Shown in pieces: positions 1-64,000 of a stretch of 64,000 nt of DNA. Origin of the DNA: Clostridia bacterium (GTDB taxonomy: Bacteria > Bacillota > Clostridia > Oscillospirales > Acutalibacteraceae); assembly GCA_017502085.1 (NCBI GenBank), contig JAFVVQ010000057.1, positions 32,976 through 96,975 on the forward strand, written 5' to 3'. Numbering within the stretch: the first letter of the stretch is position 1; every line of letters starts with the position of its first letter. Under the pieces are notes generated by a model, which saw only the letters and a list, made by a program, of their open reading frames with translations, did not search any database and was not told the origin of the DNA. The translations under genes and the position numbers were made by a program.

Positions 1-589
1 GACAATCCCCCGTTCTGATGCTTTTCTGGATTCTTTCACAGCAACGCAGAAAGGCCGCAAGTCTTTCGGGGACGGAATAATTTCTGTTCTGAAGGATATT
101 TATCGCCGTATTTTGCGCACGGAAAAGAGTAATATAAAGAGACGGGTCTATGTTGTTGGGCTGAATCGGGACATCCTCGTCAACAGTTTCGAATTCAATC
201 GGTTCGGAAGATGCGAAAATCAGTCTTGCCGCTTCGGGGCAGGAGAGCGAGATTCCCGTTTCTTTTCTCGAACCGAGATCGGTCACGTGGCGGGGGAACT
301 GTTTGCACGTGTTGCAGAGTGCAGTTTCGCCAATCTCCGAATATATTTCACAGAGATTGCTCTCAAGCAGAAACGGACAGCGGCTTGTTTCCGAAACAAA
401 AACCGTATCGCCGTCACTGTCAACCGACATATGGCTGCGGAGTTTCTCACCGATTCTGCCGCCGACGTGCATATATTTTTCTTTGCTTTCGCAGTCGACA
501 ACGATTGCCCAGCCTGCGCAGCAGGTGTCGGGGCATTTGTCGGCAATGCATTTGAAATTTTTGTAATATACGGGAAAAGTGTTCTTCAC
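1..589 (-). CDS. fliB: FliB-like flagellin lysine-N-methylase, C-terminus cut by window edge
   Basis: About 196 N-terminal residues are present; the gene runs off the left edge. The N-terminus carries a cysteine-rich pattern (residues 14-27, reading CIADKCPDTCCAGW), followed by further Cys motifs (CPF..., CNTCKQFPR). This matches the clostridial family annotated as flagellin lysine-N-methylase, which is thought to methylate surface lysines of flagellin using a cysteine-ligated metal centre. I chose a GTG start at 589 because GGGAGG lies about 7 bases upstream; an in-frame ATG at 613 has no ribosome-binding site. No flagellar gene is visible in the window, so the substrate is inferred from the family name only. 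The function is less certain than the family assignment. Confidence 0.7.
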   Translation of the reverse strand, partial: MKNTFPVYYKNFKCIADKCPDTCCAGWAIVVDCESKEKYMHVGGRIGEKLRSHMSVDSDGDTVFVSETSRCPFLLESNLCEIYSEIGETALCNTCKQFPRHVTDLGSRKETGISLSCPEAARLIFASSEPIEFETVDEDVPIQPNNIDPSLYITLFRAQNTAINILQNRNYSVPERLAAFLRCCERIQKSIRTGDC

Positions 590-655
590 AATAACCCTCC
601 CATCCGCAATCATATCCAAAATAAAATATAAAACAAAACGGGTATAAAGTCAATA

Positions 656-684
656 AAAAAGAGTCGGGTTTCGCCGACTCTTTG
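656..684 (-). terminator. Intrinsic terminator after the PASTA protein gene
   Basis: On the minus strand the inverted repeat AAGAGTCGGCGAAACCCGACTCTT is followed by a T run. It lies directly downstream of the stop codon at 695. Confidence 0.8.
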
Positions 685-694
685 AATATTGCGA

Positions 695-2491
695 TTAAAA
701 TGTTTCCTCTGCAGAGGGGAATTCAGGCACGGGATATTCCTCGGTGGTTTCAGCTTCGGTGGTGGGAACTTCATAGATAAAATTACCGTTTGCATCTGTT
801 ACTTTTTCACCGGAAACATCGGTTACGGGATTGCCTTCGGGGATGAACACACGGAGAGTGACCTCGGTACCTTTGGCGTAATCCTTGTTTGCCTGCAAGC
901 CGATTGCAACAACCTTTTCGGCGTTGCTGTTATCGTATCCGCTGTGTATTTCAAGCTTCTTGCATATGAAACCGATTTCCGTCAGGCGCTTTTCTGCCTC
1001 TTCATAAGTCATACCGATGAGGTTATCGGGCAGAGTAATCATCTCAACACCGTCGCTGATAGTGAAGACGATTTCAGTGCCTGCGGCATATTCACCGGGA
1101 GCGAGGCTTTGAACGACGATCATACCCTTGCTGTATTCGTCACTGTATGCGTAATTCTTTGTAACCTTGAGTTTCTTGATGTTGGGGAAATTCTCAACCT
1201 CATAGAAGTTTCTGCCGACGTAACTGTCAATGCTGATCATTGCGGTTTCGGTCTGACCCGTGCCGCCGTTGTTGTTGGGCTTATCTGTGGCGATGAGGAA
1301 TACCGTCAGACAGAGAATACCGACAACGAAGGTGATTGCGGCGCTCAGAAGCATCAGAGGAATGCTGCTCAGTTGTTTTTTACCGTTTTTATTTTTCATA
1401 ACTTTCTTTTTTTTGTTTTTTTCACCGTTATCCCACGGATTCTGATCGTCAGGAACGGGAGTGGGTGTGACTTTCGGAACTTTTGCGGGTGTGACGTTGC
1501 GCTGATGCTGATCGCTGACTGCGGTTGCAACGGGTGATGCCGAAAGTTCTGCACGAAGCTGCTCAACGGTTCTTGTTCTGTCTTCGGGGAGAATCTGAAG
1601 TGCATTGATAAGACCGTTGATAACATATGCGGGAAGCTGTTCGGCAAATTTACCGGGAACCATCAGTCTGTCATTGGACATTCTTTCGGTGGCGGTGATG
1701 GGGTCGCTTCCGATAAGCGTTCTGTAAAGAACAGCGGCAAAAGCGTAAACGTCTGTCCATGTGCCCTGTTGGCTTTCCAGGCCGTATTGCTCATATGCCG
1801 CATAACCGTCATAGAGTTTGCTGGTCAGGTCACTGCGTGCGCTTCTTGCGGCACCCGTGCAGAACCCCGTGATTTTGATTTTGCCGTCGATACCGATAAC
1901 CAGGGTTGAGGGCGAAATGCCTCTGTGGATAATAGCTGATTGATGCAGTGTGCCGATTGCCGAAAGAACAGGCATAAGTAACTGTCTCGCTCTTTCCCAG
2001 GTAATGTATCCGGTGTTGCTTCTGAGAAGAAAATCGCGCAGAGTGATACCTTCAAAATGATCGTAGATTGCGTAGGAAGTGCCGTAATCCTCGACAACGT
2101 CGGTGACGCTGATGAGGGCGGAGTGCCCCTTAAATCGGGCAAGTTTTCTCCATAGTTCTTCAAAGCTTCTGCGAAGGTCGTTGAAAATGCTTTCGTGACC
2201 TCTCATTATCTGGAGAGTAAGATTTGATGATGAACGGATGGTGAAATTATCAGGAATGAATTCACGGATTTTGATTGCCTTCTTTTCAACAAGATCCCAG
2301 CCGATGTATGTTGCACCCTCGCCGTTATATTCGAGCATCTTGCCGACCATATAGCGGTTGGCAATTACCGTTCTGACGGGGAGATAGGGAGTGATCTGGG
2401 TTGAGTCGGCATAGTATCCGCAATGAGGACACTTTTTGGCATCGCCGATTTCACGCATACAGCTCATGCACAGATTATCTGAACTGATCAT
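695..2491 (-). CDS. Membrane PASTA protein with zinc ribbon and degenerate kinase domain
   Basis: 598 residues. Order: zinc ribbon (C8, C11, C21, C24), protein-kinase-like domain (about 45-320), Pro/Lys-rich linker, one transmembrane helix (about 376-401), and two extracellular PASTA-like repeats (about 418-480 and 481-555). PASTA domains of Stk/PknB kinases sense muropeptides or lipid II. Here the ATP-anchoring Lys is present in AIK (K74), but the HRD motif reads HRG (189-191) and DFG reads GFC (209-211). Both catalytic aspartates are therefore missing, and I predict a pseudokinase or scaffold. The start at 2491 has AAGGAG 8 bases upstream; a longer ORF start at 2593 has no ribosome-binding site. 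It is a single gene with its own terminator. The fold assignment is secure; loss of activity is inference. Confidence 0.8.
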   Translation of the reverse strand: MISSDNLCMSCMREIGDAKKCPHCGYYADSTQITPYLPVRTVIANRYMVGKMLEYNGEGATYIGWDLVEKKAIKIREFIPDNFTIRSSSNLTLQIMRGHESIFNDLRRSFEELWRKLARFKGHSALISVTDVVEDYGTSYAIYDHFEGITLRDFLLRSNTGYITWERARQLLMPVLSAIGTLHQSAIIHRGISPSTLVIGIDGKIKITGFCTGAARSARSDLTSKLYDGYAAYEQYGLESQQGTWTDVYAFAAVLYRTLIGSDPITATERMSNDRLMVPGKFAEQLPAYVINGLINALQILPEDRTRTVEQLRAELSASPVATAVSDQHQRNVTPAKVPKVTPTPVPDDQNPWDNGEKNKKKKVMKNKNGKKQLSSIPLMLLSAAITFVVGILCLTVFLIATDKPNNNGGTGQTETAMISIDSYVGRNFYEVENFPNIKKLKVTKNYAYSDEYSKGMIVVQSLAPGEYAAGTEIVFTISDGVEMITLPDNLIGMTYEEAEKRLTEIGFICKKLEIHSGYDNSNAEKVVAIGLQANKDYAKGTEVTLRVFIPEGNPVTDVSGEKVTDANGNFIYEVPTTEAETTEEYPVPEFPSAEETF

Positions 2492-2645
2492 ATGATTTCT
2501 CCTTGCTTTCAAAATGCAATAAATCATTGTAATAATATCAAATATCGGCATTTTTGTCAATGAAGATGACATTTTTGTAATCTTTATTGTCAATTTGCTT
2601 AATAATAAGGTTATTATTTTGTAACTATTATTATTTAAGACATAC

Positions 2646-2674
2646 TTGCAAAGAAATGTATTAATTGTTATAAT
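2646..2674 (+). promoter_or_regulatory. Sigma-A promoter of the glycogen operon
   Basis: TTGCAA at 2646-2651, a 17-base spacer, and a perfect TATAAT at 2669-2674, 32 bases before the glgB start and ahead of its GGAGG ribosome-binding site. Confidence 0.75.
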
Positions 2675-2706
2675 TATATCAAGTATAAAAGGCGGAGGTC
2701 TGCGCT

Positions 2707-4614
2707 ATGACGAGAAAAACAAAAAACAGCGTTAAAGACAATAATATTCCGATCTATCTTTTTCACGAAGGCACCAACGCCAAGGCATATGAATTCCTCG
2801 GCGCGCACCCCTGTGACGAGGGCTGGGTTTTCAGAGTATGGGCACCCAACGCAAAGTCGGTGTACGTCGGTGGCGATTTCAACGGCTGGGAATATTCCCG
2901 CAACCCGATGCAAAAAATCAGCGTTGGCATATGGGAGTGCTGTATCAAAAGCGCAAACAGATTCGATTCATATAAATATTGGATTGAAACTGCAGACGGC
3001 AGAGGATTTTATAAGAGCGATCCCTTTGCATTTCATACGGAGACAAGACCTCTGACGGCATCCAAAATCTATGGCATTCACGGTTATGAATGGACCGATA
3101 AAAAATGGATGGCAAAGCGGAAGAAAACCGAGGTTTATTCTTCGCCTGTCAATATCTATGAGGTGCACGCAGGTTCGTGGCAGGCGTATGACGACGGCAA
3201 CCCTCTTCCCTACAGAGAACTTGCCGACAGACTCGTTGCCTATGTCAAGGAGATGAATTACACCCATATCGAGCTTCTTCCGATAACGGAGCATCCGTTT
3301 GACGGCTCGTGGGGATATCAGGTTACAGGCTATTTCGCGCCGACCTCAAGATTCGGCACACCCGAGGATTTTGCATATTTTGTCGATAAGGCTCACAGCG
3401 AGGGTATCGGCGTTATTCTCGACTGGGTACCTGCCCATTTCCCGAAGGATGCTTTTGCTCTTTATGAGTTTGACGGCGGACCGTGTTACGAATATTCCGA
3501 TATAAGAAAAGGCGAACACCTTCAGTGGGGCACAAAGGTTTTTGACTACGGCAAACCCGAGGTCCAGAGCTTCCTCGTTTCGAGCGCAATGTTCTGGATT
3601 GAAAAGTTCCATATCGACGGCTTGCGTGTTGATGCGGTTGCGTCGATGCTCTATCTCGATTACGGCAGAGACGAAGGCGGATGGGTCAGAAATTCCTACG
3701 GCGGTGTCGAGCATCTCGAAGCGGTGGCTTTTCTCAAAAAGCTCAACGAATCCGTTTTCAGAGAATACGGTGACGTTATGATGCTTGCGGAAGAAAGCAC
3801 GATGTGGCCCGGTGTTTCCAAACCGACATATTCGGGCGGTCTCGGATTCAATTTCAAGTGGAATATGGGCTGGATGAACGACTGCCTGAGATATTTCGCG
3901 CTTGACCCGATTTACAGAAAATTCAACCACAGTCAGTTGGTTTATACTTTTTCATATGCACTTGCAGAGAATTACGTGCTTCCTATTTCGCACGATGAGG
4001 TTGTTCACGGCAAATGTTCACTCATCAACAAGATGCCGGGAAGTTATGAAGAAAAGTTTGCGGGTGTACGCTCATTCCTCGGCTTTATGATGTCCTATCC
4101 GGGCAAGAAACTTCTCTTTATGGGAAGCGAATTCGGTCAGTTCATCGAATGGAATTATAAACAGCCGCTTGACTGGTTGTTGCTTGAGTATGATTCTCAC
4201 AGGCAGCTTAAACATTATGCTGCCGAGCTTAACAAATTCTATCTTGACAATGCTCCCTTCTGGGAAGGCGACTTTGAACCTGACGGCTTCGGTTGGATAA
4301 TCGGTGACGACGGCAGCAATTCGGTTTTATCATATATTCGCAGAGACAAGTCGGGCAACGAAATCATCAGTGTGTGCAACTTTACGGGTGTCACACGTAA
4401 CGGATACAGAATCGGCGTTCCGAAGCAGGGTACCTACAGGGTTGTTTTCAGCTCCGCGAAACCCGAGTTCGGAGGCAGAAACGAAAGCACCGTCGGTTCG
4501 GTCAAGGCAAAGAAAATCCCGATGCACGGTTACGAATACAGCATTGAACTTGATGTAGAAGGTTTCAGCTGTATGTATATAAAAAACACTTCAAGGAAAA
4601 AAGAGTCCAAATAA
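2707..4614 (+). CDS. glgB: 1,4-alpha-glucan branching enzyme
   Basis: 635 residues, normal for GlgB. It transfers segments of alpha-1,4-glucan chains to 6-positions, creating branches in cytoplasmic glycogen. An N-terminal CBM48-like domain (FRVWAPNAKSV..., GDFNGW) precedes the GH13 barrel. Catalytic residues visible are the nucleophile D309 in GLRVDAV, the acid/base E362 in MLAEEST, and D430 in SHDEVVHGK. GGAGG sits just upstream of the ATG. It is the first gene of glgB-glgC-glgD-CAP-like-glgA, all on the plus strand with short gaps, so branching is co-expressed with ADP-glucose supply and chain elongation. Confidence 0.97.
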   Translation: MTRKTKNSVKDNNIPIYLFHEGTNAKAYEFLGAHPCDEGWVFRVWAPNAKSVYVGGDFNGWEYSRNPMQKISVGIWECCIKSANRFDSYKYWIETADGRGFYKSDPFAFHTETRPLTASKIYGIHGYEWTDKKWMAKRKKTEVYSSPVNIYEVHAGSWQAYDDGNPLPYRELADRLVAYVKEMNYTHIELLPITEHPFDGSWGYQVTGYFAPTSRFGTPEDFAYFVDKAHSEGIGVILDWVPAHFPKDAFALYEFDGGPCYEYSDIRKGEHLQWGTKVFDYGKPEVQSFLVSSAMFWIEKFHIDGLRVDAVASMLYLDYGRDEGGWVRNSYGGVEHLEAVAFLKKLNESVFREYGDVMMLAEESTMWPGVSKPTYSGGLGFNFKWNMGWMNDCLRYFALDPIYRKFNHSQLVYTFSYALAENYVLPISHDEVVHGKCSLINKMPGSYEEKFAGVRSFLGFMMSYPGKKLLFMGSEFGQFIEWNYKQPLDWLLLEYDSHRQLKHYAAELNKFYLDNAPFWEGDFEPDGFGWIIGDDGSNSVLSYIRRDKSGNEIISVCNFTGVTRNGYRIGVPKQGTYRVVFSSAKPEFGGRNESTVGSVKAKKIPMHGYEYSIELDVEGFSCMYIKNTSRKKESK

Positions 4615-4632
4615 TAAAAGGAGGGACCCCAA

Positions 4633-5847
4633 ATGGCAATGAAACCCGAATGCATAGCTATGCTTCTTGCGGGCGGTCAGGGCAGCCGCCTGGGCATTCT
4701 TACAAAGCAAATCGCAAAGCCTGCCGTGCCCTACGGCGGCAAATACCGAATTATCGACTTTCCTCTTTCAAACTGTGTTAACTCCGGTATTTATACCGTA
4801 GGCGTTCTGACACAGTATCAGCCCCTCGAGCTTAACGATTATATCGGTAACGGACAGCCCTGGGATCTTGACAGAGAAAACGGCGGCGTTCACGTTCTTT
4901 CGCCCTATCAGCAGATAAAGGGTACAGAATGGTATAAAGGTACGGCAAACGCAATCTATCAGAACATCAACTTCATCGAGAGATATGACCCCGAATACGT
5001 GCTCATCCTTTCGGGTGACCATATCTACAAGATGGATTATTCCAAGATGATTGATTACCATAAGGAAAAGAATGCGGACTGCACAATTGCAATGCTTGAA
5101 GTTCCGTGGGACGAAGCAAGCCGTTTCGGTCTTATGATAGTCAACGATGACGGCTCGATCAGTGAGTTTGAAGAGAAACCGAAGAATCCCAGAAGCAACA
5201 AGGCTTCAATGGGTGTTTACGTTTTCAACTGGAAGAAACTCCGCCAGTACCTCATTGACGATGAGGCAAAGGAAGGTTCGAGCAATGACTTCGGTCACGA
5301 TCTCATCCCCGCAATGCATGAAAACGGTGAGAGAATGTTCGCATATCAGTTCGACGGCTATTGGAAAGACGTCGGAACAATCAACAGCCTCTGGGATGCA
5401 AACCTCGACCTTCTCAATCCCAAGGTTGACCTCAATCTCGATGACGATACCTGGAAGATTTATTCCAGATCGCCCGCTGCACCGCCTCATTACATCGGTC
5501 AGAATGCAGAAATTGAGTCCTCAATGATCACCGAGGGCTGCGACATAGAAGGCAAGATCGATTTCTCCGTTCTTTTTGCAAACGTTACCGTTGAAGAGGG
5601 CGCAGAGGTCAAATATTCAATCGTTATGCCCGGCACCGTAGTCAAAAAAGGTGCTGTTGTTCAGTATTCAATAGTTGCTGAAAATGCGGTTATTGAAGAA
5701 GGTGCGGTTGTCGGCGAAAGCCCCGAAAATATGGCTGACGTCAACGACTGGGGCGTTGCGGTTATCGGCAACGGTGTAACAATCGGCAAGGGTGCAAAGG
5801 TTGCTCCCAAGGCTATGGTGGACGAAGATATGGGAGGTGCTGAATAA
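4633..5847 (+). CDS. glgC: Glucose-1-phosphate adenylyltransferase, catalytic subunit
   Basis: 404 residues. It makes ADP-glucose from glucose-1-phosphate and ATP, the committed step of glycogen synthesis. The nucleotidyltransferase signature is near the N-terminus ([12 protein letters not shown], then [15 protein letters not shown]), followed by [18 protein letters not shown] and a C-terminal left-handed beta-helix with hexapeptide repeats. AGGAGG lies just upstream of the ATG, 18 bases after glgB. In Firmicutes GlgC pairs with GlgD as a heterotetramer, and glgD follows here with a one-base overlap, which fits stoichiometric expression. Confidence 0.97.
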
Positions 5848-6953
5848 TGGCTGCAAAAAACGTTCTCGGTATTATTTTTTCAAATGCATACGATGAGGTG
5901 ATGCCTGAGCTTACCTCTTTGCGTACTATGGGCTCGGTACCTTTCGCAGGCCGCTACCGTCTTATCGATTTCCAGCTTTCCAATATGGTCAATGCGGGTA
6001 TCCCTCAGGTGGGTGTTATCACAAAAGGTAACTACCGTTCGCTTATGGATCACGTCGGCAACGGCAAACCCTGGGATCTTTCAAGAAAAAGAGGCGGTAT
6101 GACGATTCTTCCTCCTTTCAACACACCCGAAACAGGTATGTTCAAGGGCAAGGCTGATTCTCTTTTCGGCTCAATCACATATATCAGTGATTCCAACAAG
6201 GATTACGTTCTTCTTGCGGATTGCAACGTAATTTGCAACATTGATTACGACAACCTCGTGAAGGCTCATATTGCAAAGAATGCCGACATCACAATCGCAT
6301 ATGCATACGGTATTCCGCCGGCAACAAGCTCCGCAAGTGAGTTTGTTATGGATGAAAACGGCAGAATCACCGACGACAGATATGTCGACTGCTACAGCAG
6401 TGAGGTTAACTATTCACTCAAGATTATGGTTATCGGCAGAACGCTGCTTGAACGCCTTCTCTACGAGGCACACAGCGCAAGAGTCGATGATTTTGAAACT
6501 ATTATCAGAAAGAATCTTTCTTTCCTTGCTGTTTACGGTTATGAGGTCAAGGGCTTTGTAAGAACGCTCGAATCTCTCCGCAGTTATTACGAGATAAGCA
6601 TGGAACTGCTTAAACCCGAAAACAGAAAGGCACTCTTTGCCAGCCCTGTCTATACAAAGGTCAGAGATCAGTTCCCCGCAGTTTACGGCATCAGTGCAAA
6701 GGTTAAGAATTCACTTATTGCTGACGGCTGCAAGATTGACGGTGAGGTTGAAAACTGCATCCTTTTCAGAGGTGTAACCGTTGCCAAGGGTGCAAAGCTG
6801 AAGAACTGTATCGTTATGCAGGATTCATATATCGGTGACAACGCCGAAATCGAATGCGTTATTGCCGATAAATCCGTTGTAGTCAAGCCCAACAAGAAGC
6901 TCTGCGGTGCTTCGAACTATCCTATCTACGTAGGTAAGGGCATTGTTATCTGA
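5847..6953 (+). CDS. glgD: Glucose-1-phosphate adenylyltransferase, regulatory subunit
   Basis: 368 residues. It is a GlgC paralogue that keeps the overall fold but not the full catalytic signature: the N-terminal loop is degenerate (the GGQGSRLG segment is absent) and the product-binding region diverges. GlgD proteins of Firmicutes modulate GlgC in a GlgC/GlgD complex. Its ATG overlaps the glgC stop (TAATG), indicating translational coupling. The C-terminal part keeps beta-helix repeats (for example SLIADGCKIDGEVENC). Assignment rests on length, position and sequence pattern. Confidence 0.95.
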   Translation: MAAKNVLGIIFSNAYDEVMPELTSLRTMGSVPFAGRYRLIDFQLSNMVNAGIPQVGVITKGNYRSLMDHVGNGKPWDLSRKRGGMTILPPFNTPETGMFKGKADSLFGSITYISDSNKDYVLLADCNVICNIDYDNLVKAHIAKNADITIAYAYGIPPATSSASEFVMDENGRITDDRYVDCYSSEVNYSLKIMVIGRTLLERLLYEAHSARVDDFETIIRKNLSFLAVYGYEVKGFVRTLESLRSYYEISMELLKPENRKALFASPVYTKVRDQFPAVYGISAKVKNSLIADGCKIDGEVENCILFRGVTVAKGAKLKNCIVMQDSYIGDNAEIECVIADKSVVVKPNKKLCGASNYPIYVGKGIVI

Positions 6954-6992
6954 TTTATTGTCATCCCCAAAGAAAGCGTGAGTATATAAACT

Positions 6993-7901
6993 ATGTCTAC
7001 CAAATTCTCCACAAAAGATATTATCACGGGTCTCGTTGTTCTTCTTGCTCTGCTGATGGTTGTTGCGGTTCTGCTTGCAACGGGCGTTATCGGAAACAAG
7101 AAGGATGAAACGCAGCCGACGGTTGTTGAAACAGCTATTATAAAAGTCAGCGAAACGAATGAGTGGGGTGATATCACCTTCTATACGATGGTATCCGAAT
7201 ATATCAGACCCGGTGTATCGTCTGACCATACCTACAAAAGAACAACGGCGGCGAAAACGGAATCACCGTTTGCAGAGGTTGACAGCTACGTTTATGTTAC
7301 TGACGAGAACGGTAGCCCCGTTTACGGCGACGACGGAAAACCTGTCACCGAGGTTGTGAAGGTTACCGTTGATAAAAACAGCATTACTACCGAAGAACCC
7401 GTACCGCCCGAAACGGTATTTCAGCAGGTGACCGATGAAAACGGAGCACCCGTGTTTGACGAAAACGGTCAGCCTGTCACGGAGTCGGTAACCGTTGAAG
7501 TAACCGTGCCGCCCACAACCGACAGATGGGCGGAGGAATCAAGATCCGATAACGGATTCCTTCCTGATATTGAAATTCAGGTCGGCAGAGACGATAAGCT
7601 TGCATCCGTTATCGTCGAGCAGATAAACAGCGACCGATACGATATCGGCGGCAGAGAGCCTCTTGCGGCGGAGCTTAACGGTGTTGCAAGACAGGACAGT
7701 ACGTTCAGCACGATGCCGGGCTACGGCGACAGAGTTTCCGGAAGAGGAATGACATTCGTCACCACCTACGGCGGTTCTCAGCTTTATGCCGATATAGCAA
7801 AGGCTCTGAGCGGAAAGATTCACAGCGATACGGCAACGAAGATCGGTGTCGGTGTTTCGAAAGCCGGCGGCAAATATTATACTACGGTCATCATAGAATG
7901 A
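6993..7901 (+). CDS. Membrane-anchored protein with degenerate CAP/SCP-like domain, inside the glycogen operon
   Basis: 302 residues. An N-terminal transmembrane segment (about 9-30) is followed by an acidic, Thr/Pro-rich region with two related repeats starting VTDENGSPVY and VTDENGAPVF (about 105-170). The C-terminal 110 residues resemble a CAP/SCP domain: VEQINSDRYDIG...PLAAELNGVA at the start and KIGVGVSKAGGKYYTTVII at the end. The histidines of active CAP proteins are not apparent. The ribosome-binding site is weak. It sits 39 bases after glgD and 20 before glgA, so it is probably co-transcribed, but an extracellular protein has no obvious place in glycogen synthesis. Function is unknown. 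Confidence 0.65.
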   Translation: MSTKFSTKDIITGLVVLLALLMVVAVLLATGVIGNKKDETQPTVVETAIIKVSETNEWGDITFYTMVSEYIRPGVSSDHTYKRTTAAKTESPFAEVDSYVYVTDENGSPVYGDDGKPVTEVVKVTVDKNSITTEEPVPPETVFQQVTDENGAPVFDENGQPVTESVTVEVTVPPTTDRWAEESRSDNGFLPDIEIQVGRDDKLASVIVEQINSDRYDIGGREPLAAELNGVARQDSTFSTMPGYGDRVSGRGMTFVTTYGGSQLYADIAKALSGKIHSDTATKIGVGVSKAGGKYYTTVIIE

Positions 7902-7921
7902 TCATGAAAGGTAGTGAAAAT

Positions 7922-9346
7922 ATGAAGATATTATATGCAGCGAGCGAAGCCCTGCCTTTTGCGGCGAGCGGCGGCCTTGCGGATGTTGCGGGTTCACTCC
8001 CTCAGGCTCTCAAAAGACGCAGAGTTGATTGCAGAGTTGTTATGCCTCTTTACGGCACAATCAAGGAAGAACTTCGTTCATCAATGAAATTTATCACAAG
8101 TATTATGGTGCCCGTTTCATGGCGCAGACAGTATTGCGGTGTGTTTGAAGCAAAAGCGGGCGGCGTAACTTATTACCTCATCGACAACGAATATTATTTC
8201 AAAAGAAACACGCTTTACGGTCATTACGATGACGGTGAACGCTATGCTTTCTTCTCAAGAGCGGTTCTTGAAATTCTGCCTCATATCGGCTTCAAGCCCG
8301 ACATTATTCATTGCAATGACTGGCAGACGTCACTTGTTCCCGTTTATTACACAACGCTTTACGGCGCAAGAGAAGGATATACGGGTATCAAGACAATTGT
8401 GACCATCCATAACATTCAGTATCAGGGCAAGTACGGCAAGGAGATTCTCGGTGACGTTTTCGGTCTCGGAGAGGAATCGCTTTCTCTTGTTGAATTTGGT
8501 GACTGCGTTAATCTTATGAAAGGTGCAATCGAATGTGCCAATAAGGTGACTACGGTCAGCAACACCTATGCCTGCGAGATTCTTGACCCTTGGTTCAGCC
8601 ATGGTCTTGATCCTATTCTCAAGGACAGAAGCTATAAGCTCAGCGGTATTCTCAACGGCATTGATACCAAGAACTATGACCCCGAAACCGACAGGGATAT
8701 TTTCTTCAACTATTCGGCAAAGGAACCCGGAAATAAGGCGAAGAATAAGGCGGCACTTCAAGAGCTTCTCGGGTTGCCTGTCAATGCGGATGCTCCCGTT
8801 ATCGGTATCGTTTCAAGACTTGTATCCCACAAGGGCTTTGACCTTATCAAGCGAGTAATGTGGGAAGTTCTCGAAACAACTGACACTCAGCTTGCAGTCC
8901 TCGGCTCGGGTGACTGGGAATATGAATCCTTCTTCAAGGAACTTGCGGCAGCCTTCCCCGAAAAGGTTGGTCTGCGCATCGGTTTTGTTCCCGATATGGC
9001 AAGAAAAATCTATGCAGGTGCAGATATCTTCCTGATGCCCTCAAAGAGTGAGCCTTGCGGTCTTTCTCAGATGGTTGCATTGCGCTACGGAACGGTGCCG
9101 ATCGTCAGAGAAACGGGCGGTCTGAAGGATACAATTACCGACAGCGGTGACGGTAAGGGCAACGGATTCACTTTCAAGACATACGATGCCCACGATATGC
9201 TTGACGCTGTCAGGAGAGCACTTGCCGCTTATGCGGATAAGAAACTCTGGAACAAACTTGTTATCAGAGCACTCAAGTGTGACAACAGCTGGGGCAAATC
9301 GGCAAGAGAATATATTGCTCTCTATGAGGACCTTCTCGCAGAGTGA
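7922..9346 (+). CDS. glgA: Glycogen synthase (ADP-glucose type)
   Basis: 474 residues, the standard GT5 length. It elongates alpha-1,4-glucan from ADP-glucose in the cytoplasm. The N-terminal substrate loop reads ASGGLADVAGSLPQAL (the family K-x-G-G-L motif with Ser-Gly-Gly), and the C-terminal Rossmann half has SRLVSHKGFDLI, FLMPSKSEPCGLSQM and GGLKDTI. I chose the ATG at 7922 (MKILYAASEA) because AAAGG lies 10 bases upstream and family members begin there; an in-frame ATG at 7898 overlaps the previous gene's stop and adds 8 residues. It is the last gene of the operon. Confidence 0.97.
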   Translation: MKILYAASEALPFAASGGLADVAGSLPQALKRRRVDCRVVMPLYGTIKEELRSSMKFITSIMVPVSWRRQYCGVFEAKAGGVTYYLIDNEYYFKRNTLYGHYDDGERYAFFSRAVLEILPHIGFKPDIIHCNDWQTSLVPVYYTTLYGAREGYTGIKTIVTIHNIQYQGKYGKEILGDVFGLGEESLSLVEFGDCVNLMKGAIECANKVTTVSNTYACEILDPWFSHGLDPILKDRSYKLSGILNGIDTKNYDPETDRDIFFNYSAKEPGNKAKNKAALQELLGLPVNADAPVIGIVSRLVSHKGFDLIKRVMWEVLETTDTQLAVLGSGDWEYESFFKELAAAFPEKVGLRIGFVPDMARKIYAGADIFLMPSKSEPCGLSQMVALRYGTVPIVRETGGLKDTITDSGDGKGNGFTFKTYDAHDMLDAVRRALAAYADKKLWNKLVIRALKCDNSWGKSAREYIALYEDLLAE

Positions 9347-9368
9347 TTCTGCGGTTGACGAAAAACAA

Positions 9369-9403
9369 AAGCCGTCGGGAAACCGACGGCTCTTGAACGT
9401 TTT
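9369..9403 (+). terminator. Terminator between glgA and the convergent XRE gene
   Basis: Stem GCCGTCGG/CCGACGGC (9371-9378 and 9383-9390) with a short loop and TTTTTT a few bases downstream. A run of A on the left side allows it to act on the minus strand as well. Confidence 0.7.
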
Positions 9404-9412
9404 TTACATATG

Positions 9413-10060
9413 TTATCTTAAGAATTCGGACGGCAACGGAGGAGTCTTTTTTGTGCAGTCTCTTACGACGAAATCCTCGGCGATGGAGACGAGTGTACTG
9501 ATAGCCACGGGAATTTCCGCATCGGGAAGCGGGTTCTTGTTTTTAGAGGGATTGCAAAGAGCTTCTGCAGCGCTATCAATGATTGACAGATACATATCCG
9601 TTGCACAGACCTGATTATCGAAAAATGCTCTGCCTGCCCAGTTTTTCGGCAGATTACCTGCCGATGCCTGTATAAGAATCAGCTTATAAATTTCGATTGC
9701 AATCAGGTTATCTATTCTGACACTTCCGTACGTGTTGTTCTTTCTCATATAATCGCTCAGAAGAATACCGGCTTTGACAAAGGTACTCAGCGAGGGTGTG
9801 GTGTCATTCTTTTCGTTTTCAGCAAGATCCTCGAGACCTCCGCGATAGTTTCTTGAGGTTGTTCTGCCGAGAAGATAGTCACAGGTTACGCCGTAAAAAT
9901 CGGCAACTTTAATAAGGAAACTGTGACCGCATTCTCTGATGCCTTTTTCATAGTGCGAAAGCAATGCCTGAGAAATTCCAAGCTGAGCGGCGGCTTCCTT
10001 CTGGCTGAGACCGCGTTCTTTTCTCAGCCCGTAAAGTATAACAGGAAAAGTATTATCCAT
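9413..10060 (-). CDS. XRE-family transcriptional regulator
   Basis: 215 residues. An N-terminal HTH (about 5-60) with GLSQKEAAAQLGISQALLSH and YGVTCDYLLG is typical of Xre/Cro regulators. The remaining 150 residues are an alpha-helical region with no recognised domain, perhaps a ligand-binding or oligomerisation part. I chose the inner ATG at 10060 because GGGGG precedes it; a second ATG at 10075 lacks any ribosome-binding site. It is divergent from the histidine-phosphatase gene, and the shared intergenic region contains repeated TATACAG half-sites that may be its operator. Confidence 0.8.
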   Translation of the reverse strand: MDNTFPVILYGLRKERGLSQKEAAAQLGISQALLSHYEKGIRECGHSFLIKVADFYGVTCDYLLGRTTSRNYRGGLEDLAENEKNDTTPSLSTFVKAGILLSDYMRKNNTYGSVRIDNLIAIEIYKLILIQASAGNLPKNWAGRAFFDNQVCATDMYLSIIDSAAEALCNPSKNKNPLPDAEIPVAISTLVSIAEDFVVRDCTKKTPPLPSEFLR

Positions 10061-10095
10061 AATTTCAACCCCCATAATCAGTGGTATAAATATTA

Positions 10096-10140
10096 TATAC
10101 AGAATTATACTGTTTGTATATCGGTAAAATATACAGAAAT
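10096..10140. promoter_or_regulatory. Possible XRE operator: three TATACAG-type half-sites
   Basis: The intergenic region contains TATACAGAA (10096-10104), the inverted form CTGTTTGTATA (10110-10120) and a direct copy ATATACAGAAA (10130-10140). The first two form an inverted repeat centred on AATTATA. Placement between divergent genes, one an XRE regulator, suggests autoregulation. This is inference. Confidence 0.35.
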
Positions 10141-10163
10141 CCCTTTGCTTTTTTGGAGGAAAA

Positions 10164-10796
10164 ATGAAATCCTACACTATTCATTTTATCAGAAACGCTC
10201 TCACTGACGAAAACCTTGAGGGCAGATACATCGGCCATACTGACGTTGAAATCAGTCAGGAAGGTTGCGACCAGCTTGTCGAAATGAAAAAGGAGCTGGT
10301 TTTTCCGCCTGTTGATGCGGTTTTCACAAGTCCGCTGAAAAGATGTGTCAAAACGGCTGAAATTCTTTATCCCGACAATAAGCCCATCGTTATCGACGGG
10401 TTGATTGAATACAACTTCGGTGAGTTTGAAAATAAAACCGCTGAGGAACTTGAAAAAAACGAATATTTTCCCCGCTGGCTTGCGGGTGAGAAGGGTGTTG
10501 CACCGCCCTACGGTGAGAGTAATGAAGATTTTGCGAAAAGAGTATGCGAAACCTTTGAGAAAATTGCAGAGGGTCTGATGAAAACAGGCACAACAAACAC
10601 TGCAATCGTCACTCACGGCGGCGTAATTATGACAATTCTCGCATCCTACGGCATTCCCGAATACCCGATGCATGAGTGGCTTACCCCCAACGGCTGCGGA
10701 TTCACTGTCAAGGTGAATCCCTCTCTCTGGATGAGAGCGAAGAAGTTTGAGGTTTTCAGCGAATTTCCCTATGAAAGAGAAGAATTACCTGATTAA
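10164..10796 (+). CDS. Histidine-phosphatase superfamily protein lacking the catalytic His
   Basis: 210 residues, a phosphoglycerate-mutase-like fold. The family motif RHG near the N-terminus reads RNA here (residues 10-12 in IHFIRNALT), so the phospho-accepting His is Asn; the codon is AAC, one base away from CAC. The second arginine region (SPLKRCVKTAEIL), the acidic segment (EYNFGEFENKT) and the second histidine motif (IVTHGGVIMTIL) are kept. GGAGG precedes the ATG. It lies 24 bases before the GH35 gene and is probably co-transcribed. Predicted to be inactive as a phosphatase, or altered in function. Confidence 0.8.
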   Translation: MKSYTIHFIRNALTDENLEGRYIGHTDVEISQEGCDQLVEMKKELVFPPVDAVFTSPLKRCVKTAEILYPDNKPIVIDGLIEYNFGEFENKTAEELEKNEYFPRWLAGEKGVAPPYGESNEDFAKRVCETFEKIAEGLMKTGTTNTAIVTHGGVIMTILASYGIPEYPMHEWLTPNGCGFTVKVNPSLWMRAKKFEVFSEFPYEREELPD

Positions 10797-10820
10797 AACG
10801 TTGTCATTGAGGTGTGAAAA

Positions 10821-12569
10821 ATGAAAAAGTTCAGCATAGAAAAAGACGGTTTTTACCTTAACGGCGAGCCTTTCAGGGTGATTGCGGGCGCAATCCATTA
10901 TTTCAGAGTACCCGCCGAATACTGGCGAGACAGACTCATCAAGCTCAAGGCCTGCGGCTTCAACACGGTTGAAACCTACGTAGCCTGGAATCTCCACGAA
11001 ATGCAGGAGGGTGTTTTCGATTATTCCGATATGCTCGATATCGAGAAATTCCTTGATATTGCGGCTGAACTCGGTCTTTATGCAATCGTCAGACCCGGCC
11101 CGTATATCTGTTCCGAATGGGATTTCGGCGGTTTGCCCTGGTGGCTGCTGAAAAACAGTGACATCCGTCTGCGCTGTATGGATGAGAATTATATTGTGGC
11201 GGTCGACCGCTTTTTCGACGATTTTATTCCACGAATCGCAAAGCATCAGATTACTGAGGGCGGCAACGTTATTCTCATTCAGGTTGAGAATGAATACGGT
11301 AGCTACGGTGACGACAGTGAATATATCCGCTATCTCGCAAAGGGTCTTGCTGACAGAGGTATCAACGTGCCTCTCTTCACATCCGACGGTGCAGAGTACC
11401 AGATGCTTACGGGCGGAACCGTGCCCGAAATCCACAAGACCGCAAACTTCGGCTCGAGAGCGGAGGAACAGTTTGCCCGTCTGAGAGAGTATCAGCCTGA
11501 CGGACCGCTTATGTGCACCGAATTCTGGAACGGCTGGTTTGACCATTGGACAGAAGCCCATCACAGCCGTGACCCTGAAGATGCCGCAAAGGCACTTGAC
11601 GAAATTCTTGCATCTGGTGGCAGCGTTTCGGCGTATATGTTCCACGGCGGAACGAATTTCGGCTATATGAACGGCGCAAACTGCTATGATTTCTATGAGC
11701 CGACGGTTTCAAGTTATGATGATGATGCTCCCGTCAACGAGTACGGTGATCCGACAGAAAAATATTTCAGAATGCGTGACGTGATCGCAAAATATGCTCC
11801 GATTCCCGGAATTGAACTTCCCGCACCCGTCAAGAGAATGAACTACGGAGAGGTTAAGTTTACGCAGTCGGCAAAGCTTTTCGACGTGCTTGATTCACTC
11901 AGCACTCCCGTTGAAAGCGTAGCTCCGATGACTATGGAGAAACTTGGTCAGGGCTACGGCTACGTGCTCTATAAGACGCTCGTCAGAGGTCCCCGTGAGG
12001 AGCAGAATGTCAGACTTCAGGATGTGCATGACAGAGGTTACGTCTATCTTGACGGCAAATTTGTCGGCATTCAGTACAGAAACGATACAAAACCGATGAC
12101 GAGAGTTGCGATTCCTGCTCAGGGAGCGGAACTCGCAGTGCTTGTTGAGAATATGGGCAGAGTCAATTACGGCGCAAATCTCAGAGACTGCAAGGGTATC
12201 ACCAAGGGCATCGGCTTCGGCAACAACTTCATTTACCATTGGCAGAATTATACTCTTCCCTTTGATGATATTTCAAAAGTGCCGTTCACTGATGGCGTTG
12301 AGGCTTTTGACGGCACACCCGTACTCCTTAAAGGCGAATTTGAGGTTGCTGAAAAGTGCGACACCTTCGTGAAGCTTCCGACTTTCAAGAAAGGCATTAT
12401 TATCGTCAACGGCAAGGTGCTCTCAAGACATTGGGAGGTTGGTCCGCAAAGATCGGCATATCTTCCTGCGCCTTTCCTCAGAGAAGGCAAAAACGAAATC
12501 GTTGTTTTTGAAACAGAGGGATATGAGAATCCCGTCGCTCTGCTTGACAGTGAGCCTGATATCGGATAA
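10821..12569 (+). CDS. GH35 beta-galactosidase
   Basis: 582 residues. It hydrolyses terminal beta-galactosides from oligosaccharides. The (beta/alpha)8 barrel fills residues 1-320 with WNLHEM, RPGPYICSEWDFGGLPWWL, the acid/base E158 in QVENEYGSYG and the nucleophile E234 in CTEFWNGWFD. The rest forms beta-sandwich domains (GYGYVLYKT, GRVNYGANLRDCKGI). No signal peptide is seen, so action is probably cytoplasmic on imported sugars. GAGGTG precedes the ATG. The length matches bacterial GH35 enzymes active on small substrates. Confidence 0.93.
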   Translation: MKKFSIEKDGFYLNGEPFRVIAGAIHYFRVPAEYWRDRLIKLKACGFNTVETYVAWNLHEMQEGVFDYSDMLDIEKFLDIAAELGLYAIVRPGPYICSEWDFGGLPWWLLKNSDIRLRCMDENYIVAVDRFFDDFIPRIAKHQITEGGNVILIQVENEYGSYGDDSEYIRYLAKGLADRGINVPLFTSDGAEYQMLTGGTVPEIHKTANFGSRAEEQFARLREYQPDGPLMCTEFWNGWFDHWTEAHHSRDPEDAAKALDEILASGGSVSAYMFHGGTNFGYMNGANCYDFYEPTVSSYDDDAPVNEYGDPTEKYFRMRDVIAKYAPIPGIELPAPVKRMNYGEVKFTQSAKLFDVLDSLSTPVESVAPMTMEKLGQGYGYVLYKTLVRGPREEQNVRLQDVHDRGYVYLDGKFVGIQYRNDTKPMTRVAIPAQGAELAVLVENMGRVNYGANLRDCKGITKGIGFGNNFIYHWQNYTLPFDDISKVPFTDGVEAFDGTPVLLKGEFEVAEKCDTFVKLPTFKKGIIIVNGKVLSRHWEVGPQRSAYLPAPFLREGKNEIVVFETEGYENPVALLDSEPDIG

Positions 12570-12589
12570 TCTTACATATCTTATATAAA

Positions 12590-12628
12590 AGGCAAAAGAC
12601 CGCAGGATAACACCTGCGGTCTTTTGCT
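12590..12628. terminator. Bidirectional terminator after GH35
   Basis: A 15-base perfect inverted repeat (GCAAAAGACCGCAGG / CCTGCGGTCTTTTGC) with loop ATAACA. The T-rich right arm ends plus-strand transcription; on the minus strand it would stop any read-through from the glycine riboswitch. Confidence 0.8.
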
Positions 12629-12662
12629 TCATCCTTCTATAATTCTGTGCTGCCTGAGCAGC

Positions 12663-12697
12663 AAAAAGCGGATTGCGCCGTTAAACGCAATCCGCCA
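12663..12697 (-). terminator. Terminator (expression platform) of the glycine riboswitch
   Basis: On the minus strand a 10-base stem, GCGGATTGCG/CGCAATCCGC (12668-12677 and 12686-12695), is followed by TTTTT. It lies 37 bases downstream of aptamer 2, the usual place for a riboswitch-controlled terminator. Confidence 0.75.
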
Positions 12698-12733
12698 AAA
12701 AAACACCTTCTGCCCGAAAAAACGGGGTGAAAT

Positions 12734-12897
12734 CTTTGTCCTTTTGCCTGAGAGATTAACGCTTTTGCGCTTTGCACCTTCGGCACTCAATTCAATGAGC
12801 TTCTCCAAAGTTCTGTCAGCTTGCAGTCCTCATCCGTTGCGGACACCTGAGAGTGTTACTCCTTCGGTCGTATTCGTGGGTGTGATACATTTCCTGC
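12734..12897 (-). ncRNA. Tandem glycine riboswitch, no gene downstream
   Basis: Two adjacent glycine aptamers are read on the minus strand. Aptamer 1 (12823-12897) is closed by GCAG/CTGC and contains ACCGAAGGAGTAACACTCTC. Aptamer 2 (12734-12810) is closed by CTTTG/CAAAG and contains GCCGAAGGTGCAAAG, then ATCTCTCAGGCAAAAGGACA. These are the family's conserved core blocks. Glycine riboswitches normally control gcv or glycine-transport genes. Here the same strand holds only a terminator and then the antisense of the GH35 gene, so no regulated gene is visible. Confidence 0.9.
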
Positions 12898-12927
12898 AAA
12901 CATCGTTCAGAATATTTATTTTTTATA

Positions 12928-12956
12928 ATTATATCACAGAATTATCCGTAATGCAA
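12928..12956 (-). promoter_or_regulatory. Promoter of the glycine riboswitch transcript
   Basis: On the minus strand TTGCAT (12956-12951), 17 bases, TATAAT (12933-12928). It lies between the end of the rubrerythrin fusion gene and aptamer 1, so the riboswitch is transcribed independently. Confidence 0.7.
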
Positions 12957-12971
12957 CAGTTAATTCAAAGA

Positions 12972-14285
12972 TTAATAATTTTCAGCATGGAGTTCGAAAT
13001 ATGCCTTGGGATGGTCGCAGACGGGACATACCTCGGGAGCTTTTGTGCCGACAACGATGTGACCGCAGTTACGGCATTCCCAGACCTTTACTTCGCTCTT
13101 TTCGAATACCTGAGCAGTTTCAACGTTATGAAGAAGTGCACGGTAACGTTCTTCGTGGGTCTTTTCAATAGCTGCTACTGCACGGAATTTCTCTGCGAGA
13201 TCGTGGAAGCCTTCTGCATCGGCTGTTTCGGCAAAGCCTGCATACATATCAGTCCATTCATAGTTTTCACCGTTTGCAGCTTCAACGAGATTTTCAGCTG
13301 TGTTGCCGATACCGCCGAGTTCCTTGAACCACATCTTTGCGTGTTCCTTCTCGTTGTCAGCGGTCTTGAGGAAGAGGGCTGCAATCTGCTCAAAGCCTTC
13401 CTTCTTTGCCTTGGATGCGAAATAGGTGTATTTGTTTCTTGCCATTGATTCGCCTGCGAAAGCTGCTTCGAGGTTCTTTTCGGTCTGTGTGCCTGCGTAT
13501 TTTGATGCCTTTTCTTCGGCGATAATCTCAAGCTTATCGCCGCTTACGCCGCACTTGGGGCAAACCGCAACCGCACCCTTGGGTGCTTCAAAAACTTCAC
13601 CGCAAACCTTGCATCTGTACTTAATCATGTTAGTTTCCTCCTTGATGGAATCATTTTTATTTTCAGGGTTTTTGCTTTCAATTTCAATCGGCTCAAAGTC
13701 CGATGCGGGGTGCTTGCAGATAGGACAAACGAAATCCTCGGGAAGAGAATCGCCTTCATAAACGTAACCGCAGATTTTGCATACGTACCCTTTTTTCTTC
13801 TGAGCCTGAGGCTTCGGTTTGATGTTGGCGTGATAGTAGGCATATGTGACGCTTTCGTCTTTGCCAAGAGTTTCGGCATCGGTAACGCCGCATATGAACA
13901 TTCCGTGGGTCTCGAGATCAAGATACTGCTCAACCTTAAGGGAAATATATGCGTTGACGTTTTCATCAAGAACCGCAAGTCCGTTTGAAGAGCGTCGGAC
14001 CTGGACACCTTCAAATTTGTTGCAATCCTTACCGCTTCTGAATCCGTAATTCTGAAAAACGGAGAAGGGAGTGCCTTCAGTCAGGCAGTTGACGTTCATG
14101 ATTCCCGATTTGAGAATGGTATCGTGCGAATAGTTTGATTTGTTGATAGCAACGGCGACACGGACGGGTGTGCTTGTGAGTTGCATAACCGTGTTGCAGA
14201 TGAAGCCGTTATCCTTTGTGCCGTCGTTCGAGGTTACAACGTAAAGTCCGTAACCGATTTTGAAGAGGGCGGTCATATCCGGCAT
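12972..14285 (-). CDS. Flavin reductase-rubredoxin-rubrerythrin fusion
   Basis: 437 residues. Domains in order: FMN-binding flavin reductase (1-155); rubredoxin (C169, C172, C187, C190); a small zinc/iron ribbon (C225, C228, C242, C245); ferritin-like rubrerythrin diiron domain (about 260-390, with EKEH and EKTHEERY motifs); and a C-terminal rubredoxin (C404, C407, C420, C423). The first part resembles Hrb (high-molecular-weight rubredoxin) and the second a rubrerythrin peroxidase, so one chain could carry electrons from NAD(P)H through FMN and rubredoxin to a peroxide-reducing diiron site. The start at 14285 has AGGAG 7 bases upstream. M220 (13628) has AAGGAGG upstream and may start a separate 218-residue rubrerythrin. 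Confidence 0.92.
13626..13646 (-). promoter_or_regulatory. Internal ribosome-binding site for standalone rubrerythrin
   Basis: Inside the fusion ORF the minus strand reads AAGGAGGAAACTAACATG. A full SD sequence stands 8 bases before the in-frame ATG of M220, exactly where standalone rubrerythrins begin. Confidence 0.6.
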
Positions 14286-14430
14286 ATGCATTCTCCTTTC
14301 GCTTAACAATAATCAGTATGCCACAATTATAATCCAAAATTCACCGTTTGTCAACACAATAACGATAATCATTATTGATATTATGAGAAATTTTTAAAAT
14401 AATTTTATATTTTGGTATCACCGAAAATGC

Positions 14431-14473
14431 AAAAGTGACTTGCAAAGGCGAATTCCCTGTGCAAGTCACTTGT
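14431..14473 (-). terminator. Terminator of gdhA
   Basis: A 12-base perfect inverted repeat, AAGTGACTTGCA/TGCAAGTCACTT (14433-14444 and 14460-14471), followed on the minus strand by TTTTGCATTTT, just downstream of the gdhA stop. Confidence 0.75.
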
Positions 14474-14510
14474 TCATTCAGTATCTGTCAGTTTTCGTTT
14501 GCTGAGAAAA

Positions 14511-15854
14511 TCAGATGAGACCCTGAGCCATCATAGCATCAGCAACCTTGATGAAGCCTGCAATGTTTGCGCCTGCAACAAGGTCGTAGCCGAGACCGTA
14601 CTGTTCTGCAGCAAAAGCGGAGTTATCGTGGATATCCTTCATAATCTGCTTGAGCTTTGCATCAACTTCTTCTGCACTCCAGCTGTATCTCATTGAGTTC
14701 TGGCTCATTTCAAGAGCTGAAACAGCAACACCGCCTGCGTTGACTGCCTTTGAGGGGGCAACTGCCTTGCAGTTTGCTTTGAGGTAAGCGAGAGCATCGT
14801 TTGTAGTGGGCATATTTGCAACTTCGATGTAGTAGGGAACGCCGTTTGCAACAAGCTTTTCAGCCTGAGCCATATCGATTTCGTTCTGAGTTGCGCAAGG
14901 CATTGCGACGTCAACTTTAACGCCCCAGGGTTTTTCACCGGGGAAGAACTGAGCACCGAATTTGTCAGCATAGTCCTGAACCTTGTCTCTGCCTGATGCT
15001 CTCATTTCGAGCATATAGTCAATCTTCTCGGGGGTGTTGATACCGTCTTCGTCATAAACATAGCCATCGGGACCGGAGATTGTTACAACCTTACCGCCGA
15101 GTTCAGTGATTTTCTTAACTGCACCCCAGGCAACGTTACCGAAGCCTGAAATTGCGAAGGTCTTGCCATTGATTTCTTCGTCGAAATGCTTGAGCATTTC
15201 AACTGCATAATATGTAGCACCGAAGCCTGTTGCCTCGGGTCTGATGAGCGAACCGCCGTAGGGGATACCCTTGCCTGTGAGAACACCGTTTTCGAAAGTG
15301 CCCTTGATGCGCTTGTACTGACCGTAGAGGTAGCCGATTTCTCTGCCGCCTACGCCGATGTCGCCTGCGGGAACGTCGATGTCGGGACCGATGTGTCTGT
15401 AAAGTTCTGTCATAAATGCCTGGCAGAAACGCATGATTTCAGCATCACTCTTACCTCTGGGGTCAAAGTCGGAGCCGCCCTTTGCACCGCCGATGGGGAG
15501 ACCGGTAAGGCTGTTCTTAAAGGTCTGTTCAAAGCCAAGGAACTTCATAATGCCTGTGTAAACTGAGGGATGGAAACGAAGACCGCCCTTGTAAGGACCG
15601 ATAGCGCCGTTGAACTGAACTCTGTAGCCTCTGTTAACGTTGACTTTGCCTTCATCGTCAACCCATGTAACTCTGAAAGAAATCTGTCTTTCGGGCTCAA
15701 CGATTCTCTCAAGGAGAGAAAACTTTTCGTATTCAGGATGCTGCTCGATAACGGGTTCAAGTGATTCAAGAACCTCTGTTACGGTCTGCACGAACTCAGG
15801 TTCTGTTGCATTTTTTCTTGCAACTTCTTCGATAACTCTTTTAACGTAGCTCAT
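14511..15854 (-). CDS. gdhA: Glutamate dehydrogenase (NADP-type, hexameric)
   Basis: 447 residues, the normal length for the small hexameric class. It interconverts 2-oxoglutarate plus ammonium and glutamate, the main ammonium-assimilation route in many gut anaerobes. Family motifs include GPYKGGLRFHPSV with the substrate-binding Lys, LPIGGAKGGSDFDP, and the nucleotide-binding segment ISGFGNVAWGAV. I chose the ATG at 15854 (MSYVKRVIEE), with AAGGAG 9 bases upstream, over an upstream in-frame ATG at 15908 that lies in the leader. It has its own promoter and terminator and is monocistronic. Confidence 0.96.
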   Translation of the reverse strand: MSYVKRVIEEVARKNATEPEFVQTVTEVLESLEPVIEQHPEYEKFSLLERIVEPERQISFRVTWVDDEGKVNVNRGYRVQFNGAIGPYKGGLRFHPSVYTGIMKFLGFEQTFKNSLTGLPIGGAKGGSDFDPRGKSDAEIMRFCQAFMTELYRHIGPDIDVPAGDIGVGGREIGYLYGQYKRIKGTFENGVLTGKGIPYGGSLIRPEATGFGATYYAVEMLKHFDEEINGKTFAISGFGNVAWGAVKKITELGGKVVTISGPDGYVYDEDGINTPEKIDYMLEMRASGRDKVQDYADKFGAQFFPGEKPWGVKVDVAMPCATQNEIDMAQAEKLVANGVPYYIEVANMPTTNDALAYLKANCKAVAPSKAVNAGGVAVSALEMSQNSMRYSWSAEEVDAKLKQIMKDIHDNSAFAAEQYGLGYDLVAGANIAGFIKVADAMMAQGLI

Positions 15855-16207
15855 AAAAATATACTCCTTCTGTGCCGCAATAACGGGAACGCTTTTGCGC
15901 TCAGGCAAAGCGGAAAATTTACAAAATATTTATGCGTTCGGACAAATTAATATGCCGTTATGCCATATCAAAACGGATATATCAGCTGAATTGTACACTA
16001 TTTTAAACCATTAAAGCGAAAAATGCAACCCCCAAGACTGAAAATTTCATTTCTGATTGAATTTTTAGCAAAAAGCAATAATAAACAAGCGGAATTGAAA
16101 CTGAATTTTCAAAAAATTTCATAAAAGACAGCGCTTCGAAATGACAGTTTATTATATAATAATGTATATACAAAAGCTGCAAAACAAAAAAACCACCTTG
16201 ATAAAAC
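15855..16207. other. Intergenic region between gdhA and ferredoxin
   Basis: It holds the gdhA leader and promoter (15855-16028). The leader is about 140 bases and matches no riboswitch class I know. From 16030 to 16207 the DNA is AT-rich and I see no gene, no strong repeat and no structured element. Confidence 0.5.
16000..16028 (-). promoter_or_regulatory. Promoter of gdhA
   Basis: On the minus strand TTGCAT (16028-16023), a 17-base spacer, TAAAAT (16005-16000). It implies a leader of about 140 bases before the gdhA start. Confidence 0.65.
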
Positions 16208-16236
16208 AAAAAACCCACCCCTGAGGGATGGGTTTT
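16208..16236 (-). terminator. Terminator of the ferredoxin gene
   Basis: On the minus strand AAAACCCATCCCTCAGGGGTGGGTTTT is followed by further T residues, 20 bases after the stop codon. Confidence 0.8.
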
Positions 16237-16257
16237 AATTGCATTTCAGCCGATTGA

Positions 16258-16428
16258 TTATTCAGCCTTGGGTGCCTCAACGGGGCAAGCATCAGCGCAA
16301 GCGCCGCATTCGATGCAAGCGTCAGCGTCGATAACATACTTGCCGTCGCCTTCTGAAATAGCCTCAACGGGGCATTCAGCTGCGCAAGCGCCGCAGGAAA
16401 TGCAGTTGTCATCAATAATGTATGCCAT
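16258..16428 (-). CDS. 2[4Fe-4S] ferredoxin
   Basis: 56 residues, the classic clostridial ferredoxin size. Two CxxCxxCxxxCP motifs are present (CISCGACAAECP and CIECGACADACP), each binding one low-potential 4Fe-4S cluster. It is a cytoplasmic electron carrier for enzymes such as pyruvate:ferredoxin oxidoreductase and hydrogenase, none of which is in this window. I chose the ATG at 16428 (MAYIIDDNC) because AAGGAGG stands 9 bases upstream; a longer start at 16458 lies before that ribosome-binding site. Confidence 0.96.
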   Translation of the reverse strand: MAYIIDDNCISCGACAAECPVEAISEGDGKYVIDADACIECGACADACPVEAPKAE

Positions 16429-16462
16429 TGGTGTCATCCTCCTTATTAATAAGTTCAAGATA

Positions 16463-16490
16463 ATTGTAACACATTATTTTAAAAAAGCAA
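16463..16490 (-). promoter_or_regulatory. Promoter of the ferredoxin gene
   Basis: On the minus strand TTGCTT (16490-16485), 16 bases, TACAAT (16468-16463). The -35 region overlaps the small hairpin AAAAAAGCTCTTGCTTTTTT (16481-16500), which probably ends the ricT operon. Confidence 0.55.
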
Positions 16491-16508
16491 GAGCTTTTTT
16501 ATGAAAAA

Positions 16509-17375
16509 TCAGTCTTCAATGTCTTTTAATGCTTCGATTTCAGCCTTGTCGATCTTGATCTTTGAATCACGGAGGGTTTTGACGTCTTTGCGGTTAAAGG
16601 ATTTGGGGGCGGCATCAGGATTGCTCTTGAGTTTAACCTTGAGATTGCCTGTAAGAAGGCTCGTTTCAGTGACAATGCCGGTGCCGTCGGCGGTTTCGAC
16701 GAGTGCGCCCGGTTTGGGAGTGATTTTGAGAAGATGCTCGTATGCATTCTGCTCATATTTGAGGCAGCACATCAGTCTGCCGCAAGCACCGCTGATTTTT
16801 GTGGGGTTGAGGGAAAGCCCTTGTTCTTTAGCCATTTTGATGGTGACGTTATGGAATTCACCAAGGAAGCTGTCACAGCAGAAAGGTCTTCCGCAGATAC
16901 CGAGACCGCCAATCATCTTGGCTTCGTCACGTACGCCGATCTGACGAAGTTCGATTCTTGTTCTGAAAACACCTGCAAGGTCCTTGACAAGATCTCTGAA
17001 ATCGATTCTTCCGTCAGCGGTGAAGTAGAAAAGAATTTTGCCGCCATCAAAAGTATATGCAACGTCAACGAGCTTCATGTCGAGACCGTGTGCCATAATC
17101 TTTTTCTGGCATATCTCAAAAGCATCTTTTTCCTTTGCTTTGTTTTCTGTAACTCTTTCGATATCCTCCTCGGTTGCAATTCGGATGAGTTTTTTGAGGG
17201 GTTTTACAATTTCTTCGTCGCTGATTTCACGATTTTCCATCGCAATTTCGCCGCATTCAATGCCGCGTACGGTTTCAACGATAACTTTTTCTCCTTTTTT
17301 GAGGGTCAGACCGTCGGGGTCAAAATAATATACCTTGCCAGCTTCTTTAAAGCGGACACCGATAACTGTTGCCAT
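16509..17375 (-). CDS. ricT: PSP1-domain protein RicT (YaaT family)
   Basis: 288 residues. It contains the PSP1 C-terminal domain with conserved cysteines in CGRPFCCDSFL and ISGACGRLMCCLKYE. In Bacillus RicT (YaaT) joins RicA and RicF in an Fe-S-containing complex that assists RNase Y maturation of mRNAs and the sporulation phosphorelay. GGAGG lies 7 bases before the ATG. It follows holB after an 18-base gap, the same order as holB-yaaT in Bacillus, which supports the assignment. The C-terminal 40 residues are charged and probably disordered. Confidence 0.88.
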   Translation of the reverse strand: MATVIGVRFKEAGKVYYFDPDGLTLKKGEKVIVETVRGIECGEIAMENREISDEEIVKPLKKLIRIATEEDIERVTENKAKEKDAFEICQKKIMAHGLDMKLVDVAYTFDGGKILFYFTADGRIDFRDLVKDLAGVFRTRIELRQIGVRDEAKMIGGLGICGRPFCCDSFLGEFHNVTIKMAKEQGLSLNPTKISGACGRLMCCLKYEQNAYEHLLKITPKPGALVETADGTGIVTETSLLTGNLKVKLKSNPDAAPKSFNRKDVKTLRDSKIKIDKAEIEALKDIED

Positions 17376-17393
17376 ATGAAAACCTCCGTAAAT

Positions 17394-18281
17394 TTATTGT
17401 GAAACGGCTTTGCGCAACGTGGTGCAAAGCGCGGTAAGCATCAGATTGTGGTTGGCATTCATTCGCAATGAAGCCATAAGTTTGTCGCAGGCATCAATGA
17501 GGTCGGGGAGTGCACGTCGGCTGAGTTTGCCTGCAAGCTCAGCGGGAAGAGTACCGAATTCGGTATCTCCGTCGGAAGCACCGTATTTTTCGCGCAGTGC
17601 GGCGGCAAAGATTTCTTGAATAACGGGCAGGGATGCTTTGAGAAGTTTTGCATCCTTTTCGAAAACGGCAGCAGCCTTGACCAATTCGAAATCGTCGATT
17701 GAAGTGACCGCTTTTGCTACCGCACTTGCCGCTTCAACCGCGGCAGCACGGATTTCGTCATCCGCATCATTACGTGCTTCACCAATGGTGAATACGGTCG
17801 CTCTTGAAAGTACTGTCGGGAGAAAGCCTGATTTCGTTGAGCAGAGCATAATGAAATTAACGTATGACGGCGGCTCTTCGAGAATTTTCAGAATTGCATT
17901 CTGACCTTCGTTGCCCATAGTGTGTGCATTTTCGAGTATGAAAACCTTTTTATCGGCTTCATTGGGGATGATATATGCGTTGTTGCGTATGTCTCTGACC
18001 GCATCAACCTTGAATGCTCTGGGTTTATCCTCTGCGGTGTAAAACGGAATATCCGCGTGGGAATCGGCGGCTGCTTTTTTGCAGTGGGAGCAGATTCCGC
18101 AAGGCGCATTTGCTTTACTTTCGGAGCAAACGAGAGCGGCGGCAATTTTTTTTGCAAGATCAAGTCTTTCTGAAGGATTGCCGCCTTCAAGAATTACGGC
18201 GTGCGGAAATCTTCCCGAGGCAAGCATAGCCATGAGAGTCTTTTCAAGGGGATTATTAACATCAAAAGCGGTAATTTTCAT
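17394..18281 (-). CDS. holB: DNA polymerase III delta-prime subunit
   Basis: 295 residues, slightly short for the family. Delta-prime is the stator of the clamp-loader complex that places the beta clamp on DNA. The AAA+ fold is recognisable: a degenerate Walker A (ILEGGNPSERLDLAKKIA), a four-cysteine zinc module (C..C..C..C around CGICSHCKKA), KVFILENAHTMGNEGQNAILKILEEPP and the STKSGFLPTVLSR sensor region. AGGAG precedes the ATG, which overlaps the QueG-like gene's stop by four bases (ATGA). Confidence 0.92.
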   Translation of the reverse strand: MKITAFDVNNPLEKTLMAMLASGRFPHAVILEGGNPSERLDLAKKIAAALVCSESKANAPCGICSHCKKAAADSHADIPFYTAEDKPRAFKVDAVRDIRNNAYIIPNEADKKVFILENAHTMGNEGQNAILKILEEPPSYVNFIMLCSTKSGFLPTVLSRATVFTIGEARNDADDEIRAAAVEAASAVAKAVTSIDDFELVKAAAVFEKDAKLLKASLPVIQEIFAAALREKYGASDGDTEFGTLPAELAGKLSRRALPDLIDACDKLMASLRMNANHNLMLTALCTTLRKAVSQ

Positions 18282-19057
18282 AAGTTGTTCTCCTTGAAAA
18301 CCGAGAGATTGCGGTCAATGACTTTTCTGCCCCTCCAGGCATATGCTCTGCCGACAAGATCGGTGTTTTCAGTCAGCAGGGGGATGGGGGCGGAAAGAAA
18401 TTCTTCTATCGTTGTTGCGGCGGCGTTTTTATTCATCGGGCAGATATCCTGACAGATATCACAGCCCCAGACGCAACCGCATTCTTTCATAAGCGCCTTT
18501 TCTTTTTCGGAAAGTTCACCTTTTTTCTGAGTGATTGCAGAGAGGCATTTTTCCGTGTCAACTCCGTTTCCTATCGCACGGGAGGGACACGCCGAAATGC
18601 ATTTGCCGCAGCCGATACATTCAGATACAGCAGAATCATGAGCGTCAAGCTCAAGGTTGGTGACGATTTCTCCGATAAAGACGTAGGAACCGTATTTTTC
18701 GGTTATGATGAGCGAGTTTTTGCCGAGAACTCCGAGTCCGGATGCGAGCGCAGCAGAGACCTCGGGTATCGGTGAATTATCAGCAAAAGGCACGAATCTG
18801 TTTGACGGATAAAGGTCTGCAAGTCCGGAACAAGCGTTTTGCAGACGTTTAACCGCAACGTCGTGATAGTCGGTCACAACGGCATATTTTGATACGTTGG
18901 AATTTTTGTACTCCTTTTCGGGGAGCAGATAAGGAAAGCAAGCAACGATAATGCTTCTGGGATTTTCGGGCAGTCTGCCCTTGGCTCTGCAATCAATGAG
19001 CCTGTCCGAAACGCTGTCAAAACTGCAGATGCCCCACAGAGGCGAAACGGAGTCCAT
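18278..19057 (-). CDS. QueG-like epoxyqueuosine reductase family protein (short form)
   Basis: 259 residues, shorter than typical QueG (about 310-380) and without the C-terminal HEAT-like region. It has the cobalamin-binding half (ASGLGVLGKNSLII) and a double 4Fe-4S motif (CIGCGKCISACPSRAI and CGCDICQDICPM-type cysteines). QueG reduces epoxyqueuosine to queuosine in the tRNA wobble base. No other queuosine genes are visible here, so this may be QueG or a related B12/Fe-S reductase. Its stop overlaps the holB start. The ribosome-binding site is weak, so the start is less certain. Confidence 0.75.
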   Translation of the reverse strand: MDSVSPLWGICSFDSVSDRLIDCRAKGRLPENPRSIIVACFPYLLPEKEYKNSNVSKYAVVTDYHDVAVKRLQNACSGLADLYPSNRFVPFADNSPIPEVSAALASGLGVLGKNSLIITEKYGSYVFIGEIVTNLELDAHDSAVSECIGCGKCISACPSRAIGNGVDTEKCLSAITQKKGELSEKEKALMKECGCVWGCDICQDICPMNKNAAATTIEEFLSAPIPLLTENTDLVGRAYAWRGRKVIDRNLSVFKENNL

Positions 19058-19099
19058 TATTTTTTTGATATCCGTAATACCACCTCGTTTGTCGGGGAT

Positions 19100-20041
19100 T
19101 TAAGCCATCTGTGAAACGGCAATCATAACGGGCATAGTCAGAATCGAAAGGAAACTGACAACCGCAACCGTTTGAGAAGCGAGACCCGTATCTCTGCCGT
19201 ATTTTGCGGCGAAAAGAGCGGTGTTGCTGGCGCTCGGTGCACTTGCGGGCACCATAACGGAACCGAGAAGAACTCCGCCGATTCCGAAAAGCTTGAAAAG
19301 AAGCAATAATATTACGGGCGTTACGATGAGTTTGATGATCGCAACGCATCCGATACGCCATTCTCGGAATATTGTTTTAAAGCTTGTGTTTGCAATATAT
19401 GTGCCGAAAATCAGCATCGCAAGGGGACTGTTAAGACTTGCAACGTATCCGATGGGTGCAGAAATCATATTCGGCATATTGACGTCGAGAAGAAAAAGCG
19501 GCATTCCGATTGCAACGGAAAGAATACCCGGATTGAGAAGCAGCTTTTTAATATCGAATTTCTGTTTTTCTTCCATACCCTTTGTCATAACGTAGATGCC
19601 ATGGGTGAAACTGAAAATCTGGAATGAAATAACAACCGCTGAGCAATAGAAAACACCCTCATCACCGAAAAGCGCTTGTGAAAGCGGCAGACCCATATAA
19701 CCGCAATTGCCGTAACAACTTGCGTATTTGAAGATTGCCGCTTTACCCTTATCGGGGCAACGGTTGAAAATCAGCGGAGCCGTAACAACCGCAAGTCCGT
19801 GAAGAAGGAATCCGCATCCGAGAGCGAGAAAAAGACCCTTGATGGTTTCGCGGTTGTATTCGAGGTTGAGAAAACTCTGAATAATAACGGCGGGAGTAAC
19901 AATATAAAAAAGCAGGTCGGTGCATTTTTTTGCGGTTTTCTCGGGGAAAAAACCGACCTTGTCGGCAACAAAACCGACTGCGGCGATCAGATAAAGAATT
20001 ATAACCTGCTCACCGGCAAGAAGCATATTTTTCAGAAACAT
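19100..20041 (-). CDS. AEC-family transporter
   Basis: 313 residues, highly hydrophobic with about 10 transmembrane helices in two inverted halves, matching the auxin efflux carrier (AEC) family. Typical elements are the start region EQVIILYLIAAVGFVADKVG, YGNCGYMGLPLSQALFGDEG and VMVPASAPSASNTALFA. Bacterial members export or exchange small organic acids such as malate; the substrate here cannot be told. GAGG lies 8 bases before the ATG. It begins 3 bases after the preceding membrane-protein gene and is in the same minus-strand run. Confidence 0.88.
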   Translation of the reverse strand: MFLKNMLLAGEQVIILYLIAAVGFVADKVGFFPEKTAKKCTDLLFYIVTPAVIIQSFLNLEYNRETIKGLFLALGCGFLLHGLAVVTAPLIFNRCPDKGKAAIFKYASCYGNCGYMGLPLSQALFGDEGVFYCSAVVISFQIFSFTHGIYVMTKGMEEKQKFDIKKLLLNPGILSVAIGMPLFLLDVNMPNMISAPIGYVASLNSPLAMLIFGTYIANTSFKTIFREWRIGCVAIIKLIVTPVILLLLFKLFGIGGVLLGSVMVPASAPSASNTALFAAKYGRDTGLASQTVAVVSFLSILTMPVMIAVSQMA

Positions 20042-20044
20042 ATG

Positions 20045-20974
20045 TTATTCCTCTGTGATTTCTTCGGCGGAAGCTTCAACGGTTTCATTTTCTTCGGGTA
20101 TTGTTGCGGCTTCGGGCGATCTGACGGTAACCTTTGTCAGCACCGCCGCAATAATAAAGAGAGCAACGGCGAGGTCTGAAAATTCAATGATCGATTCAGA
20201 GTAAATGATGTCTGCGCTTCCTAAAATTGAGAGAATGATTCTCGGTACGGAGCAGAGCAGAGCCATCAGTGCGGCGGGCAGACCGTAGGCCGCAATCTTC
20301 CATTCGCAATCCTTTTCGTTGACCCTGGAGTTGCACTGTGCAAATGCCATAAAGAACATAATCATCAGCATCAGCATCAGCATTTCGAAAAGAAGTTCGG
20401 AAACACGTACGTAGCTGATTGTTCTCATAAAACGGGCAACCATACGAAGAATGCTCCAGAAAACGGGGATAACAGAGAGAATTCTGTATTCTGTTCCCGA
20501 GGTTTTGCCTGTGAGATAACCGATGCAGAGAATCACGAAGAAGAGTGCTGCAATAAGCGAAACCGCCATCTGAAGAAGAATGACATAATATGATGTGCGT
20601 TCGGGAGAGATGTCGTTATAAAAGTTGTTTGTCTTGAATGTGCCGATAACCTCAAGACAGGAGTATGCATCGATAATCATGCCTGCGGCAACGAGTCCCG
20701 AGCAGATACCGAGAACGGGATTCTTTTTGCTTTCGGTGTTGAAGTCAAGTTCTTTGCGTTTCATAAATCCGATGAGCATAATGCCGATAAATGAAGCGAT
20801 TATGATACCGTACAGGAGGTAAATGCTCCAATGATTTTCGGTGAAAAATCCCGTGCCGGGTTCAAGCACCTCACCGACATATTGATAGATTCTCAGCGGC
20901 AGAGCAAGGATGAGTGCCGCAAGAAAAATCAGATTTCCGATACCGAAGCCGGAGTTAAGAATTTTATTTTTCAT
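20045..20974 (-). CDS. Multi-pass membrane protein of unknown function
   Basis: 309 residues with about seven or eight predicted transmembrane segments and an acidic C-terminal tail rich in Glu. I recognise no family motif. GGAG lies upstream of the ATG, and the gene starts 2 bases after the citrate synthase stop, so it is very probably co-transcribed with citrate synthase and the AEC transporter. Confidence 0.75.
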   Translation of the reverse strand: MKNKILNSGFGIGNLIFLAALILALPLRIYQYVGEVLEPGTGFFTENHWSIYLLYGIIIASFIGIMLIGFMKRKELDFNTESKKNPVLGICSGLVAAGMIIDAYSCLEVIGTFKTNNFYNDISPERTSYYVILLQMAVSLIAALFFVILCIGYLTGKTSGTEYRILSVIPVFWSILRMVARFMRTISYVRVSELLFEMLMLMLMIMFFMAFAQCNSRVNEKDCEWKIAAYGLPAALMALLCSVPRIILSILGSADIIYSESIIEFSDLAVALFIIAAVLTKVTVRSPEAATIPEENETVEASAEEITEE

Positions 20975-20976
20975 TT

Positions 20977-22341
20977 TTATCGCTCCTCGATAGGGGTATA
21001 TTTATGGATAATGTTTGTGTTTTTGTAAGCGGGACGGATGATTCTGCCGCCGGTGAGAAGCTCTTCGATTCTGTGAGCAGACCAACCTGCAACTCTTGCT
21101 GCGGTGAAAATGGGAGTGAAGAGGTCGGCGGGGATATCAAGCATCTTGTAAACAAGACCCGAATAGAGGTCGACGTTTGCGCAGATTGCTTTTGATGAGC
21201 CCTTCATTTCGGCGAAAATTTCGGGAGTGAGTTTCTCGATGAGGCTGAGAAGAATGAATTCATCCTCGTGTTTGGTGTTGAGTGCGAATTCTTCTGCCTT
21301 TGAACGGAGAATTTTTGCTCTCGGGTCGGAGAGTGTGTAGACTGCGTGACCCATACCATAAACGAGACCTGAGCCGTCGCCTGCTTCTTTGCGGATGATT
21401 TTGCGCAGGAAATCGGCAACCTGACCTTCATTCGTGATATCTGAAACGTTTTCGCAGAACTGGTTGACCATTTCGGTAACCTTGATATTTGCGCCGCCGT
21501 GCTTGGGACCTTTGAGGGCTCCGACGCTTGCCGCAATCGAAGCATAGGTGTCGGTGCCGCTTGAGGTAAGAACTCTTGTTGCGAATGTGGAGTTGTTACC
21601 GCCGCCGTGCTCTGCGTGGACCATCAGACAGGTGTCAAGAAGTTTCGCTTCCTTATCGGTAAAGGTTTTGTTTGCTCGGATTGAGTGGAGAATCATCTCC
21701 GCCGTTTTGTGCTCAGGCTTTATCTGATGCAGATACATACTCTTATGATAATAATGTCTGCGCTTGACCTGGTATGAATAAACCATAATCGAAGGAATCT
21801 GAGCAATTATGTTTATGCACTGACGAAGAACGTTTTCGAGCGAGGTGTCGTCAGGAGTATTGTCATATGAATACAGAGCAAGAACCGAACGGGAAATCTT
21901 GTTCATAATGTTGGGCGAGGGAGCTTTCATAATCATATCTTCGATGAAATCTTCGGGAAGCTCACGGCACTGAGCAAGCATATCGCAGAAGTTATCGAGC
22001 TGATCTTTTGTGGGTAATGAACCGAAAAGAAGAAGCCATACAACCTCTTCAAAGCCGAAGCGGTTTTCGGCGATAGCGTTGTTTACGAGTTCGCTCATAT
22101 CGTAGCCTCTGAATAAAAGTCGACCTTCGCAGGGAATTCTTTCACCGTCGTCAATGAGGTAACCGCCGACGGAGCAGACTCTTGAAATGCCTGCCATAAC
22201 GCCGGTGCCGTCGGAATTTCTCAGACCTCTTTTGACGTTGAAACGGTCAAAATCGGCGGGATCGATGTGGTTATATTTGCGAATCTCTTCGCATAAACTT
22301 CTGATGTTTGAATCAGAAACCTTTGAATCTGTTGTGGACAT
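20977..22341 (-). CDS. gltA: Citrate synthase
   Basis: 454 residues. It condenses acetyl-CoA and oxaloacetate to citrate. Conserved parts include LLFRGYDMSELV, EHGGGNNSTFATRVLTSSGTDTY (catalytic His), GPKHGGANIKV and GMGHAVYTLSDPRA with the second His region. I prefer the ATG at 22341 (MSTTDSK) because GAGAGG lies upstream; an in-frame ATG at 22383 is only about 15 bases after the predicted transcription start and has no ribosome-binding site. First gene of the run toward 20045 and 19100. Citrate synthase here probably supplies 2-oxoglutarate for glutamate synthesis. Confidence 0.95.
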   Translation of the reverse strand: MSTTDSKVSDSNIRSLCEEIRKYNHIDPADFDRFNVKRGLRNSDGTGVMAGISRVCSVGGYLIDDGERIPCEGRLLFRGYDMSELVNNAIAENRFGFEEVVWLLLFGSLPTKDQLDNFCDMLAQCRELPEDFIEDMIMKAPSPNIMNKISRSVLALYSYDNTPDDTSLENVLRQCINIIAQIPSIMVYSYQVKRRHYYHKSMYLHQIKPEHKTAEMILHSIRANKTFTDKEAKLLDTCLMVHAEHGGGNNSTFATRVLTSSGTDTYASIAASVGALKGPKHGGANIKVTEMVNQFCENVSDITNEGQVADFLRKIIRKEAGDGSGLVYGMGHAVYTLSDPRAKILRSKAEEFALNTKHEDEFILLSLIEKLTPEIFAEMKGSSKAICANVDLYSGLVYKMLDIPADLFTPIFTAARVAGWSAHRIEELLTGGRIIRPAYKNTNIIHKYTPIEER

Positions 22342-22403
22342 AACCGGGGAAGCCTCTCTTTCACAATGGTACTGGTATTCCATTATATTTTATAATTAGA
22401 GTT

Positions 22404-22433
22404 ATTATACACCCGCGCGGTAATAAAAGTCAA
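22404..22433 (-). promoter_or_regulatory. Promoter of the citrate synthase operon
   Basis: On the minus strand TTGACT (22433-22428), 18 bases, TATAAT (22409-22404). Confidence 0.7.
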
Positions 22434-22458
22434 GCACTTAAAAGGAGGTAGGACGAAG

Positions 22459-23397
22459 TTGAAAAAATATGCACTAATAGCTATTCTTCTGCTTGTTTCG
22501 ATGGCTCTGTGTCCGCTTGCGGCAATGGGGTCACGGGGTGATGAAAAAAAGGAACAGGCTCTGCCCGTCATTTCGCAGGATATTATCGGTCAGACGGAGT
22601 ATATCACTGTTATGTCATCGGCAACAGGCGGTATGCAGAAAATCGGAATGCGGGAATATCTCATAGGATGCGTTGCAGCGGAGATGCCGCCGAATTATCA
22701 TCCCGAGGCACTCAAGGCTCAGGCAATTGCCAGTTACAGTTATGCAAAACGGCTTTCGGAGAAGGGGGCAGAATTCATCAGCGACAGCCCGATGACTCAT
22801 CAGGGATATGTCAGCAGACAAATGAGAATCAAAAACTGGGGAGATGATTTTGAGAAAAACGAGAATAAAATCTCCGAGGCGGTGGATTCTGTTTCGGGAC
22901 TTCGTCTGACTTATGGCGGCGAAACCGCACTTGCGGTCTATCATTCAATCAGTTCAGGCAGAACAAGGTCAGCAGAGAGTATGTGGGGCGAGGATATCCC
23001 TTATCTCAGAAGTGTTGTGAGTGACGGAGACAGACTTTCACCCGATTTTGCCGATGAAAAAAGCTGCACCGCCACCGAACTTTCCGAAAAACTCGGTGTT
23101 GAAATTGAAGGTGACCCGACGGAATGGGTGAGCGAAATTGAAAAAGAAGATGGCTATGTCAAAAGCGCGGTTATCTGCGGCAAAAAATTTGACGGCACCG
23201 AAATCAGGAATTCTCTCGCTCTCAGAAGCGAAAGTTTCGAGGTTGAATGTGGCGGAAATTCGGTTACCTTCATTTGCGAGGGGCACGGTCACGGTGTAGG
23301 GATGAGTCAGTACGGTGCGGATTATATGGCACGGCAGGGAAGTGCATATACCGAAATCCTTGCGCATTATTATCCCGACACAGAAATTACGGCATAA
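22459..23397 (+). CDS. spoIID: SpoIID/LytB-domain protein
   Basis: 312 residues with a TTG start; AAGGAGG lies 10 bases upstream. A signal-anchor helix (about 4-22) is followed by the SpoIID domain: MREYLIGCVAAEMPPNYHPEALKAQAIASYSYA, SSGRTRSAESMWGEDIPYL, and C-terminal GHGHGVGMSQYGADYMA. SpoIID is a lytic transglycosylase that trims glycan strands during engulfment, working with SpoIIP and SpoIIM. The full-length domain supports a sporulating lineage, though LytB-like paralogues exist. Monocistronic, ended by a hairpin. Confidence 0.88.
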   Translation: MKKYALIAILLLVSMALCPLAAMGSRGDEKKEQALPVISQDIIGQTEYITVMSSATGGMQKIGMREYLIGCVAAEMPPNYHPEALKAQAIASYSYAKRLSEKGAEFISDSPMTHQGYVSRQMRIKNWGDDFEKNENKISEAVDSVSGLRLTYGGETALAVYHSISSGRTRSAESMWGEDIPYLRSVVSDGDRLSPDFADEKSCTATELSEKLGVEIEGDPTEWVSEIEKEDGYVKSAVICGKKFDGTEIRNSLALRSESFEVECGGNSVTFICEGHGHGVGMSQYGADYMARQGSAYTEILAHYYPDTEITA

Positions 23398-23401
23398 AGA
23401 A

Positions 23402-23434
23402 AACGGGTACGTTCAGCACGTACCCGTTGTTTGT
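23402..23434. terminator. Terminator between spoIID and the zinc-ribbon gene
   Basis: AACGGGTACGT/ACGTACCCGTT inverted repeat with a short loop and a T-rich tail; the gene on the right is convergent. Confidence 0.7.
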
Positions 23435-23446
23435 TCTGTTGATTGA

Positions 23447-24220
23447 TTAAACGTTTGCTTCTTCTTTTTCTGTTTCTTCGGATTCAGCCTTTGCATCGGA
23501 TTTTTCATCAACTGCGGGAAGCTCAACCTTCTGGAGTGAGACGCAGAGGTTGATGATTGCAGATATGAGAAAAAGTGCCGCAGAAACGTAAACACCCCAG
23601 GAAGGTCCGCTCTGCCAGGCCGCGGCAAGCGAGCCGCCTGCAACAAGCTCTGAAAACTTTGCAAAAGTGAACGAACTTGCAAGCATCATACAACTTGCAA
23701 CAAGGTTTGTGACGAAAAGCCCCTTGCTGTTGAACTTTTTGAAGTTGAGCAACAGAAAAGCGAGGCTTACGAGAAGCGAAAGTACACTGAGCACAACGAG
23801 AATAATAGTTGCAGTGAGCATTTTGAGGGAGTCGCCGACAATGGCGGAATTCATTCCTTTGAAAACGCCCATAATATCAACACCGCCGATGATTTCCATA
23901 ACAATTGTTATTGCGTTGAGCGTGAATTTCTTGCTGAAGAAGGGGAACGAAACCGCAAGTGTGCCGAGGGGAAGCAAGAATGAGAACAGAGGAAGAACGC
24001 TTACGGGGATTCTTGCGATTCTCAGCTTTGTGCCGACAAACGAATATTTGAAGCGATTGAGTGTTTCGCGGAGCTTTGCAAAAGCAATTTCTGCTTCAAT
24101 TGCATCCTGCTCAAGACGGTTTTCCCAGTCATAGTTTGCGATGTTGACACCGCATTTGGGACACTCCGCTTTGATGTTCCAGATATGGAGTTTGACGCCG
24201 CATTTGGGACATTTGGCCAT
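23447..24220 (-). CDS. Zinc-ribbon membrane protein of unknown function
   Basis: 257 residues. Two CPKCG motifs near the N-terminus (residues 4-8 and 19-23) form a zinc ribbon, followed by about 45 charged residues and then four or five transmembrane helices. The C-terminal 30 residues are acidic (DEKSDAKAESEETEKEE). The family is not recognised. It stands alone on the minus strand between spoIID (convergent) and araD. Confidence 0.7.
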   Translation of the reverse strand: MAKCPKCGVKLHIWNIKAECPKCGVNIANYDWENRLEQDAIEAEIAFAKLRETLNRFKYSFVGTKLRIARIPVSVLPLFSFLLPLGTLAVSFPFFSKKFTLNAITIVMEIIGGVDIMGVFKGMNSAIVGDSLKMLTATIILVVLSVLSLLVSLAFLLLNFKKFNSKGLFVTNLVASCMMLASSFTFAKFSELVAGGSLAAAWQSGPSWGVYVSAALFLISAIINLCVSLQKVELPAVDEKSDAKAESEETEKEEANV

Positions 24221-24316
24221 ATTATCACCTTTTTATCCGAAAGTTTTTTCCCGAAAGAGAAATATCTAGTTCATTTTATACTGAAAACACGTAAGTGTCA
24301 AGAAATATTTAGCTTA

Positions 24317-25006
24317 TTATTTCTGACCGTAGTATGCGTTTGCACCGTGCTTTCTGAAATAATGCTTATGTTGAATATGTTCGTTTGCGGGCTGAGCATC
24401 CATCGTTTTGCTCAGGTATGCCATCTTCGCAACTTCTTCAAGAATTGCGGAATTCTTGGCTGCGTCGAAGCCGTCTTTTCCCCAGGTGAAAGGTCCGTGA
24501 GAGCGGACAAGCACTGCGGGTACGGCATTATAATCAATGCCTCTCGATTCAAAGCATTCGGCGATGACCTTGCCTGTATTCAGCTCGTAGTCGCCCTCGA
24601 TTTCCTCCTTGGTGAGGTCTCTCGTACAGGGAATACTGCCGAAAGCGAAGTCGGCATGGGTTGTGCCGTATGCGGGAATATCCGATGCCGCCTGAGCAAA
24701 GGAAACCGCAAAGGTTGAATGCGTGTGTGCAACGCCGCCGATTTCGGGGAAACGGCGGTAAAGCTCAAGGTGAGTCGGTGTGTCGGAGGAAGGATTGAGT
24801 CTGCCTTCGACTTTTTCGCCGTCAAGATTCATAACGACCATATCGTCAGCCGTCAGTTTTGAGTAGTCAACGCCCGAGGGCTTGATAACAACGAGTCCGC
24901 TTTCACGGTCGATTGCCGAAACGTTGCCCCAGGTGAAGAGCACAAGGTTATATTCAACGAGCTTCAGATTGGCTTCGTATACCTGCTGTTTGAGTTGTTC
25001 GAGCAT
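24317..25006 (-). CDS. araD: L-ribulose-5-phosphate 4-epimerase
   Basis: 229 residues, the normal length. It converts L-ribulose-5-phosphate to D-xylulose-5-phosphate with a divalent metal. Class II aldolase fold motifs are visible: [19 protein letters not shown], the metal ligands in HTHS, and the C-terminal [17 protein letters not shown] with the third His. It is the last gene of a tightly packed minus-strand operon after DUF4364, a GPH-type symporter and an HEYGH membrane protein. A pentose catabolic role fits with the symporter two genes upstream. Confidence 0.95.
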
Positions 25007-25019
25007 AATTATACCTCTT

Positions 25020-25592
25020 TCAGATAAATAATGACGTTATAACGGTTGAATAAACCCTTGAAGGCTCTTTGAGAAAGTTATGCTTGAGCAGCTGAGCCTG
25101 TTCAAGGTCGGCTGCATAGACGGTCAGCGACATAAGGATACTTTCCTTATGCTTTACCTTGAACGTGACGTTGAAACCGTTGGATGCGGGTTCGATTTCA
25201 ACGGTGTTTTCGCCTTCACGCTTTTCCATAAGCTGAAGATTGATGGCATCTGCGAGTGCAGTTTCCTTGACTGTACGGGGAACATCGTCGGAGAGCTCTG
25301 CGACCGAAAGTTTGCCTTTCGGAGTGATATAGAGTTTGTTTTCGGATTCTGTGAGATTTCCGTTTGCGAGAAGCTCGTCAAGAGCCTGAGTCGCCTCAAA
25401 ATAGTTTGCCAGGCCGTGAACCTGAAGTGCCTCAAGAAGCATATCGGCTGTAATCGCTTCCTTGAGTCTGCCTGCGATGAATGTTATGAGAACTTTTATC
25501 TGAGTTGTGTTGCGCAGTCCTCCCGGTTCAATACCTGCGGAGAACGCGTCGAATTCGTTGTTTTCTTCAAAAGGAATTAATGATTTATCCAT
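25020..25592 (-). CDS. DUF4364 family protein
   Basis: 190 residues. An N-terminal winged-helix-like region (residues 25-90: [14 protein letters not shown]...[18 protein letters not shown]...[10 protein letters not shown]) is followed by a beta-rich domain. It matches the clostridial DUF4364 family, a putative transcriptional regulator of unknown target. I chose the ATG at 25592 because GGGAGGG lies just upstream; the longer ORF extends into the symporter gene. It overlaps the symporter's end by 8 bases, so translation is coupled. Confidence 0.8.
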
Positions 25593-26961
25593 TTTTGCCC
25601 TCCCTGCGTTCGTTGAGCTCGCTGACAATTTTTTCCTTCTTTTTTCCGGTAAAATCGTTAAAGAACATCGGAACGGCGCAAAGCGCAAGGCTGATTGCGG
25701 GAAGGAGAGTTACCATGAAAAACATTCCCTTGAAAACAGGCTCGGGCTGGTCGAGAACAGGAACGTCGTTGACGGGCTGAACGAAATGTACTGCTTCAAG
25801 AACGAAACTTGTAATAAGAGTTGAGATGCCTGCGGTGAGTTTGCTGATGAACGTCTGCGAAGCAAAGCAGATACCCTCGGAACGTCTGCCTGTTTTCCAT
25901 TCGAGGTAATCGACGCTGTCGGCAACCATTGCATAAGTGATAACGTTGAAAATGCCGAGAGGCAGACCGGCAACCGCAAGAATTGCAAGGAATACGTAGA
26001 AGTTTGAATAGCCGATAAAATACATCACAACGTGAATAAAAGCACCGAAAAGTGCTGAAGAAATATAGATAGCCTTAAGCGACATCTTTTTGCGGAGAAC
26101 GGGCATAAGCACCATTGCAACCATCATACCCGCACCGATTGCAACCGTCATAGCGGTCTGCACGGTGCCTTTGGGGATAACGCCCGAATTTTTGATGAGA
26201 TATGTTGCAAGATAGCTTCCCGAAGTCTGAGCCATAAGCATTGCCGATCCGAGTATACTTGCGACGATAAGAAGAAGAAGAGGTTTGTTTTTGACGTAGG
26301 CAGAAACTATTTCGCCTGCAGTAACCTTTTCTTTTTCTTCAACGACTCTTTCTTTTGTGCCGAAGAAGGCAAGAAGCGAGATCATCGAGCCGAAAACTGC
26401 AAAAATGAGACCGCTTACAAAATAACCTTTTGTGTTGCCGAGACTGTTGCGGAGAACGGGAACGAGCAATGTGGGAACAATACCGCCGATTGTGCTGAAA
26501 ATTCTGGCGGTTGAAATGAATCGGTTTCTCTCATTTTCAAGAGGTGAAACAACTGCACTCAGACCCCAGAAGGGAACGTCCTGAATCGTGAAACAGATTC
26601 CCCAGAGGATGTATGTAACTGCCGCATAAGCGAGTCTGCCGCCGTAACCGAGGTCGGGTACGTAGAAAAGAGCGGCTGTTGAAATCATAATGAGGAACGG
26701 TGAAAAAAGAAGATAGGGACGGAGTTTGCCGAATTTGGTTTTTGTTTTGTCGGCAATGATTCCCATTACCGGGTCGTTGGCTGCGTCAAAAATTCTTGCC
26801 GCAACGATGATGGCACCTGCATGAACGGGACGAAGATTCATAGCGTCTGTATAAAAAATCAGCAGGAATGTTGACATCAGGGTATAAATCATACTTCTGC
26901 CGAAAGCAGAAAATGAGAATGAAAGAGTTTCGCTTGTTTTCAGATACTTCTTTTCGTTCAT
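25585..26961 (-). CDS. GPH-family sugar:cation symporter (MelB type)
   Basis: 458 residues with 12 transmembrane helices. The pattern LIFYTDAMNLRPVHAGAIIVAARIFDAANDPVMG and the loop DKTKTKFGKLRPY are typical of glycoside-pentoside-hexuronide symporters. These import sugars or glycosides with Na+ or H+. AAGGAG lies 7 bases before the ATG, which overlaps the preceding gene by four bases. With araD in the same operon the substrate may be a pentose-containing sugar; that is inference. Confidence 0.92.
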   Translation of the reverse strand: MNEKKYLKTSETLSFSFSAFGRSMIYTLMSTFLLIFYTDAMNLRPVHAGAIIVAARIFDAANDPVMGIIADKTKTKFGKLRPYLLFSPFLIMISTAALFYVPDLGYGGRLAYAAVTYILWGICFTIQDVPFWGLSAVVSPLENERNRFISTARIFSTIGGIVPTLLVPVLRNSLGNTKGYFVSGLIFAVFGSMISLLAFFGTKERVVEEKEKVTAGEIVSAYVKNKPLLLLIVASILGSAMLMAQTSGSYLATYLIKNSGVIPKGTVQTAMTVAIGAGMMVAMVLMPVLRKKMSLKAIYISSALFGAFIHVVMYFIGYSNFYVFLAILAVAGLPLGIFNVITYAMVADSVDYLEWKTGRRSEGICFASQTFISKLTAGISTLITSFVLEAVHFVQPVNDVPVLDQPEPVFKGMFFMVTLLPAISLALCAVPMFFNDFTGKKKEKIVSELNERREGKNG

Positions 26962-27506
26962 TTTGTTCTCCTTCTTCCTTTGATATCTTTTCTCTTGTTT
27001 CTGTTGGGATTGATGGGTTTGCCGTATCTGCCTCTGTTAAGATAGTCGGCAGTCAGGAAGCGGTCTTTTGTTGCCCACAGACCGCAGAGATTTGACCAAC
27101 CTTCGCAGTAAAGCCAATAATATGAAATGTCTTTTTCTTTTCTCATCTTTACGAAAACGGGCAGACTGCACCAGATAAGCGAAGGCAATGCAATCACAAG
27201 AAGCCAGAGAGGTCCGAGAATCATTGTCTGCACGGTGTGACCGTATTCGTGAATTTTGATATCGTGCAGACTGTCGCCCGTTCTTTTTGCATTGATGAAA
27301 ATAAACATACCGAGCGAAATGCCGCCGAAATTCTTTTTGTCAATATAGGTTATGAGTGCGTTGTGATACCACTCGCTCTTTGCGCCCTGCGACTTGTAGA
27401 CTGCAAGCATACAGAGACCGATGATATTCTGCAGAAGACCGTATGTAAATTGCCATAAATAAAAAAGAACCGATTTTAATGTTTTCAAAAAAACACCGCC
27501 CCACAA
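26958..27506 (-). CDS. Membrane protein with HEYGH metalloprotease-like motif
   Basis: Up to 182 residues, with two or three hydrophobic segments. The motif IHEYGHTVQ fits the HExxH zinc-binding pattern and is followed by GPLWLLVIALPSL, as in a set of uncharacterised bacterial membrane proteins. No further metal ligand can be assigned with confidence, so proteolytic activity is unproven. Start codons are poor: TTG at 27506 or TTG at 27488, neither with a clear ribosome-binding site. First gene of the operon that ends with araD. Confidence 0.7.
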   Translation of the reverse strand: MWGGVFLKTLKSVLFYLWQFTYGLLQNIIGLCMLAVYKSQGAKSEWYHNALITYIDKKNFGGISLGMFIFINAKRTGDSLHDIKIHEYGHTVQTMILGPLWLLVIALPSLIWCSLPVFVKMRKEKDISYYWLYCEGWSNLCGLWATKDRFLTADYLNRGRYGKPINPNRNKRKDIKGRRRTK

Positions 27507-27518
27507 AGTTATTAATAT

Positions 27519-27547
27519 ATAATAACATAATTTTACCGTTTGTGCAA
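27519..27547 (-). promoter_or_regulatory. Promoter of the araD operon
   Basis: On the minus strand TTGCAC (27547-27542), 17 bases, TATTAT (27524-27519). Confidence 0.55.
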
Positions 27548-27587
27548 CGGTACGCAGAAGAAAAAAAGGTTAAAATAAAAATAATAC

Positions 27588-27616
27588 TTGTCAAAACGGG
27601 AGATGTATGCGATAAT
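27588..27616 (+). promoter_or_regulatory. Promoter of the NSS transporter gene
   Basis: TTGTCA at 27588-27593, 17 bases, GATAAT at 27611-27616, 45 bases before the ATG. Confidence 0.6.
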
Positions 27617-27660
27617 ATTAACTTGTTCGATGAAAATTAAATTAATAAGGAGAGTTTTCT

Positions 27661-29016
27661 ATGACAGAAAAAAGAAGCAGCTTTACGGGCAAAATCGGTT
27701 TTGTCCTTGCGGCTGCGGGCTCTGCCGTAGGTCTTGGTAACATCTGGCGTTTCCCTTATCTTGCGGCTAAATACGGCGGCGGTATTTTCCTGCTTGTCTA
27801 CCTCATTCTTGCGGTAACATTCGGTTTTGCGCTTATGTGCGCTGAAATCGCCATCGGCAGAAAAACAGGTCAGAGCGCGATCAATGCTTTCAAGACTCTG
27901 GACAAGCGTTTCGGTTTTCTCGGAGTTGTTGCGGCAATCATCCCTGCAATCATTCTGCCATATTATTCCGTTATCGGCGGATGGGTTTCAAAATACCTTT
28001 TTGCGTTTGTCAGCGGTGATGCGGCGGCTTCAGCGGCGGACAGCTATTTTACGGATTTTATTTCGAAACCGTTTGAGCCCATAGGATGGTTTCTCATATT
28101 TATCGGTCTGACAGCCTTGGTTGTTCTTTTTGGTGTCGAAAAGGGTATTGAAAAGGTCAGCAAGGTTATGATGCCCGTTCTCGTTGTGCTCACAATCGGT
28201 ATTGCAGTTTATTCTGTAACGATTGACGGCGCAATGGAGGGCGTGAAGTATTACCTGATGCCCGATTTCAGCAGATTCTCGGCAACAACCGTTCTTGCTG
28301 CAATGGGTCAGCTTTTCTATTCGATGTCACTTGCTATGGGCATTATGATTACTTACGGCTCATATATGAAGAAGGAAGTTTCGATTGAAAAATCCGTTCA
28401 TCAGATTGAGATTTTTGATACGGGAATCGCATTTCTTGCAGGTCTTATGATTATCCCTGCAGTCTTTGCTTTTTCCGGCGGAGACGAGGCGGCTCTCGGT
28501 AAGGGTCCCAGCCTTATGTTTATCACGCTTCCCAAGGTGTTCAACAGTATGCCCGCAGGTACGGTTATCGGCGTTGTGTTCTTCCTTCTGGTTCTTTTTG
28601 CGGCACTCACCTCGTCGATTTCTCTTATGGAAACCGTTGTTTCAATCGTCAGAGACAAGCTTGGTTGGGGCAGAAAGACTGCCTGCATCCTGGTTTTTGT
28701 ATTCTGCATTATGCTCGGAATTCCGTCGTCACTCGGTTTCGGTGTATGGGATTTCATTACCGTTGCAGGTCTCTCAATCCTCGATATGTTTGACTTCGTC
28801 AGCAACAGTGTGCTTATGCCGATCGTTGCGTTCCTCACCTGTATTTTTATCGGTTACGTCATCAAACCCAAGGCAATTATCGAAGAAATTGAAATTGGTG
28901 CACCCTTCAAGGCAAAGACTCTTTTCACTGTTATTATCAAGTACGTTGCACCCGTCTGCATTATTCTTATTCTCATTTCATCAATTCTCGACGTGCTCGG
29001 TATTGCAAAAATTTAA
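27661..29016 (+). CDS. Sodium-dependent transporter (NSS/SNF family)
   Basis: 451 residues and 11-12 transmembrane helices, of the LeuT fold. The N-terminal signature SAVGLGNIWRFPYLAAKYGG lines the sodium and substrate sites of TM1, with ALFAALTSSISLMETVVS in TM8. Bacterial members usually take up amino acids such as alanine, tyrosine or tryptophan. AAGGAG precedes the ATG. It is monocistronic, with its own promoter and terminator. The substrate cannot be read from sequence alone. Confidence 0.94.
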   Translation: MTEKRSSFTGKIGFVLAAAGSAVGLGNIWRFPYLAAKYGGGIFLLVYLILAVTFGFALMCAEIAIGRKTGQSAINAFKTLDKRFGFLGVVAAIIPAIILPYYSVIGGWVSKYLFAFVSGDAAASAADSYFTDFISKPFEPIGWFLIFIGLTALVVLFGVEKGIEKVSKVMMPVLVVLTIGIAVYSVTIDGAMEGVKYYLMPDFSRFSATTVLAAMGQLFYSMSLAMGIMITYGSYMKKEVSIEKSVHQIEIFDTGIAFLAGLMIIPAVFAFSGGDEAALGKGPSLMFITLPKVFNSMPAGTVIGVVFFLLVLFAALTSSISLMETVVSIVRDKLGWGRKTACILVFVFCIMLGIPSSLGFGVWDFITVAGLSILDMFDFVSNSVLMPIVAFLTCIFIGYVIKPKAIIEEIEIGAPFKAKTLFTVIIKYVAPVCIILILISSILDVLGIAKI

Positions 29017-29024
29017 CAGGAATC

Positions 29025-29059
29025 ACGGGCTGTCTTTATCGCAAGACAGCCCGTTTTTT
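29025..29059. terminator. Terminator between NSS transporter and degV
   Basis: ACGGGCTGTCTT/AAGACAGCCCGT (29025-29036 and 29043-29054) followed by TTTTT. Confidence 0.85.
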
Positions 29060-29897
29060 ATGCAATGATATGAATGCCGAAAGCTCTCGGTGCACTGTGA
29101 ATGCTGATGATACTTCCGTTTTCGGCAGTGATGATTTTTTCAAATCCCGCGTTGCGGAGTTTTTCGGCAGCAAAATCAAGTTCGGTTTTGCTGATTCCCG
29201 AATGATAAATGAATGCGGCGGATTTGTCGGCAGAAGGAAATTTTTCAAGAATACTTTCGGTATATTTTACTCTTGCCGCATCGGATTTGCCCTTGAATTT
29301 TTCAAGGATTTCGATTCTGCCGTCAACCATACCCGCACAGGGCCTTATCGAAAAAAGATTTGCACCCAGAGCGCTTACTGCAGAGCATCTGCCTCCGAGA
29401 CGGAGAAATTCAACGCTCTCAAGCAGATAAGATACTCGTGTTTTCGGTATCAGTTTTTCGGTTTCAGCGCAGATATCGTCAGCGGAAAGACCTTTGTCAC
29501 GCATTGCGCAACTTTTCAGCGCAAGTAATCCTATGCCGCCTCCGAGATTTTTTGTGTCGATAACGTGGACACCGTTGAACTGATTTGCGGCAATGACGGC
29601 GTTTCGGTGAGTCGATGAGAGCAGAGAGCAGAATGAAAGATGAATAACATCTGCTCCGTCCGAAGTAAATGCCGAAAAATATTCTGCATATTCATTAGGT
29701 GAAACAGCAGAAGTTTTCGGAATTTTGCCTGTTTTTTCAACATATTCAAATACGCCTTTTCCGTTAATGTCAATGCCGTCACGGAGTTCTTTCCGATCTG
29801 CTATAACGTACATCGGCATAATTTCAATACCGTTTTCTCCGGCAAAATTTTTCGGCAGATCGGCGGCGCTGTCAACGCTTATAATAATCTTCTTCAA
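29058..29897 (-). CDS. DegV family fatty-acid-binding protein
   Basis: 279 residues with a TTG start; GGAGGG stands 8 bases upstream. DegV/FakB proteins bind a fatty acid and present it to the FakA kinase to make acyl-phosphate. N-terminal SVDSAADLP, PMYVIADRKELRDGIDI, PKTSAVSPNEYAEYF and IDTKNLGGGIGLLAL are typical. No fakA is seen nearby. Monocistronic and convergent with the NSS transporter. Confidence 0.92.
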   Translation of the reverse strand: MKKIIISVDSAADLPKNFAGENGIEIMPMYVIADRKELRDGIDINGKGVFEYVEKTGKIPKTSAVSPNEYAEYFSAFTSDGADVIHLSFCSLLSSTHRNAVIAANQFNGVHVIDTKNLGGGIGLLALKSCAMRDKGLSADDICAETEKLIPKTRVSYLLESVEFLRLGGRCSAVSALGANLFSIRPCAGMVDGRIEILEKFKGKSDAARVKYTESILEKFPSADKSAAFIYHSGISKTELDFAAEKLRNAGFEKIITAENGSIISIHSAPRAFGIHIIA

Positions 29898-29940
29898 AAA
29901 AATCCCTCCGCAGTTAGTTTAACCGCAGAGGGATATATTA

Positions 29941-31770
29941 TTATCTTTTCAGAGTATCGATGAATTCAAAGAGTTCGACGTAGAATGCGGGAGTTTTCTG
30001 CGATGCGCCGGAGTCAAACGGTGCAAGACCGATAACCGTTCCGTGGTGACCTGTGCGGGTTTCTGAAATGTTCCATATGCCCTTTTCGATGTTTTTCGGA
30101 TCAACCTTACGAACGTCGGAATTGAGGTAATTGCCCTCTTCATCGTTGGGCTTCTGCGCAGAAACAACGCTGACAAGACCGTCGTTTTCCTGCCACGTTT
30201 CGTCGATGACGATTCCGCCGTTGGTTGTGCCTGTGTATGTTCCCATACCAAGAGCGGGTGCCTGAAGAACAACCAGCATATCAAGGGTCGGAATCTGACC
30301 GTTGTTGAGGTTGGTTTTTCTTGTTGCACTGTAAGCGAATGAGAAATAATATACGCTGTCAACCGTTTCGATTTTGTTGTTGAGTGCCGCCGCACCGTCG
30401 GGTGAGAGGTCGTAGGCGGCGTGATCGTTACCCGAAGCGATAACTTTATCAATCGAACTGCGCAGAGAATTTCCTCCCGATGAACTGATTCCGAAATGAT
30501 CGAGCATCAGATCGTATGTGCCGCTGGCAGGTTCAGTCAGATTGTTTGCCAGCATACAGAATGATATGAGCAAATCGGTTGTGCTGACAATATCGGGCTG
30601 AGAAAGAATATCATCCATATTGAGGAATGCCGAAACGAATCCGAGGAGTTTACTGCCCGAAGTGATTTTACCGATGCTTGAAAGCAACGAGCCTGAATTA
30701 TTGATGATTTCAGTGAGTGATGAGCCGTTATGCGGAGCGCAAAGAGTTGTCACACTGTATACCCAGTCGCCTTTTCCGCCTTCAAAAAGCGGAGAAACTT
30801 CGTTGCCCGAAATTTCTTTTTCTGCTTCGCTTCCGTATTCGAGGAGCGAGGTGAGAAGTCTGATTGTCGCACCGCCGAAGCTGTGACCGACAAGGTTGAT
30901 CCGCTGAAGCTGACCGCCGTTGATTTTCTGACCCCAGTTTTCAATGAGCGGTTCGGAATAAGTTCTGCCGAAGCGCTGATGGTTATGCTCTTTTGAGTGA
31001 GCTTCACCGTAGTCTACCTGAGTGCCCGTGAGCTGAGCGTAAAGTTCGCAGGCTCTGTCCCATGCGCTCGAAACGGGACCTACACTGGGAGTATAAACTT
31101 CAAAGCCTTTCGCTCTGAGCTGAGCGGTGAGGCTTCCCGAGGTTGAGCCCCAATAGGGGACAACACCATTGAGTCCTGAATCTTCGCCCCAGCCTCCGAG
31201 ACCGTGGACAAGCACGAAGGGATACTGGACTCTGCCGCCGTTGAGAGACCACCACGCATTTTTGATCTGACCCCAGTAAAGAGGGATACAGAGGGTTGCA
31301 ATCATAATGCAGAAAACGAGAATCCATGCAATCAGGGATTTCGGATTGAATTTTTTGCCGACAGCATTTCCGTTGCCGCTCGGTGCGGGAGCAACGGGCG
31401 GAGTAACGGTGTTTGAATTATCTGAATAATCATCGCCGTCATTGGCGGTAAAGTTGTTTTCGGGAGTGTATTCGGGAACGTATTCGGGGATTGGTGCGTC
31501 GGTATCAACGCCCGATAAATCGATTTCCGCAGTATCATACATATCCGATGAAGTTGACGGCGGAGCGGGTGTCGGATCGGGTTTTAAAAGGTAATCGGTT
31601 GAAACACCGAAAATATTGCTTATCAGGAGAATCTTATCGATTTCGGGCACGGCAGCACCTGATTCCCATCTTGAAACGGATTGACGGGAAACACCAAGCA
31701 TTTCCGCAAAAGTTTCCTGCGATAAGCCTCGTTCTTTTCTTAGGTTTAAAATTCTGTCTGAAATAGCCAT
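29941..31770 (-). CDS. XRE DNA-binding domain - transmembrane - family I.5-like lipase fusion
   Basis: 609 residues. Residues 5-62 are an XRE HTH (GLSQETFAEMLGVSRQSVSRW). A Pro/Asp-rich linker (65-140) leads to one transmembrane helix (146-168), and 180-609 form a lipase like those of Staphylococcus and Geobacillus (family I.5). Visible are the oxyanion-hole HGLGGWG, nucleophile S297 in GHSFGG, the Zn-loop pattern DYGEAHSKEHNHQRFG, the acid NDGLVSVVS and a C-terminal GHHG. The topology would put DNA binding inside and lipase outside. AGGAGG lies just before the ATG at 31770. Its own promoter is present. The architecture is read directly; coupling of the two activities is inference. Confidence 0.88.
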   Translation of the reverse strand: MAISDRILNLRKERGLSQETFAEMLGVSRQSVSRWESGAAVPEIDKILLISNIFGVSTDYLLKPDPTPAPPSTSSDMYDTAEIDLSGVDTDAPIPEYVPEYTPENNFTANDGDDYSDNSNTVTPPVAPAPSGNGNAVGKKFNPKSLIAWILVFCIMIATLCIPLYWGQIKNAWWSLNGGRVQYPFVLVHGLGGWGEDSGLNGVVPYWGSTSGSLTAQLRAKGFEVYTPSVGPVSSAWDRACELYAQLTGTQVDYGEAHSKEHNHQRFGRTYSEPLIENWGQKINGGQLQRINLVGHSFGGATIRLLTSLLEYGSEAEKEISGNEVSPLFEGGKGDWVYSVTTLCAPHNGSSLTEIINNSGSLLSSIGKITSGSKLLGFVSAFLNMDDILSQPDIVSTTDLLISFCMLANNLTEPASGTYDLMLDHFGISSSGGNSLRSSIDKVIASGNDHAAYDLSPDGAAALNNKIETVDSVYYFSFAYSATRKTNLNNGQIPTLDMLVVLQAPALGMGTYTGTTNGGIVIDETWQENDGLVSVVSAQKPNDEEGNYLNSDVRKVDPKNIEKGIWNISETRTGHHGTVIGLAPFDSGASQKTPAFYVELFEFIDTLKR

Positions 31771-31794
31771 AACTGACCTCCTGTCTGTGAAGCC

Positions 31795-31823
31795 ATTATA
31801 TCCTAATGCGGCAATAAATTCAA
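31795..31823 (-). promoter_or_regulatory. Promoter of the XRE-lipase gene
   Basis: On the minus strand TTGAAT (31823-31818), 17 bases, TATAAT (31800-31795). A palindromic CCTAGG and a TGTAAACC sequence lie just upstream (31827-31838) and could be an operator. Confidence 0.65.
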
Positions 31824-31889
31824 TCACCTAGGGTTTACATTCAGAAATTTTTTTAAAATTATTTATATTGTAAAGCGGGATTTACAAAA

Positions 31890-31922
31890 AAATCGGCTGT
31901 AAACCGAAGTTTACAACCGATA
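31890..31922 (-). terminator. Terminator of the secreted hydrolase gene
   Basis: Minus strand ATCGGTTGTAAACTTCGGTTTACAGCCGAT then TTTTTTTG. Confidence 0.8.
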
Positions 31923-31937
31923 AACATAAAGTTGACG

Positions 31938-32861
31938 TTATACGTTTTTCTCAAGGAAATCAAGGGTTGCCTTACAGATTTCATCCGCTCTGTTTTCGAT
32001 GCACTGGTGTCCGCCGCCCTCAACAAGGTATGAGGTTGCCTCGGGGAAAGCACCGTTCATTGAATCCTTCATCGTCTGATTGATGATGATATCCTTACTT
32101 GCCTGGCAGATGAAAACGGGGCAGTCGACTTCGTCGGCTCTGTCAAGTGCGGTTGCTTTGACGTTGAACATCATTTCGCACAGACCGCCGCCGAAACCGT
32201 CGTGCTGAGTCGCATCGGTGACACCCGTTACGTCATAATCCATGGCAAATTTCCAATCCATCGTTGCGGCATAGATGATGAGCTTGACGAGAAGATCTAT
32301 GCGGGTGCCGTAATTGAAGAAGAGATTCATAAATCCCTTCATGATTTTTGAGGTCATAATGCCTTCCATTGCCTTCGGAAATTCGCTCTGCGGTGCGGGG
32401 CAGTAGAGAAGGAGTGCTTCGACGTCTTCTTCAATTGCAATGTTGACTGAAACGCCGCCGCCCATGGAGTGACCTGCAATAATCCATTCATCGGTTGGAG
32501 CAATGCTTTTCATAAGGCTTATAACGATATCCTCACGGTCGATGATTTCCATATCACCGTTTTCTCTGGTACTGAAGCCGAAATTCGGAAGGTCTGCAAG
32601 AACGCAGTCATAACCCGCTTCGTTGAGAATCGGCACCATATTGCGCCACGCATAGGTGGAGCAGAGGAACCCGTGGAGCATCATAATTCTGCCTTTTTTT
32701 ATACCTTCGGCAGGAAAAACACGGTAGTGAATACTGTAATCGCCGATTTCATAAAACTGACTGTTTTCATATGGAAGATCGGAATCCGCCGCAAAAGCAA
32801 AACAGGAGCACGCAGAGAAAATGATTGCAAAAATGCAGAGAATACTGATTGATTTCTTCAT
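31938..32861 (-). CDS. Secreted alpha/beta hydrolase
   Basis: 307 residues. A signal peptide (about 1-24, ending CFAFA-AD) is followed by an alpha/beta hydrolase: MMLHGFLCSTYAWRNM with the oxyanion region, nucleophile Ser in GHSMGGG, acid region QASKDIIINQ, and catalytic His in GGGHQCIENRADE. The substrate is unknown; esterase and lipase are both possible. It neighbours the XRE-lipase fusion on the same strand but is separated by a terminator and that gene's promoter. Confidence 0.85.
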   Translation of the reverse strand: MKKSISILCIFAIIFSACSCFAFAADSDLPYENSQFYEIGDYSIHYRVFPAEGIKKGRIMMLHGFLCSTYAWRNMVPILNEAGYDCVLADLPNFGFSTRENGDMEIIDREDIVISLMKSIAPTDEWIIAGHSMGGGVSVNIAIEEDVEALLLYCPAPQSEFPKAMEGIMTSKIMKGFMNLFFNYGTRIDLLVKLIIYAATMDWKFAMDYDVTGVTDATQHDGFGGGLCEMMFNVKATALDRADEVDCPVFICQASKDIIINQTMKDSMNGAFPEATSYLVEGGGHQCIENRADEICKATLDFLEKNV

Positions 32862-32882
32862 TGGTATGTACCTCTTGTGTCA

Positions 32883-33326
32883 TTAAATTTTGCCCGTTGA
32901 GCCGAAGCCGCCCGCACCTCTTTCGGTTTCGTCGAGAGTATCCGCTTCAACGGGAGTGATAAGTGAAACGGGCATAATGACGAGCTGAGCAATTCTTTCA
33001 TCGGGTTGAATGGTGTATTCCTCTTTGAGCTGATTGATGACGCCGACACAGATTTCGCCTCTGTAATCGCTGTCGATAACTCCGACGGAGTTGAGCAGAC
33101 CGATGCCGTGCTTGATGGCAAGACCGCTTCTTGCGAAAACGAATGCCGCAAGTTCCGCGCTCGGAAGCTCGATTGCAATGCCCGTGGGGATGACTGCCTT
33201 ATCGCCGCCGCCGAGGGTTATCGGCTCGTCGATGCAGGCGTATAAATCCATACCCGCACTGCCGGGAGTTGCTCTGAAAGGAATCTTTGCGTTTTCACGC
33301 AGTTTTTTTATCTTGAAGGTTTCCAT
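32883..33326 (-). CDS. dut: dUTP diphosphatase
   Basis: 147 residues, the trimeric dUTPase length. It hydrolyses dUTP to dUMP and PPi, keeping uracil out of DNA. All five family motifs are visible: GSAGMDLYA, PTGIAIELP, ARSGLAIKHGI, GVIDSDYRGEI and the C-terminal P-loop-like RGAGGFGSTGK. The ATG overlaps the ThuA stop by one base (TAATG). Confidence 0.96.
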   Translation of the reverse strand: METFKIKKLRENAKIPFRATPGSAGMDLYACIDEPITLGGGDKAVIPTGIAIELPSAELAAFVFARSGLAIKHGIGLLNSVGVIDSDYRGEICVGVINQLKEEYTIQPDERIAQLVIMPVSLITPVEADTLDETERGAGGFGSTGKI

Positions 33327-34069
33327 TATTTTGCGAGGTCCTCTCTGTATTTTTCTTCGGGAGAAACTTTCTTGTGAGGGCAGGGAATTGTATCTTTGAC
33401 GGGGAGAGCGGGTGATGCCCAGCGGACCGCATTGGTGATGATGCGCTGAACGTATTCGTTATGGAATGTGGGGTTGCTCTCGTGACCGGGCTGGAAATAG
33501 AAGATTTTGCCGAGTCCTCTTGTCCAGGTGCAACCCGAACGGAAAACTTCGCCGCCCGAAAACCAGCCGAGGAAGATGATTTCTTCAGGGGTAGGAATAT
33601 CGAACTGTTCGCCGTACATTTCTTCAGTGCCGAGACTGAAATGATCGGGGATACCCTTTGCGATGGGATGAGTGGGATTGATGTTCCAGATTCTTTCTCT
33701 GTCGCCGTCACGCCATCTGAGGTTACAGGTTGTGCCCATCAGTGCTCTGAAAATCTTCGAGTGGTGACCCGAATGGAGAACGACGAGACCCATACCGCTG
33801 AGAACACGCTTATGGATTTTTTCAACGAGTCTGTCGGGCACTTTGTCGTGAGCCATATGTCCCCACCAGATGAGAACGTCGGTGTTTTCAAGAACCTCGT
33901 CGGAAAGACCGCAACGTCGTTGTGCGAGAGTTGCCGTACGTACTTCCATGTCATCCTGAGTTGAAAGAAAATTCTTTATGCAGCCGTGAATACCTGCGGG
34001 GTAAACCCCTGCAACTTCATTGCTTGTTTTTTCGTGAACGCCTTCGTTCCAAACGGTTACTCTGATCAT
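33326..34069 (-). CDS. ThuA-like domain protein
   Basis: 247 residues. It has the ThuA (trehalose-utilisation) class I glutamine-amidotransferase-like fold: VTVWNEGVHEK, TDVLIWWGHMAH, GMGLVVLHSGHHS, and ARGLGKIFYFQPGHE-type C-terminal motifs. The biochemical role of ThuA proteins is unclear; they often occur with sugar-metabolism genes. It lies between a FemAB-like gene (13-base gap) and dut (one-base overlap) and should be co-transcribed. Confidence 0.85.
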   Translation of the reverse strand: MIRVTVWNEGVHEKTSNEVAGVYPAGIHGCIKNFLSTQDDMEVRTATLAQRRCGLSDEVLENTDVLIWWGHMAHDKVPDRLVEKIHKRVLSGMGLVVLHSGHHSKIFRALMGTTCNLRWRDGDRERIWNINPTHPIAKGIPDHFSLGTEEMYGEQFDIPTPEEIIFLGWFSGGEVFRSGCTWTRGLGKIFYFQPGHESNPTFHNEYVQRIITNAVRWASPALPVKDTIPCPHKKVSPEEKYREDLAK

Positions 34070-34082
34070 CTGTTTAGCTCCT

Positions 34083-35114
34083 TTATCTTATTTTTTTCAG
34101 TATTTCCTGTGATGCGGCAACAATTTTTGCCGCTGTGGGTTTGAGAGTGAGGTCCATTTCGCCCATAAATTCAACGTAATCGCCGTCGAATCTGTGCTTG
34201 AAGCGGTAAAGACCGAAGAGGGGATTGTTTTCGTCAATAACACCTGCAACACCTCTGAAATCATAGATGCGGCAGTTTTCTTCGATTGACCATTTTATCA
34301 TTTCCCACTGAAGCAGGTAATTCGGCATAACCTTTCTGTCGGAGTTTGAAGATGCACCGTAGAAATACCACACCTTGTCGCCCCAAAGAACGGAGATTGC
34401 ACCCGCAATGGGTCTGCCCTCGTAATATGCCATATAGAGTCTTGCCTTGTCTCCGAAGCAGTCGAGGATCCTTGCAAAATACTCTGCGGGACGGAGACTG
34501 AAACCGTCTCTTTCGCAGGTTTCCTTCATCAGTTCAAAGAAAGTCTGAGCCATTTCGCTGCCGTGGATTTTAATCTCGACGTTATTCTTGATTGCGTTGC
34601 GGATTTTTCTTCTGTGGTCGGTGTGGAAGGCGGCAAAAACCTCATCCTCGGTTCTGCCGTTGAGATGAATTCTGATAACGCAGCGGCACTGGTAATCTTC
34701 AAAATTGATTGTGCGTCCTTTGAATACGAAGCCTTCTGCAAGAGCGATTGATTCGTAATCCTTGTTGTCAATCGGAACGTCTTTATCAATTTTCAGAGTG
34801 TATGCATTGTATTTTTTACCCTCTTCTTTAGCTGCGGCAATCAGGGCTGAGAAAGTTTCTTTATCGTCGAAATCGCAGACGGGACCTCTCGGCGCATACA
34901 TCATATGATAAGGAAGTTTGGAAACTTTGCGGAGAAGAACGGCAAGAGTACCGGTTATTTCGCCCGAATCATTGCGGCAAATAACACCGAACCACTTCCA
35001 GTCATTCTTGACATTTCCCCACAGAGAGGTCTGCAGAAAATGACCGTTTACATGTCTCTCGACAAATGAATCGAGTTCGGAAGCACTGTTTATATCAACA
35101 ATCTGTGTTTTCAC
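34083..35114 (-). CDS. FemAB-family peptidyltransferase
   Basis: 343 residues with a GTG start preceded by GAGGA. It has the double-GNAT fold of FemX/FemAB proteins, which add amino acids from aminoacyl-tRNA to the peptidoglycan stem peptide: FLQTSLWGNVKNDWKWFGV, YHMMYAPRGPVCDF, HTDHRRKIRNAIKN, YFYGASSNSDRKVMPNYLLQWEMIKW and YDFRGVAG. It could also be a related methicillin-resistance-type protein of unknown substrate. First gene of an operon with the ThuA-like gene and dut. Confidence 0.9.
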   Translation of the reverse strand: MKTQIVDINSASELDSFVERHVNGHFLQTSLWGNVKNDWKWFGVICRNDSGEITGTLAVLLRKVSKLPYHMMYAPRGPVCDFDDKETFSALIAAAKEEGKKYNAYTLKIDKDVPIDNKDYESIALAEGFVFKGRTINFEDYQCRCVIRIHLNGRTEDEVFAAFHTDHRRKIRNAIKNNVEIKIHGSEMAQTFFELMKETCERDGFSLRPAEYFARILDCFGDKARLYMAYYEGRPIAGAISVLWGDKVWYFYGASSNSDRKVMPNYLLQWEMIKWSIEENCRIYDFRGVAGVIDENNPLFGLYRFKHRFDGDYVEFMGEMDLTLKPTAAKIVAASQEILKKIR

Positions 35115-35150
35115 ATTTTATCCTCACATTCACAAGGTAATATTGATAAT

Positions 35151-35179
35151 ATTATAACCTAAAATATACCGAATTGCAA
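35151..35179 (-). promoter_or_regulatory. Promoter of the FemAB-ThuA-dut operon
   Basis: On the minus strand TTGCAA (35179-35174), 17 bases, TATAAT (35156-35151). Confidence 0.7.
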
Positions 35180-35203
35180 TATCACGCAGATATAATATTT
35201 ATA

Positions 35204-35233
35204 TTGATTTCAGATATTCATATATTGTATAAT
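35204..35233 (+). promoter_or_regulatory. Promoter of the GH30-symporter operon
   Basis: TTGATT at 35204-35209, 18 bases, TATAAT at 35228-35233. It is divergent from the FemAB promoter. Confidence 0.65.
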
Positions 35234-35264
35234 GATTTTGTATTATTGCGGAAGGAAAGAGACT

Positions 35265-36632
35265 ATGAAAATTATTCTCGATTATTCAAAAAAATATCAG
35301 AGATTTGAAGGCATCGGTGCAAGCGGTGCCTGGTGGGCACAGATTGTCGGCGGATGGAATAATACCGATGCGGAAAGCGGTCTTGCGGTCAGAGACAGAA
35401 TATCACAGCTTCTTTACAGCAAAACAGAGGGTATCGGAATGCGTGTGTACCGCTACAATATCGGCGACGGTTCCGCCGATTCGGGCAGAGGTGATTATTC
35501 CGATCCGGCAAGACGTGCTTCAAGTTTTGATGACGGCAGGGGCGGTCTCGATTTTTCAAAGGATGCAAACGCCGTCTATATGATGCGCAGAGCCGCATAT
35601 GACGGCGCAGACGAAATCGTTCTTTTTGTAAATTCCCCGATTGAATCGCTGACAAAAAACGGCAAGGCGCATCTGGATAAGAATCAGATTTTCAGAACGA
35701 ATCTGTCACCGAAGAATTACTGTGCGTTTGCCGATTATATTCTTGACGTAACGGAGCATTTTGTCGGTGAGGGTCTGCCGATAAAATATCTTTCGCCCGT
35801 CAACGAGCCGATGTGGATATGGAACGGCGGTCAGGAGGGCTGCCATTACAGTCCCCGTCAGGCGGGTAAGGTTATGCTCTGCGTTGCGAGAAAGCTTATG
35901 CAGAGAAAAAACCTTGAGGGAGTCAGGCTTTCGGGTGTTGAAAACGGCGACATCCGTTGGTTCAACAAGTCCTATACAAGGCATCTGTTGAAGTATCCCG
36001 AGGTCAGAAAAACAATCGATTCGGTGGATATACACTCATACTGTCTGACACAGAAATTCCTCCCCGCATTCGCAAATGACAGACTCGCTTTTGTCAGGCG
36101 ATTCAGAAAATGGATGGATAAAAAATATCCCGGTATTCCTGTTAAAATGAGTGAATGGTGTCATATGTGCGGCGGTAAGAATACGGGGATGGATTCTGCT
36201 CTCGAAATCGCAAAGGTTATGTGCGAGGATATCGGAATTCTTAACGTCACCTCGTGGCAGCATTGGATTGCTTGTTCACTCTATGACTACTGCGACGGTC
36301 TGATTTATCTCGACACGGAAAACAAGAGCTTTGAACTGACAAAAAGATACTTTGTGACGGGCAATTTTTCGAAATACATACCGTATGGCGCAACGAGATT
36401 TGAAGTTCAGACGGATGATTCCGACGTGACGGCACTCGGCTTTGAAAAGGACGGGAGAACATATCTGATTTTGGTCAATTTCTCTGCTGAAGAAAAGAAA
36501 ACATCATTTGAATCTGATGTTCTGGTTTCGGTTACGGACAAGGACAACGATCTTAATGAACACCGATTCGGTGCAAAAGAGGAGATAAAAATCAGCCCTG
36601 AATCCGTAACGACAGTTGTAATGGAGGATTAA
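35265..36632 (+). CDS. GH30-family glycoside hydrolase
   Basis: 455 residues. It opens with FEGIGASGAWWA, typical of GH30 clan-A barrels; the acid/base is E181 in SPVNEPMW and the nucleophile E297 in KMSEWCHM. A C-terminal beta domain follows (YIPYGATRFEVQT...). Overall it resembles endo-beta-1,6-galactanase-type members. No signal peptide, so it probably acts on imported oligosaccharides. I chose the ATG at 35265 with AAGGAAAG upstream over one at 35232, which lies at the promoter. The symporter gene starts 1 base after the stop. Confidence 0.88.
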   Translation: MKIILDYSKKYQRFEGIGASGAWWAQIVGGWNNTDAESGLAVRDRISQLLYSKTEGIGMRVYRYNIGDGSADSGRGDYSDPARRASSFDDGRGGLDFSKDANAVYMMRRAAYDGADEIVLFVNSPIESLTKNGKAHLDKNQIFRTNLSPKNYCAFADYILDVTEHFVGEGLPIKYLSPVNEPMWIWNGGQEGCHYSPRQAGKVMLCVARKLMQRKNLEGVRLSGVENGDIRWFNKSYTRHLLKYPEVRKTIDSVDIHSYCLTQKFLPAFANDRLAFVRRFRKWMDKKYPGIPVKMSEWCHMCGGKNTGMDSALEIAKVMCEDIGILNVTSWQHWIACSLYDYCDGLIYLDTENKSFELTKRYFVTGNFSKYIPYGATRFEVQTDDSDVTALGFEKDGRTYLILVNFSAEEKKTSFESDVLVSVTDKDNDLNEHRFGAKEEIKISPESVTTVVMED

Positions 36633-36633
36633 G

Positions 36634-38925
36634 ATGAACATAAAAAACAAAGCCGCCGGGCTTATCGGTTCGGCAAAAAAATACTGGAAAACTCCGCCGA
36701 AAGGCAGATATGTTACTTATAAGGAAATCGCATCTCTTTCGGGCGGCGGTATCGGTGTTCGATTCGTCAGCCATTGCCTTTCGCAGATGACTATTTCTGT
36801 GGGTAACGAACTCATCGGCAACACTATCGGCATAAGTCCCACGGCGCTCTACGCGATCTATATAATCAGCCTTATCACTTCGTTTCCGCTGACCGCAATC
36901 AGAGCGAGGATGATTGATAACACCCGCAGTATGAAGGGCAAATACCGTCCATATCTGATTGTTATGGGTATCCCGACCGTTATTCTCGGCATAGGCTTCA
37001 TATGGATGCCCTATGAACATATGAATATGCTCGGCAAATGCATCGCGGTGTTGCTTTTCAATATCGGCTTTCAGTTCTTCTATAATTTCTATTATGATTC
37101 GTATGACGGACTTATTAATGTCATTTCACCCGACAGTATCGAGCGCTCCGACGTGCTTTCCGTCAGGTGCATCGTCGAGAATCTTTCCCCCTCGCTTATC
37201 AACATTGCTTTCCCCCTGCTTGCAAAGCTTGTAACAGGGGAGAATACACTGTTTGATATGCGTGTTTACCGTATGACGTATCCGCCGATGATGATTTTCG
37301 GCTTCCTGATTTCAATTTTTGTCTATGCCAACGTTGAGGAAAAAATCGTTCAGGCAAAAACACATCTTGTCAGAGTCAAATTCATCGATGCTTTCAAGGC
37401 GGTTGCAAAAAACAAGTATTTCTGGATTATTTCTCTTGCGGGTTGGATGGGTTTCCTCGAATCGGCATTCGCAAGTATTATGCACTGGATGTATAACTAT
37501 CAGGGTGCGTGTGAGGCGGGTCAGTATGCAATCATCACCGCTATCGCGGGTAACGCATCCCTCTGGCCGAATATCATTGCGCCGTTTTTTATCAGACGTT
37601 ACGGAAAGAAAAAAATTCTTATTTTCACCAACCTGATGAGCATCGGTTTCATTGCGATGATGCTCCCTGTTGTCAGGCTGACGGGTAAGCCTTATGCAAT
37701 CTGGCTTCTTCTCGGTTGCACTTTCGTGAATACTCTTATCACTGCTCTCGGACATCTTCTGACTCCGAGTGTCAATGCGGATATCAGGGATTATCAGCAG
37801 TATATCACGGGTGAGCGTATCGACGGTATGTTTGCCGCCGTCGGTCTTGTAGGTAATCTTATAACTATGGTAACGGGCTCGGTATTGCCGATGATTTATG
37901 AAAAGGCGGGTCTCAACAAAGAGGTGGCGGTATCTCTCGGATATTCCGCAGATAACGTTTACCACGTGCTCTATAACAGAGACTATTTCATCAGCATATG
38001 TACAATACTTATTATCGCATCGGTCATCGGCGCGGCGCTCAACGTTATCCCCTATTTCTTCTTTGATTTCACCGAAACAAAGCAGAAATCAACCGTCAGT
38101 GTGCTGAAAATCAGAGCTCTTTTCGAGGACTATGCAAACGGTGTTCTCTCTGACGAAAAGCTTGTTGAAGCGGTTGATATCATCAGAGAAGCAGAAGAAT
38201 TCAGTGCAAAGCCTCTCAACGATCTGAGCGGTGCAAGAACGGTTCTCAGAGAGGCAAGAGCAAAGGGTAAAGCGGAGTATTCCGCCGCAAAAGCCGAGCT
38301 TCGCAGACAGAAGGAAGAAAACGAAAAAATCGAAATTGCCGTATTTGTTATGGATGAGCTCCGCAGATTCACCACTCCCGAGGGTGTTGCTGAGCTTGAA
38401 ACCGCAAAGGAAATTGCAGATGCAGGTATCAACGGATTTTTCGGAGTTGAGATTGCAGGTGAAGATTTCGTGAAAGCGATGCCCCGCAATACCGAGGCGG
38501 AGAAAAAGCGCCGCAAGAAAGTGCTGGAGCTTATCGCTGATATGAAATCGGCAAAGAGAGCCGCCGGAAAGTATTTCCCCGAGGGTATCGTCGAGTTTGA
38601 TATCACCCGATTCGATGAGCTTTTCAAAGCGGAAGACCGTGCCCAGCTTGAATTCCTTGCCGCTGCAAAGAAACTCAAAGAAGCAAAGGAAAACGGCGAT
38701 GCCGTTGCGATAAAGGAGCATAACGAAAAACTCAGAAGCATCAAAAAAGAGAAAAGAATCATCGAGAAAAACATCAAGAGGGCTACTGACGAAAACTCTG
38801 TTTATCACAGGGCTGCAAAGCCTTATCTGGATGCGGTCAGAATTCTCAGACAGGCAGAAAACTATGCAGATCTTGATGAAATCAAGGCAATGTATCCCGC
38901 CGCAGCGGCAAGAGTTGCGGATTAA
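36634..38925 (+). CDS. GPH-type sugar symporter with long coiled-coil C-terminal tail
   Basis: 763 residues. The first roughly 490 form a 12-helix MelB-like symporter (GNTIGISPTALYAIYII, ARMIDNTRSMKGKYRPYL). The remaining 270 are highly charged and helical, rich in Lys, Glu and Ala, including KAEYSAAKAELRRQKEENEK and AAKKLKEAKENGDAVAIKEH, probably a cytoplasmic coiled coil. Ordinary members end near 460-500. GGAGG precedes the ATG. The gene directly follows the GH30 enzyme, so it likely imports that enzyme's substrate. Confidence 0.88.
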   Translation: MNIKNKAAGLIGSAKKYWKTPPKGRYVTYKEIASLSGGGIGVRFVSHCLSQMTISVGNELIGNTIGISPTALYAIYIISLITSFPLTAIRARMIDNTRSMKGKYRPYLIVMGIPTVILGIGFIWMPYEHMNMLGKCIAVLLFNIGFQFFYNFYYDSYDGLINVISPDSIERSDVLSVRCIVENLSPSLINIAFPLLAKLVTGENTLFDMRVYRMTYPPMMIFGFLISIFVYANVEEKIVQAKTHLVRVKFIDAFKAVAKNKYFWIISLAGWMGFLESAFASIMHWMYNYQGACEAGQYAIITAIAGNASLWPNIIAPFFIRRYGKKKILIFTNLMSIGFIAMMLPVVRLTGKPYAIWLLLGCTFVNTLITALGHLLTPSVNADIRDYQQYITGERIDGMFAAVGLVGNLITMVTGSVLPMIYEKAGLNKEVAVSLGYSADNVYHVLYNRDYFISICTILIIASVIGAALNVIPYFFFDFTETKQKSTVSVLKIRALFEDYANGVLSDEKLVEAVDIIREAEEFSAKPLNDLSGARTVLREARAKGKAEYSAAKAELRRQKEENEKIEIAVFVMDELRRFTTPEGVAELETAKEIADAGINGFFGVEIAGEDFVKAMPRNTEAEKKRRKKVLELIADMKSAKRAAGKYFPEGIVEFDITRFDELFKAEDRAQLEFLAAAKKLKEAKENGDAVAIKEHNEKLRSIKKEKRIIEKNIKRATDENSVYHRAAKPYLDAVRILRQAENYADLDEIKAMYPAAAARVAD

Positions 38926-38941
38926 CTCAATAAAAACAAAC

Positions 38942-38968
38942 AACGGCGGGATTTTGTCCCGCCGTTTT
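38942..38968. terminator. Terminator between the symporter and HD hydrolase genes
   Basis: AACGGCGGGA/TCCCGCCGTT with a TTTTG loop and TTTT; A residues on the left allow minus-strand use. Confidence 0.85.
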
Positions 38969-38972
38969 GTCA

Positions 38973-39581
38973 TTATTCTTTCAACAATCCTTTTTTGAGC
39001 GAATCCTTGATAACACCCTCGACGATGCCCCAGAGTTCAGGAGTCGCGGTGCGGATGATATCCATACGTTTGTAAACCTGAGCGGAGCTGACGTTTCCGA
39101 GCTTCCAGGTGTGACCGTTTGTGAGATAATTCAGCAGAAGCGGCTGAATGCGGTCAATCGCATTTGCATATTTTGCCTCCGCTGTTTCGACTGCCTCAAA
39201 CTCGTCCCAGAGCGCGCGTATTTCAGTGCTTTGCTCACCCTCGAGCATACCGAAAAGTTTGTCAGCGGCATCTCTTTCACGCTGTTCTTTGTCTTCATAA
39301 CCTTTTGAGTCATAGGCGAAAGTGTCACCTGCGTAAACCTCAACAAGGTCGTGCACAAGTGCGATTTTTATAACTCTGTTTACGTCGATTTTCTCCGCGC
39401 TGTATTCTTCGAGAATCATCGCCATAATTGCAAGATGCCACGAATGTGCGGCATCATCCTCACGTTTTGAACCGTCAGCAACAAGATTTCTGCGAAGAAC
39501 AAGTTTCATTTTATCGATTTCAACGGCGAATTCAATCTGTTTGCGGAGTTTTTCATTTTCAATAAATTCAAAGCATTGCAT
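38973..39581 (-). CDS. HD-domain hydrolase (YfbR/HDDC2-like 5'-nucleotidase family)
   Basis: 202 residues. HD-superfamily metal ligands are visible in AHSWHLAIMA, then VHDLVEVYAGDT, and later D in AKYANAIDRIQPLL. This arrangement fits the HDDC2/YfbR group, which dephosphorylates deoxynucleoside monophosphates. I chose the ATG at 39581, with GAGG 8 bases upstream. The gene is divergent from the CARF nuclease; promoters of the two lie back to back (39600-39677). A functional link is possible but unproven. Confidence 0.85.
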   Translation of the reverse strand: MQCFEFIENEKLRKQIEFAVEIDKMKLVLRRNLVADGSKREDDAAHSWHLAIMAMILEEYSAEKIDVNRVIKIALVHDLVEVYAGDTFAYDSKGYEDKEQRERDAADKLFGMLEGEQSTEIRALWDEFEAVETAEAKYANAIDRIQPLLLNYLTNGHTWKLGNVSSAQVYKRMDIIRTATPELWGIVEGVIKDSLKKGLLKE

Positions 39582-39599
39582 ATAAAACACCTCGGTTAA

Positions 39600-39628
39600 A
39601 ATATATCACTTTTTTTCGCCGATATCAA
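39600..39628 (-). promoter_or_regulatory. Promoter of the HD hydrolase gene
   Basis: On the minus strand TTGATA (39628-39623), 17 bases, TATATT (39605-39600). Confidence 0.6.
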
Positions 39629-39648
39629 GCATATTGTGTTTGCGGATG

Positions 39649-39677
39649 TTGAAAACGGCAGATACTTGTGTTAAAAT
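39649..39677 (+). promoter_or_regulatory. Promoter of the CARF nuclease gene
   Basis: TTGAAA at 39649-39654, 17 bases, TAAAAT at 39672-39677, 37 bases before the ATG. Confidence 0.65.
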
Positions 39678-39714
39678 AATAAAAAACAAATCCGATCAGA
39701 ACAGAGGCGCGATT

Positions 39715-40929
39715 ATGAAAACCCTGATTGAACTTTTTGATTCAGAGCATATATACAACTATCTTGCCGCAACCGTATTCAGACCGCAGAAGGTGTGTTT
39801 TCTGGGTGACTATGAGTCACTGGGTGTCGATGTCGGTTCGGCATCGAAAAAATACGCTTCTCTGATGGGGCTTGATTGTCATTTCAGCTTTGTTGCGGCA
39901 AATTCCAACGATTACGATGAATTGCGTCGAAAACTCAGGGAGCTTATCCTTCGGGAAGAGAGGCTCGGCAACGAATGCACCGTTGACGTTACGGGCGGCA
40001 GAGACCTTGCGCTTGTTGCGACGGGCAGTATGATTCCGAACGGCACACAGGTTATCTACTATGACAGGGAAATGAACGCATTCCGTTTTCTCGGAACGGA
40101 GAAAACACAGAAGGTTGATATTGCTCTCACCTGTGAAGCTTTTATCACTGTTGCGGGCGGTGCGATTTATTCGGGCGCAAGAAACAGAGGCTTTGACGAT
40201 GCGGAGTGGAAAATCATCCGTGATCTGGTGAAAGTCTATTTTGAAAATAAAGAAGAGTGGAATAAATTTGTAAAATATCTTCAGCAGGTTGCGAAGGGCG
40301 AGGATGAAAAGGTTTCGGATAACCTCAACGTTGATGCACCGTTTTCTTTTAAAGACGGTAACGGCAAAACCTTTACCTGCAACGAAAAAATTATGAGTGC
40401 GCTTGTCGGGGCAGGGGCGATAAGAAATCTTCTTGTCACACCCGACAGAAAGTGGGTCGGATTCACTTTCGTCAGCGGAGAAATGGCGAATCTGCTTGTC
40501 AACGAGGGCGTATGGCTTGAACTTGCGGTTTATCTTGCAGCCAAAGAGAGCAACATATTCTCTGATGTGCAGACGAGTGTCAAGTTTGTGTGGGATATAC
40601 CGTCAGGCAGTGAAAGTCTGGCAGAAATCGTTTCGGATTCAACCCCGAGAAATGAGGTTGACGTTATGATGACGAGGGGAGTGCTTCCCGTTTTTGTTTC
40701 GTGCAAAACGAGAGTGCCCACAAATGACGATATCAATGAGATTTATGCAATCAAGAAAAAATTCGGCGGAGACCTTGCGGCAGGCATTCTTGCAACGACG
40801 AAATACGTTGCAGACAACACGCCCATCCGTGAACGTGCCGAAGAACTTGGGATTTCAATCATAGATGAACGTGATTTCAAAAATGAAAAAATAGTTCAGC
40901 GACTCGAAAAGCTGACTGAACTGAAATGA
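39715..40929 (+). CDS. Card1/Can2-like CARF-nuclease (DUF1887)
   Basis: 404 residues. The N-terminal part (1-130) resembles a CARF domain, with MKTLIELFDSEHIYNYLAA at the start and VDVTGGRDLALVATG as the ligand-loop region. The C-terminal part (about 260-404) has the PD-(D/E)xK nuclease pattern of DUF1887: GVWLE (E269), NEVDV (D316) and SCK (K331). Card1 and Can2 are type III CRISPR ancillary nucleases switched on by cyclic oligoadenylate to cut DNA or RNA. AGAGG lies 7 bases before the ATG at 39715; a longer ORF start at 39634 is upstream of the promoter. No Cas gene or repeat array is visible. Confidence 0.85.
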   Translation: MKTLIELFDSEHIYNYLAATVFRPQKVCFLGDYESLGVDVGSASKKYASLMGLDCHFSFVAANSNDYDELRRKLRELILREERLGNECTVDVTGGRDLALVATGSMIPNGTQVIYYDREMNAFRFLGTEKTQKVDIALTCEAFITVAGGAIYSGARNRGFDDAEWKIIRDLVKVYFENKEEWNKFVKYLQQVAKGEDEKVSDNLNVDAPFSFKDGNGKTFTCNEKIMSALVGAGAIRNLLVTPDRKWVGFTFVSGEMANLLVNEGVWLELAVYLAAKESNIFSDVQTSVKFVWDIPSGSESLAEIVSDSTPRNEVDVMMTRGVLPVFVSCKTRVPTNDDINEIYAIKKKFGGDLAAGILATTKYVADNTPIRERAEELGISIIDERDFKNEKIVQRLEKLTELK

Positions 40930-40933
40930 AAAA

Positions 40934-40972
40934 TAACGGAGACACTTCGCTGTGAAGTGTCTCCGTTTTTTA
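40934..40972. terminator. Bidirectional terminator after the CARF nuclease
   Basis: AACGGAGACACTTC/GAAGTGTCTCCGTT with TTTTTT on the plus side and A-rich DNA on the other; the next gene is convergent. Confidence 0.85.
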
Positions 40973-41968
40973 ATTATGCACTATATCCTGCCATACGAAC
41001 GCAACGTCGGCACCGACCTGAACAAAGGTGTCGATCTCGTTGTTGTTGAGCTTTGCGACTCTTCTGAAGCCCTGGTTTTCAAACTCAGCACAGAAGATTT
41101 CTGCCATTTCGGGGGATTCAAACGTAATGTGCGTGATGAGTCTGAACTGATCTCTGGGTGCGCCCGATTCGAGGCCCGGAACAAATCCCGTGCACCACCA
41201 ATACTGCTCATAGTCTCTCACGAATATCGTCTGATAGTTGCCCTTGTGGGTCTTATCCCAGACGAATGCCATCTCCATATTGAGCCAGTCTTCCTGTTTT
41301 GCGCAGTTGTAGTGAGTTCCGCTTGCACCGACCTTTCGGGTGTAAACACCGACCTCACCGCCGACAAACGCATATCCGTACTGTCCCTTCCACATCTGGA
41401 TGAGCCATTCCTTGTTGTCATATTCAAACTTGACTCTGACGGTGTCATAATTCATCATTCCGAGCGGAGCCATACTGTCATAGCCTTCGTTGAAGCCGAA
41501 ATTCTGCTGCCAGCATTTCTTATCGTCGGTATAGAAGAATCCACCGTCGGGGTCATATTTATACGAAAGCACTTTTGCAGTCTCGAAATCGATATCCGTA
41601 TCGGGAGGTACGTATTTCGGAGCAACGGGCATTTTGAATACTTCACGGAATGCCTTGTTGGTTGTCTGGATAACCTTTGTTACTGCCTCTGCGACTGAAG
41701 TTGTTTCTGTGTCGGGCTGACTTGTGAGTGTCATATCTGTTACGGGAACTGTCGGAAGTACGGGGGTTGTTGTCTCTGTGAAAGTAAGTGCGGGTAACGT
41801 TGCTTCGGTTGCGGGGCTGAAAACGTCAACCGTTTCTTCAGCAGTTGTTGAGGGTGCTTCGGGATTCTTTGCGTTGCCCTTGAAAAATATCAGGACGAGA
41901 GCGCAGATGATTGCAGTTATTGCAACGGCAACCGATGCGATGATAATTGCGGTTTTGTTGTTTTTCAT
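40970..41968 (-). CDS. DUF4474-domain membrane-anchored protein
   Basis: 332 residues. An N-terminal transmembrane anchor (about 7-29) is followed by a Thr/Pro-rich linker (35-110) and a C-terminal DUF4474 domain: YKYDPDGGFFYTDDKKCWQ, NFGFNEGYDSMAPLGMMNYDTVRVKFEY and MWKGQYGYAFVGGEVGVYT. Function of the domain is unknown; it is presumably extracellular. It follows the beta-propeller-like gene by 12 bases and is probably its operon partner. Confidence 0.85.
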   Translation of the reverse strand: MKNNKTAIIIASVAVAITAIICALVLIFFKGNAKNPEAPSTTAEETVDVFSPATEATLPALTFTETTTPVLPTVPVTDMTLTSQPDTETTSVAEAVTKVIQTTNKAFREVFKMPVAPKYVPPDTDIDFETAKVLSYKYDPDGGFFYTDDKKCWQQNFGFNEGYDSMAPLGMMNYDTVRVKFEYDNKEWLIQMWKGQYGYAFVGGEVGVYTRKVGASGTHYNCAKQEDWLNMEMAFVWDKTHKGNYQTIFVRDYEQYWWCTGFVPGLESGAPRDQFRLITHITFESPEMAEIFCAEFENQGFRRVAKLNNNEIDTFVQVGADVAFVWQDIVHN

Positions 41969-41980
41969 TATGAATTCACC

Positions 41981-42826
41981 TTATTCTGCAGGATATTCTC
42001 TGATAAATGCGTTGATGAAAAGCGTACCCATATCCATTGCAACGAGTACGGTTTTTCCGTTTTCTTTAGTGATGAAGGTCATACCTTCGCCTTCACCGCC
42101 GAGCAGATTTCTGTCGAGATATTTCTCAACCTCACCGTTTTCGGGGTCGATTTTATAGATAGCTTTGGTTTCGTCGTTGGTAGCGGCATAGAGTGTGCCG
42201 TTATAAAATTCCGCACCCTGAATTGATGGTACGCTGAACGAAAGCGGAATTTCCTGTACGAATTTCATTTTGTCATTGGTGTCATAAACGAGAAGCTTTG
42301 TGGGCTGTTTGGAGTGGTCGGTGCAGTAGAGATAACCCGTTTCACCGTCAACACAAACCCAGGGCAGACCTCTTGTTATAACTTCACAGTCCATAATATA
42401 ATAATCAACAAAATCCAATGTTTCGGCATCGTAGATACCGACTATCGGATAATCCCAGACCTTGCTGTCCTCAAGACCTGCATATATATATCCGTTATAG
42501 TAACTGAGTCCTCCGATGTGTGCGATGCCGTATTTTTTCTTCAATTCGTCGGGGATTGCCGAATAATCTGCATCAATAACGGTTTTGGCGTCATTCTTCG
42601 TGCGGATGAGAGTCGTTTTTGAAGAAAAGAAAAAATCCTCACCGTCGGTTGTCATACCCTGAGAGCGGAAAATCGCACCGAGACCGACAACGTTTGTTTT
42701 AGCAGTGTCCGTATGCTCTGCCGACGAGAAGAAATCGATTCCGTGGGTCAGCGCCGAAAACGGGATGAATACTATCGCAAGTACGGTTGAAATCAGTTTT
42801 GTGATGATAATCTGAAACATACTCAT
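41981..42826 (-). CDS. Secreted or membrane-anchored beta-propeller-like protein
   Basis: 281 residues. A hydrophobic N-terminal segment (about 4-24) is followed by repeated beta-strand units such as GLSYYNGYIYAGLED, VDGETGYLYCTDHSK and EFYNGTLYAATNDETKAIYKID, spaced like propeller blades. No catalytic motif is seen. I chose the ATG at 42826, with GGGAG 9 bases upstream, over the ATG at 42832, which is too close to that site. First gene of a pair with the DUF4474 protein. Confidence 0.7.
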   Translation of the reverse strand: MSMFQIIITKLISTVLAIVFIPFSALTHGIDFFSSAEHTDTAKTNVVGLGAIFRSQGMTTDGEDFFFSSKTTLIRTKNDAKTVIDADYSAIPDELKKKYGIAHIGGLSYYNGYIYAGLEDSKVWDYPIVGIYDAETLDFVDYYIMDCEVITRGLPWVCVDGETGYLYCTDHSKQPTKLLVYDTNDKMKFVQEIPLSFSVPSIQGAEFYNGTLYAATNDETKAIYKIDPENGEVEKYLDRNLLGGEGEGMTFITKENGKTVLVAMDMGTLFINAFIREYPAE

Positions 42827-42980
42827 AATCATTTTCTCCCTTGCCTGAATATTCCTATATTATATCAAAACGACGGCTTCGAGTCAATTGTTTTGGCGCA
42901 AACGGATATTTAAGTTGTTACTCTACAATTACACGCCCGAAAATACAATTATATTCGGCAAAATAACGGATAAATAATGC

Positions 42981-43009
42981 TTGAAAAAATTGACATAATA
43001 TAATAAAAT
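42981..43009 (+). promoter_or_regulatory. Promoter of pgk
   Basis: TTGAAA at 42981-42986, 17 bases, TAAAAT at 43004-43009. A TTGACA at 42990-42995 overlaps it and could serve an alternative -10 about 43011-43018. Confidence 0.6.
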
Positions 43010-43063
43010 AGATAATTGGTAAAGTATGCAACCAATATTATAAATCTGAAAGGACGATTTGAA

Positions 43064-44275
43064 ATGAGCTTACTTAACAAAAAAACAGTTGATGACATCC
43101 AGGTAAAGGGCAAGAAAGTTCTTGTTCGTTGTGACTTCAACGTGCCCCTCAAGGAAGGCGTTATCACAGACGAAAACAGAATCAATGCCGCTATGCCCAC
43201 AATCCAGAAACTCATAAATGACGGTGCAAAGGTTATCCTCTGCTCCCACCTCGGCAAACCCAAGAACGGCCCTGAAGCTAAGTTCTCGCTTGCACCCGTT
43301 GCAAAGAGACTCAGCGAAAAGCTCGGCAAGGACGTTGTTTTTGCAGCTGACGACACAGTTGTAGGCGAAAATGCAAAGGCAGCAGTTGCAGCTATGAACG
43401 ACGGTGACGTTGTTCTTCTTGAAAACACCCGTTTCCGTGCGGAAGAAACAAAGAACGGCGAAGCATTCTCCAAGGATCTCGCTTCTCTTTGCGAAATCTA
43501 CGTTAACGATGCTTTCGGTGCAGCTCACAGAGCTCACTGCTCAACAGTCGGCGTAACAGCTTTCGTTGAAGAAGCAGCAGTAGGTTACCTCATGGGCAAA
43601 GAGCTTCAGTATCTCGGCAACGCTGTTGAAGCTCCCGAAAGACCCTTCGTTACAATCCTCGGCGGTGCAAAGGTTGCTGACAAGCTCAACGTTATCGAAA
43701 ACCTCCTTAACAAGGCTGATACACTTATCATCGGCGGCGGTATGGCCTATACCTTCCTTGCAGCTCAGGGCTACGGTGTAGGTAACTCCCTCCTCGACGA
43801 GAGCAAGATTGATTACTGCAAGGATATGCTTGCAAAGGCAGAGGAAAAGGGCGTTAAGATCCTTCTTCCCGTTGACGTTGTAACAGCAGCAGGTTTCCCC
43901 AATCCCATCGATGCAGAAATCGAAACAGAAGTTTATGCAGCAGACGCTATCCCTGCTGATAAGGAAGGTCTTGACATCGGTCCCAAGACTGCAGAACTTT
44001 ATGCAGATGCCGTTAAGAGCGCAAAGACAGTTGTATGGAACGGTCCCATGGGCGTATTCGAGAACCCCACTCTTGCAAAGGGTACAATCGCAGTTGCAAA
44101 GGCACTCGCTGAAACAGATGCAGTTACAATCATCGGTGGCGGCGACTCAGCAGCAGCAGTCAACACTCTCGGCTTCGGCGACAAGATGACTCACATCTCA
44201 ACAGGCGGCGGCGCATCACTCGAATTCCTCGAGGGTAAGGCTCTTCCCGGCATCGAAGCAGTTAATGATAAGTAA
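43064..44275 (+). CDS. pgk: Phosphoglycerate kinase
   Basis: 403 residues. It transfers phosphate from 1,3-bisphosphoglycerate to ADP in glycolysis. Typical motifs are [40 protein letters not shown], the Rossmann segment [19 protein letters not shown] and [10 protein letters not shown] chose the ATG at 43064 (MSLLNKKTV) with AAAGGA 9 bases upstream. The codon choice (many GCA, AAG, CTC) is more biased than that of its neighbours, as expected for high expression. Confidence 0.97.
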
Positions 44276-44277
44276 TT

Positions 44278-44690
44278 TGCGCGATATTTGACTTTCTCGC
44301 TCGTTTGCGTATCTTCATACGCGGCACTCACTGCGAAAGCCAACTCTCATCGCAAATTCCATTATCCTTAATGTAATCAATAGTTTGTGCGATATTTGAC
44401 TTTCTCGCTCGTTTGCGTATCTTCATACGCGGCACTCACTGCGAAAGCCAATTCTCATCGCAAATTCCGTTATCATTAATGCAATCAGGATTTTACGGGA
44501 TAATTAATTTCGTACGTTTGCGTATTGATATACGCGACGTTCGGTGCGAAAACCAAATTTCATCCAAAATTCCATTATCCTTAATGTAATCAGGAATTTA
44601 CGGGATATTTAATTTCGCTTACTTGCGTATTGATATACGCGGCACTCACTGCAAAAGCCAATTCTCATCGCAAATTCTGTTATTAGTGAA
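44278..44690 (+). repeat. Four tandem degenerate 105-108 bp repeats with a conserved hairpin
   Basis: Units begin near 44278, 44386, 44494 and 44599. Units 1 and 2 are nearly identical (period 108); units 3 and 4 are more diverged (period 105). Each contains GCGTAT-NNNN-ATACGC (44307-44322, 44415-44430, 44520-44535, 44625-44640). The stem is invariant while the loop changes from CTTC to TGAT. No ORF of interest is present. This fills the 500-base gap between pgk and tpiA. Confidence 0.85.
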
Positions 44691-44721
44691 TTCGGAAATT
44701 GGTTAATAAAAAATTTGTTCG

Positions 44722-44746
44722 TGTAGGGGCGGATATTATCCGCCTG
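44722..44746. repeat. Short palindrome GGCGGATA-T-TATCCGCC
   Basis: A perfect 8-base inverted repeat with a one-base centre (44728-44744), preceded by GTAGG, just before the tpiA ribosome-binding site. Resembles dispersed intergenic palindromes of Clostridia. Confidence 0.5.
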
Positions 44747-44777
44747 CTGCACGTTATTTTGAAAGGACGTAATTCTA

Positions 44778-45545
44778 ATGGATAAATCACTTCGCAGACC
44801 TGTTATCGCAGGCAACTGGAAAATGAACAAGACTCCCGCAGAAACAAAGGCAATCATTGAAGAAATGAAGCCTCTCGTTGCAAACGCTGACTGTGACGTT
44901 GTTATCTGCGCTCCCTACATCGACCTTTATGCGGCTATGGAAGCAGCTGAAGGCTCAAACATCAAAATCGGTGCTGAAAACTGCCACTGGGCAGTAAGCG
45001 GCGCATTCACAGGCGAAATCTCCGCTGAAATGCTCAAGGCTGCAGGTGTTCCCTATGTTATCATCGGTCACTCAGAGCGCAGACAGTATTTCGGTGAAAC
45101 AGACGAAACCGTCAGAGACCGCACAAGAGCAGCTCTCAACGCAGGTCTCAAGGTTATCCTTTGCGTAGGCGAAGTTCTCGAAGAGAGAAACATCGGCATT
45201 ACTGCTGAAGTTGTCAGAAAGCAGACAAAGGTTGCTCTTTCAGGCGTTTCAAAGGATGAACTTGCAAACATCATCATTGCTTACGAACCCGTATGGGCTA
45301 TTGGTACAGGTCTCACCGCTTCACCCGAGCAGGCAAACGAAGTTTGCGCAATCATCCGTGCACTCATCGCCGAGCTTTACGGCAAGGATGCAGCTGACCG
45401 TTTCGTTATTCAGTACGGTGGCTCAATGAACGATGCAAACGCTGATGCACTTCTTGCACAGTATGACGTTGACGGCGGCCTTATCGGCGGCGCATCACTC
45501 GTTGCAGAGAAGTTTGCAAAGATTGTTGAAGCAGCTTCAAAATAA
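44778..45545 (+). CDS. tpiA: Triosephosphate isomerase
   Basis: 255 residues. It interconverts dihydroxyacetone phosphate and glyceraldehyde-3-phosphate. Visible: AGNWKMNKTP with catalytic Lys, GHSERRQYF with catalytic His, AYEPVWAIGTGLTASPEQA with catalytic Glu and the flexible loop, and YGGSMNDANA. AAAGGA lies upstream of the ATG. It lies between pgk and gpmI, separated from both by repeat-bearing spacers rather than by tight operon junctions. Confidence 0.97.
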   Translation: MDKSLRRPVIAGNWKMNKTPAETKAIIEEMKPLVANADCDVVICAPYIDLYAAMEAAEGSNIKIGAENCHWAVSGAFTGEISAEMLKAAGVPYVIIGHSERRQYFGETDETVRDRTRAALNAGLKVILCVGEVLEERNIGITAEVVRKQTKVALSGVSKDELANIIIAYEPVWAIGTGLTASPEQANEVCAIIRALIAELYGKDAADRFVIQYGGSMNDANADALLAQYDVDGGLIGGASLVAEKFAKIVEAASK

Positions 45546-45561
45546 TCAATAATCAATTACG

Positions 45562-45595
45562 TTTTGACGGGAACGGTTTTTCGTTCCCGTCAAAA
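45562..45595 (+). repeat. Strong hairpin after tpiA
   Basis: TTTTGACGGGAACG/CGTTCCCGTCAAAA, 14 bases perfect, loop GTTTTT. No T run follows, so it is more likely an mRNA-stability or spacer element than a standard intrinsic terminator. Confidence 0.5.
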
Positions 45596-45598
45596 AAT

Positions 45599-45661
45599 GT
45601 AGGGAATGGTCCTGACCGTTCCGCAAAACCGATAATCGGAACGCCCCGGAGTGTTCCCTAC
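45599..45661. repeat. MITE-like nested inverted repeat
   Basis: Outer arms GTAGGGAA/TTCCCTAC (45599-45606 and 45654-45661) and inner arms GTTCCG/CGGAAC (45618-45623 and 45637-45642) form an interrupted 63-base hairpin between tpiA and gpmI. Confidence 0.55.
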
Positions 45662-45688
45662 TCAGAAAAAGTTAACTGAAAGGAATGT

Positions 45689-47209
45689 ATGAAAATGAGC
45701 AAAAAACCTGTTCTTCTTTGCATTATGGACGGATTCGGCAGAAATGACAGCGATTACGGCAATGCCATTTCCACCGCAAGAACTCCCAACCTTGATAAGA
45801 TCATGAAAGAAAATCCGATGACCTATATCGGCGCATCGGGTATGGATGTAGGTCTGCCCGACGGTCAGATGGGTAACAGTGAAGTCGGCCACACAAACAT
45901 CGGCGCAGGCAGAGTTGTTTATCAGGAACTTACAAGAATCACAAAGTCAATTTCCGACGGTGATTTCTTTGAAAACGAGGCTCTCCGCGGTGCAGTTGAA
46001 AACTGCAAAAAGAACGGCTCAGCGCTCCACCTGATGGGTCTTCTTTCAGACGGCGGCGTTCACAGCCACAACACACATCTTTACGGTTTGCTTGAATTGG
46101 CAAAACGCAACGGTCTTGAAAAAGTGTTTATCCATTGCCTTATGGACGGCAGAGATGTATCACCCACATCAGGTAAAGATTTTCTTGCAGAGCTTTACAA
46201 AAAATGCGCTGAAATCGGCGTTGGCGAAATTGCAACCGTTGAAGGTCGCTACTATGCGATGGACAGAGAAAGAAAGTTTGACCGCGTAGAAAAGACTTAT
46301 CGTGCAATGACAGCTCTTGAAGGTCCCAAGTTTGCTTGTGCTTGCGAAATGATTGAAGAATCATATAAGAATGAGGTAACTGACGAATTCATCGTTCCTT
46401 GCGTAAGCGAAAAAGCAGAAGCAGTTAAAGACGGTGACAGTGTTATCTTCTTCAATTTCCGCCCCGACAGAGCAAGAGAAATCACAAGAGCATTTGTTGA
46501 CCCTGCTTTTGATGGATTTGCAAGAGATAAGAAACTTGACCTTTATTATGTTTGTATGACTCAGTATGAAGCTGATATGCCCAACGTTGAGGTTGCATAC
46601 AAACCCCAGAGAATTGATATGCCCATCGGTGAAGTTTTCAGCAAGGCAGGTCTTAAGCAGCTCAGAATTGCTGAATTCACAAAATATGCTCACGTAACAT
46701 TCTTCCTTAACGGCGGTGAGGAAACCGTTTATGAGGGTGAAGACAGAATTCTTATCGATTCTCCCAACGTTGCCACCTACGATCTTCAGCCTGAAATGAG
46801 CGCATATATTGTAACAGATACTCTGCTTGAAAAAATCAATGCAGATATGTATGATGCTATAGTTCTCAACTTTGCAAACTGCGATATGGTCGGTCACACA
46901 GGTGTGTTTGAAGCGGCTGTCAAGGCTGTTGAAGCTGTTGATACCTGCGTAGGCAAGGTTGCTGATGCGGTTGCATCAAAGGGCGGTGTAATGCTCATCA
47001 CTGCTGACCACGGCAACGCAGACAAGATGTTCGAGCCCGACGGCTCACCCTTCACCGCTCATACAACAAATCCCGTACCCTTCATTGTTATGGGTTATCC
47101 CTGTGAACTCAAAGAAGGCGGAAAGCTTTGCGATATCGCTCCCACAATGCTTAAAATTATGGGTCTTGAGCAGCCTGCACAGATGAACGGCGAATCACTT
47201 ATTAAATAA
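45689..47209 (+). CDS. gpmI: 2,3-bisphosphoglycerate-independent phosphoglycerate mutase
   Basis: 506 residues, the standard length. It interconverts 3- and 2-phosphoglycerate with two Mn ions. Motifs of the alkaline-phosphatase superfamily are present: CIMDGFG, DGQMGNSEVGHTNIGAGR with the catalytic Ser, SDGGVHSH, HCLMDGRDVSPTSG, FNFRPDRAREITRA and LITADHGNADKM. AAAGGA is 5 bases before the first ATG; a second ATG two codons later is also possible. Ended by a strong terminator. Confidence 0.97.
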   Translation: MKMSKKPVLLCIMDGFGRNDSDYGNAISTARTPNLDKIMKENPMTYIGASGMDVGLPDGQMGNSEVGHTNIGAGRVVYQELTRITKSISDGDFFENEALRGAVENCKKNGSALHLMGLLSDGGVHSHNTHLYGLLELAKRNGLEKVFIHCLMDGRDVSPTSGKDFLAELYKKCAEIGVGEIATVEGRYYAMDRERKFDRVEKTYRAMTALEGPKFACACEMIEESYKNEVTDEFIVPCVSEKAEAVKDGDSVIFFNFRPDRAREITRAFVDPAFDGFARDKKLDLYYVCMTQYEADMPNVEVAYKPQRIDMPIGEVFSKAGLKQLRIAEFTKYAHVTFFLNGGEETVYEGEDRILIDSPNVATYDLQPEMSAYIVTDTLLEKINADMYDAIVLNFANCDMVGHTGVFEAAVKAVEAVDTCVGKVADAVASKGGVMLITADHGNADKMFEPDGSPFTAHTTNPVPFIVMGYPCELKEGGKLCDIAPTMLKIMGLEQPAQMNGESLIK

Positions 47210-47213
47210 AAAC

Positions 47214-47256
47214 CAAGGGGACTGTCGACCGACAGTCCCCTTGTTGCATTTTTTTA
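47214..47256. terminator. Terminator of gpmI
   Basis: CAAGGGGACTGTCG/CGACAGTCCCCTTG followed by TTGCATTTTTTT; convergent with the oxidoreductase gene. Confidence 0.85.
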
Positions 47257-47258
47257 TT

Positions 47259-48230
47259 TTATCTGAATTCTATTCCGCAGATTTCACGGATTTGCTTCAT
47301 AACGTCTGAAACCTGAACGGCTCTTTGCTTCATTGTGCGGTAGTGACAGTCATTGGGATTTTCGATGAAATGCTCGAAGCCGAGTGCCTCATAGCCCATC
47401 AGAGTTTCCTTGGGCACGTCACCGATTATTTCGTGAACTTTGCCCTTGTTATCGGTGAGAGATATATTGACAAGCTTCGAAACCGATTCAATTTTAACAG
47501 TGCCTTCGTCGCCGAAAATCTGTGAGCCGAGCCTGTCCTGACCGAGTTTGGAATATGTGACGGTAACCAGCTTGTCAAGATAGAGCAGAGTTGCCGTACC
47601 GCTTCCGTCTGCACCGCTTTCCATAAAGTGGGCGCAGGCGGTTATTTTTTCGGGCATACCGAACAAATCGATGACGGCATAGATGCAGTAGATACCTAAA
47701 TCCATCAGGCAGCCCGTAGCGAATTTCGGGTTGAAGATGTTGGGGAGTTCGCCCCTGAGATATGCGGGATATTTTGAGGAAAGCTGCGAAAAATCGAAAT
47801 GTGCGCTCGTGATTCTGCCGATTCTGCTCACTGCATCCTTGAGAAGATTTCTTGCGGGGTTGAACATATACATTATCGCCTCAACGTAGATGAGACCGTT
47901 TTTCTCCGCAAGGGTCTGAAGCTCCCTGAGTTCTCTCGGCTCAACCGTTATCGGTTTTTCACAGATAACGTGCTTACCGTTTTCGAGCATCAGCTTCGAC
48001 TGTTCATAGTGAAGACTGTTCGGACTTGCTATATAGACCGCATCAAAATCGCCGTTTGCGAACTCATTGATATCCGTATATACAGTTCCGATATTATTTT
48101 CTGCGGCGAATTTGTTGCCGCTTTCGGTCGTTCGGGAATAGACGGCGGTGAATTCCGAGGCGCATATCTGCCTCGCACCGTCGATGAAGGATTTTGCAAT
48201 CCAACCGGTTCCGATAACTCCGTAACGCAT
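47259..48230 (-). CDS. Gfo/Idh/MocA-family oxidoreductase
   Basis: 323 residues. An N-terminal Rossmann domain (MRYGVIGTGWIAKSF, the GxGxxA/S dinucleotide loop) is followed by DAVYIASPNSLHYEQSKLMLENGKHVICEKPI, with the EKP motif, and a C-terminal alpha/beta domain. Members use NAD(P) to oxidise or reduce sugars and related compounds; the substrate is not clear. I chose the ATG at 48230 with AAAGGAG 6 bases upstream; the ORF extends 35 codons into the GNAT gene. Confidence 0.92.
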   Translation of the reverse strand: MRYGVIGTGWIAKSFIDGARQICASEFTAVYSRTTESGNKFAAENNIGTVYTDINEFANGDFDAVYIASPNSLHYEQSKLMLENGKHVICEKPITVEPRELRELQTLAEKNGLIYVEAIMYMFNPARNLLKDAVSRIGRITSAHFDFSQLSSKYPAYLRGELPNIFNPKFATGCLMDLGIYCIYAVIDLFGMPEKITACAHFMESGADGSGTATLLYLDKLVTVTYSKLGQDRLGSQIFGDEGTVKIESVSKLVNISLTDNKGKVHEIIGDVPKETLMGYEALGFEHFIENPNDCHYRTMKQRAVQVSDVMKQIREICGIEFR

Positions 48231-48231
48231 T

Positions 48232-48789
48232 TTACAGCTCCTTTGCCATGGCTGTTCCTCCGCCGAGGGAGCAGAGGATTTTAAAGCCGTTTCGTTTATA
48301 GAATCTGATTGCGGCGGTGTTGTGTGAGCCGACAATCAGCATAACGCCCTTTATTCCCTTGCCTTTCAGGTGGGAGAGCAGGACGTTCATCATTTTCGTT
48401 CCGTTGCCGCCGCCCGTGAACGGAGCGTTTATGTCAATGTGAAGATGAGCGGGATATTTTCTTGAGAAGAATCTGTAGATTATGTTCTCACCGAGAGGGA
48501 TGATGCAGTTTGTGATACCGTAGCTACGCAGTTTTTTCATATACGGAGAGAATGCTTTGCGGTAAGTATGCACGTTTTCTGCACAGAGGATATAGCCTTG
48601 TGCGGTATCGGTTTCATCGACGAGAACGAATGCGTTCTGCGGCTCTTTTTCGCAGTAATAATCGCAGTAAACGGCAAGAAGCTTCTCTCTTGCAACGGGG
48701 TCAGCCTTTGCTTCGGCGGGACCCGTATTCACACATACTCTGCGGCAATCCTCAAGATATTTTTCTTCAAAACGTTTTATTTCAAGCAT
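48232..48789 (-). CDS. GNAT-family N-acetyltransferase
   Basis: 185 residues. The acetyl-CoA-binding region is visible as GGGNGTKMMNVLLSHLKGKGIKGVMLIVGSHNTAAIRFYKRNGF. The pattern resembles the GNAT group related to the C-terminal domain of bacterial and animal O-GlcNAcase. The acceptor is unknown. It starts 2 bases after the GH78 gene and ends 1 base before the oxidoreductase, so all are likely co-transcribed. Confidence 0.88.
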   Translation of the reverse strand: MLEIKRFEEKYLEDCRRVCVNTGPAEAKADPVAREKLLAVYCDYYCEKEPQNAFVLVDETDTAQGYILCAENVHTYRKAFSPYMKKLRSYGITNCIIPLGENIIYRFFSRKYPAHLHIDINAPFTGGGNGTKMMNVLLSHLKGKGIKGVMLIVGSHNTAAIRFYKRNGFKILCSLGGGTAMAKEL

Positions 48790-48791
48790 AA

Positions 48792-50966
48792 TTATATCTC
48801 AACCGTGAATTCGGCTTCCCCTCTGAAAGGCACGTTCATATCGCCGTAAACGAAGGTTGCGTCGATTCTTTCGTCAGCAAAGACTTTGATATGAGCCTTG
48901 CCGCAAGCTTTCGTGAATTCGACACGGATGACTCCGTTTTCGGTGGTTATGTGACCCTTTGCCCTGTTCATACCGTCAACAAAAACAGGGTTGATGATTG
49001 CTTTCCTGAAAGCAACGCTGTCTTCGGGCTGACGAATGCCGAGAAGGTGTTTGAAAATATTTTTTGTGACAGCGCCGAACATCGGATGATTTCTTGAATC
49101 TCTGCCGCTCCAGTTTTCCCAGAGGGTTGTTGCGCCGTTTCTTGCCATATATGCGAACGAAACGTCATCGTTGCTTGCCATCAGGTTGAATGCAAGTTGA
49201 CCGTGACCGTTTTCAAAAAGCCAACGGGTAAGCACTTCCGTTGCAATGATGCCCGTGTCATAGTGACCGAGTTCCGTATACTTGTCACAGACCTTCTTTT
49301 CAACACGTTTGTCGCCCATACCTATCTGGAGAGCGAGACTTGTTGCACCCTGGATATCTCCGCAGAAACAATCCTGAGCGGGGCTGTAATATGCCGCAGT
49401 GACAGCACGCATAACTCTGTCGATTCTTTCGTGGAGATGTGCGGTTTCGGTTTCTTTTCCGAGAATCTTACCGACTTCAATAACCTGCTGCATAAATCTG
49501 ACGTAGAGGCAGGTGTTGACGTAGGCTTCGGGGATTTTTATAGGATCGGGAGTGCACCAGTCACCGAGACACCAGCCGCCGTGTTCCTCTTTGCAGACGA
49601 AACCGAATTCGCTTCTGTTCTCGAGATAATTGAGGAAGTGGAGCATCTTCGGGAAGAATTCCGCGAGCAATTCGGTATCACCGTAATATTTATAGAACTG
49701 AATCGGAACTTCAACGATGGCTCCGCCCCAGCCTGAAGGACCGCCGCCGCCGCCCATAAGAGGTGCGGTGTGTTGAACGTGACCGCTGTTTTTGCACTGA
49801 CAGTCAGCAATGTCGTATATCCACTTGCGGTAGAATTCACGGCTGTCAAACATCAGCATACCCGTTTCGGCGCAAAGCTGACCGTCGCCCGTATACCCGA
49901 GACGTTCTCTGTGAGGACAGTCGGAGGGTACGCCGCTGTGCATATTGCCGAGCTGAGTCCTGATATATGCATCGAAAAGCCAGTTAAGATTTTTGTTGTC
50001 ACTGTCGAATGAGCAGGTAACGGGGCAGTCGGAATGAACAACGTCAACCCTGACAACCTCGATATCCGCATCGACTCTGAAATAACGGAAGCCGTGCCAG
50101 GTAAAATGGGGGATATATTCTCTGTCCGTACCGTCGGCAACGAATTCTTCGCTCTGATAGCCGTCTTCAAACTGAATGCCGTACCATTTTCTTGTTTCGT
50201 AAAGTTCTTCGGCATAGTTTGCAATGAATTTTCTGCCTGGTTCCTTACACTTGAAAACGGCATATCCCGTAATGTTTTCACCGACGTCATAGAGCTTTCT
50301 TTCGCCCTCATCCTTAAGAAGAACGGGCTTTACGGAACGGATAACCTTGTCGGCAGGGGAAAACTGAATAAAGAATTCGGATTCGGGTGCATCGACAACT
50401 GTGCTTTCGGAAAATCCTTCACCGCTGAAATCAACTGATTCGCAGCCGTGAGGATAGAGAGTATAATCGTGTTTTTCTCCGTTGTAAAGATTGTTATAGG
50501 TGATGAAGCCTTTGTGTGCAAGGGTGGTTTTGTCGCAGACAACGTCTCCGCTTTCTTTTTTTATGTAGTAGCAAAGCTTCGGGTTTCCGAATTTGACGTC
50601 GCCCTCTGCATGACGGCTCACCTGATTATAATATCCGTTGCCGACGATAACGGTCATAACGTTTTCACCGTCGGCAAGATAATCGGAGATATCATATTTC
50701 ATACAGTAAATGCGGAACGACATTTCGTCGTTGAGTTTGAAAACAAGCTTCTGCAGATCTCTCCATTCGTAGCAGGTGGCATTGGGTACGAGAAGATCGT
50801 CGCTGACCTTTCTGCCGTTAATATAGAATTTGAAGAAGCCAAGGCCGCAGATGGTAATCTCTGCTTTTTCGCCTTTTTTTGCGGAGAATACTTTTCTGAA
50901 AAGAGGTGCGTCACTGCCCGTGCATTCAATCCATTCTGAATTTCTGAAAATCTGTTCGTGGGTCAT
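48792..50966 (-). CDS. GH78 alpha-L-rhamnosidase-like enzyme
   Basis: 724 residues. N-terminal beta domains (FRKVFSAKKGEKAEITICGLGFFKFYINGRKV; NVMTVIVGNGYYNQ) precede an (alpha/alpha)6 barrel with SDCPHRERLGYTGDGQLCAE, WCLGDWCTPD, FAYMARNGATTLWENW and a C-terminal beta domain. GH78 enzymes remove terminal L-rhamnose from plant or microbial glycans. No signal peptide. I chose the ATG at 50966, with GGAGG just upstream; the ORF continues 18 codons into the ABC-F gene. Confidence 0.88.
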   Translation of the reverse strand: MTHEQIFRNSEWIECTGSDAPLFRKVFSAKKGEKAEITICGLGFFKFYINGRKVSDDLLVPNATCYEWRDLQKLVFKLNDEMSFRIYCMKYDISDYLADGENVMTVIVGNGYYNQVSRHAEGDVKFGNPKLCYYIKKESGDVVCDKTTLAHKGFITYNNLYNGEKHDYTLYPHGCESVDFSGEGFSESTVVDAPESEFFIQFSPADKVIRSVKPVLLKDEGERKLYDVGENITGYAVFKCKEPGRKFIANYAEELYETRKWYGIQFEDGYQSEEFVADGTDREYIPHFTWHGFRYFRVDADIEVVRVDVVHSDCPVTCSFDSDNKNLNWLFDAYIRTQLGNMHSGVPSDCPHRERLGYTGDGQLCAETGMLMFDSREFYRKWIYDIADCQCKNSGHVQHTAPLMGGGGGPSGWGGAIVEVPIQFYKYYGDTELLAEFFPKMLHFLNYLENRSEFGFVCKEEHGGWCLGDWCTPDPIKIPEAYVNTCLYVRFMQQVIEVGKILGKETETAHLHERIDRVMRAVTAAYYSPAQDCFCGDIQGATSLALQIGMGDKRVEKKVCDKYTELGHYDTGIIATEVLTRWLFENGHGQLAFNLMASNDDVSFAYMARNGATTLWENWSGRDSRNHPMFGAVTKNIFKHLLGIRQPEDSVAFRKAIINPVFVDGMNRAKGHITTENGVIRVEFTKACGKAHIKVFADERIDATFVYGDMNVPFRGEAEFTVEI

Positions 50967-50968
50967 TT

Positions 50969-52885
50969 TTATTCCTCCGATTCGTTTAACTCTGAAAGCC
51001 TTGTGTTCCACTCTTCCCATTCTTCCATCAGGGAAAGCTGTTCTGAGGTGAGAGCTTCGATTTTTTCGGTGTATTCGGTAACAAGTTGGTAATCCGCCGA
51101 AACCTCGGGGGTCGAAAGCTCGGCGGTCAGCCTTGAAATCTCACCGTCAAGGCGGTCGATTTCGGCTTCGCCGCGTTTGATTTTGCCGTTGAGACGGTTG
51201 ATTTCACTTGCACGCTCCTTGCGAAGCTTATAACTGTTTACCTTGGTTTCGGTTTTCTTGGGTTTTTCTTTTGCCTGATTGAGAGCAATCTGAGCATAAT
51301 CGTTATAGTCACCGTCGAATTTTTCGAATCCGTCGGGTTTCATTCTGTAAATTTTGGTTGACAGTTTGTTGATAAAATATCTGTCGTGCGAAACGGCGAT
51401 TATCGTGCCGTCGAAATCCTCGAGCGCCGCTTCCAGAACTTCTCTTGAAGGAATATCAAGATGGTTTGTCGGTTCGTCGAGAAGAAGCACGTTTGCTCCC
51501 GAAAGCATCAGCTTGAGAAGGCAGAGCTTTGCTTTTTCGCCGCCGCTGAGGTTATCGACGTTTTTGAAAACGTCATCACCCCTGAAAAGGAAGAGTGCGA
51601 GATAACTGCGCACCTTTGTTTCAGTGAATAAGCGGTGTTCGTCCCAGATTTCGTCAATGACGGTTTTGCCGCCTCTCAGACTTTCGAGGCTCTGGTCGAA
51701 ATAACCGACCCTGACGTTTGCACCGAAGCTGTAACTGCCTTCGTCTGCGGATTGCTGACGGGTCAGAATTCGCAGAAGCGTTGTTTTGCCGCAACCGTTT
51801 GAGCCGAGGATGAATACTCTTTCGTTTTTATAAACGGACATATCGGCGTTTCTGAAAAGTAATTTTGAGCCGAATGCTTTTGCAAGTGAGCTGACCTCAA
51901 GCACGTCGTTGCCCGTTTCGCATTCGGGTGAGAATTTCATACGCATTTTTGCGAGAGAAGGCTCGGGCTCGATGAGTTCAGCCTTCTTTTTCTCAAGCAT
52001 TTTTCTTTTGCTTTCGGCTGTGATGAAATTGCGTTCTCTTGCAAAAGACCTTTGCTGCTCGATGATACCCTCTATATGCTTTATTTCCGCCATAAGGTTT
52101 TCATAGCGGCGTCTTTCGCTCTCGAGACGCTCTTCTTTGAGCTTGAGATACGTTGAGTAATTACCTTTGGTGCAGTGCGAATGTCTGTTTGCGATTTCTA
52201 CAGTTTTATTTGTGATTTTGTCAAGAAAATATCTGTCGTGGGATATGACGATAACTGTGCCTTTGTAGCCTGAAAGGAAGTTTTCGAGCCATTCCGTACC
52301 TGCGATGTCGAGGTGGTTTGTCGGCTCGTCGAGAAGAAGAAGGTCGGCGCCGCTCAGAAGAAGTTTGCACATACTCAGTTTTGAGCGCTGACCGCCGCTG
52401 AGTTTATCGCAGGTGAGCGAAAAATCGTCTTCGGAAAATCCGAGACCGACAAGCGCCGCTCTTGTGCGGCTGCGGAAGGTCAGACCGTCTTTCTCCTGAA
52501 ACTCTTCGTGGAGTTTATTCTGTCTTTCGATCAGCTCGTTGCGGTTGCCGAGATGAGAATCGATTGCCGCGGCGATTTCTTCCATTTCTCTTTCCATCTG
52601 CATAAGCGGTTCGAAAACGCTGAGTGCCTCGTCATAAACCGTACGTACGGAGCCGTGGCAGGCGTGCTGCTCAAGATAACCGACCTTGACAAATTTCGAG
52701 ATGAATGCACCGCCCTCGGTCGGCTCAACCTCGCCTGTAATGACCTTGAAAAGCGTGGTTTTGCCTGTTCCGTTTGCGCCGATGAGACCAACGAAATCAC
52801 CGGGATTGACGTCAAACGAAACGTTTTCAAACAGCACCTTGCCGCCGAAATCAACTTTTAAGTTTTGTATGCTGACAACTGCCAT
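50969..52885 (-). CDS. ABC-F family ATPase
   Basis: 638 residues with two ABC domains and no membrane segment. Walker A motifs are GANGTGKTT (36-44) and GSNGCGKTT; signatures LSGGQRSK and LSGGEKAK; Walker B LLLLDEPTNHLD twice. The linker between domains is the P-site tRNA interaction arm; a C-terminal coiled coil (about 560-630) is present. ABC-F proteins act on the ribosome, in translation control or antibiotic resistance. The stop codon is 2 bases before the GH78 start, and manA ends 2 bases upstream. Confidence 0.93.
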   Translation of the reverse strand: MAVVSIQNLKVDFGGKVLFENVSFDVNPGDFVGLIGANGTGKTTLFKVITGEVEPTEGGAFISKFVKVGYLEQHACHGSVRTVYDEALSVFEPLMQMEREMEEIAAAIDSHLGNRNELIERQNKLHEEFQEKDGLTFRSRTRAALVGLGFSEDDFSLTCDKLSGGQRSKLSMCKLLLSGADLLLLDEPTNHLDIAGTEWLENFLSGYKGTVIVISHDRYFLDKITNKTVEIANRHSHCTKGNYSTYLKLKEERLESERRRYENLMAEIKHIEGIIEQQRSFARERNFITAESKRKMLEKKKAELIEPEPSLAKMRMKFSPECETGNDVLEVSSLAKAFGSKLLFRNADMSVYKNERVFILGSNGCGKTTLLRILTRQQSADEGSYSFGANVRVGYFDQSLESLRGGKTVIDEIWDEHRLFTETKVRSYLALFLFRGDDVFKNVDNLSGGEKAKLCLLKLMLSGANVLLLDEPTNHLDIPSREVLEAALEDFDGTIIAVSHDRYFINKLSTKIYRMKPDGFEKFDGDYNDYAQIALNQAKEKPKKTETKVNSYKLRKERASEINRLNGKIKRGEAEIDRLDGEISRLTAELSTPEVSADYQLVTEYTEKIEALTSEQLSLMEEWEEWNTRLSELNESEE

Positions 52886-52887
52886 TA

Positions 52888-53844
52888 TCAGATTCTCGTT
52901 TCTATAATTTCTAATTTACCGTCAAGCTTGTATGCGCCTGCGTTTGCGGGGATGAAAATACTGTCACCTTTGATGAGACTGAGCTTTTCACCGCAGCATT
53001 CGAGAGAGCCCTCGCCGTCAAGAACAAGAAGAGAAACGAAGGAGCTTTCGTCTGCAGTATCGGTGAATCCGCCATCGATATCAAGCTTCCAGGTCTTGAA
53101 GAGGGGACAGTCTGCGAGGAGCTTTTTGCCGTCTCTGCTCAGAGCGGGATTTGAAAAATCGGGCTGGGAATATTTTTCAAGCTTTGTGACTGCAACACCG
53201 TCTGCAACGTGCAGTTCACGGGGCTTGCCGTCATTACCGACACGGTTATAGTCATAGATTCTGTAGGTTGTGTTGGAGCTTTCCTGAACCTCTGCGAGGA
53301 GGATACCCTTGCAGATTGCGTGGAGTGTGCCTGATTCGATGAAAAAGAAATCGCCCTTCTTTACCTTGACTTTATCAACGTATTCGGTGAGAGTGTTGTT
53401 TTCGATGGCATCCTTGAACTGCTCAGGAGAAATTTTATCCTTGAATCCGAGAATCAGATGAGCATCCTCGTCGCAGTCGATGATATACCAGCATTCTGTT
53501 TTGCTCTGACCTCTGCCCGTCAGCTCACAGTATTCCTTTGTGGGGTGTACCTGAACGGAGAGGTCATCTCTTGCGTCAATAAATTTTATGAGGATAGGGA
53601 AATCCGAAAAGTTTTCAGCATTCTTGCCGCAGATTTCGGGGTGTTTTGCAACTGCATCGGGCAGAGAAACGCCCGCAAGCTCGCCGTTTGCGATGCTGCC
53701 GAAGCCCGACGGGTGACAGGAAAGCATCCAGCCTTCAGCGGCATTTGCCTTTTCGGTTTCAACGTGATATTCGTCGATGAGTTTTCTGCCGCCCCAGATT
53801 GTTTCTGAAACAAAGGGCTTGAGTATCATGGGATAAAGCTTCAT
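52888..53844 (-). CDS. manA: Mannose-6-phosphate isomerase (type I)
   Basis: 318 residues, the short bacterial form. It converts mannose-6-phosphate to fructose-6-phosphate with zinc. Cupin motifs include FIDARDDLSVQVHPTKEYC, GKTECWYIIDCDEDA and ESGTLHAICKGILLAEVQESSNTTYRIYDYNR. I chose the ATG at 53844 because GGAGG lies 7 bases upstream. First gene of the minus-strand run manA-ABC-F-GH78-GNAT-oxidoreductase, with nearly zero spacing. Confidence 0.95.
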   Translation of the reverse strand: MKLYPMILKPFVSETIWGGRKLIDEYHVETEKANAAEGWMLSCHPSGFGSIANGELAGVSLPDAVAKHPEICGKNAENFSDFPILIKFIDARDDLSVQVHPTKEYCELTGRGQSKTECWYIIDCDEDAHLILGFKDKISPEQFKDAIENNTLTEYVDKVKVKKGDFFFIESGTLHAICKGILLAEVQESSNTTYRIYDYNRVGNDGKPRELHVADGVAVTKLEKYSQPDFSNPALSRDGKKLLADCPLFKTWKLDIDGGFTDTADESSFVSLLVLDGEGSLECCGEKLSLIKGDSIFIPANAGAYKLDGKLEIIETRI

Positions 53845-53940
53845 ATTTATACCTCCACAGGAAATTTTTCGCATATTTGTATTATTCTATCATATTTATT
53901 CAATAATTTCTATAGAATATTTAAGGGAGGATAAAAAAAC

Positions 53941-54225
53941 ATGGAGAAATATTCAAACAAAGCAAAGATTTTTTATTATGAGATTATCAGAAAGCCTCAG
54001 CCGATGAGCAGCAGAAGTCTTCTGCTTCGTCAGATACGGGAAACTTCCGACAGACTGACCGCGGCACACAACAGATTCGAAAACGAATGCGATGAAGATT
54101 TGCTTGATTCGGTCATCTATGAGATTCAGTCACTCAAATCGCTTTACCGCTACCTTCTGAAAAGAGCGAAGGAGGAAGGACTGCAGTGCGGTGAAATCTC
54201 TGTTTTCGGCAGGGAGGTCATTTAG
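53941..54225 (+). CDS. YaaL-like DUF2508 protein
   Basis: 94 residues. Helical; the segment DLLDSVIYEIQSLKSLYRYLLKRAKEEG matches DUF2508 (YaaL of Bacillus). Function is unknown. AGGGAGG lies upstream of the ATG. It sits directly before a BofA-like gene, the same order as yaaL-bofA in Bacillus, although recR is not in this window. Confidence 0.8.
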   Translation: MEKYSNKAKIFYYEIIRKPQPMSSRSLLLRQIRETSDRLTAAHNRFENECDEDLLDSVIYEIQSLKSLYRYLLKRAKEEGLQCGEISVFGREVI

Positions 54226-54477
54226 ATGAACGTATATTTCATTGCGGCGGCGGTTATATGCACGGTTTTTGTTATCGGCTGGATGATAAAATGCGAAAAG
54301 GGCGGGAAATGCTTTCTGCTTTCCGCCCTTCAGGGGATAGCCGCAATATTTGCGGTCAATATAGTCGGTATGGTCAGCGGCATAACCGTTGCCGTCAACT
54401 GGTATACACTTGGCACGGGAGCGGTTCTCGGTATGCCGGGGGTCATCGGAATACTGATTCTCAACACCTTTTTATAA
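54226..54477 (+). CDS. BofA-family membrane protein
   Basis: 83 residues with two or three hydrophobic helices; the C-terminal pattern LGTGAVLGMPGVIGILILN is typical of BofA. In Bacillus BofA inhibits the SpoIVFB protease that processes pro-sigma-K. GGGAGG is upstream of the ATG, which immediately follows the DUF2508 gene's stop. The 3' end overlaps the convergent SOS-box gene by 6 bases. Confidence 0.8.
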   Translation: MNVYFIAAAVICTVFVIGWMIKCEKGGKCFLLSALQGIAAIFAVNIVGMVSGITVAVNWYTLGTGAVLGMPGVIGILILNTFL

Positions 54478-54714
54478 CTCCTTTGCCTCGACAAACCATC
54501 TGCCGTTTTCTTCAAAAATATAGGTTTCTTTGCCGCATATCTGAACGGTATAACGCATACCGCAGCCGCCGACCTTCAGCGAAGCGGCACGGCAGATATA
54601 GAGCAGACGTTCAACCTCATAGACTCTGCCGTTTTCCCAGATTATACGCAGAGGTCGGGATGTGCCCGATTTATCCTGCCTCAATATAACGTCAACATAT
54701 ACCTTGCGGTACAT
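54472..54714 (-). CDS. Small SOS-box-controlled protein (DUF6504-like)
   Basis: 80 residues. It resembles small DUF6504-type proteins that accompany Y-family polymerases in SOS cassettes, but no polymerase gene is next to it and the family call is tentative. It contains Cys, Trp and Arg pairs (RIIWENGRVYEVERLLYICRAASLK) and a C-terminal beta pair. I chose the ATG at 54714 with GGGGTG upstream; the longer ORF start lies in the promoter. A LexA-type box occupies its promoter spacer. Confidence 0.6.
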   Translation of the reverse strand: MYRKVYVDVILRQDKSGTSRPLRIIWENGRVYEVERLLYICRAASLKVGGCGMRYTVQICGKETYIFEENGRWFVEAKEL

Positions 54715-54735
54715 TATTTTCACCCCTGAATATAC

Positions 54736-54764
54736 ATAATCAGAACAAATGTTCGTTACAGTAA
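54736..54764 (-). promoter_or_regulatory. Promoter with LexA-type SOS box
   Basis: On the minus strand TTACTG (54764-54759), 17 bases, GATTAT (54741-54736). The spacer is occupied by AGAACAAATGTTCG (54742-54755, plus-strand reading), which fits the Firmicutes GAAC-N4-GTTC LexA box. Confidence 0.7.
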
Positions 54765-54826
54765 TCATATAATACTACTTTTGAAGAGAAATGTCAACAG
54801 GTAAAAAATATAAAATTTTATAACAC

Positions 54827-54860
54827 AAAACGGCACCCACCCGAAGGTGAGTGCCGTTTT
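54827..54860 (-). terminator. Terminator of the DUF4838 gene
   Basis: Minus strand AAAACGGCACTCACCTTCGGGTGGGTGCCGTTTT then GTGTT, just past the stop codon. Confidence 0.8.
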
Positions 54861-54861
54861 G

Positions 54862-56745
54862 TTATCTCCAATTAAACGGGCGGAGCGAAAAATCCACCGT
54901 ACTCTTGTCCTGAGGTATCAGACCGAAGGATGATACTCTGCTTACGTTGTGCGATATAAATGAGTCATAGAGTTCTTCGTTTGCCTTCTGTCTCATCGGG
55001 TTAAGGAACGAATATTTACCGATATATTGGTTTGCTTTGAAATATTCCCAGCTCAGGTTTGCAACCTCGATTTCAAAACGCTGTTCATCTGTTACGTCGG
55101 CATTGAGTGCCTTTGTCCAGAGTCGGTTGAGCTTGTTGACGGTGTAAAACGGATAGAAACCCGACTGATAATGCCAGTCAAAATCAAAAGCATGTGCGGT
55201 TGCACGTATCTGTGCGGTCTGAATGTCGATGATTTCCTTGATGTAGGGTGCAGCTTGTTCGCCGTAATAAGCTTTGAGGAAATCGTTCATATGATATTCA
55301 ACGTCAGCGTTGACGTCCCACTGAAGCTTACAAAGAAGGTAGTTGCGAAGCTCGTTGAATGCGGCGTAATGACCGTCACCGCAGTTATAGACGTAGCCCG
55401 TGATGCCGATATCGTGCATATATTTCATAGTTGACTGCATTGTTTCGAAGTTTGAGAAAAACTGTGCCACGTTCAGAAAATTGATCGTGTAATCATAGAT
55501 AAAGGTGCGGTCGGCAACCTTTGTCCAGTTGACGTGGTCCTGAGCAACCATGGGTTCGTTATCCATAAAGAGATTCTGAAAATTCTCATTACCGTCAATA
55601 GCGCCGCATTCGGTAAGGGGATGGCTGCGGCATGCCTTGTGTATTCCGCAGAGTACGGGTACAACGTTGGGATTGCATCTGAGGGAGAGGTCTGTCGGAG
55701 GTCTGTCCGTTTCGTTATATGCGTAAAAGGTGAATGTCATATCGGGGAATTCATCGTCAAGCGCATCGGCAAATGCATTGGTGAAAAGGATGGTTGTTGA
55801 ACATACCGTTCCGTATTTTGCGTTTATTTCTTCACAGGTTTCACAGTGGCAGTAGTTCATATTGTCCTTCTGACCGATATGAATATATTTCGAATCCCTT
55901 TCGCACTCAAGGATGGCTTTTCTGCCGTTTTCTATGGCGATTTCAAGCACTTCGGGATTGGAAAGGCATACGTGGTCAGTGGTTCGTGTTCCGTCAGGAT
56001 TCATTGCGAAGTATTCGGGATGCTCGGCAAAAAGGGCATCGGGGACGAGTACGTCGAGAGTGACGTCCCAGAGCACAAAAGTCATTGCACCGCCGTATTC
56101 GGGTGCTTCATTCCAGAAAGAAACGTTCATCTTCGTTCTGGCTCTGTGTGCATTGTTTGTACCGCTGCAATCGTTTCTTCTGACGGAGAATGACGGCTCA
56201 ACCTTGCGGTTGATTGCGGCATCGATAACAATATCGTCACTTTCGGGCACAACCTCAAGTTCGGGTGTGAACCATCTCACTCCGAGATATTCTTCGAGAA
56301 AGGTGTATACGCCGTAGAGCGTACCGCGGCTGTCTTCACCTGCAATGAGAAGATAATCTCCGTCGGAATAAAGCACGAAACCGTCTTCGGCGATGAGGCT
56401 GCGGTCAATTGCGGTTATTTCCTTTTCAAGCAACGTTTCGCCGAGAACTATTGCTTTTTCCCCGACAAAATCGGATTCTGAAACAATCTCAAGTTCTGCA
56501 CCGCTGATTTTTTTGAGGTAGGTCTGCAATTCGTCTGCGGCAGTCAAAATGCAGTCATCTGCTCCGTCTGCAGTTATAATTGAAAAAACCGTTTCGCCGT
56601 TTTCAACAATATTCATCGGGGTTTCTACCGCGGGTGCAACGTATTTTTCGCCGCCGTAGTCAACCCTCGGGGTGACAGGAACGATGCCGATAACAAAAAT
56701 CAGCACCTCTATAAAAGCGGCAAGACCTTTAAGGTATGCGAACAT
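54862..56745 (-). CDS. DUF4838-domain glycan-active protein
   Basis: 627 residues. A hydrophobic N-terminal segment (5-25) suggests secretion or anchoring. Next comes a GH20/alpha-glucuronidase-like N-terminal domain (ADELQTYLKKISGAELEI, IAGEDSRGTLYGVYTFLEEYLGVRWFTPE) and then DUF4838 (about 230-500, KYIHIGQKDNMNYCHCETCEEIN). These proteins are thought to act on glycans, but no activity is established. GGAGG lies just before the ATG. Monocistronic. Confidence 0.85.
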   Translation of the reverse strand: MFAYLKGLAAFIEVLIFVIGIVPVTPRVDYGGEKYVAPAVETPMNIVENGETVFSIITADGADDCILTAADELQTYLKKISGAELEIVSESDFVGEKAIVLGETLLEKEITAIDRSLIAEDGFVLYSDGDYLLIAGEDSRGTLYGVYTFLEEYLGVRWFTPELEVVPESDDIVIDAAINRKVEPSFSVRRNDCSGTNNAHRARTKMNVSFWNEAPEYGGAMTFVLWDVTLDVLVPDALFAEHPEYFAMNPDGTRTTDHVCLSNPEVLEIAIENGRKAILECERDSKYIHIGQKDNMNYCHCETCEEINAKYGTVCSTTILFTNAFADALDDEFPDMTFTFYAYNETDRPPTDLSLRCNPNVVPVLCGIHKACRSHPLTECGAIDGNENFQNLFMDNEPMVAQDHVNWTKVADRTFIYDYTINFLNVAQFFSNFETMQSTMKYMHDIGITGYVYNCGDGHYAAFNELRNYLLCKLQWDVNADVEYHMNDFLKAYYGEQAAPYIKEIIDIQTAQIRATAHAFDFDWHYQSGFYPFYTVNKLNRLWTKALNADVTDEQRFEIEVANLSWEYFKANQYIGKYSFLNPMRQKANEELYDSFISHNVSRVSSFGLIPQDKSTVDFSLRPFNWR

Positions 56746-56776
56746 AAGATTACCTCCTGTGAAAGTATATATATCA

Positions 56777-56806
56777 ATGATATCATAATATATGTTTGCA
56801 TTTCAA
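56777..56806 (-). promoter_or_regulatory. Promoter of the DUF4838 gene
   Basis: On the minus strand TTGAAA (56806-56801), 18 bases, TATCAT (56782-56777). Confidence 0.5.
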
Positions 56807-56908
56807 TAAAAAAGTCATAAAACCTAAAAAGAAACGGATTTTGGCGTTTTTGTACTATTTTACACGAAAAAATAAGCAACTATGACAAAAAGATGGGGAC
56901 TTTGTATA

Positions 56909-56937
56909 TTGCTTTTATTTGTTTGAAAGAGTAAAAT
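56909..56937 (+). promoter_or_regulatory. Promoter of the candidate small RNA
   Basis: TTGCTT at 56909-56914, 17 bases, TAAAAT at 56932-56937. Confidence 0.55.
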
Positions 56938-56943
56938 AATAGC

Positions 56944-57102
56944 CAATGAGAGATCTTTGTGCTGAAGTAATCTTGCAGGACAGGGAACGAAGAAGAGCGG
57001 CATAACGAGATTTTTGTGCTGAGATTCTCGCTTTTCAATGAGATCGCCTTCTTCGAAAACAATCCCTGAAAAAAGACACCGTCAAGGTGTCTCTTTTTAT
57101 TT
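56944..57102 (+). ncRNA. Candidate structured small RNA, about 160 bases
   Basis: A promoter-to-terminator unit without a convincing gene. Two near-identical motifs, GAGATCTTTGTGCTGA (56950-56965) and GAGATTTTTGTGCTGA (57007-57022), can each sit in a hairpin loop. A longer stem pairs CAGGGA with TCCCTG (56981-56986 and 57063-57068) and CGAAGAAG with CTTCTTCG (56988-56995 and 57048-57055). It ends in AGACACC/GGTGTCT plus TTTTT (57074-57099). I cannot match it to a known RNA class. A 19-codon ORF at 56946 is probably fortuitous. It could also be a dispersed repeat. Confidence 0.45.
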
Positions 57103-57274
57103 ATAAGGCAATTTTGCACAAATGAAATCTGTATCACAGGCGATAACAGAAAAAAATTCTGTTTATCTGCAACAAAAAAGTTTGAAATCTATGGTCATTT
57201 TAAACAAAACAAAATTATTTTGTGCCCTGCAGTTTGGAGTAGAATCCGAATTATTAAAACCAAGCTCAAAATTG

Positions 57275-57302
57275 TTGACGAAGCGGATTTTTTTGATATA
57301 AT
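57275..57302 (+). promoter_or_regulatory. Promoter of ptsH
   Basis: TTGACG at 57275-57280, 16 bases, TATAAT at 57297-57302. Between the small RNA terminator and this promoter (57103-57274) I see no gene. Confidence 0.65.
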
Positions 57303-57345
57303 AAGTAATATATTCAAACAAAATTTAGTGTGGGAGATATATTTT

Positions 57346-57609
57346 ATGTATAGTAAAGATGTAACAGTTCAGAATCAGGTTGGTCTTCATGCTCGTCCTG
57401 CAACTTTCTTCATTCAGAAGGCAAATGAATTCAAGTCATCAATCTGGGTTGAAAAAGAGGAGCGCAGAGTCAATGCAAAGAGCCTTCTCGGCGTACTTTC
57501 ACTTGGCATTATGGGCGGCACAGCTATCCGCATCATCGCAGGCGGTCCCGATGAAGAAACCGCAGTTGATGAACTTGTAAAGCTTGTTGAATCAGGTTTT
57601 GCAGAATAA
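57346..57609 (+). CDS. ptsH: Phosphocarrier protein HPr
   Basis: 87 residues. It carries phosphate from enzyme I to sugar-specific enzyme IIA of the PTS. The active-site His15 is in GLHARPAT and the regulatory Ser46, target of HPr kinase, is in NAKSLLGVLSLGI. Presence of both separates it from Crh, which lacks His15. GGGAGA stands upstream of the ATG at 57346. Monocistronic, with no ptsI in view. Ser46 implies HPr-kinase-based carbon catabolite control in this organism. Confidence 0.95.
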   Translation: MYSKDVTVQNQVGLHARPATFFIQKANEFKSSIWVEKEERRVNAKSLLGVLSLGIMGGTAIRIIAGGPDEETAVDELVKLVESGFAE

Positions 57610-57627
57610 TCAGTCATTTAAACCCAA

Positions 57628-57666
57628 AAAGAGCAGGTAACCGAGGTTACCTGCTTGTTTTTTATT
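57628..57666. terminator. Terminator between ptsH and the hydrolase gene
   Basis: GCAGGTAACC/GGTTACCTGC (57632-57653) with TTGTTTTTT on one side and A-rich DNA on the other. Confidence 0.85.
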
Positions 57667-57667
57667 T

Positions 57668-58630
57668 TCAGTTGTTTACGGCAACGGATGAATCGAAATG
57701 CTTTGCAATGAATTCACGCATCTTTCGGTCATATTCATCCTTTGCGTCATAGTAGCTGTAAGCGTGGACTGCCTCGGGTACGGTGAAAATATCTTTCTCG
57801 ACGGGACAGGCTTCGTAAAGCTCAAGACACATCGGGAAGGGGACAAGCTGATCGAGTTCACCGTGAATGAAAAGAACGGGGTTCTTTGCATTCTTCATCG
57901 TGCCGAGTGGGTCGGCATCCTTTTTGAGATCATATCCTGCAAAGATTCTGCAGAAGAAATTGATGAAATAAACGATGAAATCCGTTTTGAGAAATCTGAC
58001 GGTGAGTCTCGTTTTGATTCCGACCTGCCTGAATGCGTTGGTGTAGCCGCAGTCCTCAATGATGAGCTTCACCTGGGGAGCGGGATTGTTGTTGTTGACA
58101 AGCATAGAAGTTGCCGCACCCATTGAAATGCCGTGAATCATTATTTCGATATCGTTGCCGAAACGGTCAGTCAGCCAGTCAATCCAGCGGTTGATATCCT
58201 TATAATCCAGCGCGCCGAAGCCGATAATGTTGCCGCTGCTTCTTCCGTGTCCTCTGAGGTCGGGCAGAAAATAGTTATAACCCATATCGTAGTGATAGAA
58301 GGGGAAAAGATGGCTCATTTCATCGGGACCGTTGCAGTTATAACCGTGAATGCAGATAACGAATTTCTTCGTTTCTTTTTCGGCAGGAATGTAACGTGCG
58401 GTGAGCGTGATTCCGTCGGGAGTTTTCAGCTCAACGTCCTCGTGAGGATGCGAGAGCATATATGCGTTGTTCTTTTTTCTGATTTCGCCGCGGAGAATAC
58501 GCTTGGGATCTGTTTCGGGTTTCTTGACTCTTTGGGGAGTACAAGCCATTTTGAATCCGATTATGCCGATAACAAGACAGATAATCAGAAAAAACACAGC
58601 AACCGAAAGTACGGTATAAATAATCCACAT
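57668..58630 (-). CDS. Membrane-anchored alpha/beta hydrolase
   Basis: 320 residues. An N-terminal transmembrane helix (about 3-27) is followed by an alpha/beta hydrolase: CIHGYNCNGPDEM (oxyanion region), LRGHGRSSG, nucleophile Ser in HGISMGAATS, acid region HGELDQLVPF and His in EAVHAYSYYD. It resembles YqkD/FrsA-like peptidase or esterase families; substrate unknown. GGAG lies upstream of the ATG. Convergent with ptsH. Confidence 0.87.
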   Translation of the reverse strand: MWIIYTVLSVAVFFLIICLVIGIIGFKMACTPQRVKKPETDPKRILRGEIRKKNNAYMLSHPHEDVELKTPDGITLTARYIPAEKETKKFVICIHGYNCNGPDEMSHLFPFYHYDMGYNYFLPDLRGHGRSSGNIIGFGALDYKDINRWIDWLTDRFGNDIEIMIHGISMGAATSMLVNNNNPAPQVKLIIEDCGYTNAFRQVGIKTRLTVRFLKTDFIVYFINFFCRIFAGYDLKKDADPLGTMKNAKNPVLFIHGELDQLVPFPMCLELYEACPVEKDIFTVPEAVHAYSYYDAKDEYDRKMREFIAKHFDSSVAVNN

Positions 58631-58762
58631 ACAATGTCACTCCGTTCGTTTTTAGTATAGTTAAATATTAGCATAAATGTATTTGCGTGGCAAGTATGAT
58701 TTTTGTTGACAAGCCGCTGCAAAAGGTATAAACTGAATCATTATAATTAAGAAGGTGTTATC

Positions 58763-59488
58763 TTGACAGGAACAATTGTGAACAGTCTGGCAATCGTAGC
58801 GGGCGGTGCAATCGGACTCGCTTTTAAAAAAGGAATAAAAGAAAGCTACACCGACAGCCTCAACAAGGCTCTCGGTATAGCAATACTGATAATCGGTCTG
58901 AACGGTGTCATTTCGAGTATGTTTACCAGCGACGGAGTCAAACTGAAAAGCAGCGGTGAGCTTCTGCTCGTTGTGTCGCTCGTTGTGGGTACTCTTATCG
59001 GTGAATTGCTGAGATTCCACGACCGTTTCACGAAATTCAGCAACAACGTTGAGAAAAAATTCAAAAACGGCGGTTTTGCTTCGGGATTCATAAACGGCAC
59101 GATGCTTTTCTGTGTCGGTGCGATGGCAATAATCGGTTCACTCAACGACGGCCTGAAAGGCGACAGTTCAATTTTGTTTGTCAAGAGTGCGCTGGACTTC
59201 ACAACCGCACTTATTCTCGGTGCAACTCTCGGCTTCGGCGTAATGTTCAGTGCGATTCCGATTCTGCTTTATCAGGGCGGTATAACTCTCCTTGCGGGTC
59301 AGCTCGGAGGAGTTCTTCAGGGTGAACTTCTCGAGCAGGTGTGCGCCGTCGGATATGCAATCATTGTTGCAATCGGTCTGAATTTCATTCTGACGAATAA
59401 ATTCAAAACCCTCAATATGCTCCCTGCAGTTCTCGTTCCCGTCGCTTATCATTATATAATGATATTGATAAATTACATAAAAGCCTGA
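58763..59488 (+). CDS. DUF554 membrane protein
   Basis: 241 residues with seven hydrophobic segments and a TTG start preceded by AAGG. It matches DUF554 (YqgA family): MTGTIVNSLAIVAGGAIGL, GIAILIIGLNGVISSM, TLIGELLRFHDRF, CVGAMAIIGSLNDGLKGD and SALDFTTALILGATLGFGV. Function is unknown; a small-molecule transporter has been suggested for the family. It converges on the S24 repressor gene with a one-base gap, so there is no terminator between them. Confidence 0.9.
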   Translation: MTGTIVNSLAIVAGGAIGLAFKKGIKESYTDSLNKALGIAILIIGLNGVISSMFTSDGVKLKSSGELLLVVSLVVGTLIGELLRFHDRFTKFSNNVEKKFKNGGFASGFINGTMLFCVGAMAIIGSLNDGLKGDSSILFVKSALDFTTALILGATLGFGVMFSAIPILLYQGGITLLAGQLGGVLQGELLEQVCAVGYAIIVAIGLNFILTNKFKTLNMLPAVLVPVAYHYIMILINYIKA

Positions 59489-59489
59489 A

Positions 59490-60080
59490 TCAGAATTTTC
59501 TGCGAAGCTCAACTACCTTGCCGATAACGGTAACGGGCAGACTTTCGATTTCTGATTTCGAAAATATCATCGGTTCATATGCCGAGTTTTCAGACACAAG
59601 CACAATGCTTGTGTCTTTTTTTATTAATTTTTTGACTGTCGCATCATTTCCGTTGACAAGAATGACGGCAATTTCACCGCTTTCAGCATCAGGCTGACGG
59701 CGAACTATGACTGTGTCACCCGCCTGAAACATCGGGAACATACTGTCGCCTTTTATTTTGAGACCGAAATATTCGCCTCTTGATGCCATATCGGCACTGA
59801 TTTCTTCGTAATCCAATATATCTTCCACAGCCTCCATAGGTATGCCTGCCCTTACGTAGCCGAGAACGGGAACAAGCACCGTGCTGCCGATATCTTCGCC
59901 GCCGATGAGCGTACCTACCGATACACCCAGAACGCCTGCAAGGATTTTGAGGCTTTCGTTGTCAGGTGATGTTCTGCCGTTTTCCCACTGACTGACTGCA
60001 GTCTGATGAACTCTGCAAAGAGAAGCCAGTTCACTCTGGGACAGACCTTTTTGTTTTCTTAATTCCCTTATAATATTCAT
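59490..60080 (-). CDS. XRE-S24 self-cleaving repressor (CI/LexA type)
   Basis: 196 residues. N-terminal XRE HTH (GLSQSELASLCRVHQTAVSQW, about 12-33) and C-terminal S24 peptidase-like fold. The probable cleavage site is A78-G79 in YVRAGIP, nucleophile S113 in KGDSMFPMF, and the Lys general base around K150-K151. Such repressors autocleave when RecA is activated, relieving a phage or mobile-element promoter. GGAGG lies before the ATG. It is divergent from the regulator gene at 60377 and probably controls it. Confidence 0.92.
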   Translation of the reverse strand: MNIIRELRKQKGLSQSELASLCRVHQTAVSQWENGRTSPDNESLKILAGVLGVSVGTLIGGEDIGSTVLVPVLGYVRAGIPMEAVEDILDYEEISADMASRGEYFGLKIKGDSMFPMFQAGDTVIVRRQPDAESGEIAVILVNGNDATVKKLIKKDTSIVLVSENSAYEPMIFSKSEIESLPVTVIGKVVELRRKF

Positions 60081-60204
60081 TTTTATCCCTCCGCAATGCT
60101 GTCGGAGAGCAGGAACGGGCTAACCCGAATCCGCAAAGCCGTTCTTTGGCGTTACGGCAGTCTCCGCAGACAATCCGCATAATATAAAACATTTCACGTT
60201 TTAT

Positions 60205-60233
60205 ATTATTAGCTATTCTATTGAAAATGTCAA
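60205..60233 (-). promoter_or_regulatory. Promoter of the S24 repressor gene
   Basis: On the minus strand TTGACA (60233-60228), 17 bases, AATAAT (60210-60205). Confidence 0.6.
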
Positions 60234-60262
60234 GAAAAATTTTAAAAATAATAAAAATACTC

Positions 60263-60291
60263 TTGACAACAGAACAAATGTTCTCTATAAT
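60263..60291 (+). promoter_or_regulatory. Consensus promoter with embedded LexA-type box for the lysis cassette
   Basis: TTGACA at 60263-60268 and TATAAT at 60286-60291 with 17 bases between. The spacer holds AGAACAAATGTTCT (60271-60284), matching GAAC-N4-GTTC. Both hexamers are perfect, so basal activity must be held off by a bound repressor: LexA or the S24 protein. Confidence 0.8.
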
Positions 60292-60376
60292 CAATAGCGT
60301 CACTATTAAAAGTGACGGATTGCAAAGCTGCTTGCGGCAGCAGAGCAACAGAAGTTGCTTGAAAAGGAGGCTTGAA

Positions 60377-61015
60377 ATGAACGGCAACGAAACAGATGAA
60401 GAGATTTATTTTCTGTATCCCGACGAAAATGAGATTAAGGCGGCTCAGCTTGCCTGCTGCGGCAGATGCTGCGATGCCTGTGAAACGCCTGCGGAATATG
60501 CATGGCGCAAACGCGGGGTGGATATGGCGATTCTGCTGGAGTCGGCGATTGAAAACGAACTCAGCGAGAACGAAAGACAGATGATAAGGGCTAAATGGTT
60601 TGACGGTCTGACTCCGCTTGAAATTTCAAAGAAGAACGGTGTGAGCAAATCAAACGTCAGCATGACACTTGTCAGAGCGCAGGAAAAACTTCGTCACGCG
60701 CTCAGCTATGCGGTGAGATATCAGCATATGCTTGCGGATGAATCGGCATTGCCTTTGATTCTCGGCAGAGCAAGGGTGATTGCCGCCGCAAGGAATTATT
60801 CAGGCGAAAGCTTCCACGAAAGAATCCGCAATCTTCGTCTGGCGCAGAATATCTCGAAAACGTCTCTTTGCAGAGCATCGGGAATAGCGGTCAGAAGAAT
60901 TTCGCTGATAGAAAAAGGTGAAACCGAGCCTGTAATCAACGAAATCATTGCTCTGTCCGAATTTTTCGGTGTGAGTGCAGATTATATCATAAAAGGAGAA
61001 AACAATGACAGATAA
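60377..61015 (+). CDS. Two-headed regulator: sigma-70 region 4-like plus XRE HTH
   Basis: 212 residues. A cysteine cluster (C27, C28, C31, C32, C35) may bind metal. Residues 60-115 resemble sigma region 4 (LSENERQMIRAKWFDGLTPLEIS, GVSKSNVSMTLVRAQEKL), and 147-207 an XRE HTH (RLAQNISKTSLCRASGIAVRRISLIEKG, FFGVSADYIIKG). It might act as an activator for the cassette. AAGGAGG lies before the ATG. The leader (60292-60376) contains the hairpin CGTCACT/AGTGACG. Confidence 0.75.
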   Translation: MNGNETDEEIYFLYPDENEIKAAQLACCGRCCDACETPAEYAWRKRGVDMAILLESAIENELSENERQMIRAKWFDGLTPLEISKKNGVSKSNVSMTLVRAQEKLRHALSYAVRYQHMLADESALPLILGRARVIAAARNYSGESFHERIRNLRLAQNISKTSLCRASGIAVRRISLIEKGETEPVINEIIALSEFFGVSADYIIKGENNDR

Positions 61016-61262
61016 CAATTCACTTTATGAACTCGGTCTCGAATATGAGAGTGCCGCAGAAAAGGTAAAGGAGCGTATTGAGTTGAAAAGAAATAAGCTC
61101 CGCTCACTGAGAAACAGCATATGTTCCAATGAAGCGTACGTGCTCAAGAGTGAACTCAATACGCTCTACAAGGAATACCGTGAAGCAAAAAACACTGCAG
61201 AATATCTTAAAAATTATTATTCCGAAAACAGTACGGTTGCGTGGGGAGGTATATTGACATGA
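61005..61262 (+). CDS. Small coiled-coil protein of the phage-derived cassette
   Basis: 85 residues, highly charged and helical (KVKERIELKRNKLRSLRNSI, LKSELNTLYKEYREAKNTAEYLK). No family recognised. AAAGGAG precedes the ATG, which overlaps the preceding gene by 11 bases; its stop overlaps the next start by four. Confidence 0.65.
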   Translation: MTDNNSLYELGLEYESAAEKVKERIELKRNKLRSLRNSICSNEAYVLKSELNTLYKEYREAKNTAEYLKNYYSENSTVAWGGILT

Positions 61263-62347
61263 GTATTATTTTAAAGGCGGTTATAGACGAAAACAGAAGC
61301 CTTGTAGTCAGCCCGTCCGACGGGTATTCGGGCGAACATAATTCCGAAATGCTTGAGATCGATATCGGACCTTTTGCTGACGGAGACTATGATTTTTTTA
61401 TTATCAATTTTGAGAATTTTGCAACGAAAGGCAAGTTTACTTCAAACGTAATCCGAACCGAAAACGACACCCCGTCATATATTGATAACGGGGTGATTTT
61501 TTGCCCCGTAACGGCTCAGATGACGGCATCGGGCAGACTCAGAATTCAGCTTGAGGCACACAAAAGCACCGAAAACGGTGCAATGGTCAGAAAATCTTCA
61601 GTGGCGGAGCTTTCATTCGGGGAGTCGCTTATGGGTGCGCAGGATATGATGGATTCATCCGATCCTGTCCATGAGAGACTCGATACCGTTGAAGAAAGAC
61701 TCGACGGCATCGATGCACAGAATTTCGGAGCATCAATTGACAGTATCAGTAAAAAGGTTGACGTTCTTGAGGGGAACATTCAGAATACCGTCTCTGACGT
61801 TGAGGATGCTCAACGCAGAATTGCTGCCGTTGAGGATTACAAAATCAGTCAGACTTTCGAGGATTTTGAGGAAAGAATCACGGTTCTCGAAGAGAAACCC
61901 GATGGACTTGACTCGTTGCCCGTTGCGTCGGAAAATACGCTTGGCGGCGTGAAAGTCAATAATATACGTTACGAAATCGGAACAGATGAAAACGGTGCGC
62001 TCAAACTTATCTACGGCAACATGAATAAACATTTAATCGGTGCATTGGTCGTTCTTTCGATGCTTTATCAGGCTTCAGTCACCGAGGTGTTTGCGTCGGA
62101 ATCGGAAGAAGAAGTTTCTTCGTGGCTGTTTGAAAACAGTATGAATATTCTGAGTAACAATATTTGTTCGGTGGCTTTTGTTATGTTTGGCAAAGGTCAG
62201 GTGCAGTATTATGATGAGAATTTTTTTGTAAAGGATTTTGAAGCATTACCTAATGTTATTTATACTGTGAAGATGGTTGACGGTGTGATGACCATTACAC
62301 CTTATTTTGGAACCGAATGGAGAAAACTCATAACGGAGGGAATCTGA
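61259..62347 (+). CDS. Phage tail/baseplate-like protein
   Basis: 362 residues. The N-terminal 120 residues resemble phage baseplate upper (BppU-like) domains. A coiled-coil region (about 140-225, LDTVEERLDGIDAQ, VLEGNIQNTVSDVEDAQRRIAAVE) and the tail-fibre-like motif PVASENTLGGVKV follow, then a 110-residue C-terminal part of unknown fold. GGGAGG lies 9 bases before the ATG at 61259. No other structural phage gene is present. Confidence 0.6.
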   Translation: MSIILKAVIDENRSLVVSPSDGYSGEHNSEMLEIDIGPFADGDYDFFIINFENFATKGKFTSNVIRTENDTPSYIDNGVIFCPVTAQMTASGRLRIQLEAHKSTENGAMVRKSSVAELSFGESLMGAQDMMDSSDPVHERLDTVEERLDGIDAQNFGASIDSISKKVDVLEGNIQNTVSDVEDAQRRIAAVEDYKISQTFEDFEERITVLEEKPDGLDSLPVASENTLGGVKVNNIRYEIGTDENGALKLIYGNMNKHLIGALVVLSMLYQASVTEVFASESEEEVSSWLFENSMNILSNNICSVAFVMFGKGQVQYYDENFFVKDFEALPNVIYTVKMVDGVMTITPYFGTEWRKLITEGI

Positions 62348-62348
62348 C

Positions 62349-63107
62349 TTGGCTAAAAAGATATGTATAATCGTCGGTCACGGTAAGTCTGCGGGCGGCG
62401 GTTATGACAGCGGTGCCGTCAGCCGCGACGGCAGATATCACGAATTCAGAATTGCGAGAGAAATTGCAAAATATGCGGCGGATTATCTCGGATGTGACCT
62501 GATGAACTATGACGGCTCGATTTATCTGACGGACAGAATCAAAGCTGTCAACAAAGCGGATTATGATTTCATTGCAGAGATTCATCTCAATGCGGGCGGC
62601 GGAAAGGGTACGGAGGCTTATTATTACAACGGATCGCCGACGGGACTGCGTACTGCAAAGGCGGTGACGGATGAAATTGCAAAAGAATTCTCAATCCGCA
62701 ACCGAGGTGCGAAGGTGCGTCTGAACAAAGACGGAAAAGATTATTTTGCAATAATCCGAGATACAAAACCAACGGCAATCCTCATCGAAACCGTGTTTAT
62801 CGATAATGACGACGAACTCAGAGTAATTGTTACCGAAGACGGTCAGAAACGTTGCGGCGAAGCAATCGGCAGAGCGCTTGAATCAACTCTGGGTTCAAAG
62901 ACGGTCAACGGTGATTTCAAAGTTGAAATCAAGGCAGAGAGTCTTTATATCCGTGAAGGTGCAGGCACAGGCTACAAGTCTGTCGGGATTGTAAAAAAAG
63001 GCGAAATTCATTCAATATCCGTAACGGATTCCTTCGGCGGCTGGGGCAGACTTTCCGACGGCAGGGGCTGGATTTCGCTCAATTCAAAATATATCAGGAG
63101 GTTATGA
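62349..63107 (+). CDS. N-acetylmuramoyl-L-alanine amidase (endolysin-like) with SH3b domain
   Basis: 252 residues with a TTG start; GGAGGG lies upstream. It cuts the amide bond between MurNAc and the stem peptide. Amidase_3 motifs: H11 in IIVGHGKS, E32 in HEFRIAREI, H79 in IAEIHLNAGG and the catalytic Glu in ILIETVFIDN. Residues about 190-252 form an SH3b wall-binding domain (SLYIREGAGTGYKSVGIVKKG, WGRLSDGRGWISL). No signal peptide, as expected for release by the holin. Confidence 0.92.
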   Translation: MAKKICIIVGHGKSAGGGYDSGAVSRDGRYHEFRIAREIAKYAADYLGCDLMNYDGSIYLTDRIKAVNKADYDFIAEIHLNAGGGKGTEAYYYNGSPTGLRTAKAVTDEIAKEFSIRNRGAKVRLNKDGKDYFAIIRDTKPTAILIETVFIDNDDELRVIVTEDGQKRCGEAIGRALESTLGSKTVNGDFKVEIKAESLYIREGAGTGYKSVGIVKKGEIHSISVTDSFGGWGRLSDGRGWISLNSKYIRRL

Positions 63108-63319
63108 TGGAAACGGATGCTGTTTTTTCATTTCTCGGCTCAGCGCTTGGTTGTATAGCGGGTATTCTCACCTCGCAAAGGCTGACGGTTTACCGTATTC
63201 AGCAGCTTGAAGCGAAAGTCAACAAGCATAATAATCTTGTTGAGAGAATGACGGTCAACGAAATGAAAATCAAAAATATCGAGGAAAAGGTTAAGTGTGA
63301 GGTGTGTAATCATGGCTAA
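63107..63319 (+). CDS. Small membrane protein, XhlA-like
   Basis: 70 residues. An N-terminal hydrophobic helix (about 5-22) is followed by a coiled coil (RIQQLEAKVNKHNNLVERMTVNEMKIKNIEEKV). This resembles XhlA-type phage lysis accessory proteins with the order reversed. I chose the second of two adjacent ATGs; AGGAGG is upstream. Located between amidase and holin. Confidence 0.6.
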   Translation: METDAVFSFLGSALGCIAGILTSQRLTVYRIQQLEAKVNKHNNLVERMTVNEMKIKNIEEKVKCEVCNHG

Positions 63320-63584
63320 AATAAAAGAAATATTTGTCAGTATGCGCAACGTTACGCCCGCATCGTGGGTGAGACTGATTATGCTCATTGCATCGGTGAT
63401 CGGCGTTGCGGTAAGACTTTTCGGTGCGGATTTTTCTGCAGAAAACGAAGAAATCGCAAAGGATGCGGCAGCACTGATAGTGCTTGCTGTTTCATCTGCG
63501 GCGGCATACTGGAAAAACAATTCATTCACCGAAGCGGCTCAGGCAGCAGATGCAATCCTTTCTGCGCTGAAAAGAAACAAATAA
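63312..63584 (+). CDS. Phage holin
   Basis: 90 residues. A transmembrane helix (about 16-33) and a second hydrophobic stretch (about 50-66) are followed by AAYWKNNSFTEAAQAADAIL, the typical ending of phiLC3-type holins. Holins form membrane pores that let the endolysin reach the wall. GAGG lies before the ATG at 63312; it overlaps the preceding gene by 8 bases. Confidence 0.8.
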   Translation: MAKIKEIFVSMRNVTPASWVRLIMLIASVIGVAVRLFGADFSAENEEIAKDAAALIVLAVSSAAAYWKNNSFTEAAQAADAILSALKRNK

Positions 63585-63585
63585 A

Positions 63586-63611
63586 AGGGGATTATTTTTA
63601 AAATACCCCTT
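63586..63611. repeat. Short hairpin after the holin gene
   Basis: AAGGGG/CCCCTT (63586-63591 and 63606-63611) with complementary TATTTT/AAAATA inside. No T run follows, so it is not a standard terminator; it overlaps the -35 of the tRNA promoter. Confidence 0.4.
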
Positions 63612-63639
63612 GACAAAACGGTGGACGTTAATATATAAT
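63610..63639 (+). promoter_or_regulatory. Promoter of tRNA-Val
   Basis: TTGACA at 63610-63615, 18 bases, TATAAT at 63634-63639. Confidence 0.75.
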
Positions 63640-63665
63640 ATCATCTGCACTTGGGTGCGAGATGA

Positions 63666-63741
63666 GGACGTTTAGCTCAGCTGGTAGAGCATTCGCTTGA
63701 CGTGCGAAGGGTCAGCGGTTCAAGTCCGTTAACGTCCACCA
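63666..63741 (+). tRNA. tRNA-Val (anticodon GAC)
   Basis: 76 bases including encoded CCA. Acceptor stem GGACGTT/AACGTCC, D-loop AGCTCAGCTGGTAGAGC, anticodon stem TTCGC/GCGAA with loop TTGACGT (anticodon GAC at 63699-63701), and T-arm GGTTCAAGTCC. Confidence 0.95.
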
Positions 63742-63813
63742 AACGGGCATTGGATGAACACTTATTTTTTCAAAGGCGGTTTCGCCGTAAGGGTTCCGAT
63801 CTGATGCAAAACA

Positions 63814-63855
63814 GAAAAGAGAGTCAAGGTTTAAAGCCTTGGCTCTCTTTTATTT
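63814..63855. terminator. Terminator after tRNA-Val
   Basis: AAAAGAGAGTCAAGG/CCTTGGCTCTCTTTT followed by ATTT; symmetric arms allow use from both sides. Confidence 0.8.
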
Positions 63856-63887
63856 ATGTGTTGCTATGTCACCATAGACTTACTGTC

Positions 63888-64000
63888 TTACCCATTTTCT
63901 TGCTGCCATTTTTCAAACGCTTTTTTGCCTTCTTCGGATTCATAATACTTTCGTATCTCCGGCACAAGAAACCTTGCGAATGAGTCGATTACCGACTGCG
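63888..64000 (-). CDS. C-terminus of an unidentified protein, cut by window edge
   Basis: Only the last 37 codons are visible on the minus strand: a charged tail containing FARFLVPEIRKYYESEEG and ending KWQQENG. This kind of tail occurs in proteins on clostridial mobile elements, but the identity cannot be settled from this fragment. It converges on the tRNA-Val gene. Confidence 0.6.
   Translation of the reverse strand, partial: QSVIDSFARFLVPEIRKYYESEEGKKAFEKWQQENG

What the first reader, a model, noticed from the sequence alone, without database searches (positions are those of the whole stretch)
29941..31770. A DNA-binding domain, a membrane helix and an extracellular lipase in one protein
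Seen: an N-terminal XRE HTH (5-62), a single transmembrane helix (146-168), and a complete-looking family I.5-like lipase with GHSFGG and the DYG-H-H zinc-loop pattern. Known: one-pass XRE-membrane regulators exist in Firmicutes, and I.5 lipases are normally secreted enzymes. Inference: the lipase may act as sensor or effector linked to transcription control at the membrane, for example sensing lipid substrate. I know of no described system of this kind.
Basis: partly seen in the sequence, partly recalled or inferred. Interest (0 to 1): 0.75.

Follow-up and report, generated by a model that had tools for sequence, protein, structure and literature searches.

The report
Membrane lipase fused to DNA-binding repressor
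One gut-bacterial protein joins a gene-control domain inside the cell to what looks like a working fat-splitting enzyme outside it, and the DNA sites it probably binds recur before its own gene and before a few genes for surface proteins.

Summary
29941-31770 (-) is one intact gene: XRE HTH, one membrane helix, complete zinc lipase of the I.5/I.6 type. It is no joining artefact: 22 intact fused genes in at least four genera of one Clostridia family; the lipase tree fits one fusion and two later HTH losses. The HTH is under purifying selection; its recognition helix, the catalytic triad and the zinc ligands are invariant in 19 of 19.

New here: a palindrome TGTAAAC-N4-GTTTACA lies upstream of 18 of 21 fused genes, and all 21 have it or a half-site near the -35; 0 of 5 relatives that lack the HTH have it. 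The same palindrome precedes genes of two families (here VELPY, DUF5104) in two genera and a third family in one. So the protein probably binds DNA, controls itself and a small regulon, more likely as a repressor. That the lipase senses lipid is inference.

It is a transmembrane transcription regulator by architecture; I found none described with a lipase outside. Against: 18 of 22 palindromes have a T-rich stretch behind them and could also be terminators. Nothing was tested at the bench.

The parts
29941..31770 (-). HTH - membrane helix - lipase fusion gene (609 aa plus stop)
31573..31770 (-). XRE/HTH_3 DNA-binding domain, residues 1-66; recognition helix G26-V-S-R-Q-S-V-S33 invariant in 19 of 19 fused proteins
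31351..31572 (-). variable linker, residues 67-140 (mean pairwise identity 0.21; 24-79 residues in the 19)
31276..31335 (-). single predicted transmembrane helix, about residues 146-165
   Evidence: hydropathy only
29944..31230 (-). lipase domain, residues 181-609; S297/D530/H576 and zinc ligands D238/H258/H264/D449 invariant in 19 of 19
31898..31915 (-). candidate operator O1 distal, TGTAAACTTCGGTTTACA; also inside a terminator-like hairpin 31892-31921
31869..31886 (-). candidate operator O1 proximal, TGTAAATCCCGCTTTACA
31821..31839 (-). candidate half-site O2, TGTAAACCCTAGGTGATTG, overlapping the predicted -35
31795..31823 (-). predicted promoter TTGAAT-17-TATAAT
31776..31782 (-). ribosome-binding site AGGAGGT
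29902..29934 (-). terminator-like hairpin between the fusion gene and the DegV gene

Best explanation
A one-component, membrane-bound transcription regulator that is also an enzyme. The cytosolic XRE domain binds TGTAAAC-N4-GTTTACA operators at its own promoter (O1 upstream, a half-site O2 near the -35) and at promoters of a small set of genes: the family here called VELPY and DUF5104 genes (both with a hydrophobic start by eye, so probably membrane or exported proteins), and in the window's subclade a small cysteine-rich protein gene next to a CapA-like gene. Operators over the predicted -35 or start point favour repression. A signal helix places a catalytically complete zinc lipase outside the cell. 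I infer that the state of the lipase (substrate bound, lid open, or amount in the membrane) changes DNA occupancy through the single helix. Supported by comparison: architecture, constraint on the HTH, operators, regulon. Inferred: direction of control, topology, sensing.
For: 22 intact fused genes; tree of 64 lipases puts all 22 with 5 HTH-less relatives under one node (98/95), needing three changes, which one gain and two losses satisfy. HTH mean identity 0.75, equal to the lipase core, against 0.21 in the linker; HTH dN 0.02-0.16 with dS 0.58-2.41 in 7 of 8 pairs, the eighth (L072/L073) nearly identical. O1 exact in 18 of 21 fused promoters, O2-like in 16 of 21, at least one in 21 of 21; resampled means 0.004 and 0.09 of 21. 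0 of 5 HTH-less relatives of that clade and 0 of 4 other lipases of the own genome have O1. In 37 same-genus genomes exact O1 is in 15 of 17 with the gene (one broken) and 3 of 20 without (Fisher p 1e-5, not corrected for kinship). The own genome has 4 exact sites in 2.63 Mb, 2 of them here. In another genus (G417) 4 of 5 sites lie before the fusion gene (about 285 bp from its ATG), a DUF5104 gene and two VELPY genes. O1 follows a predicted -10 directly in L105 and L101. None of 13 other HTH places matched in the own genome has a similar recognition helix; best identity 44%.
Against: No binding, expression or enzyme data. The one-mismatch motif is at background (17 places against 18 control); the half-site alone is unspecific; across 200 family genomes 77 have an exact match, all but four of them without a fusion that I know of, so the motif is informative only by position. 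L072, L073 and L121 lack O1. G564's site is 247 bp from the ATG. Two non-lipase sites (G020, G022) lie between convergent genes and two in G564 look like dispersed repeats; the site in G018, a genome without the gene, has no clear target. 18 of 22 O1 copies have a T-rich stretch behind them on the gene strand, 9 of 22 on the other. Three changes on the tree could also be several gains. Helix and topology rest on hydropathy. Promoters and start points are predictions. Most genomes are metagenome assemblies.
Confidence: 0.58

Rival explanations
1. Autoregulated surface lipase without sensing: the HTH only sets the dose of the membrane lipase and its co-regulated proteins; the lipase passes no signal.
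For: Catalytic and zinc residues are invariant in the fused lipases just as in the 35 ORFs without HTH, so selection on enzyme activity alone explains the outside domain; operators at its own promoter. The linker varies freely in length and sequence, which does not favour tight mechanical coupling. The HTH was lost at least once while the membrane lipase stayed.
Against: It leaves unexplained why the DNA-binding part is kept in the same chain as the enzyme in 22 genes of several genera, and why sites recur at other genes.
Confidence: 0.28
2. The operators belong to another XRE regulator, and the HTH of the fusion is not the binder.
For: 13 other HTH places were matched in the own genome, which is 84.5% complete.
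Against: Sites accompany the fusion gene in several unrelated neighbourhoods, are missing in 5 of 5 HTH-less relatives, and none of the 13 HTHs has a similar recognition helix.
Confidence: 0.07
3. The palindromes are terminators of upstream genes, not operators, and the HTH is an inert inside tail or anchor.
For: The distal window copy lies in a 13-pair terminator-like hairpin with a T-run; 18 of 22 O1 copies have at least 5 T in some 8-base stretch behind them on the gene strand, against 9 of 22 on the other strand.
Against: The arms keep their sequence, not only pairing; only 4 exact copies in the own genome; some copies sit on the predicted -35 or start of other genes; the same half appears as O2 without a hairpin; the HTH is under strong purifying selection. 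A T-rich stretch between O1 and the -35 could also be a promoter upstream element.
Confidence: 0.07

Closest known systems
Transmembrane transcription regulators (TTRs; Demey et al. 2023, PMC10269533; abstract, Results part 1 of 2 and a word search seen)
   Same: DNA-binding domain plus a membrane helix in one chain; single-pass is the commonest form there (56%).
   Different: The words lipase, hydrolase, enzym, XRE and HTH_3 do not occur in that main text. Here the outside part is a complete lipase, and site positions suggest repression.
Lipase families I.5/I.6 (Geobacillus T1/L1, staphylococcal lipases; Pfam Lip_C)
   Same: Sequence, catalytic triad, zinc site.
   Different: Fused to an HTH and a membrane helix; two calcium ligands of T1 lipase not kept.
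Trigger enzymes such as PutA, enzyme and repressor in one protein (passage in PMC6978683)
   Same: Enzyme and transcription repressor in one chain.
   Different: Here the enzyme would be on the other side of the membrane from the DNA; regulation by activity untested.
RodZ-type HTH-membrane proteins (recalled)
   Same: N-terminal HTH, one helix, outside domain.
   Different: No RodZ domain among the families; conserved candidate operators argue for real DNA binding.
BlaR1/MecR1 (recalled)
   Same: An enzyme-derived outside domain as a sensor for gene control.
   Different: There the sensor acts through a separate repressor; here repressor and enzyme are one chain.

Membership tests
Transmembrane transcription regulator | DNA-binding domain in the chain | tested here: met
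   HTH_3 E 8e-17; constraint on it
Transmembrane transcription regulator | at least one transmembrane region | tested here: met
   hydropathy peak in 19 of 19 fused proteins and in L119, L121, L124; no dedicated topology program
Transmembrane transcription regulator | controls target genes from the membrane | tested here: inconclusive
   operators by comparison only
Lipase family I.5/I.6 | Ser-Asp-His triad | tested here: met
   19 of 19 fused
Lipase family I.5/I.6 | zinc site Asp-His-His-Asp | tested here: met
   19 of 19; site from passages of PMC6566366
Lipase family I.5/I.6 | calcium site Glu360/Asp365 of T1 lipase | tested here: not met
   Glu360 position is T, K, N or Y and Asp365 position A or gap in the 19; neither Glu360 nor Asp365 is present in the 35 ORFs without HTH either. 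Hence filed only as a divergent relative; I.5 versus I.6 left open
Lipase family I.5/I.6 | lipase activity | not testable with these tools
   -
Trigger enzyme | enzyme activity governs regulation | not testable with these tools
   -
RodZ | HTH_25 plus DUF4115 (recalled) | tested here: not met
   neither is among the 21 families

The most novel reading that the evidence does not exclude
A transmembrane trigger enzyme: fat splitting at the cell surface is read out directly on the chromosome by the same polypeptide, which lifts repression of itself and of a small set of surface proteins that share its operator.
Probability: 0.35. Interest if true: 0.86.

Novelty: new variant of a known kind. Interest (0 to 1): 0.7.

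Why it matters
How a regulator in the membrane passes an outside signal to DNA is called poorly understood in the survey of these proteins (abstract of PMC10269533). Here the outside domain is an enzyme of well-known structure with an obvious one-residue knockout (S297), the candidate operators are defined to the base, and relatives that lack the HTH also lack the sites, a natural control. This makes signal transfer from an enzyme through one helix to DNA directly testable, and it gives two uncharacterised protein families (DUF5104 and VELPY) a first regulatory context in gut Clostridia of ruminants.

Tried and rejected
DegV (FakB-like) gene downstream as a partner for released fatty acids: adjacent in 5 of 19 fused loci, all in one synteny group, and a terminator-like hairpin lies between; not pursued.

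Genome-wide regulon search with one mismatch or with the half-site alone: both at background.

Of 200 family genomes 42 have a lipase match at 1e-30. I looked at one N-terminus in each of 11 of these (G417 and the ten fetched), and had G000 and G022 from before; so 5 fused of 200 is a lower bound.

The two long open frames that I had not opened (G013, G030) were checked at the end: membrane lipases without HTH and without sites.

Papers: the listings show no lipase fused to a DNA-binding domain; DUF5104 occurs in no held paper. Most subscription papers are not held. VELPY profile against solved structures: nothing below E 0.2; Pfam only sub-threshold chagasin-like matches.

Rows dropped: L082 has no upstream sequence (left out). 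L081_59 (part of the broken copy) and L032_13 lacked the trimming motif in both trees; the script missed L122, and adds it with L142 and L143. With them the tree needs three changes, not the two. L081_59 is among the 35 ORFs without HTH. Helical phasing of O1 against the promoter (24 centres, R 0.61 at 10.5 bp; 14-site subset p 0.018, but 0.15 at 10.0 bp) was found after the fact on related sequences; a hint only.

Full report
The gene. Window 29941-31770 on the minus strand encodes 609 residues without interruption. Pfam gives HTH_3 at 9-61 (8e-17) and Lip_C at 182-359 with a second stretch (7e-54); NCBIfam's best lipase model is the staphylococcal YSIRK lipase, below its cut-off. The nearest solved chains are lipases aligned in two collinear blocks. 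One hydropathy peak lies between HTH and lipase.

It is a real, inherited fusion. Whole-genome and contig searches led to 19 intact fused genes, the window's included: 16 genomes of the same genus and three named records. Three more are in other genera of the family (G417, G578, G564). One further copy (G028) is broken by a TGA. Of 37 same-genus genomes 17 have the gene, G028 included. In a maximum-likelihood tree of 64 lipases the 22 fused ones and five without HTH form one group (98/95). The label needs three changes, which one gain and two losses satisfy: L122 (G520), and the group of L123 (G504), L025 (G031), L142 (G013) and L143 (G030) (an earlier tree without three of these needed two). 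Several gains are not excluded, though the HTHs are alike. The five keep a membrane helix or hydrophobic stretch before the lipase. Most other lipases of these genomes start with a signal-peptide-like stretch or none.

Both ends are under selection. Among 19 fused proteins mean identity is 0.75 in the HTH, 0.21 in the linker and 0.75 in the lipase core. The recognition helix and all seven triad and zinc residues are invariant; the calcium ligands of T1 lipase are not kept (ligand positions in passages of PMC6566366). Synonymous changes far outnumber amino-acid changes in the HTH in 7 of 8 pairs; the eighth has almost no change. So the HTH seems to be used as an HTH and the enzyme kept as an enzyme.

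Candidate operators. Upstream of the ATG the window has TGTAAATCCCGCTTTACA (31869-31886) and TGTAAACTTCGGTTTACA (31898-31915), and TGTAAACCCTAGGTGATTG (31821-31839) over the predicted -35. With up to one mismatch the window holds six matches at three places against 0.19 expected, none of 100 shuffles reaching six. The own genome holds four exact places in 2.63 Mb, these two and two others; with one mismatch it is at background. Across fused genes the palindrome is present in 18 of 21 and the half-site in 16 of 21 by a fixed pattern, at least one in all 21; L072, L073 and L121 have only the half-site. In G417 and G564 the palindrome is about 285 and 247 bp from the ATG. The sites accompany the gene in several unrelated neighbourhoods and are absent within 330 bp upstream of the 5 HTH-less relatives of the group and of 4 other lipases of the own genome. 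In the genus, 15 of 17 genomes with the gene and 3 of 20 without it have an exact site.

Regulon. Counting by hand, with a contig-end duplicate merged and sites with A at position 7 or T at position 12 left out, the same-genus genomes with the gene hold 31 places: 17 at the fusion gene and 14 elsewhere. Of the 14, five precede a VELPY gene (my label; a hydrophobic start, then a domain of unknown fold), one more lies at a contig end where synteny suggests the same, four precede a small cysteine-rich protein gene beside a CapA-like gene, one a DUF5104 gene, one a LytTR gene, and two lie between convergent genes. One VELPY place (G028) has a DUF5104 gene next in line. Same-genus genomes without the gene hold one such place (G018), without a clear target. 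VELPY genes also lie 14 to 854 bp downstream of the fusion gene in L049, L076, L077 and L087. In the genus of G417, four of five sites lie before the fusion gene, the adjoining DUF5104 gene and two VELPY genes; the fifth is inside a gene. This repeat in a second genus is the strongest support for a regulon. In G564 the two further sites look like a dispersed repeat.

Direction. In the fusion promoters the half-site lies at or over the predicted -35 of a near-consensus promoter; by eye the same holds in 5 of the 12 target promoters printed (three VELPY, two DUF5104). In the four cysteine-rich targets the palindrome lies at the likely -35; in L105 and L101 it follows a -10 directly. These positions favour repression. 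Spacing is partly helical, a weak hint of co-operative binding.

Limits. Nothing was measured. Of 22 palindromes at fusion genes, 18 have a T-rich stretch behind them on the gene strand and 9 on the other; the window's distal copy sits in a terminator-like hairpin. They may serve twice, or the stretch may be a promoter upstream element. Motif counts lose meaning outside the genus (77 of 200 genomes). The step from lipase state to DNA is inference, rated at about one in three.

Known kinds. By architecture it is a transmembrane transcription regulator; the survey of these (PMC10269533; abstract, Results part 1 of 2 and a word search seen) does not mention lipases or hydrolases in its main text. 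As enzyme and repressor in one chain it resembles PutA (passage in PMC6978683). The listings of paper searches showed no lipase fused to a DNA-binding domain.

Noticed in passing
29058-29897 (-): DegV-family gene (FakB-like, fatty-acid binding by recall) just downstream, behind a terminator-like hairpin; adjacent only in the window's subclade (5 of 19).
   Followed up: partly
L120 (G300:C4:18500-23500): An HTH-membrane helix-surface repeat protein with a TGTAAAC half-site-like sequence upstream: the lipase fusion may be one of several XRE proteins with different outside domains.
   Followed up: no
L109, position 4023 (G012): A palindrome TGTAAAAATGTTTTTACA lies 91 bp before another XRE gene with several membrane helices, in a genome without the lipase fusion.
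   Followed up: no
L047/L081 (G028): Fusion gene broken by one TGA while its palindrome and a VELPY-DUF5104 locus with a palindrome remain.
   Followed up: partly
G322, G462, G562, G568: Ten lipase matches each, which is the number of candidates scored, so at least ten: a marked expansion; the rows listed do not reach the HTH part of the query.
   Followed up: no
window 59490-63107: A LexA-like XRE gene, a gene with a second HTH and an amidase-like gene (judged by eye), possibly phage-derived.
   Followed up: no
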